A DNA stretch of 64,000 nt from Ekhidna sp. Lineage in GTDB: Bacteria; Bacteroidota; Bacteroidia; Cytophagales; Cyclobacteriaceae. The stretch's first letter is position 1, and each line of letters begins with the position of its first letter. The stretch is taken from contig JACONI010000111.1 of the NCBI GenBank assembly GCA_014323825.1, positions 1-64,000 on the forward strand, in the 5' to 3' direction. Positions 1 to 64,000 of this stretch are shown piece by piece. The notes under the pieces are model-generated. The model was not told the origin of the DNA. It made no database searches and saw only the letters and a list, made by a program, of their open reading frames with translations. The position numbers and the translations under genes are program-made.

Positions 1-1872
1 GTGGTGTCTTCTGTTATGGTTACGGTCTGTGTTTGTACAATGCTTTTGCTGTTATGGGTGTAGGTCCACGTAATGAGGGTGCTTTCGGTAATAGGGAACG
101 CATCGTTGGGAATATTGTGCATGGCCGTAACCTTTGTCCCCTCTCCCACTGTGCAGCTGCTCTTAGCGGTAGGAGCGTTCAGTTCAGCTTTAGTGACTTC
201 ACACTGTGAGTTCACTTCCGGCAGGGCGGCTGCTTCCGTCCGTATGGGGATTAACTCATCTCCTGTGATGGTCCAGGAATGCGTGTCTGTGAGCACGTCC
301 CTTCCCACTTTCCCTCTACAAGAGTACTTATCCGGTGCAGCGAAGGTGATGCCGGAGGGGATTTTAGTCTCGCCCGCATCTGTGTCTAAGGTGCTCCACC
401 CGATGAGGAGTTTATCGTAGTTTTCGGAAGACATAGAGGAGCTAATAAACATGAACTGAACAGGTAGTATAAAGTTTAATACACCATTTCTATTCTCAAG
501 AATAGTTCTCAGACTAGAGATATCCCATTCGCTGATGTCCTGGTTGAAGGAAGAATTCTGGAACATGCCCTGCATAGTCGTCACGCTGCTCACATCCCAT
601 TCGCCGATTTCTTGATTGAATAAAGACTGATAAAACATTGCGTACATATTTGTGACACTGCTCACGTTCCATTTACTGATGTCCCCATTAAAGGAAGACT
701 GAAAAAACATGAGTCCCATATTCGTCACGTTGCTTACGTTCCATTTACTAATGTCCCCATTGAAAGAAGACTGATAAAACATAGCCTGCATATTCGTCAC
801 ACTGCTTACGTTCCATTTACTAATGTCCCCATTGAAGGAAAATTGATAAAACATGAAACTCATATCTGTCACACTCCTCACATTCCATTCGCTGATATCC
901 TGGTTGAAGGAAGAAGCCCCATAAAACATAGCCCGCATATTTATCACGCTGCCTACATTCCATTTGCTGATGTCTTGATTAAAGGGAGACTGATAAAACA
1001 TGAAACTCATATCTGTCACACTCCTCACATTCCATTTACTGATGTCTCGGTTGAAGGAAGACTGATAAAACATGAAACTCATATCTGTCACACTGCTCAC
1101 ATTCCATTCGCTGAGGTTTCCGTCAAAGGAAGAGTTCTGAGCAAACATGGCCTGCATATTCGTGACGCTGCTTACGTCCCAGTCACTGATGTCTCCGTCA
1201 AAGGAAGCCCCAACAAACATGCGATCCATATTCGTGACGTTGCTGACATCCCACTCGCTGAGGTCTCCGCTTAAGCTAGAACTTTGAAACATGCGAATCA
1301 TATCCGTCACTGCTGAAAGGTCCGGGGCATCCGTGGCATTGATGGTCAGGTTACTACAGCCCGCAAAAGCTAACTCCATGGAAGCCCATTCAATGTCTCC
1401 CCACTGCTCCACGGAGCGTAGCTGCCCTGCCGCAGGAGTCGGTGTGAACGTGGTTCCAACGAATTGTGCAAACTGAACACGTGGAAAAGTACCGCTGATG
1501 GTGACGGTGTGGGTTCCTGCTGAGTTATAGGAATGGGAGGCATTCCCGTTGTAGGTGTTGTTATCGGCAGGTTCATCTTCCCCCCAATCTACGGTGTAGC
1601 TGTAGCCGTCTCCTGTGGTGGGAATGGTAATGGTTTCATTATCAGCAGTTGTCTGCCACGTGGTAATGAAGGGTTTCGGGTCGTCTTGTGCCTGCCCAAA
1701 GAGAGCGATCAGAATAGTGAAGATTAAGAAAAAGGTATTTTTTGGAGATAGGATTATATTATAGGGGGGGGGGGGGCATTAAATTAAGCCCGTACAGCCC
1801 TTTTGACAGCGTATGTGACGTGTTCTTCGTATTCATGATGTTTTTTGGTCTTTTTTTATTTAACGTGCTCAT
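1..1872 (-). CDS. BspA-like (DUF285) surface protein, copy 1; partial (runs off window start); 5' end out of frame because of a 13-C tract
   Basis: Reverse complement reads ...DLSEWDVSNVTNMDRMF...-type DUF285 repeats. Leader ATG at 1872 (MSTLNKKRPKNIMNTKNTSHTLSKGLYGLNLM-PPPP), then C13 and a signal-peptide-like FFLIFTILIALFGQAQDDP that is in frame only with C12. Confidence 0.8.
1764..1776 (-). repeat. Poly-C (13 nt) homopolymer in the 5' coding region of BspA copy 1
   Basis: G x13 on + strand directly next to cat (ATG on minus); 13 Cs give ATG CCC CCC CCC CCC CTA TAA stop. Confidence 0.9.
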
Positions 1873-1901
1873 AACTCATTATATTTTATGTTTTAAAAAT
1901 G

Positions 1902-1909
1902 CAAAGATA
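1902..1909 (-). promoter_or_regulatory. Putative Bacteroidota -7 element (TATCTTTG)
   Basis: Matches TAnnTTTG, ~30 nt upstream of ATG 1872; same spacing at the two sister loci. Confidence 0.5.
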
Positions 1910-2060
1910 TATAAGTTTTTTGATTTATCATATAAGTCTTAATTTTTTTATTTTATGAAAGACGAAGACACGATTTAACTTCCGGGGACTGATATGTTAT
2001 ATGGCGTTCGGGTTCAGCACATTATATTATATTTAAGATAATATAAATTCCCGGTTCCAA

Positions 2061-2636
2061 ATGGATTCTTCAATCACAAAATCTTTCATCAGGAAAACAG
2101 TCTTGAGTTATCGAAGACTATTATCATTGGATGAATACGAAAAAAGGAATGAATCTTTGCTTCGAAAGCTGGATCATTGGATGCGTGCGGAGGCTGTTCA
2201 CTTTGTGCATTTATTTCTTGCGATTTCTAAGCATAAAGAACCCGATGTATCATCATTACTTCCACATCTATGGGAACGCAATGTGGTAACCATCACTTCT
2301 GTTACGGATTTTGAAAAAAGAGAGATGAGTCACTATCATTTAAAAGCGGATACCGGACTGAAGTCTAATCATTTAGGCATACCGGAGCCCATAGATAAGG
2401 TTCGTGCAGATTTTAGTAAGGCTGAGGCGATTCTGGTTCCATTATTGGTAGTTGATAAATCCGGAGGAAGAATCGGATACGGCGGTGGGTTTTATGATAA
2501 ACTTTTGAATGAAACAAAAGCAGTTAAGATTGGGTTAAGTCTTTCAAATCCGGTTGATAAGATACAACAAACTGAAAAATGGGACGTATCTTTAGACCTT
2601 TTAATAACACCCTTTAAAATATATCATTATGGCTAA
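2061..2636 (+). CDS. 5-formyltetrahydrofolate cyclo-ligase
   Basis: 191 aa with the IGYGGGFYDKLL motif typical of the MTHFS family. Confidence 0.9.
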   Translation: MDSSITKSFIRKTVLSYRRLLSLDEYEKRNESLLRKLDHWMRAEAVHFVHLFLAISKHKEPDVSSLLPHLWERNVVTITSVTDFEKREMSHYHLKADTGLKSNHLGIPEPIDKVRADFSKAEAILVPLLVVDKSGGRIGYGGGFYDKLLNETKAVKIGLSLSNPVDKIQQTEKWDVSLDLLITPFKIYHYG

Positions 2637-3132
2637 AATTACTCTTGGGGGAGACGAAATCAACACTATCGGTGAATTGCCTGTAGCCGGCAGCGATGCC
2701 CCTGACTTCTTACTGGTTTCCAAGGATATGAAAGAAGTGACACTGGCAAACTACCATGGTCAAAAAGTAATTCTGAACATTTATCCGAGTATTGACACGG
2801 GCGTTTGTGCCATGTCCACGGTAAGGTTCAACAGTGAGGCTTCTCATCTTGAAAATACCAGGATAGTCTGTGTTTCCGGAGATCTTCCGTTCGCTTTAAC
2901 GAGATACTGCCAGGCGGAGGGTATCGAAAACCTTGACAACTTATCAAATTTTAGAGATGGAGGAAATTTTGGTAAGCGCTACGGTGTGGAAATAATTGAT
3001 GGCGGATTTAAGGGGCTTAATGCCCGCGCAGTTGTTGTAATAGATGAGGAAGGGAAAGTAAAATATACTGAACTGGTACCTGAAGTGGGTCAGGAGCCGA
3101 ACTATGAAGCGGCACTTTCAGCACTCAATTAG
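2629..3132 (+). CDS. tpx: Thiol peroxidase
   Basis: NIYPSIDTGVCAMSTVRFN peroxidatic Cys motif of Tpx. Confidence 0.92.
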   Translation: MAKITLGGDEINTIGELPVAGSDAPDFLLVSKDMKEVTLANYHGQKVILNIYPSIDTGVCAMSTVRFNSEASHLENTRIVCVSGDLPFALTRYCQAEGIENLDNLSNFRDGGNFGKRYGVEIIDGGFKGLNARAVVVIDEEGKVKYTELVPEVGQEPNYEAALSALN

Positions 3133-3210
3133 TCCGTCTTATTGATTAACCAAGGTTTAAATTAAAAAAAGCCCTCGGATTATTCTAATTGTTCGGGGGT
3201 AGTATGTGCT

Positions 3211-5598
3211 TTGATTGACAACAACTTAAATGCTATCACCAAACTGAAAGAACTGTTTTTACTCCTTGCCGTAGTTCCTTCATTCACTTTTGCTCAGGAT
3301 AAATTTACTATCAACGGATATGTAAAGGATGCCTCCAATGGAGAATCTTTGATTGGGGCTACCGTTTTAATTAAAGAAATTGGAACGGGTAATGTCACCA
3401 ATGTTTACGGCTTCTATTCCATCACTGTTCCTGCGGGTAATTATACCGTTGAGATAAGTTACTTAGGATTTCAAACACAAACGAGGGAAATCAGCTTAAC
3501 CGGAAATATCAGAATTGACATTGAACTTGGAGAGGAGCAGACAGCACTTCAGGAAGTGGTAGTGACTGCTGAGGCAGCTGACAAAAATGTTACTTCCACC
3601 GAAATGAGCATTGCCGAACTTGACATTAAAACGGCAGTTAAGATGCCGGCATTTATGGGGGAAGTGGACGTGATAAAGAGTTTGCAATCGTTTCCCGGAG
3701 TAAGTACGGTAGGTGAAGGAGCGTCGGGTTTCAATGTCAGAGGCGGAAGTGTCGGTCAGAATCTTCTTTTGTTAGATGAGGCTCCGGTTTATCAGAGTTC
3801 ACATCTATTTGGATTTTTCTCCGTATTTAATCCTGATGCAGTAAAGGACATGAAACTTTACAAAGGAGGGATTCCGGCTCAATACGGAGGCAGAATCTCA
3901 TCGGTTTTGGATATCAGGATGAAGGAGGGAGACTCAAAGAAAATGAATTATGAAGGGGGAGTCGGGCTTATTTTCGGAAGGTTTGCAGTTCAGGGGCCGA
4001 TTATCAAAGATAGAACCTCCTTTATTGCAGCGGGGAGAAGGTCGTGGGCTGACTTCCTGCTCAAACCGGCGAATGTGCTGAATAACAGTGATCAGGTTTA
4101 CTTCTATGATTTGACGATGAAAGCGAATCATACATTCAATGATCGAAACAGATTATTTCTCTCAGGATACTGGGGGCGGGACATCTTTCAGTTTGAAGGT
4201 GCCGGGTTTAACTGGGGAAACAGAACAGGTACTTTGCGTTGGAATCACCTGGTCAATGATCGGTTGTTTACTAATTTTTCTCTGATATATAGTAAATATG
4301 ATTATGAGCTTGCTTTTGGTGAAGAAGTTGATAATTCCTTTAATTGGGATTCTGAGATTACAACCGTTGAGTTTAAGCCCCAAGCTTCCTATTTTATCAA
4401 TATATCCAATGAACTGAAATTTGGTGGCCGGCTTACTTATTATGAATTCGAACCTGCCAATGCTGTAGGTATTTCAGAGGGTGAGCCCATTGACCTTTCA
4501 GTTGCTAAACGCTATGCAGCAGAAGGTGCCGTTTATATCAATAATAATCAAAAAATTTTCGACAGGCTCAGGTTGACTTACGGGATAAGGCTTTCCGTAT
4601 TCAACTTCCTGGGTTCGGGAAATGCCTATGTTCTTGAAGACCCTGCTCCGGGTAGAAGAAAACAAATTGCGGACACTGTCAGCTATGGCAGCGGAGAAGT
4701 AATTGAATCTTTCATTACCCCCGAGCCAAGAATTTCATTTAATTATCAGCTTAATAATACAAGTTCCATCAAAGGAAGCTATAATCGAATGGCTCAGTAC
4801 ATTCACCTTGTCTCTGTTACGACTGCCCCCACTCCTCTGGATCTTTGGGTTCCGAGTACGAATAACCTTAGTCCGGAAAAATCTCATCTTTATAGTCTGG
4901 GCTACTTCCGAAACCTTAGCAATAACAAGTATGAACTTTCCGGAGAAGTCTGGTTCAGAACGATTAGCAATCAGCTTGACTACAGAAACGGGCTCTCTAC
5001 CGGGGACTTGTTGATTAATGAAGTCGTGGAAAGAGACCTTCTTTCAGCTAAGGGACGAGCGTATGGACTGGAGTTTTATGCAAAGAAAAACAGTGGCAGA
5101 CTGAACGGCTGGATTTCATATACCCTGAGCCGGGCAGAGATTAATACCGAAGGGTTGAACAATAATGAGTGGTATCCTGCCAATCACGATCAGATGCACA
5201 ATTTAAAAATTGCCGGTTTTTATGATTTAAGCAAAAAAGTCCGGCTCTCTGCAAACTTTGCTTTTATATCCGGCAGGCCATTTACTGTAATGAATGAAAC
5301 CTACGAAATAGCAGGTTATACCGTGTACAATGGGGACAGAAGTCGTAACAACGACAGGATAGCTAACTATCACAGGTTAGATCTATCAATGACCATCGAT
5401 CTTTACAAAGGCAATAAACCCGGCAGAGAAAACAGTTTGGTTTTGAGTGTTTACAATGTATATGGAAGACAGAATGCGTTCTCGAATTTTATCAATCAAA
5501 GCGATGCCAACTTTGGTGAGGCTGCGATACCCGAATACAATCAATTCTCTGTAATTGGATTCCCATTTCCCAGTATTTCATACAACTTCAAGTTTTAA
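3211..5598 (+). CDS. TonB-dependent receptor with CarboxypepD_reg-like N-terminal domain
   Basis: INGYVKDASNGESLIGATV... plug FNVRGGSVGQNLLLLDEAPVYQ... beta-barrel end ISYNFKF. Confidence 0.9.
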   Translation: MIDNNLNAITKLKELFLLLAVVPSFTFAQDKFTINGYVKDASNGESLIGATVLIKEIGTGNVTNVYGFYSITVPAGNYTVEISYLGFQTQTREISLTGNIRIDIELGEEQTALQEVVVTAEAADKNVTSTEMSIAELDIKTAVKMPAFMGEVDVIKSLQSFPGVSTVGEGASGFNVRGGSVGQNLLLLDEAPVYQSSHLFGFFSVFNPDAVKDMKLYKGGIPAQYGGRISSVLDIRMKEGDSKKMNYEGGVGLIFGRFAVQGPIIKDRTSFIAAGRRSWADFLLKPANVLNNSDQVYFYDLTMKANHTFNDRNRLFLSGYWGRDIFQFEGAGFNWGNRTGTLRWNHLVNDRLFTNFSLIYSKYDYELAFGEEVDNSFNWDSEITTVEFKPQASYFINISNELKFGGRLTYYEFEPANAVGISEGEPIDLSVAKRYAAEGAVYINNNQKIFDRLRLTYGIRLSVFNFLGSGNAYVLEDPAPGRRKQIADTVSYGSGEVIESFITPEPRISFNYQLNNTSSIKGSYNRMAQYIHLVSVTTAPTPLDLWVPSTNNLSPEKSHLYSLGYFRNLSNNKYELSGEVWFRTISNQLDYRNGLSTGDLLINEVVERDLLSAKGRAYGLEFYAKKNSGRLNGWISYTLSRAEINTEGLNNNEWYPANHDQMHNLKIAGFYDLSKKVRLSANFAFISGRPFTVMNETYEIAGYTVYNGDRSRNNDRIANYHRLDLSMTIDLYKGNKPGRENSLVLSVYNVYGRQNAFSNFINQSDANFGEAAIPEYNQFSVIGFPFPSISYNFKF

Positions 5599-5601
5599 AG
5601 A

Positions 5602-6531
5602 ATGATCAGAATCAATCCTATATTCACTTTTCTACTACTCACCCTGTTTTTTAGCTGCGAACAGACCCTCACCGTTGATACCGAAAACATAGCATCCTCT
5701 GTTGTGATTGATGCTTTCATTGATAATCACCCCGGTAGGCAAACGATAAATATTACGCGATCAAGACGATTTTATGATAATGCAGGGTTTGAACGGGTAA
5801 GTGCAGATGCCGTTTACATTGAAGACCTCACCGACCCTGCTCAACCGGATTACATTTTTGTTGAAACGAGCTCAGGTGTTTATGAATGGACTCCGGCCAG
5901 CTCAGCCGGTTCTTTTGGAATGGTAGGGCATGATTATCAATTGGTAGTAATTGACGGAGACTCCGAGTTCCGATCCATTTCTACACTTAATCCTGTTCCT
6001 GTGATTGATAGTATCAGGTTCAACTTCGAGGAGGAATCCGGTTTCTTTGATGAGCGATTTGAGGCGGAGTTTTTCGCAACCGACTTATCGGGTTTTGGAA
6101 ATACTTACTGGATAAAAGGATTCAAGAATGGAATTTTTTTGGATAAACCCGAATACATCACCACTTCTTATGATGGAGGATTTTCCGCAAGTAATGAAGA
6201 TGGTATCCTTTTCATACCGCCTTTAAGAACTTCGATCAATCCATTTGAAGAAGATGAGCAGGGTTATGATACCGGAGATAATGTGAGAGTGGAACTGCTA
6301 AGTATCACAGAAGACACTTTTTTATACCTAAACGAAATCTTCACTCAAACAAGCCGACAGGGAGGTATTTCCGAAATTTTTTCCGTTCCCGTTACTAATT
6401 TGAATGGTAATATAGAAGTTCTTTCCGGGAATCAAAGTGTTTTGGGGTTCTTTTGTACCTCTTCAGTATCCATTGCAAAGCTAACTTTGACCGAAGCGGT
6501 TGCACAGCAGGCAATAGAAAGGGCTAATTGA
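5602..6531 (+). CDS. DUF4249-family lipoprotein, partner of the upstream TonB receptor
   Basis: Lipobox LLTLFFSC, N-terminal pattern typical of DUF4249, immediately downstream of the receptor. Confidence 0.8.
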   Translation: MIRINPIFTFLLLTLFFSCEQTLTVDTENIASSVVIDAFIDNHPGRQTINITRSRRFYDNAGFERVSADAVYIEDLTDPAQPDYIFVETSSGVYEWTPASSAGSFGMVGHDYQLVVIDGDSEFRSISTLNPVPVIDSIRFNFEEESGFFDERFEAEFFATDLSGFGNTYWIKGFKNGIFLDKPEYITTSYDGGFSASNEDGILFIPPLRTSINPFEEDEQGYDTGDNVRVELLSITEDTFLYLNEIFTQTSRQGGISEIFSVPVTNLNGNIEVLSGNQSVLGFFCTSSVSIAKLTLTEAVAQQAIERAN

Positions 6532-6609
6532 TTTTAAAACAGACATTTTGTCTGCCGAGCGGCTGTTTTATTTCCATTAAGCGGTTATTTTGGGTTCCCG
6601 GGAAGTTTT

Positions 6610-8758
6610 TTATCGCTTCACAAACTTCAGCAAACGGCCGTCCGGCAGTTGGACAAGGTACAGGCCGCTGTGCAGGGAAGCTGCGTCTATCCTTGTGTTT
6701 GTGTTGCTTTCCAGCACTAACTCCCCTCCCACACTCAGGATGCGTACCGGGCTTTCCACGGAAGACTGCACCTCCACGTAACGCCCCGAAGGATTGGGGA
6801 AGACCACTGCTTCCGATGCATCACCCGCCGCACTCAGCACACATGGAGTAATCGTCACCTCTTGCGTTTGTGTGGCGGTGTTGCCCGCATTATCAGTGTA
6901 CGTCCACGTGATGGTGATTTCAGACGTGATGGGGAAATCGGTGATATTGTGCGAGCCCTTGATGGAGCCATCGCAATTGTCCGTGGCCGTGGGCACGGGT
7001 AGATCAGCTTCTTCTAGCGAACATGCTGCGGTAATGGCGTTCAGGTCTGTAACTCTCGGAGCCTCGGTATCAGCGATGGTCACCTTCTGCGTTTGCTCGG
7101 ACGTATTGCCGTCCTCGTCGGTATATACCCACGTGATAGTAGTGGTGCCAGCCTGAATGGGGAAAGAAGTGCCGGATTTGATCGCCACGTTGACCGTCCC
7201 TCCACAGTTGTCTGCGGGGGCAGCAGGTTTGGTCAGTTCAGTGGCATCATTGATCGGGCATTGTGCGGTAATCTCCTGTAAATTCCCCGTAACATCCGGG
7301 GCCTCGGTATCCCCTATGGTCACGTCCTGCGTTTGCTCGGCTGTATTACCTGCCTCATCGGTGAAGGTCCACGTGATGGTGATTTCAGAGGTGATGGGGA
7401 AATCGGTGATATTGTGCGATCCCTTGATGGAACCATCGCAATTGTCCATGGCGGCGGGAGCGGTAGCATTCAGTTCAGCTGCCGTGATTTGTGAACATAC
7501 AATAATTGCGTCCAGGCTTGCTTCATCAGGCAGGGGGTCGGTGGTGTCTTCTGTTATGGTTACGGTCTGTGTTTGTACAATGCTTTTGCTGTTATGGGTA
7601 TAGGTCCAAGTAACGAGGGTGCTTTCGGTAATGGGGAACGTACTGACATCATGCGCAGCCGTGACCGTTGTTCCTTCTCCTATCGTGCAGCTGCTCTTAG
7701 CGGTGGGCGGGGTGAGGGAAGCAATACATTGTGAGGTCACTTCCTGCAGGGCGGTTTCGTCCGTCCGTATGGGGACTAACCCATCATCTGTGATAGTCCA
7801 GGAATATTTGATGGTAAGTGTGTCCCTTCCCGCTTTGCCTCTACAGGAGTACTTAGCCGGTATTGCGAAAGAGATGTTGGAGGGGATTTTAGTCTCGCCC
7901 GCCTGTTTGTCTAAGGTGCTCCACCCGATGAGGAGTTTATCGTAGTTTTCGGAAGACATGGCAAAGGCGCTGGTAAATATGCATTGCATATTCTTCACGC
8001 TGCTGATGTCCCATTTACTAAGGTCTCCGTTGAAGGCAGACAGAGCGAACATGCTTGTCATATTCGTCACCTTACTTACGTCCCATTTGCTGAGGTCTCC
8101 GTTGAAGGAAGACTGAGAGAACATGCCACTCATATTTGTCACGTTGCTTACGTCCCATTCGCTGAGGTCTCCGTTGAAGGAAGAATTGCTAAACATGGAA
8201 CCCATATCCGTCACGTTTGAAAGGTCCGGGACTCCCGCATCATCCGCAATGGTGAGGTTTTTACAACTCCGGAAAGCTTCCCTCATGGAAGTCCAAGCGA
8301 TATCTCCCCACTTTTCGACGGAGCGTATCTGCTGTGCGGGAGTGGGGTTCCTTCGAAAGTAGATACGTGGGAAAGTCCCGCTGATGGTTACGGTGTGAGT
8401 GCCGGGGGTCGTGTAGGAGTGAGAAGCATCTCCAGTGTAAGTGTTGTTATCGGCAGGTTCGTCTTCCCCCCAGTTTACGGTGTAGCTATAGCCACTTCCT
8501 GTGGTAGGGATGGTAATGGTTTCATTAGGTTCGGTTGTTTCCCATGTGGTGATGAAGGGTTTCGGGGTCTCCTGCGCCTGCCCGAAGAGTGCGAGGAGGA
8601 ATGTGGAGATGACAAGAAGGGTATTTTTTGGAGATAAGATTAGACTATAGGGGGGGGGGGGGCATTAAATTAAGCCTGTACAGCCCTTTCGGCAGCGTGT
8701 GTGACGTGTTCTTCACGTCAGTGATGTTTTTTTGATTTTTTTTATTTAACGTACTCAT
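6610..8758 (-). CDS. BspA-like (DUF285) + HYR-like repeats + T9SS type A sorting domain, copy 2; 5' end out of frame because of a 13-C tract
   Basis: Body ORF 6610..8286 extends in frame to 8649 with signal-peptide-like LLVISTFLLALFGQAQETP. Leader ATG at 8758 (MSTLNKKNQKNITDVKNTSHTLPKGLYRLNLM-PPPP). C-terminus SLHSGLYLVQLPDGRLLKFVKR. Confidence 0.85.
8650..8662 (-). repeat. Poly-C (13 nt) homopolymer in the 5' coding region of BspA copy 2
   Basis: G x13 on +; 13 Cs give ATG (CCC)4 CTA TAG stop; 12 Cs would read TAT AGT CTA ATC ... into the body. Confidence 0.9.
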
Positions 8759-8786
8759 AGCTTTTTATTTTAGTTTGTATGAAATG

Positions 8787-8794
8787 CAATGTTA
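8787..8794 (-). promoter_or_regulatory. Putative -7 element (TAACATTG, one mismatch to TAnnTTTG)
   Basis: ~29 nt upstream of ATG 8758, aligned with the elements at the other two loci. Confidence 0.35.
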
Positions 8795-9012
8795 TATTAT
8801 TTTTTTGAATTTTCATATAAATCGGATCATTTTTTGATTTTTTTTAACAAGAGAGTCTTTCCGTGCCGGGATTGCCTGCTGAATATTTTATTTTCAGGAA
8901 GTATTGGTAATTAAGGCTGATCTTAACTTTTTTGACAATATTGAGTTAAAATTATTACAGTTTGAATCTGTCCTGTTTTTTTGGGTAGTTTACATATAAA
9001 ATAAAATAGCAA

Positions 9013-10017
9013 ATGAAAAATTTAGCAATAATAATTACAGGATTATTACTTATAACAAGTTGTAATCAAAGCAAAAAACAAACTGAAACCTTAAAAACAG
9101 AAAAAACAGTGGAAAAGGTAACATTTAAAAGCGAAGGATTAGAGTTGGCAGGTAACTTATATTATCCGGAAAATTACAAATCAGGAAAAACTTATCCGGC
9201 AGTGATTGTATCCGGCAGCTGGACCACCGTAAAAGAACAAATGGCCGGTTTATACGCTAAAAAACTAGCAGCACAAGGTTTCATTACACTGGCTTTTGAT
9301 TTTAGAAATTTTGGTGAAAGCGAGGGCGAACCGCGTTTTTTTGAAAGCCCGACGCTAAAGAAAGAGGATATAAAAAATGCGGTTTCTTACCTGGAAACTT
9401 TGGATGTCGTAGATAATTCAAAAATTGGTGCTTTTGGCGTATGTGCCGGTGCAATGTACACGTTAATGGCTTCGTCCGAAGATGCCAGAATAAAATCCGT
9501 AGTAACCACAGCCTCTTGGCTGCATGATGCAGAGGCAGTAAAATTATTTTACGGCGGCGAAGAGGGAGTGCAATCAAAAATTAAAGCCGCTCAGGAAGCT
9601 AAAAAGCATTATACTGAAACAGGAGAAGCGGCATACATACCAACAATTTCCGAAGCGGATGAGACTGCTGCAATGTATGGGGCATACGATTATTATTTAA
9701 ACAAAGAAAGAGGGGCTATTGAGCAATGGAGCAGTGATAAGTTTGCCGTAGCGAGTTGGGAAGACTGGCTAACCGCAGACCCCATGCCAACAGCAAAACA
9801 ACTGAACAAACCCGTTTTAATGATTCATTCGGACGGTGCCGTATTGCCGGAATATACCAAAAAGTATTTTAACGATATCGCTTCTGCGGACAAAGCATTA
9901 CACTGGATGGAAACCGAGTTAGCATCGCCTTTCCATCAGTTTGCATACTACGAAGGGGCAACTGAGGTAAAAGAAGTTGTTGATAAGGCAGGCAGTTGGT
10001 TTGCTAAGAAGATGTAG
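9013..10017 (+). CDS. Alpha/beta hydrolase, predicted lipoprotein
   Basis: Lipobox LLLITSC; GVCAG nucleophile-elbow-like motif; hydrolase-like FDFRNFGESEGEPR. Confidence 0.8.
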   Translation: MKNLAIIITGLLLITSCNQSKKQTETLKTEKTVEKVTFKSEGLELAGNLYYPENYKSGKTYPAVIVSGSWTTVKEQMAGLYAKKLAAQGFITLAFDFRNFGESEGEPRFFESPTLKKEDIKNAVSYLETLDVVDNSKIGAFGVCAGAMYTLMASSEDARIKSVVTTASWLHDAEAVKLFYGGEEGVQSKIKAAQEAKKHYTETGEAAYIPTISEADETAAMYGAYDYYLNKERGAIEQWSSDKFAVASWEDWLTADPMPTAKQLNKPVLMIHSDGAVLPEYTKKYFNDIASADKALHWMETELASPFHQFAYYEGATEVKEVVDKAGSWFAKKM

Positions 10018-10100
10018 TAGAAAAAGCGAGGATGTTGGCTAACGTTGTGTAGGCGAATTGCTAATGATGAAAGTATAAATATAAAATAAAGGTCAGTGTA

Positions 10101-11034
10101 ATGAAGATAGAAGTTAATCATATAGACTCACAAGGAAACCAGAGTAATAAAAATTTCCATTTGACGAGAGTGGGATTTGCTAAATATATAGCAATTGCCG
10201 GACAGGGGGTATTCTCCCCGATTATCAAAATTATTTAAAATTCTTGGAATGTTTTTTCACTATAGTAATTACATCCGAAGAAACGCCTTTAAAAATGATC
10301 GATTTTCCGAACCACCAACAGTTTTATCCAACCCAACCGAAAAAAGTCAATTTTCAAATCTTGCAGGGAAAGCACTAGCTGACTTCTTATCTAAAAAAAT
10401 TGATAACAGCCTATACACTGTGAATTACGAAGCGGTTATGAAAATATTAAGATATAAAATTAAAGGTCAAAGACCGGATTTAATCGCATTCTCTCCTCAA
10501 TCAATGTTCGCTTTGGAAGCTAAAGGGAGGTCAGGAAATTCAGGTAATATGGCAAACCATAAGGCTCAATCAAGAACAGGCCCCATTTGTGTGGACTTTT
10601 CTGTTGCATGTGTCTCTTACAATTTATACAATAAAGTTAAATGTAATTATCACCACTCATATAACAATAGTGTTCCAAACAAAAATAAAATACTGGAAGC
10701 AACTTCACAGATTTACTACTCAGATCTTTCTGAATTTTTAAATGAAAAATTTTTTGAAATTAGTGATGTGAAGATCCAAGGAGAAAAATTCATAGAAATA
10801 AAACTTTCATACAAAAACATCGGAAGAATATATAAAAATGAATATCCTGTTTTCCCAAGATCCTTTTACTTTGAACTATTTGAATTCCATAGACCAAGTT
10901 TGATACTTCCGGGTAATATTCAACTTTTTGCTAGAGAAGGGATTACAAATGAAATAAGACCTTTCAATTTTGAACCATCTCAAGAAGACAACTTATATGT
11001 TGACAATGACAGAGTCGGACTGAGAATAAGATAA
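10101..11034 (+). pseudogene. Candidate PD-(D/E)XK nuclease-like protein with a frameshift in a G5 run
   Basis: ORF from ATG 10101 (MKIEVNHIDSQGNQSNKNFHLTRVGFAKYIAIAGQG) shifts at GGGGG 10205-10209 into the frame of ORF 10195..11034; RPDLIAFSPQSMFALEAKGRSG resembles PD-x(n)-ExK. Confidence 0.45.
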
Positions 11035-11169
11035 AATATAATGAAAGCATAAATCATCTTTTTTAAATAAAGTAGGTAACATGTTTCGAATCTGTTGCAC
11101 AAGGACTAAAAATATGAGCAATGCAGTACCGGATATTTATGTATTTTTACCTTTTAAAATATTCCAGCT

Positions 11170-11496
11170 ATGTCAGGTTTAAGAGTTTTTAAAAATATGA
11201 AACTTTGGAAAAGACTAAGAAAAAATGCGGGAGCTATAACAGTATCTTTACTTGTTATCGGACTCCCGGTTAATGCTTATTTTAATTTGAATAGTGGAAT
11301 TGAACAAAACGCTAAGGACATCATTGAACTAAAGTCTGAGTTTAAGCATTTAAAAGCAGACTTGTCACGTGTTGAAAATAAGGTTGATAAAGTTGAAGTT
11401 AAGATCGATAAAGTCGAAGATAAAGTTGATAAAATTGAAAATAAGGTTGACAAAATGTACGACCTCCTTTTGGAACTTAAAAGAAGTGAGAACTGA
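11170..11496 (+). CDS. Small membrane-anchored coiled-coil protein
   Basis: N-terminal TM helix, then VENKVDKVEVKIDKVEDKVDKIENKVDK heptads. Confidence 0.6.
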   Translation: MSGLRVFKNMKLWKRLRKNAGAITVSLLVIGLPVNAYFNLNSGIEQNAKDIIELKSEFKHLKADLSRVENKVDKVEVKIDKVEDKVDKIENKVDKMYDLLLELKRSEN

Positions 11497-11629
11497 ATGA
11501 GTTAAGAAAAAATAAATTTTTAACACTATTATTTTATTGAATCTTTTATATTATTTTGGTGTTATATATTAGACTATTTTATGTTATGAAAAGGAACAGG
11601 TATTAATCAAAAATAAGGGAAATACTGTT

Positions 11630-11902
11630 TTGAGGTGGCTAAATAATAACTCTAGTGCAATAACTTCATTTATGGCAATTATGATTCCTTTAGCCTCTCT
11701 TAATTGGTTTATTATTTCATCAAGTACTAAAAATCAGATTAACACAGCTTTTAAAGAGCTAAACAATAAAAATGAAACTAGACATAATGATTTGAATGAT
11801 AAAAATGAAACTAGGTATAATGATATTAATACTCATTTCTTAGAAATAAGAAATGATTTGAATGTTAGAGTTGCAAGGATTGAAGAGAATTTGGAAGATT
11901 AA
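11630..11902 (+). CDS. Small membrane-anchored coiled-coil protein
   Basis: N-terminal hydrophobic segment, then repeated NDKNETRYNDL segment. Confidence 0.5.
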   Translation: MRWLNNNSSAITSFMAIMIPLASLNWFIISSSTKNQINTAFKELNNKNETRHNDLNDKNETRYNDINTHFLEIRNDLNVRVARIEENLED

Positions 11903-12030
11903 TAAATACATAAATTTATAGGTGTTAAATTATAAACTACACCTTCATATCATATTTATTCCTGACTAAGAGCAGAAAGGCAAAAAAATAAACGAATATT
12001 ATAAAAAAATTGTACGAAGAAGCCTTACTC

Positions 12031-12876
12031 TCATCTCTCGGGTAACTTAAAAACCATCACCGGAATTTCGGATTCATTTACCAGCGACTCGGCAGTACTC
12101 CCTGCGATGAGATGTCCCAGCCCCGTTCTGCCATGTGTTCCAATCATGATCATTCCGGATTCATTCTCTTCAGCAAACTTTATAGCTCCTTCGTCTATAA
12201 AATCCGCACTTTCGGAATTTAAAGTGAAATTTTTAAACTTATTTCTCTCCGCAAAAAGTTCAAGCTGCTTTTTCACCTGTCCATCTTCCAGCCAGTTGTA
12301 AGGTGTCTTTATTTTGACGACGTGCATACTTAAGCCGATTCCGGATTGAATTTCCTTCACCTGATCTGCAATTACATCTTGTGCTGTGGAAGCATCTGTT
12401 GCGAAAATGAGGTTTTTGAAATCCCTGATATGCGTCTCTCCTTTCACAATGACTACCGGACATTTTGCATATCGAATCATGCGGGCCGCATTCGACCCGA
12501 CGAAAAACTCTTTAAGACCGGAAGCACCATTGGAGCCCATAATGATATAGTCTGCTTCCTCATCCGAGATGGTAGCACTTATCTTTTGGAAAGGATTACC
12601 GTGCTTCATGATGGTTTTTACTTCCACCCCTTCCTTTGTGAGGTAATCCTTCCATTCTTCCAGCCTGCCATGCACTCCTTTTATAAATTCACCGGTATAG
12701 AACTTTTCCATGGCCTGCCCGTGAGTTTCACCGGTGGTGCTAAACTGCGCTGCCGGAAGTTCCAATACATGAATCAGGACAATCCCAGCCTCAAAAAGCC
12801 GACTAAACTCCACGGCAAAATGCATTGCATACTCAGACTGCTGTGAGAAATCTACCGGTACAATGATCTTTTTCAT
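12031..12876 (-). CDS. Universal stress protein (tandem UspA domains)
   Basis: MKKIIVPVDFSQQSEYAMHFA; GSNGASGLKEFFVGSNAARMIRYAKCPVVIVK; IGTHGRTGLGHLIAGSTAESLVNESEIPVMVFK. Confidence 0.92.
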   Translation of the reverse strand: MKKIIVPVDFSQQSEYAMHFAVEFSRLFEAGIVLIHVLELPAAQFSTTGETHGQAMEKFYTGEFIKGVHGRLEEWKDYLTKEGVEVKTIMKHGNPFQKISATISDEEADYIIMGSNGASGLKEFFVGSNAARMIRYAKCPVVIVKGETHIRDFKNLIFATDASTAQDVIADQVKEIQSGIGLSMHVVKIKTPYNWLEDGQVKKQLELFAERNKFKNFTLNSESADFIDEGAIKFAEENESGMIMIGTHGRTGLGHLIAGSTAESLVNESEIPVMVFKLPER

Positions 12877-13802
12877 AGTATTGTCATTGGTTTTATTTTT
12901 CGATACTCCGGAGTTCCACCGGCTTTTGAAATAGCCTTGAGTTGGATCACTTTTTCAGGCCTGTTTATCCTGAAAGACCATACAGGTATATGTACATGAT
13001 TGACTGTATCTTCGGTCAAACTACCGGATAACCAGTGAGCTATTCCTCTTCTTGCATGTGTAGCCATTGCTACCATGTCGGCTTTAGAATTCTCCACCTC
13101 CATAAATATTCCATCTGAAGGGAAGACGCTTCTTACGATGAAGAAGGAGTAATTATCTATTTCAAAACGCTCAAAAATACCTTTCAGTTCATCTGCTACG
13201 GCATCCTCATTCTCAATATTATGTGGGGTTTTAACCCAAACAAATTCCAGTTTACAATCAAACATTTTCCGGAGTATCCTTACTTCTTTCAGAAATGAAC
13301 TTCTGATCTCTCTCAGATCAAGAGGTACCAGGATTTTCTTAATTTGATCTGTTGATATAGATTGAGGTATTGATATCACCGGACATGATACATGCCTTAC
13401 AATTCGTTCCGTATTTGATCCGATAAAAAACTCTTCCAACCCTGTGGAACCGGTTGTTCCCACAACACATAAATCAATATCACTTTCATTGATTTCATCT
13501 TTTATGGAATCAAGTAATCCTAACGGGCTGACTTTTCCCGTCACTTTTACGTCTTCTACATCAAACTCCTTTACCATTCGATCCATTTGATGCTCAATGG
13601 ACTCCATGACTTCTTTGATCATCAACTTAGCGTTGCTATCAACCGGAAAATGATAATCAGCAGAATAATGGTAAACCGAGCTAATTTCTGCGCTGTTTAG
13701 AAATTTAACGGATGCGTTGTTTTCTTTTGCCAACTTTATGGCAAACCAGGCCGCTGCTTCGCTGACCTTGGAAAAATCTACGGGCACTAATATATTTTTC
13801 AT
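12873..13802 (-). CDS. Universal stress protein
   Basis: MKNILVPVDFSKVSEAAAWFAIKLA; VGTTGSTGLEEFFIGSNTERIVRHVSCPVISI. Confidence 0.92.
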   Translation of the reverse strand: MKNILVPVDFSKVSEAAAWFAIKLAKENNASVKFLNSAEISSVYHYSADYHFPVDSNAKLMIKEVMESIEHQMDRMVKEFDVEDVKVTGKVSPLGLLDSIKDEINESDIDLCVVGTTGSTGLEEFFIGSNTERIVRHVSCPVISIPQSISTDQIKKILVPLDLREIRSSFLKEVRILRKMFDCKLEFVWVKTPHNIENEDAVADELKGIFERFEIDNYSFFIVRSVFPSDGIFMEVENSKADMVAMATHARRGIAHWLSGSLTEDTVNHVHIPVWSFRINRPEKVIQLKAISKAGGTPEYRKIKPMTIL

Positions 13803-13868
13803 ACCTCTAAATTAGGCTTTGGGTAAATTTTTTGAAATGAGCAAAGACAGCCATAGAGGTGATTTACA

Positions 13869-14789
13869 TCAGACTTTGACACTTTCGATAGCATTTTTCA
13901 GCACTTGTGCCGAATAGTTGAGCAAAGTCTGCTCCTCTTCTGAAATGCTGACCGGGATGATTCCCTCAATCCCTTTTTCACCGATCAGGGTAGGTACGGA
14001 AAGAGCCACATCCCGAAGCCCATAAGCACCGTCTAACACAGAGGAAACTGTGGTAATTCTTCTATCACCTCTAAGCAGCCATTTTAGCAATGTAGCGGTA
14101 ACTAACCCAATCGCATGATTAGTCGCACCTTTTCGCCTGATGATTTCCTGGGCTGCTCTTTTTACTTTTTCAGCAATTTCGGAGTGAAATGTCCCCTCCC
14201 AATCCTTCCATTCTTTGATGGGGAGTGTTCCAATCTTAGCACTTGACCATAAAACTACCTCAGAGTCACCGTGCTCTCCAATCACATGTGCATGTACACT
14301 TTTAGGGTCAATATTAATCTTTCTCCCAATTGCTTCTCTTAGTCGTGCAGTATCCAGCATGGTACCTGTACCTATGACCCGCTCTTTCGGCAAACCTGTG
14401 AATTTTTGATAGTAGTAAGTCAAAACATCCACAGGGTTAGAAACAATGATCAAAAGCCCCGAATAACCTTTCAAATCTCCGGCAATTTCTTTTGCAATCC
14501 TAATATTCTCTTTAAGAAGATCCAGTCGGGTTTCTCCCGGTTTTCCTCCCCTTCCTGCTGTTATTACAATGGCAGCACAGTCCTTCATTTCACTCACTTT
14601 GCAGGCCACCGTTTCTGCTGTAGGCAAAAAGGACGATCCATGATTCAGATCCATTGCCTCACCTTCTGCAATCTCGTGTTTTATATCCGCAACCAGTAAT
14701 TTTTTACATAACCCCTGATGAAGAATCGAAATGGCAGTACTGGCACCTACCCATCCCATTCCTACAATACCGATCTTACCTGAAATCAT
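13869..14789 (-). CDS. Lactate/malate dehydrogenase family protein
   Basis: GIVGMGWVGASTA; VSNPVDVLTYY; GEHGDSEVVLWS. Confidence 0.88.
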   Translation of the reverse strand: MISGKIGIVGMGWVGASTAISILHQGLCKKLLVADIKHEIAEGEAMDLNHGSSFLPTAETVACKVSEMKDCAAIVITAGRGGKPGETRLDLLKENIRIAKEIAGDLKGYSGLLIIVSNPVDVLTYYYQKFTGLPKERVIGTGTMLDTARLREAIGRKINIDPKSVHAHVIGEHGDSEVVLWSSAKIGTLPIKEWKDWEGTFHSEIAEKVKRAAQEIIRRKGATNHAIGLVTATLLKWLLRGDRRITTVSSVLDGAYGLRDVALSVPTLIGEKGIEGIIPVSISEEEQTLLNYSAQVLKNAIESVKV

Positions 14790-14980
14790 GGATTAAATGA
14801 GTTTAATGAAACTGACAGTATTTGAAATGCAATTTAAGACCTGATCTAAAGCCAAACAAATAATTCGAATGATTTCTTTCCCCTTATCATTTACTTCCAG
14901 TCCTACTGCGATATTTCATATCTTAATATCTACATCATTAAATATGAGATGTATAGTAAGCCCGTAGACTGATTTATGAT

Positions 14981-15391
14981 TTGATATGTTCTGATCTGTA
15001 TGGGTTATATTTGAAAAAAATGATTGACACACTTACAATATCTAAAGAACTGGAAGAAGCAGGTCTAACCAGGTCACAAGCAAACGCAGTAGCTCATCAG
15101 ATGAGAACACTAACCGAAAATTCACTAGCCTCAAAAGAAAACCTAAAAACAACTGAGCTATCTCTTCAAAAAGAAATTGAAGAGGTCAGACTATCCTTAA
15201 CTAAAGAAATTAATGAAGTAAAATTATCCTTGACCAAGGAAATAAACTCAGTGAAAGTAGAAGTAAAAACAATAGAAGCCAATCTTCAAAAAGAATTAAG
15301 ACAAACGTCAAATGCTACTATCAGGTGGGTAGCCGCTATGCTAATTGGTCAAACGGCACTAATAACCACGCTGATAAAGGTTTTTAGCTAA
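14981..15391 (+). CDS. Coiled-coil membrane protein (CCDC90/DUF1640-like)
   Basis: ELEEAGLTRSQANAVAHQMRT... repeated SLTKEINEVKL heptads and C-terminal TM. Confidence 0.55.
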   Translation: MICSDLYGLYLKKMIDTLTISKELEEAGLTRSQANAVAHQMRTLTENSLASKENLKTTELSLQKEIEEVRLSLTKEINEVKLSLTKEINSVKVEVKTIEANLQKELRQTSNATIRWVAAMLIGQTALITTLIKVFS

Positions 15392-15466
15392 AATAAATTC
15401 AGTGTTAGATATATAAGTCAATAATTGATTTTGAGTTTTCTGATGAGAGAAGAACATTCGAAGTGA

Positions 15467-15780
15467 TTGCATCATTCTTTAACAAAACTTGTGATCTATC
15501 ATAGGGAAAATCCAACAAGAAACCATCATCGGGACAATAAAATCAGCATGTTCTCTAAGTCTCCCTTCAACCGGGATATCAGCAGCGTGACAAATATGAC
15601 AGCTATGTTTTTCAATAATGCCTCCCCATGTCTTCCGAAAACTACGATGAGTTCCTGAACGGAAGGAGTCACAAAACAGAAGCAGAGATCCGCCCTGCCA
15701 GCATCACTTTTGATGCACTAAGGCGTTACTCTTGTGCAGGAAGGGCCGCAAAGAGCAAACTTACTAATCCTCCATTCATG
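15467..15780 (+). pseudogene. Remnant of a DUF285/T9SS surface protein (5' half)
   Basis: MFSKSPFNRDISSVTNMTAMF and ITFDALRRYSCAGRAAKSKL match the DUF285 repeat and post-repeat region of BspA copy 2. Confidence 0.65.
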
Positions 15781-15921
15781 TGATATCACAGGAAACAGGC
15801 TGAATGCACTTACCATAAATTGAGACTGTTGCAAGGTGATTTTTTCAACTAAAAATTGAGTCAAAAAAGATAAAAATTGGATGTTGTTACCTAACAATTT
15901 TCTGTAACACCGTGGTCATTT

Positions 15922-15954
15922 AAACCTCCAAGGTTTCCAAAACCTTGGAGGTTT
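15922..15954. repeat. Perfect 15-bp inverted repeat AAACCTCCAAGGTTT-cca-AAACCTTGGAGGTTT
   Basis: Read directly; 3-nt loop. Confidence 0.95.
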
Positions 15955-15979
15955 TTGTGGTGCTGTCGTTTCGTTAGTT

Positions 15980-16013
15980 AAACCTTCAAGGTTTTTCAAC
16001 ACCTTGAAGGTTT
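15980..16013. repeat. 13-bp inverted repeat AAACCTTCAAGGT...ACCTTGAAGGTTT
   Basis: Read directly; sequence variant of the preceding hairpin. Confidence 0.95.
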
Positions 16014-16038
16014 TTCTTTTGCTTTTCTGCGTGCCTTT

Positions 16039-18396
16039 TTATCCCCCGCTTGGCGGCCGAAGGACAACGACGAATTGTGATTTTTTCGTAGGGTCTGTGT
16101 TGCTGGTAAGAGTAATGATAGCATACGTATTTACGCTTCCGCTGGGCGGCAGATAGTTAAAATGTACAGTAGTCACTCCGTCCCCTACTACGATTGGATT
16201 ATTAGCCCGCAAACGAATACTTTTGGCCGGACTTACAGATAAGGTATATGAATCCGCCGTGCCACCAACGGTAAAATTAAAAACAGACATTTTTATGTCG
16301 TTCATATAGTCAGATCTAGTAAGAGGTGTCATTCTTTCCCCAAATCTTATAACACCCCCAACATTCGGATTGAAGAATGTCGTTTCGCTGGGGGCACTTC
16401 CCGTCCAATTTACCATATTTTTCGTTTGATTGACGGTAATCGTCCATTCATTTCCGCCTGTTCCCGAAACCGTCAGCATAATCGCGCGGCTATTATTATC
16501 AGCGGTTGACGGATATTCCCCCACCACCATCGAAAACCGCTTATCGCCCAATTTTTGTATTTCGGCATCAGGAATAATGGCATTATTAGACGAGGTAATC
16601 GTCCAATTCGTAAGCGTCGTCTCTACATATACTGTATACACGTTTGCATAGCCCGGCACATTTATCGTAGTATTTGTGCTGCTGACTGTAAAATCTGCCG
16701 CCAGCACAGTTATATCGGCCATAACTGACAGCTTTCCGTCAGATACTTTTACCGTAAGGGTATAATTCGGATTATTCTCAAAGTCCAGCGCCCCTGCCGT
16801 GGTAAGGGCTCCGGTAGTTCGATTTATATCGAACAAATCGCCGGTATTTCCCGAAGTGATGGTAAACATGAGGTCGTCCTCCTCCGGGTCTGTGGCCTGC
16901 ACGGTTCCGACAGCGGTTCCGTTCATCGCATCTTCGGGCACGGAGAAGGTCTGATCGGCAATGGCTGGTGCTTCATTTACATCTGTAACATTGACGGTGA
17001 TGTCGGCCGTAGCCGAGAGGCTTCCATCGGAGACGCTTACGGTCAGGGTATAAGTTGAGGTGTTCTCAAAGTCCAGCGACCCTGCCGTTGTAATGGCTCC
17101 GGTAGTTCGATCTATAGCGAATAGCGCCCCTGCTGTCGTAATAGCCCCTGTGCCTTCACCTATACATCGCCTGTATTTCCCGCAGTGATGGTAAACATGA
17201 GGTTGTTCATGTCCGCATCCGCAGCCTGCACGGTTCCGACTGCCGTGTTGTTAGCAGCATCTTCGGCTACAGTAAAGGTTTGATCGGTAATAGTAGGCGC
17301 ATTATCATTTACATTGGTCACATTGATGGTTACGTTGGCTGTTGCCGAGAGGCTTCCATCGGAGACGCTTACGGTCAGGGTATAAGTTGAGGTGTTCTCA
17401 AAGTCCAGCGCCCCTGCCGTTGTAAGGGCTCCGGTACCTTCATTTATAGCGAATACATCGCCAGTATTTCCCGCAGTGATGGCAAACATGAGGTTATTCG
17501 TTTCGGCATCACTAGCCTGCACCGTCCCGACTGCGGTTCCATTCACCGCATCTTCGGGTACGGAGAAGGTCTGCTCGGTAATGGCCGGTGCAGTATTTAC
17601 GGGTTCAGAGGTACCTGTGTCTTCGTTGACATCGGTCACATTGATGATTATGTCGGCCTCATCTGCCAACTCTCCGTCCGAGACGCTTACTTTAAGGGTA
17701 TAAGTCGGAGCGGTCTCAAAGTCGAGTGTTCCTGCTGTAGTAATGGCACCCGAAGATGCATTTATAGCGAAAGCATTACCTGTATTTCCCGAAGCGATAG
17801 TAAAGGTGAGGTCGTCCTCCTCTTCGTCCGCAGCCTGCACGGTTCCTACTGCGGTTCCGTTCGCTGCATCTTCGGCTAGGGAGAAGGTTTGCTCAGGAGT
17901 AATAGTCGGCGCTTCATTTACATCAGTAACATTGATGGTAATGTCAGCCGTAGCCGAGAGTTCCCCATCGGAGACGGTTATGGTGAGGGTATAATTCGGA
18001 GTAGTCTCAAAGTCGAGATTCTTATTAGTGAGCAGTTGCCTCCGTTCAGCATTTATGGCAAATGCCTCGTCGGTATTCCCTTCGGTAATGGCAAACCTCA
18101 AGGCCTCCTGCTCTTCATCGTTCGCCTCGACGGTCTCCACCACCGTCCCTATTGGGACATTTTCGGCGATAGAAAAAGTCAGATCGTCGATGGTTGGCGG
18201 GGTATTTTTTTTCCCGCTGTCATCGTCCCCACAGGCGGACAGCACCAACCCCGTGATGATAAATAGAACAACTTTTGGAAAAAGTGTAACTATTCTTAGG
18301 GGGGGGGGGGGGTAAATGAAGCCCGTACAGCCCCTTTAACAGTGTATATGACGTGTTCTTTCTATCCGTAATGTTTTTTGATCTAATGTAACTCAT
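16039..18396 (-). CDS. Cadherin-repeat (CA-like) surface lipoprotein, phase-OFF by a 14-C tract and internally frameshifted
   Basis: ORFs 17160..18248 and 16039..16941 are one gene split at ~17160. Upstream frame gives LRIVTLFPKVVLFIITGLVLSAC lipoprotein signal. Leader ATG at 18396 (MSYIRSKNITDRKNTSYTLLKGLYGLHL) then C14. Confidence 0.75.
18299..18312 (-). repeat. Poly-C (14 nt) homopolymer in the 5' coding region of the cadherin lipoprotein
   Basis: G x14 on +; leader and body are in frame only with 13 (or 10/16) Cs. Confidence 0.9.
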
Positions 18397-18424
18397 AGCT
18401 CTTTATTTTAGTTGGTATGAAATG

Positions 18425-18432
18425 CAAAGCTA
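18425..18432 (-). promoter_or_regulatory. Putative -7 element (TAGCTTTG)
   Basis: Matches TAnnTTTG, ~29 nt upstream of ATG 18396. Confidence 0.5.
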
Positions 18433-18569
18433 TATAAGTTTTTTTATTTGCTGTATAAATTTTAATTTTTTTCAAAATACCTCCTGTGCAACGGTCTCAA
18501 ATTGTGAGGATATCCCTCCGAGAATGACCTGAACGTGTCCACCGCCACAGACAACTGCCTACAGGTTAA

Positions 18570-18656
18570 AGCAAAATAAACACTTGGATGGATACAGCCA
18601 CCCTGTACCTCGTCCAACTGTCAGACGGACGTTTACTGAAGTTTATAAAGCAATAA
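18570..18656 (+). pseudogene. Remnant T9SS type A C-terminal domain
   Basis: NTWMDTATLYLVQLSDGRLLKFIKQ* compared with intact copy NTNTRIDAASLHSGLYLVQLPDGRLLKFVKR*. Confidence 0.7.
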
Positions 18657-18856
18657 AAAAACTTCTCGGAAATCCAGGAGCGGATAAAAATAACTGCTAA
18701 TTAGATAAAAATGATCCCGGAACAGTCAATAAAGCAGAAAAAAAGTCAGTTTACTTTTGCAAAAGTCAAATCTGCCATTTTGTCTTAAAAAATCCTGAAA
18801 AATTGATGGAATGGTAGTTGTATTCATTTAATCGTACAATTAAAAGAAAGTGAAAA

Positions 18857-21472
18857 ATGAATTTCAATAACTATACAATAAAGGCGCAGGAAGTATTGCA
18901 AAAAGCCACTGAAATAGCTTCCGGTAATGATCAGCAAATTATAGAAACAGGCCATTTGTTTCAGGCGATTCTACAGTCAGACGAAAACCTGATTTTGTTT
19001 TTATTAAAGAAGCTCGGTGCGTCCAAACAGGCAATTTCGGATTCATTAGAGTATATAATAGCAGCTTATCCTAAAGTATCCGGAGGGCAGTCTTATCTCT
19101 CTAATGACGCTGCAAAGTCACTTCAAAAGGCGGAAAAGTATCTGAAGGATTTTGGAGACGAATATGTGGCTGTAGAACACATCATTTTAGGTTTACTTTC
19201 CGGTTCTGATAAGGTATCACAAATTCTGAAGGATGCAGGCTTTCATGAAAAAGAGCTCATTAAAGCCATCCGAGAACTTCGGGGAGGCGGGAGTGTAACA
19301 GATCAAAATGCGGAATCAAAGTACAGATCCTTAGAGCGATATTCAAAAAACCTGAATGAACTTGCTAAAAAAGGTAAAATTGATCCTGTAATCGGCCGGG
19401 ACGAGGAAATCAGAAGAGTCCTGCAAATTCTGGCCAGGAGGACTAAGAACAATCCTATTTTGCTTGGTGAGCCCGGGGTCGGTAAAACAGCGATCGTTGA
19501 AGGGATGGCCCGGCGGGTTGTGGACGGTGACGTTCCGGAGAACCTAAAGTCCAAGACGATCATCTCGTTAGATATGGGACTCCTTGTTGCAGGGGCCAAG
19601 TATAAGGGAGAGTTTGAAGAAAGATTAAAGGCAGTCATCAAAGAGGTTACAGACAGTGAAGGCGAGATTATTCTTTTCATTGACGAAATTCACACATTGA
19701 TTGGAGCCGGTGGTGGAAGTGAAGGAGCAATGGATGCCGCCAATCTATTGAAACCGGCTTTGGCGAGAGGCGAGCTACACGCAATTGGCGCGACCACCCT
19801 TCAGGAGTATCAGAAGTACATCGAAAAGGATAAGGCACTTGAGAGAAGGTTCCAATCCATTACGGTTGATGAGCCGAATGTACAAGATGCGATTTCCATT
19901 CTTAGGGGAATTAAGGACAAATATGAAGTCCATCATGGAGTACGAATTCAGGATGATGCAGTGATTGCTTCCGTAGAGCTATCAAACAGATACATCTCAG
20001 ATCGGTTTTTACCGGATAAGGCAATTGATTTGATGGACGAAGCAGCGTCCAAACTTCGGATTGAAATGGACTCACTTCCGGAGGATCTGGACGAGTTGAA
20101 TCGAAAGATCATGCAGATGGAAATCGAGCGAGAGGCAATCCGAAGGGAGAAGAACAAGGAGAAAGAAAAAGAATTGAATCGTGAAATTGCAGATTTGGAA
20201 GCCGAGAGAAATGAATTGAAAGCCCGATGGGACAATGAGAAGTCTGTGATTCAGGGATTGCGCGAAGCCAAGGAGAATATTGAGCATTATAAAATTGAAG
20301 CTGAAAAAGCCGAACGTGCGGGCGAATATGAACGGGTAGCTGAAATCAGGTATGGCAGGATCGTAGATGCAGAAGCAAAGCTTAAAGAATATCAGAAGCA
20401 ACTTGCAGAGATGCAGGGAGAGCAAAGTTTACTTAAAGAAGAAGTGGATGCCGAAGATATTGCAGAAGTCGTTGGTAAATGGACCGGCATTCCTGTGTCC
20501 AAAATGCTTCAGAGTGATCGTGAGAAATTGGTTCATCTGGAAGAAGAGCTGAGCAACAGGGTTGCAGGACAAACGGAAGCAATTCAGGCAGTCTCTGATG
20601 CGGTTAGAAGAAGTAGAGCCGGGTTACACGACCCGAAGCGACCTATTGGTTCCTTTATTTTCCTGGGTACTACCGGCGTAGGGAAGACAGAATTAGCAAA
20701 GGCTTTGGCAGAATATCTCTTCAACGATGAAAATGCAATGGTTCGAATTGATATGTCTGAATATCAGGAGAGGCATGCCGTAAGTCGATTGATTGGGGCA
20801 CCTCCGGGATACGTGGGATATGACGAAGGCGGACAACTCACGGAGTCTGTAAGAAGAAAGCCCTACAGCGTGATCCTTTTGGATGAAATCGAGAAAGCAC
20901 ATTCGGACGTATTCAATACTTTGCTTCAGGTACTTGACGACGGAAGGCTGACGGATAACAAAGGCCGGGTTGCGAATTTCAAGAATACAATCATCATCAT
21001 GACCACCAACATTGGCTCCGAGTTAATTCAGGAAAATTTTGAAAAACTGGATGAACTGAATCCTGACCCTGTAATTGAGGAAACCAAAAATCAGGTATTC
21101 GAACTTTTGAAAAAGTCAGTACGTCCGGAGTTTTTAAATCGAGTGGACGAAACGATCATGTTCAGGCCATTGAGTAAGCAGGATCTTCAAAAGATCGTAG
21201 GGATTCAGTTTAAACTGATCCGAGATCGATTGGATGAGAATGGAATTAAAATCGAAGCAGATGATAAGGTACTGTCGCATCTTGGAGAGGTTGGATTTGG
21301 TCCGCAGTTTGGGGCGAGACCACTGAAGAGAGTGCTTCAAAGGGAGCTCTTAAACGAACTTTCTAAAGAAATTCTGAAAGGAAATATCCGGAAGGATTCG
21401 GTGATAGGGGTGACCTTATCAGATCAGAATAAAATAGAGTTCCTGAACCTGGATAAAGTTGTCGTTGAGTAA
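18857..21472 (+). CDS. clpB: ATP-dependent chaperone ClpB
   Basis: 871 aa, two AAA+ modules [13 protein letters not shown] and [14 protein letters not shown]. Confidence 0.97.
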
Positions 21473-21709
21473 GTTTTCAAAATAATCAAAAGAGTGGTTG
21501 GGTTCTGATTTTGGGCAGTATGGTTACTTTTCATATCAGGTTCAAGTTTGAAGATGTTTGATTGGAATGTCTGATCCGGCTTCCGGAGAATGTACGTCTG
21601 CTTTTTCCCCGCTTAAAACTTTCAATTCAAAGGCTTGTTCAAAAATCTCAAAATTCAAAGCAATGGGGATTACCTTTTTAGGACGGTATTTCTATTCAAC
21701 TTGTAAAAT

Positions 21710-24101
<2,392 letters not shown>

Positions 24102-24244
24102 GCAATCATTTAAAAATCCAAAAGAACACGTGAGATTAGTACTGATTCTTTAGGATTTATATCATACTGAAATACAAATGTAGGTTGAGAAAGAGCAATA
24201 AAAAAGCTACCTTGAAAAGATAGCTTCATTATTTTAGAAAACCT

Positions 24245-24832
24245 TTAGTCTTTCTTTTCTTCTCCCGTAACTTCCTCTGATTTCGTTTCAACTGCCTCCT
24301 CAACGAAAGCCTCTTCAGTTTCTTCTTTTACTTCCTCAGCCACTTCAGCAGGGATTTCTTCTACAACCTCAGCAGCCTGTACTTCAGTATCTTGCACTTT
24401 TGCTTCAGACTTTCCTCCTCTTCTGGATCTTCTTGTCTTGGACTTTCCGGAACTCTTTTCAGTTAAAAATAACTCATTGAAGTCAACAAGTTCCATCATA
24501 CACATTTCAGCATTATCGCCAAGTCGATATCCGGTTTTAATAATTCTTGTGTAACCACCAGGTCTGCCGGAGATCTTCTCGGCTACATTGTTAAATAATT
24601 CAGTGACTGATTCTTTATTCTGAAGGTAAGAAAATACAACTCTTCTGGAATTTGTATCATCAGTCTTGGATTTCGTAAAGATCGGCTCAATATATTTTCT
24701 AAGTGCTTTCGCCTTAGCTACCGTTGTATTGATTCGCTTGTGCATGATAAGCGAAGAGGCCATATTGGAAAGCATTGCTCCTCTATGGGCTGTCTTTCTA
24801 CCTAAATGATTAAATCTCTTACCATGTCTCAT
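24245..24832 (-). CDS. rplQ: Ribosomal protein L17 with acidic C-terminal extension
   Basis: [25 protein letters not shown]. Confidence 0.97.
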
Positions 24833-25821
24833 TATTCTTCTTCCAGTTTGTATTTCATGAGATCCATACCAAATTTAAGGCCTTTATCGAATACCAACTG
24901 CTCTAGCTCAGCAAGTGATTTTTTACCAAAGTTTCTAAACTTCATCATATCGGAAATTTCAAGAGATACCAAATCGCCAAGCGTTCCGACATCAGCGGCC
25001 CTTAGGCAATTGTAGGCTCTCACTGAAAGATCAAGATCATTCAGGTTAGTTTTAAGTAACTTTCTCATGTGAAGTAACTCTTCATCAACCTGTTCCGGTT
25101 CACTAACTTCTTGGGTCTCAATAATCATGTTCTGATCTGAGAACAACATAAAATGCTGAATCAAAATATAAGCGGCTCCCTTAAGTGCATTTTCAGGATG
25201 AACAGATCCGTCAGTTTCGATATCAAGCATCAATTGTTCATAGTCAGTCTTTTGCTCTACCCTTGTGTTTTCAACACTATATTTTACATTTTTAATTGGA
25301 GTAAAGATTGAATCAATTGCGATGGCCCCAAAGTTTTGATCCGCAGGCTTATTATCGCTTGCACTAACATATCCTCTGCCTTTCTCAACAGTCAATTCCA
25401 TTTCGAATTTGGCAGAATCATCAAGATTACAAATTACATGATCCGGATTCAAAATCTCGAAAGAGGTGGTTGCCTTGGCCAGATCACCTGCTGTCAGCTT
25501 CTTCATATTTGAAATTGGAATTTTTATGCTACTATCAGCAACTCCTCCAATTTTCTTAAATCTTACCATCTTCAGATTAAGGATGATTTCATTTACATCC
25601 TCAACTACCCCCTCTATTGTAGAAAATTCGTGCAACACACCGGGGATTTTAACACTGGTAATAGCATAACCTTCCAGAGAAGAAAGAAGAATTCTTCTTA
25701 ACGCATTACCTATTGTAACACCATACCCCTTTTCTAAAGGTTTAAAAGTGAATAAACCATGGAAGTCATCAGCTTTCTCCATGACTATCTTTTCCGGCAT
25801 TTGAAATGCAAGGATTGACAT
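24832..25821 (-). CDS. rpoA: RNA polymerase alpha subunit
   Basis: [22 protein letters not shown]; alpha-[21 protein letters not shown]. Confidence 0.98.
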
Positions 25822-25846
25822 ATTTTAAATTTTAAAAAGTTAAATA

Positions 25847-26449
25847 TTACTTAGAATATAATTCGACGATCAACTGCTCTTTGATATTCTCCGGAATCTC
25901 TTCTCTGCTCGGTGCATTCAAGTATTTCCCTGACATGCTCACTGTATCCCACTCCAACCAGGAATAGCTTTTAGCATTTGATTTCAAGCTATTACTGATA
26001 GCTTCTAAAGATTTTGATTTTTCTCTTACTCCTATCACATCGTTTGGTTTCAATGTGTAAGATGGAATATTCACAACATCACCATTTACAGTGATATGCT
26101 TGTGAGAAACTAATTGTCTTGATCCCCTTCTTGTAGGCGAAATACCAAGTCTGTAAACTGTGTTATCCAACCTGGCCTCTAGTAATTGAAGAAGGATCTC
26201 TCCGGTAATACCGGTTTTTCTAGACGCTTTATCAAAAGCATTAGCAAATTGTCTTTCCAAAACGCCATAAGTGTATTTAGCTTTCTGCTTTTCTGCAAGC
26301 TGAATAGCATATTCGGACTGTTTACTTCTTCTACCTTTACCGTGTTGGCCGGGAGGATAAGCCTTCTTTTGAAGTGCTTTGCTAACACCAAAAATGGGAT
26401 CTCCGAATCTTCTGGAAATTTTAGTCTTCGGACCAGTATATCTTGCCAT
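25847..26449 (-). CDS. rpsD: Ribosomal protein S4
   Basis: [16 protein letters not shown]. Confidence 0.97.
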
Positions 26450-26473
26450 TCTTTATGATCTGTTTTATATATC

Positions 26474-26866
26474 TTAAACTCTTCTTCTTTTAGGAGGTCT
26501 GCAACCGTTATGAGGTAGTGGTGTTACATCTTTAATCATTGCAACATCAATACCAACGTTCTGAATAGTTCTGATAGCTGATTCTCTACCGGCTCCCGGG
26601 CCTTTCACAAACACATCAACCTTTCTCAATCCTAAATCATAAGCTTTCTGAGCACATTCCTGAGCGGCTACCTGAGCAGCGTAAGGAGTATTCTTTTTAG
26701 AACCTCTGAAGCCCATTTTACCGGCTGAAGACCAGCTAATAACCTGACCGGTTACATTGGTCATTGAAATAATGATGTTGTTGAAGGATGCTTTAATATG
26801 AGCCTGACCCATTACACCGACTGCAACAACTCTTTTCTTCCCTTTATCTTTTCCTTTTTGCGCCAT
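26474..26866 (-). CDS. rpsK: Ribosomal protein S11
   Basis: [12 protein letters not shown]...[16 protein letters not shown]; start trimmed from the ORF track. Confidence 0.95.
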
Positions 26867-26873
26867 CTGTTGA

Positions 26874-27251
26874 TTACTTAGTAGCCTTCTTCTTATTGGC
26901 AACAGTTTTTCTCTTACCCTTTCTGGTTCTAGCATTGTTCTTTGTATGCTGTCCTCTCACGGGGAGACTTTTCCTATGTCTTAGTCCTCTGTAGCATCCA
27001 ATATCCAAAAGCCGCTTAATGCTTAACTGAACTTCTCCTTTAAGTGTGCCCTCTACTTTATATCTTTCGCGGATAATATTTCTAATCTTTCCCCCCTCGT
27101 CATCTGTCCAGTCCTGAACTTTTTTATTTACATCAACACCGGCCTCATTCAAAATATTTTGAGCGGATGTTTTGCCTATACCAAAAATATAGGTAAGGGC
27201 AATTTCACCTCTTTTATTATCGGGAATATCTACTCCTGCGATTCTGGCCAT
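26874..27251 (-). CDS. rpsM: Ribosomal protein S13
   Basis: [26 protein letters not shown]. Confidence 0.97.
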
Positions 27252-27253
27252 AA

Positions 27254-27370
27254 TTATCCTTGTCTTTGTTTAAACTTTGGATTCCTTTTGTTGATTACAT
27301 AAAGCTTCCCTTTTCTTCTGATTACTTTGCAGTCAGCACTTCTTTTTTTTACAGATGCTCTTACTTTCAT
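27254..27370 (-). CDS. rpmJ: Ribosomal protein L36 (below ORF-track cutoff)
   Basis: Reverse complement translates [38 protein letters not shown]. Confidence 0.95.
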
Positions 27371-27396
27371 TTCTATATCTTTTCAGTTATGCTGAA

Positions 27397-27615
27397 TTAT
27401 TTATATCTATAAACTATTCTCCCTTTTGTTAAATCATAAGGAGACATTTCTAATTTCACTTTATCACTTGGCAAGATTTTGATGTAATGCATTCTCATTT
27501 TACCCGAGATATGTGCGATTACTTCATGCCCATTTTCTAGTTCAACTCTAAACATTGCATTTGATAATGCCTCAACGATAGTACCTTCTTGCTCTATAGA
27601 TGTTTGCTTTGCCAT
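27397..27615 (-). CDS. infA: Translation initiation factor IF-1
   Basis: [32 protein letters not shown]. Confidence 0.97.
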
Positions 27616-28922
27616 TATGCAACTTGAGTTCTTCCTTTAATTCGACCTGATTTCATCATACCTTCATAATGTCTCATCAATAAATAACTTTCAATTTGCT
27701 GGAGTGTATCCAGTATTACTCCCACCATAATAAGAAGTGATGTTCCACCGTAAAATTGAGCAAATCCCTGATTGACACCTGCCAGCATTGCGAATGCAGG
27801 TAATATTGCAATTATAGCAAGAAAAATTGCTCCCGGTAATGTGACTCTTGATAGAATATCATCAAGAAGATCAGCAGTTTGTTTTCCCGGCTTAACCCCC
27901 GGAACAAAGCCTCCGTTTCTTTTCATGTCATCGGCAATCTGAACAGGATTAATTGTGATTGCCGTGTAGAAAAAAGTAAACACAATAATCATAACTGCAA
28001 AAGTCAGATTGTATTCCCAAGTTGTGACATCAGAAAATGTGGTTAAGATGTAATTCGCAACGTTACTATCTTCTCTCCAAAATCCGGCAAACATTGCCGG
28101 AAGAAACATGATAGACTGAGCAAAAATGATCGGCATAACTCCGGATGCATTGACTTTTAAAGGTATATATTGCCTTTGCCCGCCATAAACTTTATTTCCT
28201 ACAACCTGCTTGGCATACTGAACAGGCACTCGCCTGACTGCCTGAACCAATGCTACGGTAACAAGAACTACAAAGAAGAGTGCAACTAATTCCAAAATGA
28301 AAATTAACAACTCACTCATACCACGAGTAACAATAGCTTCCGATACGAGACTTCCGGGGAATCGGGAGATAATTCCGACCATAATCAACATCGAAATACC
28401 ATTTCCTATTCCCTTGTCAGTAATTTTCTCACCTAACCACATACAGAAGATTGTTCCTGATGTTAATATGATTACTGAAGTAAACTTAAAAAAGAATGTA
28501 TTGTCTATAATTGCGGAAGGTTCAATTGCCGCACTTACATAACTGAAACCCTGAGCAAAACAAATACCTATGGTTAGTATTCTTGTTAGCTGGTTAATCT
28601 TCTTTCTTCCACTATCACCCTCTTTTTGTAGTTTTTGAAAGTATGGAACAGCTACTGTCATCAACTGTAATACAATCGAGGCTGAGATATAAGGCATAAT
28701 TCCAAGTGCAAAAACAGAAGCGTTGCTAAATGCACCCCCCAGGATGGTGTCTAAGAATCCAAAGATTCCCGATGCAGAAGTTAATTTGTCAGGGTCAATC
28801 CCGGGAAGAACTACAAAAGTACCAATACGAAAGATTACAAGAAACCCTATAGTGTTAATGATTTTTAACCTTAATTCTTCAATTGAGAATATGTTTCGTA
28901 TAGTGGCTATGAATTTCTTCAT
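27615..28922 (-). CDS. secY: Preprotein translocase SecY
   Basis: 435 aa multi-TM, canonical spc-operon position. Confidence 0.97.
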
Positions 28923-29371
28923 TACTTGATAATCATGATCGATCCTCCTGCTTTTTCAATAGCCTCTTTAGCGGAGTCTGAGAACTTATGTGCAGTTACT
29001 TTAATATTTGTAGTTATTTCCCCTCTACCTAACACTTTGATTTGATCTTTCTTACTGGCAAGCCCATTCTTACGTAATATTTCAGGCGTTACTTCTTTAA
29101 GTTTTTTGGCATCAACGAGTTTTTGAAGATCATCTAGGTTAATAGGCTTGGAAACGACTTTGTTGTTGTTCTTAAATCCAAACTTTGGAATCCTTCTTTG
29201 TAACGGCATTTGCCCCCCTTCAAAACCCGTTTTTCTTGAGTAGCCGGATCTTGACTGAGCACCTTTATGACCTCTCGTAGAGGTACCCCCCCTTCCGGAG
29301 CCTTGTCCTCTACCTACTCTTTTTCTATTTTTTATTGAGCCTTCGGCCGGCTTAAGTGATTCAAGTCTCAT
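28922..29371 (-). CDS. rplO: Ribosomal protein L15
   Basis: KRVGRGQGSGRGGTSTRGHKGAQSRSG. Confidence 0.96.
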   Translation of the reverse strand: MRLESLKPAEGSIKNRKRVGRGQGSGRGGTSTRGHKGAQSRSGYSRKTGFEGGQMPLQRRIPKFGFKNNNKVVSKPINLDDLQKLVDAKKLKEVTPEILRKNGLASKKDQIKVLGRGEITTNIKVTAHKFSDSAKEAIEKAGGSIMIIK

Positions 29372-29553
29372 ATTGAGAGTTCTTTTACTTCCACTAAATG
29401 ACTGACCGTCTTTATCATCCCTTCAACTGAAGGAGTCAGTTCTTTTTCAACAGATTTATTGATTTTACCAAGACCAAGCGCAATGATTGTTCTCTTCTGG
29501 TTTTCAGGGCGTTTAATGGTGCTTTTCTTCTGTGTGATTAATACTTTACCCAT
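29368..29553 (-). CDS. rpmD: Ribosomal protein L30
   Basis: Position and KSTIKRPENQKRTIIALGLGKI. Confidence 0.95.
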   Translation of the reverse strand: MGKVLITQKKSTIKRPENQKRTIIALGLGKINKSVEKELTPSVEGMIKTVSHLVEVKELSI

Positions 29554-29557
29554 CTTC

Positions 29558-30076
29558 TTATCCGTTGAAAATTTTATCTAAAGTCACACCTCTTTGCTGA
29601 GCGACTGCAAATGGGTCTCTCATTTTATTGAGTGCATCAAAAGTAGCTTTTACCACATTGTGAGGATTTGAAGAACCTTTTGATTTTGCTAAGACATCAT
29701 GCACTCCGGCACTCTCTAATACAGCACGCATCGCACCACCGGCAATTACACCGGTACCGGCGGCGGCAGGCTTCAACAGAACATGCCCTCCTCCAAATTT
29801 GCCAATTGCTTCGTGGGGCACCGTTCCTTTAAAAACAGGAATTTTTACCAGGTTTTTCTTTGCATCATCAATACCCTTAGTGATTGCATCAGTAACCTCA
29901 TTAGCCTTGCCCAACCCATATCCCACAACTCCATTACTATCACCAACTACTACAATAGCTGAGAAGCTAAATCTTCTACCACCCTTCACTACTTTTGCTA
30001 TTCTTTTGATTGCAACCACTCGTTCCTGGAGGTCAATTTCGCTAGCTCTTACCGATTTTATGTTGCTTTGTGTCAT
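29558..30076 (-). CDS. rpsE: Ribosomal protein S5
   Basis: [28 protein letters not shown]. Confidence 0.97.
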
Positions 30077-30081
30077 ATTTA

Positions 30082-30429
30082 TTAAAATTCCAGACCTCCT
30101 TCACGAGCACCATCAGCCAAGGATTTTACTCTTCCATGGTACTTATACCCTGATCTATCAAAGATTACATTTTTGATCCCCGCTACCTTAGCATTCTCCG
30201 CCAGCTTTTTACCCACCTCTTTAGCAATCGCAACGTTCAAACCCTCTTTGCCTATCTCCTTAGTAGATGCAGACGCAAGCGTCTTTCCACCTACATCATC
30301 AATAAGTTGAGCGTAAATTGCCTTGTTACTTTTAAAGACGGATACCCTGGGTTTTTCAGCCGTACCGGAAATCTTTCTTCTGATACCCAATCTGATTCTT
30401 TTTCTTCTTGCCGTTTTTGAAATTGCCAT
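30082..30429 (-). CDS. rplR: Ribosomal protein L18
   Basis: [20 protein letters not shown]; position. Confidence 0.96.
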
Positions 30430-30435
30430 ATCTTA

Positions 30436-30987
30436 TTATTTAGCGGCAGTTTTACCGGCTTTTCTTCTAATTTGCTCACCAACAAGCCGAATACCTTTTC
30501 CTTTGTAGGGCTCCACTTTCCTAAGTGATTTAATCTTTGCAGCGGTTTGCCCAACCAATTGCTTATCTATTCCTTCAAGCGTTACAATTGGATTCTTACC
30601 TTTTTCCGTAACAGCAGTAGCCTTGATACTATCAGGAACGGCAAAATATATACTATGAGAATATCCAAGATTAAGCTCAAGCACATTGTTCTGTACAGTA
30701 GCTTTATAACCAACACCCACAAGCTCCATGTCTTTTTTATACCCTTGGCTCACCCCCTTGACCATGTTATTGACTAGTGAACGATACAAACCGTGAAGAG
30801 CCTTGTGACGCTTCTGATCAGTCGGCCGCTCAATAGTAACTACACTATCTTCAATCTTGCAAGTAATATCAGGGGCAATCTGCTGTGATAATTCTCCTTT
30901 AGGGCCTTTCACATTAACAACATTTTTATCTACTGTCAATGTTACACCATCTGGTAAACTAATCGGTACTTTTCCTATTCGAGACAT
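30436..30987 (-). CDS. rplF: Ribosomal protein L6
   Basis: MSRIGKVPISLPDGV...GLYRSLVNNMVKGVSQGY. Confidence 0.96.
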   Translation of the reverse strand: MSRIGKVPISLPDGVTLTVDKNVVNVKGPKGELSQQIAPDITCKIEDSVVTIERPTDQKRHKALHGLYRSLVNNMVKGVSQGYKKDMELVGVGYKATVQNNVLELNLGYSHSIYFAVPDSIKATAVTEKGKNPIVTLEGIDKQLVGQTAAKIKSLRKVEPYKGKGIRLVGEQIRRKAGKTAAK

Positions 30988-30998
30988 CCTATACTCAA

Positions 30999-31397
30999 TT
31001 AATAAACGTAACACAAAACCTCACCACCAATGTGCTCTTTTCTCGCTTCTTTGTCAGAAAGCACTCCCTTAGAAGTTGACATGATCGCAATACCAAGTCC
31101 ATTTAATACTCTTGGTAAGGTCTCAGCATCCGCATACTTTCTCAGCCCCGGAGTGCTCACTCTTTCTAAACTGGTAATCGCTGACTGCTTTGTTTTGGGA
31201 TTATATTTCAAAGCTATTTTAATAGCACCTTGCTTATTATCCTCTTCAAACTTGTAATTTCTAATATACCCCTTATTGTGTAGTACTTTAGTCATTTCCT
31301 TCTTTAGATTAGAAGCAGGAATCTCTACTATACGGTGATTCGCTTTTACTGCGTTGCGGATTCTTGTTAGATAATCTGCTATCGGATCTGTTACCAT
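30999..31397 (-). CDS. rpsH: Ribosomal protein S8
   Basis: [19 protein letters not shown]. Confidence 0.97.
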
Positions 31398-31472
31398 TTC
31401 TTAAACACGTTTATTACCTCCATATAAAGAAATGCAAAAATAACAATTTATATTTTTAAACACAAGCATTCT

Positions 31473-31742
31473 TTACCAACTAGCCTTAGTAATTCCGGGT
31501 ATTTTTCCTTCTGCTGCCATCTCTCTGAATGTTACTCTAGAGATACCAAACTTTCTCATGTAACCTTTAGGTCTTCCGGTAAGTTTACATCTATTATGCA
31601 GTCTCACTTTTGAAGAATTTCTCGGCAGTTTATCCAGTGCCTTATAATCACCGGCAGCTTTAAGGGCTGCTCTCTTTTTTGCATACCTAGCTACAAGCTT
31701 TTCTCTTTTTCGTTCTCTTGCTTTTATTGATTCTCTTGCCAT
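31473..31742 (-). CDS. rpsN: Ribosomal protein S14
   Basis: [27 protein letters not shown]. Confidence 0.96.
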
Positions 31743-31747
31743 ATTCT

Positions 31748-32302
31748 TTAGCTCTTTTTAGAGGTAAAAGGCATTCCGAATGCACTTAATAATTCCAAAC
31801 TTTCCTCATCAGTATCAGCAGTTGTAACAAAAGTGATATCCATACCGGAAATACTCTTGATTTTATCAATACTGATCTCAGGGAAAATGATTTGCTCCTG
31901 TACTCCTAAAGTGTAATTTCCTCTTCCGTCAAATCCTTTCTCACGTATACCTCTGAAATCACGAACTCGAGGAAGTGCAACAGTCATTAACCTATCGAGG
32001 AACTCATACATTTTATTACCTCTGAGCGTAACTTTTGCTCCAATCGGCATACCTTCTCTTAGTTTGAAGTTTGATACCGACTTTTTTGCGATTGTTGAGA
32101 CAGCCTTTTGACCTGAGATTTGAGTAAGCTCTTCAATTCCGGCATCTACTAATTTCTTATCAGATACTGCCTGACCAATTCCTTTGTTGATTGCGATTTT
32201 GACCAACTTAGGAACCTGCATGACAGATTTATACTGAAACTTATCCTTGAGTTGAGGCACAATCTCTTTTGTATATTTTTCTTTTAATCTGGGGCTAGGC
32301 AT
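31748..32302 (-). CDS. rplE: Ribosomal protein L5
   Basis: Position; [30 protein letters not shown]. Confidence 0.97.
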
Positions 32303-32627
32303 TTGTAATAAACTCTCCTGTTTTTTTTAAATATCGTTGAAGTTTACCATCATCATTTTTCTTCCTTCCAATACGAGTAGCATCCCCCGAAGAGGGGTCT
32401 ACTACCATGAGATTACTCAGGTGAATGGAGGCTTCGGTTTCCTGAATGCCACCTTCAGGATTTGCTGCTGATGGCTTAATATGTTTAGTGACTATATTAG
32501 CCCCTTCTACAATTGCTCTATACTTTGAAGTATCCACTTCAAGGATTTTACCTGTTTTCCCTCTGTCATTACCTGCAATGATTTTAACAGTATCTCCTTT
32601 TCTAATATGAAATTTCACTTTACTCAT
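32295..32627 (-). CDS. rplX: Ribosomal protein L24
   Basis: [26 protein letters not shown]. Confidence 0.96.
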
Positions 32628-32629
32628 TA

Positions 32630-32998
32630 TTAAAGCACTTCAGGTGCTAGTGATACAATTTTCATAAACTGCTTTTCTCTCAACTCTCTTGCCACAGGTC
32701 CAAAAATCCTTGTTCCTCTTGGCTCGTCATTTGCGTTGAGCAATATAGCCGCATTATCTTCAAATCTTATATAAGATCCATCCCTTCTTCTCACCTCTTT
32801 CTTTGTCCTCACAACTACAGCCCGGGATACAGTACCCTTTTTAAGATTACTTGAAGACATAGCATCCTTAACAGTAACAATTACCTTGTCACCAACGGAA
32901 GCATATCTTTTTTTTGTACCACCAAGTACCCGAATAACCAATACTTCTTTAGCCCCACTGTTATCCGCAACTGATAATCTTGACTCTTGCTGTACCAT
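32630..32998 (-). CDS. rplN: Ribosomal protein L14
   Basis: [27 protein letters not shown]. Confidence 0.97.
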
Positions 32999-33255
32999 TA
33001 CTTAGCTTTTTCTACAATTTCAACCAACCTCCATCGTTTATTTTTGCTTAGCGGACGCGTTTCCATCAACTTAACGATGTCTCCGATATTACAATCATTT
33101 CTCTCATCGTGGGCCGTAAGCTTGGTCGTTTTTCTAACAAACTTTCCGTATATCGGATGCTTTACTTTTCGCTCTACAACTACAGTGATACTCTTCTGCA
33201 TTTTATTACTAACCACTTGTCCGATTCTTTCTTTTCTTAAATTTCTTTCCATCAC
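32998..33255 (-). CDS. rpsQ: Ribosomal protein S17
   Basis: [31 protein letters not shown]. Confidence 0.96.
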
Positions 33256-33260
33256 TGAGT

Positions 33261-33473
33261 CTATTTAGTCACTTCAACAGTTTGATTTAATTCCTTTGCT
33301 CTAATCTCAGTCTTGATCCTTGCAACCAGCTTTCGAAGCTCTCTAATCTTCACCGGATTTTCTATTGGAGTGATGCTGTGAGCAAATTTCAACTTTCCGT
33401 AATTTTCTTTTTCAACAGCAAGCTTATTCTTGAGTTCGTCAATGCTTAAACCTCTCAATTCAGAATTCTTCAT
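33261..33473 (-). CDS. rpmC: Ribosomal protein L29
   Basis: Position; [12 protein letters not shown]. Confidence 0.94.
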
Positions 33474-33896
33474 TTATTCCAAGGTATAATCTTTAGCTAC
33501 AATAAATTTTGTTGAGATTGGCAATTTTTGCGATGCCAACCTTAACGCTTCTTTTACAAGTTCAATATCTACACTCGCTGCCTCAAAAAGTATAGTACCC
33601 GGCTTCACGGTAGCTACCCAATATTCAGGAGCACCCTTACCTTTTCCCATCCTTACTTCAGCAGGCTTCTTAGTAATCGGTTTATCAGGAAAGATTCTGA
33701 TCCAAACCTGCCCCTCTCTCTTCATCGCTCTGGTCATTGCTATCCTAGCTGCCTCAATTTGACGGCTTGTAATCCAACCAGCCTCTAATGACTTAATACC
33801 AAAAGTTCCAAAGGCGAGCCTATGCCCCCTACAGGCCAAGCCTTTAACTCGGCCTTTCTGCATTTTTCTGAATTTTGTTCTTTTAGGCTGTAACAT
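33474..33896 (-). CDS. rplP: Ribosomal protein L16
   Basis: [21 protein letters not shown]. Confidence 0.97.
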
Positions 33897-33910
33897 GCTT
33901 TGTAAAACTA

Positions 33911-34636
33911 TTACCTTCTTCTTCTATTTTCTTTTCTTCTGTTAAGACCTCCGCCAGGGCTGTTTGATCGACCACCGGTCCGACCGCCAACGTTCGGAGA
34001 AAGATCTCTTTTGCCAAAAACCTCTCCTTTAAAAATCCAAACTTTGATTCCAATCTTTCCGTAAATTGTATTGGCTTCTGATACTGCATAGTCAATATCA
34101 GATCTTAGAGTATGAAGCGGAATTCTTCCCTCCTTGTACTGCTCACTTCTCGCCATTTCTGCGCCACCCAGTCTACCCGAACACTTCACTTTAATTCCTT
34201 GTGCACCAACTCGCATAGAAGATGCAATTGCCTGCTTCATTGCCCTTCTAAAGGAAATTCTGGCCTGAAGCTGTTGAGCAATTGATTCCCCGACAAGTTT
34301 AGCATCTAGCTCAGGTCTCTTGATCTCGAAAATGTTAATCTGAAGATCCTTACCCGTCAGGTTTTTTAATTCTTCTTTGATCTTATCCACCTCGGAACCT
34401 CCCTTACCAATCACAACGCCGGGCCGGGCGGTATGAACGGTTAGCATAATTCTTTTAAGTGTTCTTTCAATAACCACTTTAGAAATACCTCCTTTAGGAA
34501 TTCTTGCAGTTATGTATTTTCTAATTCTGTTGTCCTCTACAATCTTGTCAGCATAAGACTTACTATCAAACCAAGCCGAATCCCAACCTTTGATAATTCC
34601 TAGTCTAAGTCCAACCGGATTTACTTTCTGTCCCAT
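33911..34636 (-). CDS. rpsC: Ribosomal protein S3
   Basis: [23 protein letters not shown]. Confidence 0.97.
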
Positions 34637-35106
34637 TACTTATTGCTTTCTTTAGTTTCGTTGGCGTTATGATTATCAATCACAATTGTGACATGATTAG
34701 ACCTTTTCCTGATTCTGTGAGCCCTACCCTGAGGCGCAGGTCTTAGTCTTTTCAGCATCCTGGCACTATCCACATAAATCTTGCTGACAAAAAGGTCAGC
34801 CTCTTCAATATTTACTTCGTCATTGGCCATTTGCCAATCTGCAAGAGCGGTTAGCAAAAGTTTTTCAATATGACTTGAAGCAATATGACCATCAAATCTC
34901 AAAATATTAAGCGCAGCATTTGCCCGCTCTCCTCTGATCATGTCAGCCACTAATCTCATCTTTCTCGGAGAGGTGGGGATGTTTCTAAGAGAAGACTTTA
35001 CAGCACCAAACTTCCCCTTGTTTTCCTCTCGAAGCTTTTTATCAGCTTCTTTTTGAAGTCTGATTTTTACTGATTTCTTTAATTTTCTCCCGGCTTCCAT
35101 CGGCAC
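34636..35106 (-). CDS. rplV: Ribosomal protein L22
   Basis: [20 protein letters not shown]. Confidence 0.95.
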
Positions 35107-35112
35107 TATCTA

Positions 35113-35391
35113 TTATCTTTTACCCCTATCTTTTTTGACAATGTGACTTCTAAAGTTTCTTGTAGGGGCAAATTCCCCCAGCTTGTGACCAACCATGTTT
35201 TCAGTAACAAATACTGGAATAAATTTATTCCCATTATGCACTGCAAAGGTGTGACCTACAAAGTCAGGAGATATCATAGATCTTCTTGACCAGGTTTTAA
35301 TCACAGACTTTTTGCCGGATTCATTCATCACTTCAACTTTCCTCTCAAGTCTGAAATCTATATAAGGTCCTTTTTTTAATGATCTAGACAT
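35113..35391 (-). CDS. rpsS: Ribosomal protein S19
   Basis: [19 protein letters not shown]. Confidence 0.97.
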
Positions 35392-36212
35392 TATTTCCTA
35401 CGCTTTATGATTTGATTATCGGAATACTTATTTGGCTTTCTTGTCTTCTTACCTTTTGCATAAAGACCATTTCTTGATCTTGGGTGCCCTCCGGAAGATC
35501 TTCCTTCACCTCCACCCATTGGATGATCAACAGGGTTCATAGCCACCCCTCTGACTCTGGGCCTCTTCCCTAACCACCTGCTTCTACCTGCCTTACCCAA
35601 TCTCACATTCATGTGATCAGCGTTAGAAACGGTTCCGATCGTAGCTAAACATGTATTTAGTACTAATCTTGTTTCACCGGAAGGTAACTTAATTGTAGAG
35701 TATTTACCCTCTCTAGCCACCAACTGAACATAGGTTCCGGCACTTCTAGCTAACACACCACCCCTACCAGGCTTTAACTCAATATTATGAATAATGGTAC
35801 CTAAAGGGATTTCAGATAAGAATAATGCGTTTCCTACTTCGGGAGCTATACCCCCTCCGGAGTTCAACATGGCTCCAACTTCTAATCCGGCAGGAGCTAT
35901 GATATATCTTTTCTCTCCATCTACATAAAAGAGCAACGCAATTCTTGCAGTCCGATTCGGATCATACTCTATTGATTTTACCATTGCAGGAATTCCATGT
36001 TTGTCCCTTCTAAAATCAATAAGTCTCAACTTTCTCTTATGACCTCCACCAACATTACGAACAGTCATTCGACCTTGGTTATTTCTACCTCCGTTTCTGG
36101 TATTTGTGATTACCAAAGATTTTTCAGGGGTATCAACGGTGATCTCGCTAAAAACAGGAGCCATCCTATATCTCTGCCCAGGCGTAGTAGGCTTAAGTTT
36201 TTTTACAGCCAT
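35391..36212 (-). CDS. rplB: Ribosomal protein L2
   Basis: [23 protein letters not shown]. Confidence 0.98.
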
Positions 36213-36224
36213 GCTTAGTTTATC

Positions 36225-36512
36225 TTAAATTCCGCCATAAAAATCAATAATATCACCTTCAGCAACCTGAACGATTGCTTTCTTATATGCAGGAGTCTTA
36301 CCCTCAATAATTCTTGACTTGGTATATCTCTTCTTTATCTTACCCGGCTGCAACATAGTATTAACCGACTCAACAGTAACCCCATAAGTCTTTTCCACCT
36401 CATTCTTAATCTGAACCTTGTTCGCCTTGCGGTCAACTATAAATCCATACTTTCCATGCTCGTTAAGCACAGATACTTTTTCGGTCACCAATGGCTTAAT
36501 TAAAACACTCAT
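36225..36512 (-). CDS. rplW: Ribosomal protein L23
   Basis: LIKPLVTEKVSVLNEHGKYGFIVD. Confidence 0.96.
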   Translation of the reverse strand: MSVLIKPLVTEKVSVLNEHGKYGFIVDRKANKVQIKNEVEKTYGVTVESVNTMLQPGKIKKRYTKSRIIEGKTPAYKKAIVQVAEGDIIDFYGGI

Positions 36513-36513
36513 C

Positions 36514-37140
36514 TTAATTAAATCTTTCTTTTATCTGCCCTAAAGTACTTTCACAAAGAATAATGCTCTCTGCATTAATTAAATCATAAGTGTTTACCTC
36601 AGCAACTGTTGTAACATTTGTTTTCCGGAGGTTTCTTGATGACAAGTATATATTCTTATTCTCTCCATTTACTAAGAAAAGAGACTTTTTATCTTCTATA
36701 GACAGGCTTTTCAAAATTCCTACAAAGTCCTTGGTCTTAGGAGCTTCAAAGTCGATATCCTCTAATACTTTTATTGCTTTTTCTTTCGCTCTTGAAGAAA
36801 GAACTGACTTGTTCGCCAGTTGCTTGATCTTTCGGTTAATCTTAAATCCATAGTCACGCGGTTTGGGGCCGAATACTGTGCCTCCCCCTCTGAAAATGGG
36901 AGACTTGACACTACCCGCCCTTGCCGTACCCGTTCCTTTCTGCTTCTTGATCTTTCTTGTAGAACCAGTTATTTCGTTTCTTTCTTTTGCCTTAACCGTG
37001 CCCTGTCTTTTATTGGCAAGGAGACCCTTAACATCAAGGTATACTGCGTGCTCATTTGGTTTAATACCGAAGATTTCTTTGTCTAGCGCAACATCTCTAC
37101 CTGTTTCTTCTCCTTTAATATTTAAAACAGCAATTTTCAT
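36514..37140 (-). CDS. rplD: Ribosomal protein L4
   Basis: KQKGTGTARAGSVKSPIFRGGGTVFGPKPRDY. Confidence 0.97.
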   Translation of the reverse strand: MKIAVLNIKGEETGRDVALDKEIFGIKPNEHAVYLDVKGLLANKRQGTVKAKERNEITGSTRKIKKQKGTGTARAGSVKSPIFRGGGTVFGPKPRDYGFKINRKIKQLANKSVLSSRAKEKAIKVLEDIDFEAPKTKDFVGILKSLSIEDKKSLFLVNGENKNIYLSSRNLRKTNVTTVAEVNTYDLINAESIILCESTLGQIKERFN

Positions 37141-37142
37141 AT

Positions 37143-37775
37143 TTATTTCTCAAGTATTACGTAAGAGTTTTTAGCTCCGGGCACGGAACCCGAAACCAGT
37201 ACCAAATTCTTCTCGGGATATATTTTAAGAACTTTCAAATTCATAACTTTTACCCTGTCATTGCCTGTTCTACCGGCCATTTTCAATCCTTTGAAAACTC
37301 TAGAGGGGAATGAACATGCACCAATAGCCCCCGGTGCTCTCAATCTATTGTGCTGACCATGTGTCGCCTGACCAACTCCGCCAAATCCATGCCTTTTCAC
37401 TACGCCTTGAAATCCTTTACCCTTTGAAATACCTATGGCATCAACAAAATCCTGCTCTGCAAATACATCCGATATTTTGATCTCATTGCCAAGTCCTACT
37501 TTATCCTCAAACTCGGCTCTGAAATCTCTGAATTCAACAACCTTGGCTTTAGGAGTTGTTTTTGCTTTTGAAAAATGTCCTTTCAAGGCTTTGGGAGTAT
37601 TTTTCTCCTTTCTTTCACCATAGCCCAGCTGAACGGCTTTGTAGCTGTCGGTCTCTTCGTTTTTAACCTGAGTAACAACGCAAGGACCTGCCTGAATTAA
37701 TGTGCAGGCTACGCTTTTACCACTTTCGTCGTATACGCTAGTCATTCCTATTTTACGTCCTATCAAACCAGGCAT
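37143..37775 (-). CDS. rplC: Ribosomal protein L3
   Basis: [33 protein letters not shown]. Confidence 0.97.
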
Positions 37776-37946
37776 TTTCTTATAATTTTATTCTAATTAA
37801 GATCCCTCAAACAGTCCTTTCGCGAAAAGAATTGCAAAGATAGCAATTTTATAACTTGATCAAAATATTTAATCATCTATTTTAGGACAAAAAAGAACTA
37901 ACTGACTAAAACAATTGGTTCTCGCCTCACAGTTATTTACTACCAG

Positions 37947-38273
37947 TTAAACTTTTATCTCAACGTCAACGCCACTTGGAAGCTCAAGCTTCATCAAGGC
38001 ATCAACTGTTTTTGCGCTATTGCTGTAGATATCTACTAATCTCTTGTAGGTGCAAAGTTGGTATTGGTCTCTTGCCTTTTTATTGACATGAGGAGATTTC
38101 AATACGGTGAACTTTTCTTTGACAGTCGGAAGAGGAATAGGACCACTAACGACTGCTCCTGTAGTTTTTACTGCTCTTACGATTTTCTCGGAGGATTTAT
38201 CCACTAAATTGTGGTCGTAAGATTTAAGTTTAATTCTAATTTTTTGATTCATCTTAAATGCTTTATACGTCAA
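37947..38273 (-). CDS. rpsJ: Ribosomal protein S10
   Basis: [22 protein letters not shown]. Confidence 0.97.
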
Positions 38274-40371
38274 CAGTTCCTTTTACCTCTGCAATAACAT
38301 TATCAGCTATATTCTTGGGCAGTTGGTCATAGTGAGAGAAGGTCAATGAAGCTGTTGCTCTACCGGAACTAATCGTTCTTAAATCAGTAACATAACCAAA
38401 TAACTCAGAAAGCGGAACATCAGCCTTAACAACCGTCGAAGTCCCTTTTGTATCCATTCCTCTCATGATACCTCTTCTTTTATTGAGGTCTCCGGTGATG
38501 GAGCCGGTATACTCATCAGGAGTAACGACTTCTACAGCCATAACAGGCTCAAGAAGTACAGGCTTACATTTTTTAGCGGCTTCTTTGAATCCGTTTCTTG
38601 CTGCCAGCTCAAAAGACAACGCATCAGAATCCACATCGTGAAACGACCCATGATAGAGCCTTACCTTCATGCTGTCAATCGGGTAGTTGGCTAACGGACC
38701 ATTTACCATCGCCTGCTTAAATCCTTTTTCAGTCGGGCCGATGAATTCCTTTGGGATCACGCCCCCAACAATTTCGTTCACAAACTGTAATCCTTCCTGC
38801 TCATAGTCATCATCTTTAGGGCTAAGTTCAAATACTATATCGGCAAACTTACCCCTACCACCGGTTTGTTTCTTATATACTTCTTTATGCTCTGCCGAAC
38901 CGGTAATTGCTTCTTTGTAAGCCACCTGAGGAGCTCCCTGATTTATTTCCACCTTGAACTCTCTCTTCAACCTGTCAATAATAATGTCCAGATGAAGCTC
39001 TCCCATTCCTTTAAGAATGGTCTGACCAGTCTCATGATTGGTTTCGACCTGGAGTGTGGGATCTTCTTCCACCAATTTACCTATCGCAATACCCAACTTA
39101 TCAATGTCTGCCTGTGTTTTAGGCTCAATTGCATATCCGATTACCGGGTCCGGGAAATTCATTGCCTCTAAAACGATCTTCGCATTTTCAGCACAAAGTG
39201 TATCTCCGGTTTTAATATCCTTAAAGCCAACGGCTGCACCAATATCTCCCGCGTGCAATGAATTGATTTGATTCTGCCTATTGGCATGCATCTGGAAGAT
39301 TCTTGAGATTCTTTCTTTTTTATTTGTTCTGGTATTATAAACATAAGAACCAGACTCTAACATACCGGAGTAAGATCTCATGAAGCAGAGTCTGCCAACA
39401 AATGGGTCTGTTGCTATTTTGAAGGCTAAAGCTGTAAACGGTTCGCTCGGATGCGGTTTTCTTGTTATTTCCTCTTCGGTATCCGGATTTGTACCTACAA
39501 TGCTACCCCTATCCAAAGGAGAAGGCAATAGCTCCGTCACATAATCAAGCATTGTTTGAACACCTTTATTTTTGAAAGCAGATCCACACATCATTGGCAC
39601 AAATGCCAGATCAATAGTTGCGGCTCTTAGTGCAGCTACGATTTCATCTCTCGTAATACTATTAGGATCTTCGAAGAATTTCTCTAGTAGATTTTCATCA
39701 TATTCTGCGACCGCCTCCACTAACTTCTCTCTGTACTCCGCAACTTCATCTACCATTTCATCCGGAATCGGAATTTCTTTGAAAGTCATTCCCATGTCCT
39801 CTTCATCCCAAACCATGGCTTTATTCTCCACCAAATCAACCACTCCTTTGAAGTTCTCTTCAACTCCGATTGGAAGCTGAAGGGGGACGGACTTTGTACC
39901 TAACATTTCGACAACCTGGTTACAAACGTTCAAGAAGTCAGCTCCCTGTCGATCCATTTTATTAACAAATCCAATCCTGGCTACTTTGTAGTTATCAGCA
40001 AGTCTCCAGTTTGTTTCGGACTGAGGTTCAACACCGTCAACCGCACTGAATAAGAAAACTAACCCATCAAGCACTCTTAGAGACCTGTTTACTTCCACGG
40101 TAAAGTCAACGTGTCCCGGAGTATCAATAATGTTGATGTGATACTCATTTTCTTTATATCTCCAGAACACAGTGGTTGCGGCCGATGTAATAGTAATGCC
40201 TCTTTCCTGCTCTTGCTCCATCCAATCCATGGTAGCACCCCCATCGTGCACTTCTCCGATCTTGTGGTTTACACCTGCATAATAGAGGATACGTTCTGTG
40301 GTGGTTGTTTTACCGGCATCAATATGTGCAGCAATACCAATGTTTCTAGTAAGTTTTAAGTTTCTTGTCAT
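38263..40371 (-). CDS. fusA: Elongation factor G
   Basis: [22 protein letters not shown]. Confidence 0.98.
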
Positions 40372-40380
40372 CTTCGTTTT

Positions 40381-40848
40381 TTAAAATCTAAAGTGTGAGA
40401 AAGCTTTATTTGCCTCAGCCATTCTGTGCGTATCATCTTTTTTCTTAACCGCTGCGCCCTCACCTTTTGAGGCAGCGATGATTTCAGCAGCAAGACGATC
40501 TTCCATTGCTTTCTCACCTCTCAGTCTTGCATACTTAATCATCCATTTGATGCCCAAAGAAATTTTTCTATCCGGTCTAACCTCCACAGGAACCTGGAAG
40601 TTAGCACCCCCAACTCTTCTTGCCTTTACTTCAACTGAAGGCATAATGTTACTGAGTGCGGTTTTCCATCTCTCAAGACCATCTTCTCCGGTTTTTTCCT
40701 TTACCTGATTGATGGCTCCGTAGAAGATATTGTAGGAGATACTTTTTTTACCGTTTAACATCAGGTTGTTTACAAACCTGGTAACCAATGTATCCTGATA
40801 AATTGGATCAGGAAGGATATATCTTTTTTTTGGTTTAGCTTTTCTCAT
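40381..40848 (-). CDS. rpsG: Ribosomal protein S7
   Basis: [27 protein letters not shown]. Confidence 0.97.
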
Positions 40849-40856
40849 TTTTCTCC

Positions 40857-41231
40857 TTATTTTTTGGGTCTTTTAGCACCATACTTAGATCTTCTCTGAA
40901 GTCTTCCATTTACTCCGGCAGTATCCAATGCACCCCTGATAATATGATATCTAACACCTGGTAAATCTTTTACTCTTCCACCTCTGATTAAGACGATTGA
41001 ATGCTCCTGAAGATTGTGGCCTTCACCGGGAATGTATGCATTGACCTCTTTTCCATTAGTCAATCGGACTCTGGCCACTTTTCTCATTGCTGAGTTAGGC
41101 TTTTTAGGGGTCGTAGTGTAAACCCTTGTACATACTCCTCTTCTTTGAGGACATGAATCCAATGCTGGTGATTTTGACTTAGAAGTCAACTGTTTTCTAC
41201 CTTTCCTCACTAACTGTTGTATAGTTGGCAT
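40857..41231 (-). CDS. rpsL: Ribosomal protein S12
   Basis: [45 protein letters not shown]. Confidence 0.98.
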
Positions 41232-41568
41232 ACGCTAATTTTTTTACTGCCCTAAAAATTTCGGAACGCAAAGATAGGCGTATTAAGAATATATCAAAAA
41301 ATTCAATAATAAAATAGCTAAAGATTTATTTATAAAGAGTAGATGAAGTTATGTGAAAATCAGCGTAAAATTCCAAAAGTGTGATTACTAGGGAGAAGGT
41401 TTTATCGGGAAAATAACTTCTATTCAATGTTGATCAAAGTTTTGTTTCGTTTTAAAAGTTTATTATTACATACCTGTAAGGTTTTCATACTCACTAAATC
41501 TTGTAAACAATAGGCATGCAATCAATAGACTGCATGGGAAAGAGTTGTATTAATAGAAGTGCATCTGT

Positions 41569-42813
41569 TTAAAACATCAATGAATAACCTATTCTTGGCA
41601 TAAGAGATCTTCTGCTGAGTGTGTTATTTTTATAATTGAGATCATAAAGCAGCATGGTACTTAAAATTACTCTCTTGCTAAGGTTGAATCTCCTTCCTGC
41701 TCCAAGCAAATAAGCATGCTGCCAAGTGCCTTTATTTTTTGTTTCTCCAATTAGTGGCTCGTTGATGACTGATTGGGCTTCTCCATAGAGAAAAAGAACT
41801 TTTGCAACATCATAGCTGATAAAGAAACTGTACCCGTGCGAATCACCAGATATGACTATAGATGCAGAATCTCGCTCTTTGAACCGCTCTCGGTAAAGTA
41901 ATCCAACTCCACCGGATAACTTCCTGCTCCAATAATAGCCGAGTTGAACATTAAAATCTAATATCAGCGGCAAAGTAGACTGTATGGCGATATTTCCATT
42001 GAGAAAGAGACGCTTTTTCCAAGATTTTCCTTTCAAAGAGTTCCGCTTGATCCCCTCCTCTTCTTTACTCAAGTCAGGAAGCACATCGTACTTCTTCTTG
42101 GCTGCCTTCATAGTGACAGGTAACCTCACAAATTCTTTCGGATCAACCTTACTAAAAAAAGCCGCTACCCCTGATCTATCAACTTTTTGTAAGTCCCCCA
42201 ACCGATCCAACTCCCCATATTTCATCTGATCTTTAATGGAAAGGTCGGTTTCTCGCTTAAATTCTGTAGGCAGGTATTGCTTCACTCTATCTTTCATATC
42301 AAAGCGATCGGCAAGTGTTTTAGGGTCAAGTTTTAAAGAGTCCTTATCAAAGCGATCAAGGTAAGCTGAATCGTACTGACCATATAATTCGTAAATCCCT
42401 TGTAAGGATTCAAAATCACCTGTCCCGGCAAGTTCTTGTAATGCCCGATCTACAGCATCTTCGGGTGGATCGAAAAGTGTGGTGTTCGCCAGATATTCTT
42501 TTGCAGGCTTTAAATCCCATTCTCCTTTTATGAACTCAACCTTCCTAGTTTTAAGCTCTTTCCATTTCCTCATCTGTATCAAACTATCTTTATTTTCTTT
42601 CCGATAATTCTTCCAAGCTTTTTTTACCGCCTTGATGCTGTCTTTCCGGTAGTATTTCTTATATCTCCTCAGTTTTTCCCGGTCATACCTGGTTTGCTCT
42701 ACTTTTTTTAAGTGATTATCTGATACGTTTACATCAAACTTGAGTTGAGCGGATACTGGAAAGCTCAGAAAGATGAAAATAATTGGATACCATAACTTAA
42801 CGACTGTTTTCAA
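41569..42813 (-). CDS. Hypothetical outer-membrane protein with signal peptide
   Basis: N-terminal WYPIIFIFLSFPVSAQ; beta-strand-rich C-terminus ending in aromatic MF. Confidence 0.6.
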   Translation of the reverse strand: MKTVVKLWYPIIFIFLSFPVSAQLKFDVNVSDNHLKKVEQTRYDREKLRRYKKYYRKDSIKAVKKAWKNYRKENKDSLIQMRKWKELKTRKVEFIKGEWDLKPAKEYLANTTLFDPPEDAVDRALQELAGTGDFESLQGIYELYGQYDSAYLDRFDKDSLKLDPKTLADRFDMKDRVKQYLPTEFKRETDLSIKDQMKYGELDRLGDLQKVDRSGVAAFFSKVDPKEFVRLPVTMKAAKKKYDVLPDLSKEEEGIKRNSLKGKSWKKRLFLNGNIAIQSTLPLILDFNVQLGYYWSRKLSGGVGLLYRERFKERDSASIVISGDSHGYSFFISYDVAKVLFLYGEAQSVINEPLIGETKNKGTWQHAYLLGAGRRFNLSKRVILSTMLLYDLNYKNNTLSRRSLMPRIGYSLMF

Positions 42814-43382
42814 TGCTTTAGAATACTTTTGATTTTTTTGTTCACACGGGTCATTCTTAAAATGCTAATTTCTTTCTGAAGTAAAATGGGATAATCTTCA
42901 ACTATATAATTTTTAATAATTGATCTTTTTATGTGAATAGAATCTCTACTTATTTGGAAATATATAATAAAAACAACTTCTTCTGCTATTCAACAAATGA
43001 TTCTGATAACTCCAAGCTAATTTTGAAACGATCGTTTTTTGGTTTCACTTTTTAAACCGGTCTCTCCTCAAATTTTTCTGAAAAATTAATTCAATAATTC
43101 AGAATTTGCTAAAATCTTATTTCTATATTGCTCCTTTGAAGAGTATAATTACATCAAACTCATATTAATTATATGATGTTGTATAAACGGTCATTATTCC
43201 ACTCCTTTATGAAACCGAGTTAGCAGAAACAATAATACTCACCATATTTCCACTGTTAGAAGTAAATATTCAATTTCTGTTGTCTCTTACAGAAAAGCTT
43301 CCTAAACCGTTACTCACAGTAAACCACATGAATTCCAGCATGAGAGGAGAGTGGCAGAGAGGTTGGATTCTAACGGAGATGT

Positions 43383-46300
43383 CTACCGCACAAAAATCCT
43401 TCGTGAGGTCTCAAACACTCCATCCTCCGCATTAATTACAACGAATTTAACTTCCTTTATTCCGGGAGTAGTGAATGTATAACTCATAGATCGGCCATTA
43501 GCAACTTCGATGTCATTAACGATCCATTTGTATTCTGCCGGTCCATAGTGATTCAATCCACTTACTGAAAAACTCTTACGCTGTCCAACGTAAACGGTCC
43601 CGGCAGTTACATTAATGGCAGCACTCATCGTGTTCCTTTCGTTTCCGTAATTATACCGATACCGTTTAATGATATTATTATCTTCGTCTCTAATCAAGTG
43701 AAGACGATTTCTATTGTCATATTCATAGGTTATCGTTTCTCCTGTTGGATTCGTAACAGTTTTTACTCCTACTAATGGTTGGTAGGTATAGCTGATAGTC
43801 CGTTTAAGACTTTCCACACCGGGATCAACTGTTTCAGATAGTAAATACCCTTGTGCATCGTATATATAATTAGTAGTAATACCATCCCGAGAGGAAAGAT
43901 TGGAGGATACAAGACCATTTGTGTGATAGGACATAATACTGATATTTTCCAAGTCCGATGAGTTCCATCTTCCCGGCTGACTTAATGACAAACTATAACG
44001 TTTATAAAGCTGTATTTTATTTGAAAAAATTCGATAATCGTTCAATGAAACACTTGAAGTTCTATAGGAGGAATGACTTGGTAGTTTTACCTGATATTCT
44101 GTTACGATAGGTACACCTATCATGTGTCTACCTACCATAGATGACAAAACACTTGATTTAAGCAGTCTTTTTTCAGGAATGAAAGAACTGAAAGGGTAAT
44201 AAATTCGCTGATTAACTGCATGATTTTCTCCACCTGAATTCATTGTTATGACTTGAACAGGTAAGGTTTCATGGTTGTGATTATATATGTAATCTGTTTT
44301 GGTGGTAGTCATTAAAGATACTCCGTCGTTATCATAGCTTTTTGTTACCGAATAATCAAGATAAATGTTGCGTGTAGTAATACTGTAAGTAGGTACTTCA
44401 TAATGAAACTTAATTCTTTTATCCCTACCGAGCCAGTTTTCATGTTCTTCATATTTGAAATAATGAAACGTATGATTTCGAACAGTATAGTCAGGTCTTT
44501 TTTCATGTTCATATTTGTATTCTGTTTCACTCACCTTTTTATTTCCTTCATCATAAATTATCGTTTTCCATTCAATCCCTCTGTCATAGTAGGACTGAGA
44601 AGCCGGAGAAAAAGGATAGTTGTTCTCAACAAAATCGTTATCGGAAAATCGGATGCTTTCATTAATCTTATCAATTATTACATGTTTTTTTTCTTCAATA
44701 ACGAGCGGCCTATCTCTTAAATCCTTAAAGTAGTGATCAACGTAGTTTCTATCAAGGATTGAAGTCTCCCTCACTCTACCATAGCCATTTGACGGCCCGC
44801 TAACCTCCCAAATGTTGGATGCAGGGTATTGTATCAAGGCAAACTGTTTTTTACCAACCCCAACCCCCCCACTTCTCCAGTACTTAAACTTATATCCTAC
44901 ATAAGTCGTAGTTCTCGGTGCCTGATTCTCATCATAATAAGTATAAGATGTACCGCTTACTAAATTTCTATTTTTGTCAAAATGCCTAATCGCACCAATT
45001 CTTACACCGCCGTGATTCGCATGTGATCCATACGTAAATTCTTGGCTACCTCCTGTTGGAAATGTTACTTTGGTTAAAATATTTGCTCTCGCATAACCAT
45101 TAGGACTTTTATTCATACCTTTTGTTATATAACTGGATCTATTACGGTATTCTGCATTCCAAACATACAACCTTGACTGACTGCCCTGATGTGGTCCCCC
45201 ATTATAAAAGCCCCAATGGTCAGTGTAATAAGATCCTCTTGGAGGAAGTTCGTATTTATTCGCTCCTCCGACATGAAGTTCATTATTATCATTAATGTAC
45301 CCGAACTTATAAACTGCCAAACCGTCTTTTACCAAAGAGTTAAGCCTCAGGCGATATCTTTTCTCTCCGAAAGCAAATGTGTTCTTTCCTCCCTTATAAT
45401 AAGAATTTCGTGCATCAAAATAACTCTGATTAAGGTTAGTCGTGCTGACCTCACGATTATTATGATCCTTTAGTTGAACAGATGTCAGCCTCACTCCATC
45501 AGATAAGTCGAACCTTGAGAAATTATATTTAAACTCAACCTTTCCTTTCGGAAATTGAATAACAGAAACGTACTTTGCCGTAATTGTTGATTTAAAATAA
45601 TTGATGTCGTAACGTTTTCGCATGCAATGATTACAATTATCATCTGTTGAGCAACTGACAAGACAACTCTGATAACTATCACCTAATCCTGCCATATAAC
45701 TTCGCTCTTCCTCAATAAGTGTACGCCCTATGTATCTCAGATCTATACCATTACTTTCCGGCTGATTGGCATAGACAATGCGATCTAAGTGCCATGTGGA
45801 AATGAATTGACGCTCATTTTCACGTACATAAGAAGTATTATCCCTATTATCTTTGTAATTGGTAGTGGTAGTTTCTCTCGATGAATATGTTTGACCGAAG
45901 TAATATTTATTCCCATAGATATCTGTGATAATGAAATGAGAATTAAGATCACTATTCTTGACAAATTCAATTTTCAAGTCTGATGAAGGTAGTGCATGGA
46001 ACTTGTCGAAACTAAGCCCTGCCTGACCATTGGTTCTCTTTTGGCAATTATTACTACTACAACGAGCATGGCATGTTTCATGACTATTGCGTTCGCTATA
46101 CCTGCATGGATAATAGCAAGAGTTATAGTCAGATCTATACCTGTTCATACATTGATTGTAAAATGGGTCATCAGTGTATTTTTGGTTTGACCAGGTAACG
46201 TAATCACTACCAAAAATGAACCTCCCACTACCCCCCGGAAATGAGAAATAAAAGAGATCCTTTTCAAAATCATAATATTTAGTATTTTCCCGGAGTTGAC

Positions 46301-46652
46301 TCATCTTATGATACGAAAGAGTTTCTGTAAATCTAGCTTGCTCGTCAGGCTCTCCACGCATCACTCGCGTAATAGCCCCTCCTGCAATAAGCTGCCAGCC
46401 AAGCCCTGCAACACCGGATACTTCGTTTACCCTGATGCCGCCGGCATTGTACTGAAGGGAAACGGGGACAGTTGCACCGTTATTTGCCTGTGCCTCATAC
46501 AACGGAACGGATACGGAAACCACCCCATCGTATAAACTCACAGGTGTATTGATACCCCTTACTAGAGCAGATGCATCCGGTGAGAGTATACTCTGGCTAT
46601 ACACAATAAGGGAATAAATAAAAAAAGCCAGTAGGGATAAATATTTTTTCAT
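43383..46652 (-). CDS. RHS/YD-repeat secreted protein with C-terminal PKD-like domain
   Basis: SPDASALVRGINTPVSLYDGVVSVSVPLYEA (Bacteroidota RHS N-terminus), YD-type repeats ITYEYDNRNRLHLIRDEDNNIIKRYRYNYG, PKD-like SYTFTTPGIKEVKFVV. Confidence 0.75.
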   Translation of the reverse strand: MKKYLSLLAFFIYSLIVYSQSILSPDASALVRGINTPVSLYDGVVSVSVPLYEAQANNGATVPVSLQYNAGGIRVNEVSGVAGLGWQLIAGGAITRVMRGEPDEQARFTETLSYHKMSQLRENTKYYDFEKDLFYFSFPGGSGRFIFGSDYVTWSNQKYTDDPFYNQCMNRYRSDYNSCYYPCRYSERNSHETCHARCSSNNCQKRTNGQAGLSFDKFHALPSSDLKIEFVKNSDLNSHFIITDIYGNKYYFGQTYSSRETTTTNYKDNRDNTSYVRENERQFISTWHLDRIVYANQPESNGIDLRYIGRTLIEEERSYMAGLGDSYQSCLVSCSTDDNCNHCMRKRYDINYFKSTITAKYVSVIQFPKGKVEFKYNFSRFDLSDGVRLTSVQLKDHNNREVSTTNLNQSYFDARNSYYKGGKNTFAFGEKRYRLRLNSLVKDGLAVYKFGYINDNNELHVGGANKYELPPRGSYYTDHWGFYNGGPHQGSQSRLYVWNAEYRNRSSYITKGMNKSPNGYARANILTKVTFPTGGSQEFTYGSHANHGGVRIGAIRHFDKNRNLVSGTSYTYYDENQAPRTTTYVGYKFKYWRSGGVGVGKKQFALIQYPASNIWEVSGPSNGYGRVRETSILDRNYVDHYFKDLRDRPLVIEEKKHVIIDKINESIRFSDNDFVENNYPFSPASQSYYDRGIEWKTIIYDEGNKKVSETEYKYEHEKRPDYTVRNHTFHYFKYEEHENWLGRDKRIKFHYEVPTYSITTRNIYLDYSVTKSYDNDGVSLMTTTKTDYIYNHNHETLPVQVITMNSGGENHAVNQRIYYPFSSFIPEKRLLKSSVLSSMVGRHMIGVPIVTEYQVKLPSHSSYRTSSVSLNDYRIFSNKIQLYKRYSLSLSQPGRWNSSDLENISIMSYHTNGLVSSNLSSRDGITTNYIYDAQGYLLSETVDPGVESLKRTISYTYQPLVGVKTVTNPTGETITYEYDNRNRLHLIRDEDNNIIKRYRYNYGNERNTMSAAINVTAGTVYVGQRKSFSVSGLNHYGPAEYKWIVNDIEVANGRSMSYTFTTPGIKEVKFVVINAEDGVFETSRRIFVR

Positions 46653-46806
46653 ACTTTTAGAAAAATAAATCTTTTAGGCATTGTTACCCAGATATATTTA
46701 ATTAAATATTTCAATTTAATTTTTTAGTTGGTCTGATCGTTTTAAAATTAGTTATTCATGATTTAAGAATTGTGTATAAAGGTATATGTATGAGCTATAA
46801 GCTTTT

Positions 46807-48102
46807 TTACTTTTTAGATTCCAGCTTTTCTAATCTTGATTGTAATTCAAGAAGTTTTTTGTTTAGTGATTCCAATTCCTTAATTTTTTTCTCCTGAGAA
46901 ATTGTATATAAAGTTAATTCTTCTATTTTTTGAAGTAATTGTATTTGAAAGGTTCCTATATTTATTCCTTTTTTTTCCATTTCCTCGGCAGAAGCAATTT
47001 CCGGTAAATGTTTCTTTTCTTTTATATAATCTTCAATAGATTCAATCGTTGGTAAATTATAATCATTTTCAAATACAAAATCAGCAGTTGGCGTAAGACT
47101 AATCCTTATTTCTTTTGTTTCTAATTTACCATATATGGCAACATTTCCATTATCTGCAAAAACAACATTTGGGTCACCAGAATCACCATGTCTAAAATAT
47201 AAATCTTTATTTGTGTTTGTATAAGAATGATAAATAGACCATCCTGAATAGTTATAAGCTGATCCTCCGGTTATCTCAATTTTTGCTACCCCGGAATACT
47301 GGTGAGTATGAAGTTTAAGTTGAGAAGTTCCGCTAAATTTATAGACTTCCAAATTTGTAATACGTAATTTTCCATTCACATCTAATTTGGTATCATTATC
47401 AGGGTTTTTTCCAATACCTATATTGCCGGTGTTTAAATTCATCATCATACTATGATCATAACCGTTTTCGGTTCTATCTTTATCATATCCCAAAAATCCA
47501 AAATAATCACCTAAACCACCTAAGGTAATAGTGTGCCCGCCAGCTGTTTTTTGCCTTATCAAAGGATGGTAAGAAACATAGGATTGTTGTGTATTAGATG
47601 TTATGCCTCCAGTTCCTGTCTTACCTGTTAGCCAAGAACCTCCGGGAGTTGTGATTTGCATGTTTCCTGTTACTTTTATATTTCCTGCTCTTACGTTCCA
47701 TGCTTTTACATTCCCATTCACGTCTAATTTGGTATCATTATCAGGGTTTTTTCCAATACCTATATTGCCGGTGTTTAAATTCATCATCATACTATGATCA
47801 TAACCGTTTTCGGTTCTATCTTTATTATATCCTAAAAATCCAAAATAATCACCTAAACCACTTAAGGTAATAGTGTGCCCGCCAGCTGTTTTTTGCCTTA
47901 TCAAAGGATGGTAAGAAACATAGGATTGTTGTGTATTAGATGTTATGCCTCCGGTTCCTGTCTTACCTGTTAGCCAAGAACCTCCGGGAGTTGTAATTTG
48001 TATGTTTCCTGTTAATTTTACATTCTTGATTACAGTTTCATCTTGAGCTTTTATTCTAAAAGTAATTCCTAGAATTATAACTGATAATAGTATGGGTTTC
48101 AT
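46807..48102 (-). CDS. Tail-fiber-like secreted protein with tandem-duplicated module
   Basis: GNIGIGKNPDNDTKLDVNG repeats, C-terminal DYNLPTIESIEDYIKEKKHLPEIASAEEMEKKGINIG and coiled coil. Confidence 0.7.
   Translation of the reverse strand: MKPILLSVIILGITFRIKAQDETVIKNVKLTGNIQITTPGGSWLTGKTGTGGITSNTQQSYVSYHPLIRQKTAGGHTITLSGLGDYFGFLGYNKDRTENGYDHSMMMNLNTGNIGIGKNPDNDTKLDVNGNVKAWNVRAGNIKVTGNMQITTPGGSWLTGKTGTGGITSNTQQSYVSYHPLIRQKTAGGHTITLGGLGDYFGFLGYDKDRTENGYDHSMMMNLNTGNIGIGKNPDNDTKLDVNGKLRITNLEVYKFSGTSQLKLHTHQYSGVAKIEITGGSAYNYSGWSIYHSYTNTNKDLYFRHGDSGDPNVVFADNGNVAIYGKLETKEIRISLTPTADFVFENDYNLPTIESIEDYIKEKKHLPEIASAEEMEKKGINIGTFQIQLLQKIEELTLYTISQEKKIKELESLNKKLLELQSRLEKLESKK
47371..48024 (-). repeat. 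342-bp (114-codon) in-frame tandem duplication
   Basis: Two nearly identical copies of GNIQITTPGGSWLTGKTGTGGITSNTQQSYVSYHPLIRQKTAGGHTITL...DVNG. Confidence 0.9.
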
Positions 48103-48351
48103 CGCTTTATTATTTAATAGATATACTGATAATTGTCTTAATATTTTTAAAAATTGCTTGTAACGATCTCGGCTGTATAAGTAGTTGTATGGGTTAGCAT
48201 TTAACTTTGCAAGTATATACTAAACCGAAAATCCACGAGGATTCTCAGAAGAATATTATTTAGGTAACAATGCCCTAAGAAACCAACAAAATCATAATAA
48301 AGCGTAGATACAATCTATGCTTAGTGGGTTATGTCCCATAAAAAAGCTCCG

Positions 48352-48612
48352 TTATCGCGAGGCTTCTTCATATTCTTCAAGTTTTGCTATTGGAGATTTT
48401 AACTCCTGCTCTAATTTTTCATCTCCATAATAATTCGGAGCTTCCTTTCTCCATTCTTTGTTAGGCTCATAAAAATCTAAAATGTAAGCGATATCAGTTA
48501 AGACATCATTTAAAGATTCATCCTGAATCGTTTCATCATCCCAAATTATGTTCTGAGCCTTTTGAATATATGACACCCTTTCTTCTCCATTTGAAGATTG
48601 AGCTTTAGCCAA
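48352..48612 (-). CDS. Small acidic protein, candidate immunity protein for the adjacent toxin-tip remnant
   Basis: 86 aa acidic ORF directly downstream of an orphan C-terminal fragment. Confidence 0.4.
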   Translation of the reverse strand: MAKAQSSNGEERVSYIQKAQNIIWDDETIQDESLNDVLTDIAYILDFYEPNKEWRKEAPNYYGDEKLEQELKSPIAKLEEYEEASR

Positions 48613-48650
48613 TAAACCTTATGATATCCTGAACAACATAGTAGTCTATT

Positions 48651-48862
48651 TAATTGGTATTATTCTCGGCTTTATCAAGTTCTTACTACTCCTAAGAACA
48701 GTTGTTATTTCGCCAGTCAAAGGATTAGTACCAACTAATAAGCTCTTACCACTACCAAAACCGTTTGGAAGAATGTAGTTTAATGATTCAGTACAGTTTC
48801 TATGCTTAATCAACTTTTGATTTCTTGTATTTCTATAAGTTGAAAAAAGTTTGAAATTATTT
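48651..48862 (-). pseudogene. Orphan toxin-tip/RHS C-terminal remnant
   Basis: Open frame without start: ...RNCTESLNYILPNGFGSGKSLLVGTNPLTGEITTVLRSSKNLIKPRIIPIK*. Confidence 0.35.
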
Positions 48863-48992
48863 TACGTCAACTTTAAAGCATAAATGTAAACTTATATTCT
48901 CAATTATACCAACAACTATCGTTTTTATTTGGAACTATAATTGACTATCTTTGTGATTTATAGTAAAATTAAATACTCAAAAGTGCTTTATT

Positions 48993-49319
48993 ATGGATTT
49001 GGGAAGCAGAATAACCGAATTAAGGAAGACAAAAAACTGGTCGCAAAGCCAGTTGGCTAAAAATATTGAAGTCTCTCGTGAGATTGTGGGAAGATATGAA
49101 CGTAATGATGCTGTCCCATCAATTGAAGTAGCTAAACGATTAGCTAACGCATTAGATGTGTCTTTGGATTATCTTGTAGGTAATGCAGAAAAAAAACTGG
49201 ACAAGACCACGAGAAAAAAAATACAGGAAATTAATAAATTGGATGCGGACGATAAAAAAATGGTTTATACTTTTTTAGACGCATTCATTACAAAAAATAA
49301 ATTGCAAGGTGTATTATGA
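48993..49319 (+). CDS. XRE-family HTH regulator
   Basis: ITELRKTKNWSQSQLAKNIEVSREIVGRYERNDAVPSIEVAKRLANAL. Confidence 0.88.
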   Translation: MDLGSRITELRKTKNWSQSQLAKNIEVSREIVGRYERNDAVPSIEVAKRLANALDVSLDYLVGNAEKKLDKTTRKKIQEINKLDADDKKMVYTFLDAFITKNKLQGVL

Positions 49320-49528
49320 AAGTAATATTAGACATACAAGATAACAGAGCTCCGTTCTTTATGGAATTAGTCAAAAGTTTTGATTTTATTGATATTCTTA
49401 AAGAAATCAAGAACAAAGAAAAGAGCAAGACAATTCAAAATTTAGCCGAGGCCTTTAATGATGTAAAACTTTACGAGGAGGGTAAAAAACAATTAAAATC
49501 AGCTGAAGATTTACTCAATGAGCTTTGA
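49316..49528 (+). CDS. Putative type II antitoxin
   Basis: Small protein overlapping the downstream RelE-like toxin. Confidence 0.6.
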   Translation: MKVILDIQDNRAPFFMELVKSFDFIDILKEIKNKEKSKTIQNLAEAFNDVKLYEEGKKQLKSAEDLLNEL

Positions 49529-49850
49529 TATTATTGCTACTGATCCGTTTAAACGTAAACTCAAAAAACTTTCAAAAAAATACCGGTCTTTAAAATCTGA
49601 CCTGCTTCCTGTAATTGAAGAACTTGCCGAAAATCCCAAACTCGGAACACCTCTTGGTAAGGAATGTTATAAAATACGTGTTGCTATTTCTTCCAAAGGA
49701 AAAGGTAAATCTGGTGGTGCAAGGATTATAACTTACGTTCGTATTCTCAAAGAAACCGTTTTTCTTATCTATATCTACGACAAATCCGAGCAATCAACCA
49801 TTTCTAATAAAGAACTCAAATTGCTTATTGAGTTACTCGCGGAAGATTAA
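49518..49850 (+). CDS. RelE/ParE-family toxin
   Basis: ATDPFKRKLKKLSKKYRSLKSDLLPVIEELAENPKLGTPLGKECYKIRVAI...IYIYDKSE. Confidence 0.75.
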   Translation: MSFDIIATDPFKRKLKKLSKKYRSLKSDLLPVIEELAENPKLGTPLGKECYKIRVAISSKGKGKSGGARIITYVRILKETVFLIYIYDKSEQSTISNKELKLLIELLAED

Positions 49851-49904
49851 AAAAGCCCTGCATTGCTGCAAGACTTATCAATTAAGTTTCTTTGATTTGT
49901 TCTC

Positions 49905-50186
49905 TTAATAATCTAATAACTTTTTAAGAGATGATTTTGCCCTATTAATTAATTCAATTTCATCTATATCGTCATCATCTCTTAACTCCGGATCACTACA
50001 ATAAGCATCAACGTCAGTAAACAATTCAGATATTATATCTGAGACAACATCTTCTAACACCTTCCCAGTATCTCGAAACTCCCGAAAAAGAGAAATATAG
50101 TCTTTCTCAAACTGGTCAGCTGATATTTCTTTATTTACAAATTGAAATATTAATTTTCTATACGTGTTAATGTTTAATGTTTTCAT
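49905..50186 (-). CDS. Colicin-D-immunity-like protein
   Basis: NKEISADQFEKDYISLFREFRDTGKV...SELFTDVDAYCSDPELRDDDDIDE; overlaps the toxin stop. Confidence 0.6.
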   Translation of the reverse strand: MKTLNINTYRKLIFQFVNKEISADQFEKDYISLFREFRDTGKVLEDVVSDIISELFTDVDAYCSDPELRDDDDIDEIELINRAKSSLKKLLDY

Positions 50187-50187
50187 A

Positions 50188-50609
50188 TTATTTAAGACCT
50201 CCATGTGTTAAAACGTGATTAAGTTGACGTGGATCAAGTTTCCAACCGCTCCAAAACTGACCGCTTGGATGTGATATTACATTTAACCCAGTTTTAGGAT
50301 TCAGATAGTGAATCGCAGGTTGGTTTTTATACGTTCTATGAATGATTTTTATACCTGAAGAATTTATATGCTGGTTAATTGCTGAACTAAATCTACTTGC
50401 GGCAGCTTTATTCCAATTGCCAGTTATTCCAAAATCAGCAGCATGTTTTAGATATTTCTTTTGTAACTGCTTAGTATAGTCATATTTAAAATACGACTAC
50501 TCCCCCTAGCGGCATCCCTTACACTTACGCCACTTTTTTCGACTGCAAAAGTTTCCGTGCTTGCCATCAGCAAGAACATTCCCAAAACGATATACAGCCA
50601 TTTTTTCAT
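50188..50609 (-). pseudogene. Signal peptide fused to a colicin-D-like nuclease domain; single frameshift in a T4 run
   Basis: MKKWLYIVLGMFLLMASTETFAVEKSGVSVRDAARGSSRI / (shift at 50488-50491) FKYDYTKQLQKKYLKHAADFGITGNWNKAAASRFSSAINQHINSSGIKIIHRTYKNQPAIHYLNPKTGLNVISHPSGQFWSGWKLDPRQLNHVLTHGGLK*. Confidence 0.65.
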
Positions 50610-51536
50610 GCCCACAAGATACGGATTACCTCACTTTTTTTCTTCATTTGAACCGTTTCATTTGAAGATAAAAACACACCAACTCATATTATTTTTCCAA
50701 AAGAAAAAAGGAAAAAAAAGAAAGCCCTCCATCCAGTGGAAGGATGCAAAAAAGCAAGGGCTTAAGCGATAGCGGAGTGCATTTTACCCTTGCTTTTTTG
50801 TCAGCCTGGAACTTATACTTGCTGCCTTTTTTATTCTTTGGATGAATAGCACTGAACTTTCATTTTAACGGATTCCTGCGGGATGGATAATGTGCGTAAA
50901 CACAGGAAAAACAGCCTTGAGCTAATCGGCTGGATACTGACTGTGGAGCGCAGCGTAATAGGCAGTAGACAAGCATCGCGAGCCGTCCTGCGAGTGGAGC
51001 AAGGGTGGTGCAAAGGAAGTGTGAGGAACGAACACGTTTTGCAGCTATGTGTGTAGTGGAACGCAGCTTTTTTGTAAATTTTTTTATTACAAAAAAGCGG
51101 AGTGCAACGGAACTTACACAAGGCTTACCTACCTGCCGGAGGCAATCAATTAAATCAAGCCGCAGCCCGCAGCGACCCGCAGGCGAGCAAAAACACGGGC
51201 AGCCGGTGGATTTTTTGCGGCCTGAGCTTTAGCGTGCCTATAGGACAGGCGGCAAAAAAGACAGAGTAGGCTGCCACGAGGAAGAGGGAGGAACTGCAAA
51301 AGACATGACAGCATGCAAGGTACGAGCACCCGCAGGGCGAACGGCTCTTTTTTATTCATTTGAAAGAAAAACATTCCATAAAAAAGTGCCGTGAGTGCTG
51401 GCGTGGCTTTTTGCGGATGACCGATGACGAATACCGCTTTTCCTAGATTAGTTGGATTGCCCCTCGATGGGGCTTTCCAACTAAAACTATACGTCCAGGA
51501 GGGAAGATTCGTGCGGTGGGATATGCGCCATACAGA

Positions 51537-52400
51537 CTATTGGAGTGGATGGTATTTTCTAACGTATTGACTCAGATCCTCAGTGTCTTGTTGCCTGTAC
51601 CGTTCCACATTGTCAACCCTTCTAAATCCACCCATGTATTGCGTTTTTCTAAGTCCATGCTGCTTGATCCATAATGTTATTCTGCTTTGCCTGATCTGAT
51701 TAAACCGCACCACTTCCAGATTCATTTCCCTTGCTTGTGCCTTTACTTGTTTGAACAGGTCTTTTAATTGCCCTTGCAGCCTTCCAAGACACGTACACTG
51801 TGGACTGAACAGCTTTTCAGTGGTGTCTTTTTCTTTGTGATTTTGGATGTAATCATATAGCGGTATGATTTGGTGAGATTCCAGTTTCAGGGTTCTTGAT
51901 GCTTTCCGTTTGATGCCTTCAGGGATGTAAACCGTTCCTTTGTTCAGGTCTAAGTCTGTCAGTTCGATTCTAAAAATATCTCTGGTATCCAAGCACTGGT
52001 AAACAATGAAGCCCAAGATGATTTTATCACTGTGTCGCCAATACCCTTTCTTTGATTTCGTCTCAAAACGCTGGTAGATCATATCTAGTTCTTCACTGCT
52101 AAAAAGTGGTAAACTCTCGTGTTTCTCGCCTCGGATCTTCACCCCGTAAGCAATGTTTGGGATCTGCAGGTAATCGTAGTACAGTCGGATATTACGCAGG
52201 CTCTCATTGATCCGGTGTTTGCTGCTACCACTCACCTGTAGGTGGCCGATGTAGTTTAATAAGTCGTTGTAGGTCGCTTCTTTGATATCCAGATTTCTTT
52301 GTGTTAACCAGTTCACATAATCAATCGCATAGTATTCCGCTCTTTGTCTGCTTTTCTCAACATAGCCGTTTTTCTCTAAGTGAAGGATAAAGTCTTTCAT
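51537..52400 (-). CDS. Divergent tyrosine recombinase/integrase
   Basis: SAM-like N-terminal domain; C-terminal RFNQIRQSRITLWIKQHG...YMGGFRRVDNVERYRQ (degenerate catalytic boxes). Confidence 0.65.
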   Translation of the reverse strand: MKDFILHLEKNGYVEKSRQRAEYYAIDYVNWLTQRNLDIKEATYNDLLNYIGHLQVSGSSKHRINESLRNIRLYYDYLQIPNIAYGVKIRGEKHESLPLFSSEELDMIYQRFETKSKKGYWRHSDKIILGFIVYQCLDTRDIFRIELTDLDLNKGTVYIPEGIKRKASRTLKLESHQIIPLYDYIQNHKEKDTTEKLFSPQCTCLGRLQGQLKDLFKQVKAQAREMNLEVVRFNQIRQSRITLWIKQHGLRKTQYMGGFRRVDNVERYRQQDTEDLSQYVRKYHPLQ

Positions 52401-52419
52401 ATTTATTGCCTGTAGTGGC

Positions 52420-53322
52420 TCACTGCTCCTCCATTAGTCTTGTGTAAATCTGTGTGCTGTCCAGACTGTTGTGTCCTAAAAATCTGCTGATCTGTTCCAG
52501 TGGCATGCCACCTTGAAGTAGATGTGTTGCTATCGAGTGGCGCAAGCTGTGTAGACTAATATCTTTATCTATTCCTGCTCTCTCTGTGAGTTGTCGGATT
52601 CTAGTTCCCATGCTGCTACCTCGCATCGGTTTGCCAAACTTTCCGATAATCAGGTATTCTTCTTTTTCTTTGGCTAAATACGGTCTGCTATATTGTTGAT
52701 ACTCTTTTAAGTCTTGAGCTACTCCGGCACTGATCGGAACGAACCGACCTTTAAAACTCTTTCCGGCCATCACCTGCAGCAAGCCTTTTTTATAGTGGAT
52801 ATGCCCTAGTTTGATGCGTGTCCCTTCTGCACTTCTCAGCCCACAACCGTAGTAAATCGCTAATATCGCTCGATCTCTGTAGCCTAATAAACTGTCGTCT
52901 GTGGCTTGATAAAGTTGCTTGATTTCCTTTTGAGAGAGGATAGTTCGGTGTTTCTTGATGCCCTTTTCGATCATCACTTTTCCAGTCAGGATCTTACCTT
53001 GTCCAGTCAGTTGTAAATACTTGTCGAGCAGTCTAATGACATTGATATGGCTCTGGATGTAGCTGCTACTTAATGCACCACCAAAAAGCCTGTTTCGTTT
53101 TCTGTGCAACGCTTCGCAGAACTTTTCAATGTCGCTTTGGTGAACATCTTCTAAGGATTCGATTTGCTGGCTTGGCAGCCAGTTTAAAAAGGTCGATAGT
53201 TGTCTGGTGTAACTCGCTGTGGTCACTTCTGCATAACCAAGTCTAATCATCCACTCGCTGAACTTCTTGCCATATTCTAAAAAACGTCCCCCTTGCATTT
53301 TCTCATTTCTGTTATCAACCAT
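52420..53322 (-). CDS. Tyrosine recombinase/integrase (XerC/D-like)
   Basis: YYGCGLRSAEGTRIKLGHI; HSLRHSIATHLLQGGMPLEQISRFLGHNSLDSTQIYTRL. Confidence 0.9.
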   Translation of the reverse strand: MVDNRNEKMQGGRFLEYGKKFSEWMIRLGYAEVTTASYTRQLSTFLNWLPSQQIESLEDVHQSDIEKFCEALHRKRNRLFGGALSSSYIQSHINVIRLLDKYLQLTGQGKILTGKVMIEKGIKKHRTILSQKEIKQLYQATDDSLLGYRDRAILAIYYGCGLRSAEGTRIKLGHIHYKKGLLQVMAGKSFKGRFVPISAGVAQDLKEYQQYSRPYLAKEKEEYLIIGKFGKPMRGSSMGTRIRQLTERAGIDKDISLHSLRHSIATHLLQGGMPLEQISRFLGHNSLDSTQIYTRLMEEQ

Positions 53323-53382
53323 CCTTTTTGTATTGTCTTTCAGCGAGTTAAGGTGATAATTGAGTCCGTTATCACCCTGCTA

Positions 53383-55951
53383 TCACCTGTTATCATCCTT
53401 TTGGATCGTGGCTAATGCACTGTCCAGTGCATTGCTCAGGCTGCCATTGAGTGTCTGGTATTCTTCCATGCTGGTAATCTCGTATTCATGGCCGTATTGC
53501 TTGTGTCTGCTCAGGATCTACAGGTAGCCGTATTGCACCAGTTGTTTGAGGTAGTAGCGTAGATTGTTCGGATTGATGCGCATCCATTCTCGTACATTAC
53601 TCCGATAGAAGGAGGCATGGCCTCCCTTATTTACATGGTCTTTGACCATTTCAAAGAAGTCTCTACACGCTTTGGTTAGTTCATCACTCTTGGCTAGTAA
53701 TACATCCTTTAACAACTCGTTCGCTGCTGCTATGTCTTCTAAAGTTGTCTCGATATACTCTTCCCCTGACTTGGCTGTCGGTCCTTACCGACCTTTGGTA
53801 TTGGTGATAGAAGGTGATTGCTTCTATGAAGGCCAAGTAATGGGCATTGGTTCGCAGTGGTTTAAACACCGTATCGGGGATGTGTAGCTGTTCTGCATAG
53901 GGATTTCTAACCGTGATCGGTTTGAGTACGCTTTGCACGTCTCGTAAAAACTCTCTGGTGTCCTGTACTTGTTTCTTGTTGATCTTGCCTACAGAGCGTT
54001 TGCGCTGATTGTCCATGATCGCTGCATGTTGTTGTTTGCTACCGTCTAAATAGATCAGTAAACATCTATTCGCATTATCCTCGTAAAGCCGTTCTTTGGT
54101 CGTTGTTCCGGTTAAACAGATCGGGCCGTGTACTTCTACCACCACCGTTTTCATATTGCCTTTGCTATCTTTGTGGGTCACGATCTTGCTAATACTGGAT
54201 TTGGTCTGTAGCTCACGCAAGGAGTACAGTACATTGCTTGCCCCGTCCAGATCCTCGATGATAAATAGCTTGTGCGGTAGTTTTAGATCCTGTGCATAGT
54301 AAAGTGCATTTTCCGATATGGCCGTACCGCTTACTTTGTCTTCTTCGGGGATCAGGTCAGTAACTCGTTCCTGTAAGTAAGTCTTTCCGGTTCCAGATGC
54401 GCCTAAACAGATCACATGCAAAGGCTGTTCTCTTAATCTCGTGGTGTACACATACCACAGGATTTGACGGTTTACTTTTTCTCCCACTACACCACTTTGC
54501 TCGATCAGCTGATCGGTCTTTTTCATCAGGTCTTTTCGTTTCAAAAAGCTGATAGCTTGACGCTCTCTTTCTGCTGTGAGTATTCGCTTTTCGGGTCTTT
54601 TAGGAGTTTGTGCCTTTACTTGTTCTTCTCGGTAGTTTTCAAGTTCTTGGGTTAATTCGGCTATGGCTAATTGCATTTCCCTGCTGCCTGTTTCTAACCG
54701 TTCCGCTACTTTTCTGACTAGTTTCTCACTTTGGTCATCATAGTACAGGTCCAGACTGTGCCGGATGCTGTGCAAAGGGCTTCTGCTATCGGTGCGCTCG
54801 ATCTTTAGTGTTACTTTCAGCCTGTCCAGCGGGTACAGGCCAATGCCACCTAAGATGGATATTAAAAGGTTGTCTTTGCGCCAGGCAAGGTAATCGGGAT
54901 TGGTGGTATCCAGTCTCCTGGTCACCGGATCAGGGCGGGGTTCGGCTTCTTTGCCCCCGATGGATCGGAACAAGCTCCGCTGTTTTTTTTCACTTGAAGC
55001 AAAAAGGATCTGACTTTCGGCTACCAGGTGTTCGAGGATCTCCGGTTCATGGCTAATGATCAGACTGTTAATGTCTTCTCCTTCCGGTGCGTTTACCATG
55101 CTAATCGTTACTTCTGGTAATTGCTTGTGAAGTACTGCTGCATATTTAGTGGTGGCCTTCCTGCCCGCTTCATCTCCATTTAAAAACAAGATAACCTCTT
55201 TAAGCTGCTGTAGTTGGTTTATGGCCTCCGTGTGCTCACTGGTTAGTCCATTGGTTCCATAAAGTGCCAGACTGGTAAAAGAGGTGTAAAGCTGCAAGGT
55301 CGCACTGTCGATGATGGATTCAGTCAGGATCAGGGTTTCGGTATTGGCTGCCGGATAGTTCGGATAAAGTCCCTTTCGATTGATGGTATAAAAATGTCTG
55401 CTTTCCTTGCCTTTGCTGGTGATGCTCCTGCCGTAAAGACTTACGATCTTTCCCCGCCTGTCTTTCAATGGGAACACCATACAGTTTTTCAAATGCTTGT
55501 AATGATGGCCACTGCCGGCAGGGTTATAGCCTGCTTCCAGTTTGGCAGAGTAGATATTGCGGCTCTCGGCATAAGCCCTGGCCGTGCTGCTACTGTAAAG
55601 ACTTTGTTTCAGCTTGGGGAAGATCTCACTTAGATTCTCCTTTTGGATTATGGGCTTTCTTGCTTGGGTGGGGGTAATTCCGGTGATCAGGCTTTCGGCT
55701 TTTTTGATCGCTTCATGTTTGGTGCACTTCTCATGATGCATGATAAAGTCTATCTGATCTATCGCTTTGCCCGTTTGCGCACAGTTTCCGGAGAAGCAAT
55801 GAACCGTGTTCGTCTCCGGATAAACCTGCATGCTCGGATTCTTGTCATCATGAAAAGGACACAGGCAATGCCTGTTCTTATTTACTTTGATGCCGTAGTG
55901 GTCTAATACCTGACTGATCGTAAGCTGCTGTTTGATTTCTGCAATGGTCAT
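53383..55951 (-). pseudogene. CHC2 zinc-finger/TOPRIM primase fused to a P-loop ATPase, frameshifted and interrupted by an in-frame TAG
   Basis: CPFHDDKNPSMQVYPETNTVHCFSGNC; GASGTGKTYLQERV Walker A; frame shifts near 53771 into SGEEYIETTLEDIAAANELLKDVLLAK... and meets TAG at 53518-53520 with the frame open to 53383. Confidence 0.7.
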
Positions 55952-56193
55952 TTGGACAGCTTTTTAAGGGTTTGTTTTACTTCCTGCAGGGCAGCTTTGT
56001 AATCCTGTTCGGGTTCGGACACTTGTACTGGCTCGATGATTAACAGCCTGTCCCTTGTCGTGATCTGTACACGCTCTCCGATATTAAAGCCTAATTGCTC
56101 CATCCATACGCCTATCAAGCGTAGCTCTGGAACTTGCTTGTTGTCCCTGTGGTAACTGTGGATTTTTAAACTCCTGCTGTCCTGTTTTGCCAT
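55948..56193 (-). CDS. SymE-like small protein
   Basis: VPELRLIGVWMEQLGFNIGERVQITTRDRLLIIEP resembles SymE family. Confidence 0.65.
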   Translation of the reverse strand: MAKQDSRSLKIHSYHRDNKQVPELRLIGVWMEQLGFNIGERVQITTRDRLLIIEPVQVSEPEQDYKAALQEVKQTLKKLSK

Positions 56194-56349
56194 CTGATAT
56201 TTTTTGAAAAAAGTTTATCTGCGCATATCTGCAACAAACATACACTTTAATCTATTTCAAGACAACTACTTTATGATTTGATTACACACTAAAATCAAAG
56301 TATCTTTGAAAAATCAGCTATTAATAGCTTTCTTCATTGATTATAGTGT

Positions 56350-56685
56350 ATGAGTACGTTTAGCAAAAGGGTGAAAGAGCAAAGAGAGGAACTAGGTTTA
56401 TCGCAAACCAAGCTGGCCGAAGAAGTAGGCGTTCATCATTCTATTATCGGCCGCTACGAACGAGATGAAGCAAAACCAACGATTGACGTGGTGTCTCGTA
56501 TGGCTATCGTTTTAAAAACGACTGTGGGTTATTTGCTCGGAGAAAGTGAACAAGCTGACCTTTTCAAAGACCCTGAGATGTTGAAAAGATTCAAGGACAT
56601 TCTATCATTCCCCAAACAAAAACAAGAACATATCCTTTTTGCACTCGACTCCATGATCAAGGCTACCAAACTGGAGAGCCTATAA
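56350..56685 (+). CDS. XRE-family HTH regulator
   Basis: VKEQREELGLSQTKLAEEVGVHHSIIGRYERDEAKPTIDVVSRMA. Confidence 0.9.
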   Translation: MSTFSKRVKEQREELGLSQTKLAEEVGVHHSIIGRYERDEAKPTIDVVSRMAIVLKTTVGYLLGESEQADLFKDPEMLKRFKDILSFPKQKQEHILFALDSMIKATKLESL

Positions 56686-56722
56686 ATGAAAAAAGCCCTG
56701 CATCTCTGCAAGGCTTTCTAAG

Positions 56723-57172
56723 TCATAATGTTCTATACAACTCTGGATGCTTACTTTTCCAGTAACGATGAAACTCCAGTGCATTTTCCTTGTACTTATC
56801 TTTGGAAAAAAAATCATCTAATAAATCCAAACTATCATAGATAGCACTTGAAATATGGTTTAATTGTTTTCTGTAACATTCTCCAATGTCTTTCTCTTTC
56901 CGAAAGAATTCTGATTTAGGTGTGTCAGAACCTCCTTGCTTTAAAAATCCCAGTAAATTGAAAAAGTTGATTTCATTTTCTTGGTCAGATAGAGAGTAAA
57001 CCGAAGGGTAAAATTCACGATGATATTTTTCCATCTTGATTACATAGTTTTCGGATACGTATTCCATCAAATAAGATTCGTCACTTATGATTTCACGCTT
57101 TATTTCAAAACCAAATTTGGATATGAGTGTACCAAAAGAATCGCCAGTATATTTTTTAATAATCTCGTTCAT
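56723..57172 (-). CDS. Candidate immunity protein for the adjacent orphan RHS tip
   Basis: Located immediately 3' of the RHS C-terminal tip, same strand. Confidence 0.5.
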   Translation of the reverse strand: MNEIIKKYTGDSFGTLISKFGFEIKREIISDESYLMEYVSENYVIKMEKYHREFYPSVYSLSDQENEINFFNLLGFLKQGGSDTPKSEFFRKEKDIGECYRKQLNHISSAIYDSLDLLDDFFSKDKYKENALEFHRYWKSKHPELYRTL

Positions 57173-57184
57173 CTCACAACAAAA

Positions 57185-58110
57185 TTATTGTTTAATCAAC
57201 CTAGTAAAGTCCTTGTTCCAAGAATACCCGTGTCTTTGTAAATATCTAATCTCTTGAGCAAGAACAGAACTTGGGTCAAGTTTTGCTGGATTGTATTTTC
57301 CAGAAAATATTACGTCATCCCCTCGCTTAACAACACCTTGTAAAAACTTGACATTTTTTCGCATTGTCCAAGCATCATCTGTAACATTCAAGAAGTTTGC
57401 ACCAATTTTCTTTGCAAATTCTCGATAGGTAGCTCTTGGCCCAATTACACTCACCCCCCTAGCGGCGATACTAGCACCTCTGGCCGCCCTAATTGTACTC
57501 ACAACTCCTCTGGCCACCAATCCGCCTGCCATTGATGTGCCAACCGTCAAACCAATGTCCCAGATTACTCTGCCTGCCGCAGCCATTCCCTCCCTTACCG
57601 CAGTGGTAATTGGGTTACCGGTTACCGTTGCACTGCCTGCATATCCTGTACCTAAATAGCTGCCATAAGCAAAGTGATAACCATATTCATTCCCTGAATT
57701 AGGAACCACCCAACCAGCAGTATTATCGCAACAATTCCATGCAAACGATTGTGGTCCTACAACCGGATCTCCGCTCCAAAAATTATAACCATGTGCTTTT
57801 GCCTGTAGTCCCGAGCTTAACCCGCCAAGTACTCCTCCAGTGACCCCGCCAATTAGGGCTCCTCTAAATCCTGCTCCTAAAGATTCACCAAAATTGCCAC
57901 CACCCAGAGCCGTCATTCCCGTTCCACTAATAAATCCGCCTGTGACACCTGCCGATGCTCCGGCAGCAACTCCACGCCAAGCACCTCCTAAAAAGCTCCC
58001 CCCATGAATGGACAAAGTAAGGCCACCACTTACAAAACCGGATGATGCGCCTCCTGCTGCTATGGCTCCAAATCCTGTTGAAACTCCTATACTTGCCCCA
58101 AATACCGATC
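57185..58110 (-). pseudogene. Orphan RHS C-terminal tip (RHS glycine-rich linker + toxin domain, no RHS barrel)
   Basis: ASIGVSTGFGAIAAGGASSGFVSGGLTLSIHGGSFLGGAWRG shared with the full RHS gene; unique tip YREFAKKIGANFLNVTDDAWTMRKNVKFLQGVVKRGDDVIFSGKYNPAKLDPSSVLAQEIRYLQRHGYSWNKDFTRLIKQ. Confidence 0.75.
57970..58097 (-). repeat. Direct repeat copy A (RHS linker), partner 60366..60493
   Basis: 128 bp with 2 mismatches counted by eye. Confidence 0.9.
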
Positions 58111-58254
58111 TTCTAATCCTTCGTAGCTGTCCAAGCTCTCTGCACAACGGACTAGTGCGTACTTCACATAGCGCAGCAACTGCACCACTTCCGCAGGGTT
58201 AGTATCTACACTCAGGTATTCGTTTAAGTGCGTCAGGTCGTAATTTTGTGACAT
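58087..58254 (-). pseudogene. Small conserved-looking ORF truncated by fusion to the RHS repeat
   Basis: MSQNYDLTHLNEYLSVDTNPAEVVQLLRYVKYALVRCAESLDSYEGLEDRYLGQV* runs into the repeat. Confidence 0.5.
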
Positions 58255-58377
58255 AAAAAAATATTGTTGCTAATTTTTCCATCACAATATTGCAAATTAG
58301 TTTCTAAATAGTAAACTTAATTATTTACATATCTTCCATTATTTGATAAAAGTGTCCCTAATTTCTACTTTTGACGT

Positions 58378-58743
58378 ATGGCTTTAGCAGATAACATTAA
58401 ATCCATTCGAGAGGAAAAGGGTTTGCTTCAAAAGGATGTGGCCGAGCATATTGGTGTAAATAAATCCACTTATAGCAAGATTGAAAAAGGCACTCGTGAA
58501 CTTACTGTCAAAGAGCTTCAAAAGGTAGCTGAACTCTTTAACCTATCTATTGATCAGATTGTCAGGTTTGAAGGGAGTATTCCTAAAGAGATCACGATTG
58601 AGGATAAATCTTTTATGGAGCAAATGCGTTTGATCCAACAATTAGATGACGAGGATAAACAAACCATCTTCAAAATGATCGACAAAATGTTGACCAATAA
58701 AAAATTCAAAGATTTCTTCCAACAAAACATTGCTGCTTCATGA
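58378..58743 (+). CDS. XRE-family HTH regulator
   Basis: IKSIREEKGLLQKDVAEHIGVNKSTYSKIEKGTRELTVKELQKVAELF. Confidence 0.9.
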   Translation: MALADNIKSIREEKGLLQKDVAEHIGVNKSTYSKIEKGTRELTVKELQKVAELFNLSIDQIVRFEGSIPKEITIEDKSFMEQMRLIQQLDDEDKQTIFKMIDKMLTNKKFKDFFQQNIAAS

Positions 58744-58979
58744 TAACTTCTGTAAATACTTTAACGTATCGTATCCTACTAAATGAAGAACCCGAAGGAG
58801 GGTTTACCGTCTCCGTTCCTGCGCTTCCCGGATGCATTACGTTTGGTGAAAATCTAAACCACGCTTTAGAGATGGCTAAAGAAGCCATTGAAGGGTATGT
58901 GGAGCTATTGAAGGAGCAGGGAGAGCCTGTACCGGATGATAGTAAAACGCTAGAGTACTCGCTAACACTGGCTTCTTAG
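58740..58979 (+). CDS. hicB: HicB-family antitoxin
   Basis: YRILLNEEPEGGFTVSVPALPGCITFGENLNHALEMAKEAIEGYVE. Confidence 0.88.
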   Translation: MITSVNTLTYRILLNEEPEGGFTVSVPALPGCITFGENLNHALEMAKEAIEGYVELLKEQGEPVPDDSKTLEYSLTLAS

Positions 58980-58980
58980 T

Positions 58981-59193
58981 ATGGGCAACATTCCTTCGGT
59001 TAATCCCAAAGAGCTTTGCAAAATTCTGGAAAAACGTGGCTTTGAACTCAAACGGATCAATGGTAGCCATCACTACTACCAACACCCAACTCTAGGAAAG
59101 ATAACTGTAGTGCCTATGCACAAAAAAGACCTGCCCAAAGGAACACTTTTTGCTATCCTTAAGCAGGCCGGTATTGATAAAAATGAGTTGTGA
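58981..59193 (+). CDS. hicA: HicA-family mRNA interferase toxin
   Basis: KELCKILEKRGFELKRINGSHHYYQHPTLGKITVVPMHKKDLPKGTLFAILKQAGI. Confidence 0.92.
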   Translation: MGNIPSVNPKELCKILEKRGFELKRINGSHHYYQHPTLGKITVVPMHKKDLPKGTLFAILKQAGIDKNEL

Positions 59194-59222
59194 AGAAGCC
59201 CTGACCTCTCAGAGGCTCTTAA

Positions 59223-59654
59223 CTATTTCTCTCCTTTTTTCTTCTTAGGCGGTTCTCCAAATGTAATCGGTAGCATCATCGGAGCAACTAATCTCTTCCC
59301 TCGTTGTGTCGCTGGAGAGAACCTCGTTTGCTCAATAATTTCCAGGGCTTTCGCATTTAACCGTTCATTATCACTCTTGACAACTTTCGCACATTGAGCA
59401 TTACCTAGTGTATCTACAACAAAACGGACAAAGACTTTGCCTTGATCATTCATTCCTGCCGTTTGTTCCACGAGCCTTTGATAAAAAATTTTAAAATCTC
59501 TGTAGGGTGTAGGAGGTGATTCATAAATAACGAGCCCGACCATGTTAGATGATAAACTATCATATTTACGCCATAACAAGATGCAATTATCAAAAGCCTG
59601 GCTAACCGCTTGTACTGAAAAAAGAGAAAGAGCCAATATATAAATTAATTTCAT
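59223..59654 (-). CDS. Signal-peptide protein with TonB C-terminal-like domain, in immunity-gene position
   Basis: MKLIYILALSLFSVQAVSQ; GKVFVRFVVDTLGNAQCAKVVKSDNERLNAKALEIIEQTRFSPATQRGK. Confidence 0.65.
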   Translation of the reverse strand: MKLIYILALSLFSVQAVSQAFDNCILLWRKYDSLSSNMVGLVIYESPPTPYRDFKIFYQRLVEQTAGMNDQGKVFVRFVVDTLGNAQCAKVVKSDNERLNAKALEIIEQTRFSPATQRGKRLVAPMMLPITFGEPPKKKKGEK

Positions 59655-59658
59655 CTGA

Positions 59659-62600
59659 TTAGTACCGACGAGGTATCCGGTAAATAAAGCTTTTTGGATA
59701 CTTAGGATAACCTATCAGCATACCATTTAAACTATCCGTATAAGCACTAACTCCCCCAAACGGAAAATTATGACCTGGAAAAAATCCTTGATTCTTAAAT
59801 GCGTGAACATAGCCATGAACTTCTTCTAGATAATAATCAAATCCAAGCCCTTGAAAATCGGCAGGAAGTTCTGCTAGCCCTCTCCCTGATAAAATATTTG
59901 CAGAATGATAACTTTCTTTAAAGTACGTTGCCTTTAAGGTTGCGTAATTTTCAAAAGCCAAATTACCGTATCTTATTTCTCCTGTTTTAGGATTTGTAAC
60001 TCCCCAGTAATCTTTAGCTTGATAATTTTTTGAAGTAACATTTGGATCATAAGTCCCCTCAAACCCAAAATAATCTAATGCTCCCTGATAATCACCACGT
60101 CCTACAAACCCAGCTAATACCCTACTATTACTTCTAAATTCTTGTCCTCTCACAGCATTTCTTAGTTGTGGTGAAGTAGCTGTAGCAAAGACCCCGCCAA
60201 ATGCACCACCAAACAGTGCACCTCGTCCAATATCTCCGCCATTTAAAGCCGAGCCTAAAAATCCTGTCATAGCCCCCGTCCCTATTCCAACTCCCACTTG
60301 CCCCGCAAAACTTTCAACACTCCCTCCAACTGTTCCTAAACTTGCTCCCGCAGCTCCGGTAACTGCTCCACGCCATGCACCTCCTAAAAAGCTCCCCCCA
60401 TGAATGGACGAAGTAAGGCCACCACTTACAAAACCGGATGATGCGCCTCCTGCTGCTATGGCTCCAAATCCTGTTGAAACTCCTATACTTGCCGTAAATG
60501 ACGATCCTGATGCCCAGGCTGTAGCTCCTACTCCTGTAGTTCCTGCCGCCGCTCCTATCAAAGCCCCTCTCCAAAATCCACCTAAAAATGTTCCGCCACT
60601 ATTTGCTGATTGTATTCCGCTAGTAGTTCCTCCAATCGCAGCACCAATAATAATCGGTACAAACCACGCCAGTTCCCCATTCGGATCAATTGTCAGGTGT
60701 GGAACATTTCCCATCCCTACATAAGGACTGCTAAACTGCCCGACAGGATCTACCGCAAAAAACCGCCCCAGAGCAGGATCATAAGATCGGGATAAAAAGT
60801 CATAATACCCCGTCAGGCTGTCGTAAGAGGCGTAAGAAGACTGATACAACACTCCCGGGTCAGTATAGTTTGGTGCCCGCCAGCTATTGGACGTTTTCAG
60901 ACCGAAGGGGTAATAATCGTTGATTTGCGTCACCCGAAAAGCTGCATCTCCGGACGTGTGGGTGATCTTCAAGTCATCAAAGTAAACATCTTGGTTGCGG
61001 TTCGACTCATTGACCAAATAAACGAACAGATAGCCGTCCTGATCAAAGGTAAGCGGTCCCGTAGCATACCGGTCATACTGCCCTTTGGAGGTGCTCACCA
61101 CAGCCAGAAAACCGGAATTACTCCGCTGATACACATAGTCTGCGTCAAAGAAAATATATTGCAAATACGCTCGGGGCCGTCCGCCTGTAGGGCCGCTGAA
61201 GAGGCCGCCGGCTGCGGGGCTGGACAGCACACGGGACAAACTACCGGAGGCGGACTCGGCTCCGGTACCTGCACCGGACGCTCCAAAACCTCCCAAAACG
61301 GCACTTACAAGGGAAGGAATAATACTGTTATCCCATCCCCCCGCACTGTATTTTGCCCAAAATTCCATCTCCACTTTATCACCTCGCTTAATATTTAAAA
61401 CCTTTGCAGGGCCCAGCGGACGGGAAAACCCATTCAGTGCCACACTTTTACTGCCCAACGGCGTATGATTGCTCGCCGAAGAGCGAACATTGGAAGGGAA
61501 GGCAAATTCACTTGATTCTTGGGCAGAACGGGCATCTTCCATCGTTGCCAGGTAAACATTCTGCTCAGGCAGCCGGCCAAAAGCCAGCCGGTTGTTGGCC
61601 TGATGATCGGTAATATAGTACTCGTAATAGTAGCTGCCGTTCTGTGCGTAAACCCGCCCTTCATCCGTAGAGAGTTGACAGAGCTCATCATTCAGAAACT
61701 CGGAAGGTCCCAGATAGTCTACTTTGGCAATGACGTGATTTTCCTTATCCTTGATCGTTTTAGACAGTCTATTCCCCACCGCATCATAAGTGTAGTCAAT
61801 GACCATCACCACATTGCCGGAGCCCCGCTCAAAAGTGATTTTATCAACCAACTGTAGGTGATTATAAGAGAGGTAAAGCTCTTTATGTGCATCTGCGGTC
61901 ATATTTCCAGTGAGCGCATCGTAGCTAAACTCCCCGTGGTAATCTGTTGCCATGCCCCGGTTAAGGTTGTCAAATCCGGCAGCAGTACCGCCATCCGTTA
62001 CCTTGCGCAATTGGTTACTCCCGTTCGGATAGTCATAATCCAGCTTATCAATAACAATGTTATCGGACTTTCTCGTCAGCAGATCAAGGTTACCATTGTC
62101 ATCGTAGGAAGCCGTCATGTTGAAATGGTCTCTGTCCATAAGGTAAGCCGAACCCGCTGCCTCCGCATATTTCGTGCCTTTCAGCCGGCCCCGTCCATCG
62201 TAGTTGAATCCCACGCCGTATTTTGTGGTGCCGTTGGGGCCGCTTCCGGGATTCACCGCCGGCGTAACGCCCGTAGCGTTCCATGTCATCGCGTTCAGCA
62301 GGCCGTTGTATCGGTTGGTTTTGTCCGTCCCCGAAATGGGAGATCGACCCTCATAGTAGTAGTCCATTCCAAAGAGATCACCATCCGAGGAAAGGTCATC
62401 AGGGTCGTTGATGGATTTTATATGCCCCTGAAGCGTGTATCGGTAGTCCACGGATTGGAGAAAACTGTGGCCGCCGTCGGTGGAGTGGAGGCGCTTCTCT
62501 ACCAACTCCCCTACGGCGTTGTATGTGTACGCTGCCAGCAATACTTCGCCGCTTCCGCCTGTATTTTGAAATACTCTTCGCAACCGGCCCCTGTGATCAT

Positions 62601-64000
62601 ATTCGTAACGCTTATCATAGGTAACTGAGGTCCCGGATGAATAGTGGTATTCATGGTGGCTTTTCAGCACGCTGCCCTCCCAGTCATACGCATAGGTGAT
62701 CACATCCTGCGGCCTTGTATAATATGTCAGGTGGTTTTTTGAGATCAACTGTAGTTGACGATATTTATCGTCATAATAAATTACGGTATTTAAAAACCGG
62801 TCACTCCCAAGGACCCTGACTTTACTGCCTGTAGGCATATCCAAGGGTGCGGTGAGGGGATTACCCGTGTAGCCGGGGACACTCTGAAAATGGTATTCGG
62901 ACTCCCGATTTTCCGTATCCCAGCTAGGATCATTTAAAAATTGATAATTATCATAATAGTTTACCGTAAGCAAAGCGCTGTTTGCCAGGCTGTAATCACT
63001 TGAGAACCTCGGAAAAGCATTGTCCTCGGTATAAACTCCCGAGTTGGAAGGGAGCGATTCATACCGGATACCTCCGCCCATTTTCGCCATCACACGTGCA
63101 CGGGAATCGTTGGTCTTGACCTGACCTGACACCACCTGCCTGTTGAGGGCATCGTATTTGTAAAAAGTCCAGGAATTTCTCCCCTCCCATTTTTGACCCT
63201 CGTATCTGGTCATCACCAAGCGGTCCCACTGATCATACACATTATAGTGTCTGGGGCCGCCGGGAGCTTGTTGCTCTACCAAACGGCCTCGTTCGTCATA
63301 AACATATTGGAACATCAACGCTCTCGCCTGTGAAGCGGTGAAAACATTGGGAAAGGTATGATCTAAACCGGCGGTGAGCGAAGGAGGAACAACGAACACC
63401 ACACGTCCGTAATCATCGTACACGCTGTAGGAACCGTACCACTTGCTGTCGGTCGGGTCAAAGATTTGGGTGGTAATGGTCAGCCCGCGCAGGTCTTTAA
63501 CCGTTCTCATCTTTAAGCCCTCCGGATCAGTCGTCTCTACCACGGAAAGAGACCTCGCACCGTAAACTCCACTATTTTGCGGAAGTCCGTTCACCATTCG
63601 CCATTTAAATACTTTGAAGTCAGTGCCCGGATTGTGTACCTTGTACGCATAACGTGTTTTCCTGGCCGTGGCATGGCTGTTCGTGTGCCAGGCTTCACCC
63701 GGAGCGATGACAGACTTTACACGCCCGCGAGGGTCATACTCCATATAGGAATAGGGTTTGGGGTCTGTAGCTATGGTGGAGGAGGTCGGGGAGGTGTAAA
63801 AACTGACGGAACGGTTGTAGGCATTCGAAGCATACGCTCCGCCGGAGCCGGCAGCTTGGGGATAGGGCATGTACGACCTGTCCGGCCTCGCACTAACAGC
63901 ATTATAATAACCCGGCTGAACGAGGTCTTCATATTGGGGACCAGCGGCCACGGCCACACTCATCGTCTCTCTACCCATGCCGTCAGAATAGGCGTAAGAT
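59659..64000 (-). CDS. RHS repeat-associated core domain polymorphic toxin (partial; runs off window end)
   Basis: YD repeats; core LTGYYDFLSRSYDPALGRFFAVDPVGQFSSPYVGMGNVPHLTIDPNGE; frame open to 64000 (...SYAYSDGMGRETM). Confidence 0.9.
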   Translation of the reverse strand, partial: SYAYSDGMGRETMSVAVAAGPQYEDLVQPGYYNAVSARPDRSYMPYPQAAGSGGAYASNAYNRSVSFYTSPTSSTIATDPKPYSYMEYDPRGRVKSVIAPGEAWHTNSHATARKTRYAYKVHNPGTDFKVFKWRMVNGLPQNSGVYGARSLSVVETTDPEGLKMRTVKDLRGLTITTQIFDPTDSKWYGSYSVYDDYGRVVFVVPPSLTAGLDHTFPNVFTASQARALMFQYVYDERGRLVEQQAPGGPRHYNVYDQWDRLVMTRYEGQKWEGRNSWTFYKYDALNRQVVSGQVKTNDSRARVMAKMGGGIRYESLPSNSGVYTEDNAFPRFSSDYSLANSALLTVNYYDNYQFLNDPSWDTENRESEYHFQSVPGYTGNPLTAPLDMPTGSKVRVLGSDRFLNTVIYYDDKYRQLQLISKNHLTYYTRPQDVITYAYDWEGSVLKSHHEYHYSSGTSVTYDKRYEYDHRGRLRRVFQNTGGSGEVLLAAYTYNAVGELVEKRLHSTDGGHSFLQSVDYRYTLQGHIKSINDPDDLSSDGDLFGMDYYYEGRSPISGTDKTNRYNGLLNAMTWNATGVTPAVNPGSGPNGTTKYGVGFNYDGRGRLKGTKYAEAAGSAYLMDRDHFNMTASYDDNGNLDLLTRKSDNIVIDKLDYDYPNGSNQLRKVTDGGTAAGFDNLNRGMATDYHGEFSYDALTGNMTADAHKELYLSYNHLQLVDKITFERGSGNVVMVIDYTYDAVGNRLSKTIKDKENHVIAKVDYLGPSEFLNDELCQLSTDEGRVYAQNGSYYYEYYITDHQANNRLAFGRLPEQNVYLATMEDARSAQESSEFAFPSNVRSSASNHTPLGSKSVALNGFSRPLGPAKVLNIKRGDKVEMEFWAKYSAGGWDNSIIPSLVSAVLGGFGASGAGTGAESASGSLSRVLSSPAAGGLFSGPTGGRPRAYLQYIFFDADYVYQRSNSGFLAVVSTSKGQYDRYATGPLTFDQDGYLFVYLVNESNRNQDVYFDDLKITHTSGDAAFRVTQINDYYPFGLKTSNSWRAPNYTDPGVLYQSSYASYDSLTGYYDFLSRSYDPALGRFFAVDPVGQFSSPYVGMGNVPHLTIDPNGELAWFVPIIIGAAIGGTTSGIQSANSGGTFLGGFWRGALIGAAAGTTGVGATAWASGSSFTASIGVSTGFGAIAAGGASSGFVSGGLTSSIHGGSFLGGAWRGAVTGAAGASLGTVGGSVESFAGQVGVGIGTGAMTGFLGSALNGGDIGRGALFGGAFGGVFATATSPQLRNAVRGQEFRSNSRVLAGFVGRGDYQGALDYFGFEGTYDPNVTSKNYQAKDYWGVTNPKTGEIRYGNLAFENYATLKATYFKESYHSANILSGRGLAELPADFQGLGFDYYLEEVHGYVHAFKNQGFFPGHNFPFGGVSAYTDSLNGMLIGYPKYPKSFIYRIPRRY
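60366..60493 (-). repeat. Direct repeat copy B inside the full-length RHS gene
   Basis: Same 128-bp block as 57970..58097, same orientation, offset 2396 bp. Confidence 0.9.

Follow-up and report, generated by a model that had tools for sequence, protein, structure and literature searches.

A recurrent promoter–leader–poly-C block before surface-protein genes of an Ekhidna genome as a candidate translational phase-variation cassette

Three loci in the window

The window, i.e., positions 1–64,000 of contig C111 of a 3.01-Mb draft genome in 122 contigs (G000), contains three surface-protein genes preceded by one and the same block, which, judging from its sequence, is very probably a promoter–leader–tract cassette by which surface-protein genes become phase-variable at the level of translation. 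The loci are named here by the start of their tracts (1764, 8650, and 18299, all on the minus strand). The first-pass annotation had placed the same block at these three sites, and a second reading of boxes, leaders, and the C13, C13, and C14 tracts agreed with it (Table 1). The leader ATGs are located at 1872, 8758, and 18396, approximately 28 nt from the boxes. All three leaders are open, as had been described; of the codon counts given for them (31, 31, and 28), the third was correct, and the first two leaders have 32 codons. The body types were likewise confirmed, as Pfam assigned DUF285 to the 1764 and 8650 bodies and cadherin repeats to that of 18299. These tracts are the only C or G runs of at least 8 in the window, and the chance expectation for C-runs of at least 11 in 64 kb is 0.003. 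As assembled, their lengths leave all three genes OFF.

Table 1. Coordinates of the features at the three leader-A loci (window positions).
Locus	Feature	Positions	Strand	Remarks
1764	Box TATCTTTG	1902..1909	-	Direct reading
1764	Leader A, 32 codons, MSTLNKKRPKNIMNTKNTSHTLSKGLYGLNLM, ATG at 1872	1777..1872	-	Open
1764	C13 tract	1764..1776	-	OFF in assembly; ON predicted at C12 or C15
1764	Body: signal segment YNIILSPKNTFFLIFTILIALFGQA, DUF285 repeats	3..1763	-	Extends past contig end
8650	Box TAACATTG, one mismatch to TAnnTTTG	8787..8794	-	Direct reading
8650	Leader A, 32 codons, MSTLNKKNQKNITDVKNTSHTLPKGLYRLNLM, ATG at 8758	8663..8758	-	Open
8650	C13 tract	8650..8662	-	OFF in assembly; ON predicted at C12 or C15
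8650	Body: signal segment YSLILSPKNTLLVISTFLLALFGQA, DUF285, HYR, type IX sorting tail (Por_Secre_tail)	6610..8649	-	
18299	Box TAGCTTTG, TAnnTTTG-type, Bacteroidota promoter	18425..18432	-	Direct reading
18299	Leader A, 28 codons, MSYIRSKNITDRKNTSYTLLKGLYGLHL	18313..18396	-	Open in the frame common to other copies
18299	C14 tract	18299..18312	-	OFF in assembly; ON predicted at C13
18299	Body: lipoprotein signal segment RIVTLFPKVVLFIITGLVLSAC, then cadherin repeats	17160..18298	-	Frame lost near 17163
18299	Shared promoter–leader module, ~180 bp, approximate extent	18313..18492	-	Column identity, 41 copies

The 18299 gene bears a second interruption, after which cadherin coding goes on in another frame (ORF 16039–16941). 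This interruption (17150–17200, minus strand) reflects either a degraded gene or an assembly collapse of repeats. Since the frame is lost here, an ON tract by itself may not yield the full protein. Two overlapping ATGs are found before leader A (positions 1864–1880 and the homologous positions elsewhere), opening MSYEHVK-type and MSTLNKK-type frames, and the 18299 leader starts at the first of the two (MSYIRSK). Elsewhere in the window, positions 43383–46652 and 59659–63978, both on the minus strand, encode big RHS-repeat/DUF6443 proteins.

The leader A module and its coding nature

The module consists of a promoter, a 5′UTR, and a leader of 28–32 codons, together about 180 bp, and is followed by poly-C. 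In an alignment of 41 copies, column identity is 0.58–0.88 over the ~180 bp before the tract, whereas it is 0.34–0.40 farther upstream; the module begins sharply, with its 5′ edge ~180 bp ahead of the tract, and the DNA beyond this edge is unrelated. This profile indicates that the repeated unit comprises promoter, 5′UTR, and leader, inserted in unrelated surroundings. The TAnnTTTG box is perfect in 22 of 42 leader-A copies and carries one mismatch in a further 16, usually with 28–29 nt to the ATG. A sigma-70 promoter scan gave no match, as expected for a Bacteroidota promoter.

Nearly all leader-A copies are open in one frame, which ends at the tract, and their pN/pS is 0.51. A stop in the leader frame occurs in 1 of 42 copies, whereas random substitution would be expected to put stops into 11.8 of 35 distinct copies; this test assumes independent copies and is indicative only because the copies are not independent. 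The single copy with a stop has a second in-frame ATG behind it. In the other two frames, stops are present in all 35 distinct copies. From its frame and substitution pattern, leader A is judged to be a coding sequence.

Start of translation and frame states

On the body side of the tract, 72 of 73 genes lack any ATG, GTG, or TTG located 15 or more residues ahead of the predicted cleavage site. Proteins of the same family in two genomes of the same genus, G008 and G009, have their own ATG start and no tract. Taken together, the lack of a usable body start and the relatives' own ATGs place the start in this genome before the tract. A start downstream of the tract, capable of making the signal peptide, is ruled out for those 72 bodies. 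The leader might instead be regulatory and non-coding, or an upstream ORF in its own right, with the body using its own start, and in several copies short overlapping ATG ORFs of the MSYEHVK type do lie close to where the leader begins. Yet this explanation is scarcely credible in view of the 72 start-less bodies and the frame and codon constraint in the leader.

In 60 of 61 intact junctions, a tract of C10–C15 lies between the coding leader and the signal segment. A junction was scored as ON when the sum of leader phase, tract, and body offset was divisible by three. By this measure, the assembly has 10 of the 61 junctions in the ON state, a deficit relative to one third (p = 0.004), with tract lengths taken from a short-read draft and unreliable. 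Laboratory growth, assembly bias, or selection is a possible cause of this deficit. The off-frames stop within five codons after the tract in 119 of 144 cases, versus 26% inside the same genes; tallied by body class, early stops are found in roughly 11 of 16 frames. These stops may limit off-frame products. Two of the features expected of homopolymeric translational phase variation, a 5′ coding tract and early out-of-frame stops, are present. Off-frame stops are clustered in the 15 nt that follow the tract, and in A-type bodies both wrong frames are stopped in 25 of 25 copies.

Internal homopolymers are also found in SusC-like receptors, where a G-run within the CarboxypepD-reg domain leaves the gene open at G11 (contig C92) and broken at G12 (contig C113). 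Such runs were observed in receptors on contigs C7, C10, C14, C92, and C113 (L053, L055, L059, L089, and L101, respectively), and the same run is present in G009 (L159). Homopolymers can make RNA polymerase or the ribosome slip, and slippage of this kind at the tract would provide some in-frame product in every cell, setting a level rather than ON and OFF states. This alternative is very unlikely, as the off-frame stops just past the tract fit length-dependent switching and the internal G-runs of the receptors are length-dependent in the same way.

It had also been proposed that one C more or less would switch each gene translationally. The anatomy supports this proposal well, with open leaders, no downstream start, off-frame stops, and ordinary starts in relatives; the switching itself we infer. 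At two scaffold gaps, a single tract is present in two lengths (C13/C12 on contig C7 and C13/C15 on contig C70), which hints at length heterogeneity, although slippage during sequencing or PCR, or the collapse of paralogues, could be responsible. MutS1 is intact in this genome and there is, therefore, no sign of a general mutator; MutS loss is ruled out as the reason for tract growth.

Scale and lineage restriction

A search of the whole genome with the ~180-bp leader, as suggested by the first-pass annotation, showed that its three sites had understated the scale more than 10-fold. About 47 copies of leader A were found, ~41 of them as good BLAST matches to the 18299 module and the remainder by other means. 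All copies left uncut by contig ends and gaps lead into a C tract. Genome-wide, C-runs of at least 11 number 97, counted as one per tract, compared with 0.13 expected from composition; within the stretches neighboring tracts, 108 runs of at least nine Cs were read, some of them doubly counted across gaps. Elsewhere, the maximum number of C-runs of at least 11 is 12 in 197 other genomes of the family, 11 in a sample of the order outside the family, and 30 in a sample of the phylum. In G185, G450, G664, G688, and G749, which have 11–30 tracts, most of the loci inspected are GC-rich stretches of low complexity that lack the leader design. Leader A is absent from the 58 relatives searched. Across the genomes compared, the poly-C leader design is restricted to this lineage.

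Some tracts of this genome lie in other contexts. A C11 run at C104:634 (L097) is located within a methyltransferase-like gene, out of frame in the assembly, and a C13 run at C119:21364 (L106) lies on the opposite strand of an apparent outer-membrane receptor gene. The bodies at C72:73787, C100:5528, and C109:26082 carry repeats of the WSDGTTxWVAD...KLYAYTLATG type, for which Pfam gives a weak PQQ_2 match only.

Other leader families and relatives

At least seven more leader families (B–F, H, and I) are joined via poly-C to the same kinds of start-less signal segments. The same-genus genome G009 has its own unrelated leader family (MNRISDHKTLKSLFNAAGVHKS), which also ends in poly-C and has 26 matches there, in a fragmented assembly with low-complexity stretches, and none in this genome; at one locus, it is in frame through C12 into the signal peptide. 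A plain form of the design is found in G167, G207, G212, and G223 (L144, L122, L143, and L141), each with a single secretion-signal gene in which C12–C13 comes right after a short ATG start, without a shared leader. These single tract genes are possible simple forerunners.

Does the leader move?

The earlier suggestion that the leader travels as a unit can be followed only part of the way. In its favor are the sharp 5′ edge, the pairing of leader A with three signal-segment classes, and mixes of leaders and bodies; against it, most leader families stay with one body class. As for such mixes, the bodies of 18299 (leader A) and C111:72912 (leader D) are 90–93% identical over 700 bp and their upstream regions only 52%, and on contig C117 leader H stands before an A-type body. 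The leader was absent from plasmid and phage records and, as an exact pattern, from viral contigs, and no terminal repeat was noticed by eye at the 5′ edge of the module.

The constancy of body class in most families would also be expected if whole genes sharing one 5′ edge had been duplicated, without any movement of the leader alone, and the bodies had changed downstream by divergence or domain shuffling. For the leader-A set as a whole, leader distance does correlate with body distance (r = 0.59). However, this correlation is gone within the 19 A-type genes, where leader distance gives r = −0.01 with the signal and 0.10 with the body and still 0.37 with the promoter. The closely similar bodies of 18299 and C111:72912, with their dissimilar upstream regions, are likewise difficult to reconcile with duplication of whole genes, which is thus considered rather doubtful.

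A lipoprotein body follows leader A only once among 42 leader-A tracts, at 18299, and this pairing could be an assembly chimera, in which the poly-C common to both sequences linked leader A to a lipoprotein body; if so, leader mobility is less well supported than it appears. Many contigs end in poly-C, 20-N gaps are located at tracts, some contigs have identical body ends in common, and the 18299 gene bears the second interruption described above. Nevertheless, no N occurs in the 73.5-kb contig that contains the junction, and the sequence in which the leader ends there, CTTCATTTA ahead of the Cs, is atypical of the copies, which makes a chimeric join through common sequence less likely. Mixes other than 18299 exist, namely the C117 locus and the two further signal classes found behind leader A, and within the A-type set leaders and bodies are uncorrelated. 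A chimera is, therefore, regarded as unlikely.

A bolder reading, given slightly less than even odds, is that recombination copied interchangeable promoter–start cassettes ending in poly-C to the front of unrelated surface-protein genes whose secretion signals lack a start, with the tract perhaps acting as both switch and joint, and that two species of the genus may each have expanded a cassette family of their own.

Proposed mechanism and implications

In the proposed mechanism, transcription would begin at the TAnnTTTG promoter and translation at the leader ATG. The ribosome would read about 30 codons, then the poly-C as prolines, and then the secretion signal that lacks its own start. With leader and signal in frame, expression would yield an N-terminally extended pre-protein, presumably exported by Sec with its extended signal (ON); with one C gained or lost, reading would usually end within a few codons past the tract (OFF). 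Slipped-strand mispairing at C10–C15, the rate of which is presumed rather than read from the tracts, would switch the genes independently and create a mosaic surface. The cassettes have been amplified within the genome, and leader–body swaps, by a presumed route of recombination at or near the tract, have probably helped.

If this is true, the tract genes would form one of the largest homopolymer-switched gene sets in a genome, in which BspA-like proteins, cadherin and BACON lipoproteins, and SusC-like receptors would be reached together. The cassette would also account for the truncated gene calls of these proteins and for the breaks in the assembly at these sites. Given such truncated calls and breaks at tracts, similar systems may go unseen in other short-read Bacteroidota genomes.

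Comparison with known systems

Autotransporters with extended signal peptides (ESPR) have secretion signals with a long N-terminal extension. The proteins described here would resemble them in form, with the difference that the tract separates the extension from the signal. In the searchable literature on poly-C/poly-G phase variation and BspA, no matching system was found in Bacteroidetes or Cyclobacteriaceae.

The gonococcal opa family of Neisseria comprises 11–12 paralogues with CTTCT repeats (PMC5320596). As in opa, dispersed surface-protein genes would each be switched separately by a frame-changing 5′ repeat. In contrast to opa, a single family with a pentamer, the present set is built on poly-C, comprises ~100 tracts and several unrelated body families, and has its repeat between a separate leader and the signal peptide (PMC5320596). 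In an opa-like family, homologous mature proteins would be expected behind the repeat-bearing 5′ end, whereas the bodies here are of DUF285, cadherin, and BACON types.

In Campylobacter, the poly-G/C phasome has a median of 20 tracts per C. jejuni draft genome (PMC6321876). Both genomes contain homopolymeric G/C tracts genome-wide that are predicted to switch surface functions; however, the tracts are approximately five times more numerous here, and dozens of them stand under one promoter–leader cassette instead of being gene-specific (PMC6321876). Closer in protein type is Candidatus Mycoplasma girerdii, for which the part of the source consulted describes BspA-like genes with variable dinucleotide repeats and length variants in reads (PMC5476646). 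Repeat-length switching of BspA-like proteins is predicted in both, with a number of genes OFF in the main variant. The repeats of Ca. M. girerdii are dinucleotides in another phylum, and, as far as that part of the source extends, a shared leader cassette is described only here (PMC5476646). Collectively, these comparisons indicate that the switch principle is already established, and that the present system differs in its scale, in the use of one cassette across unrelated proteins, and in bodies without a start of their own.
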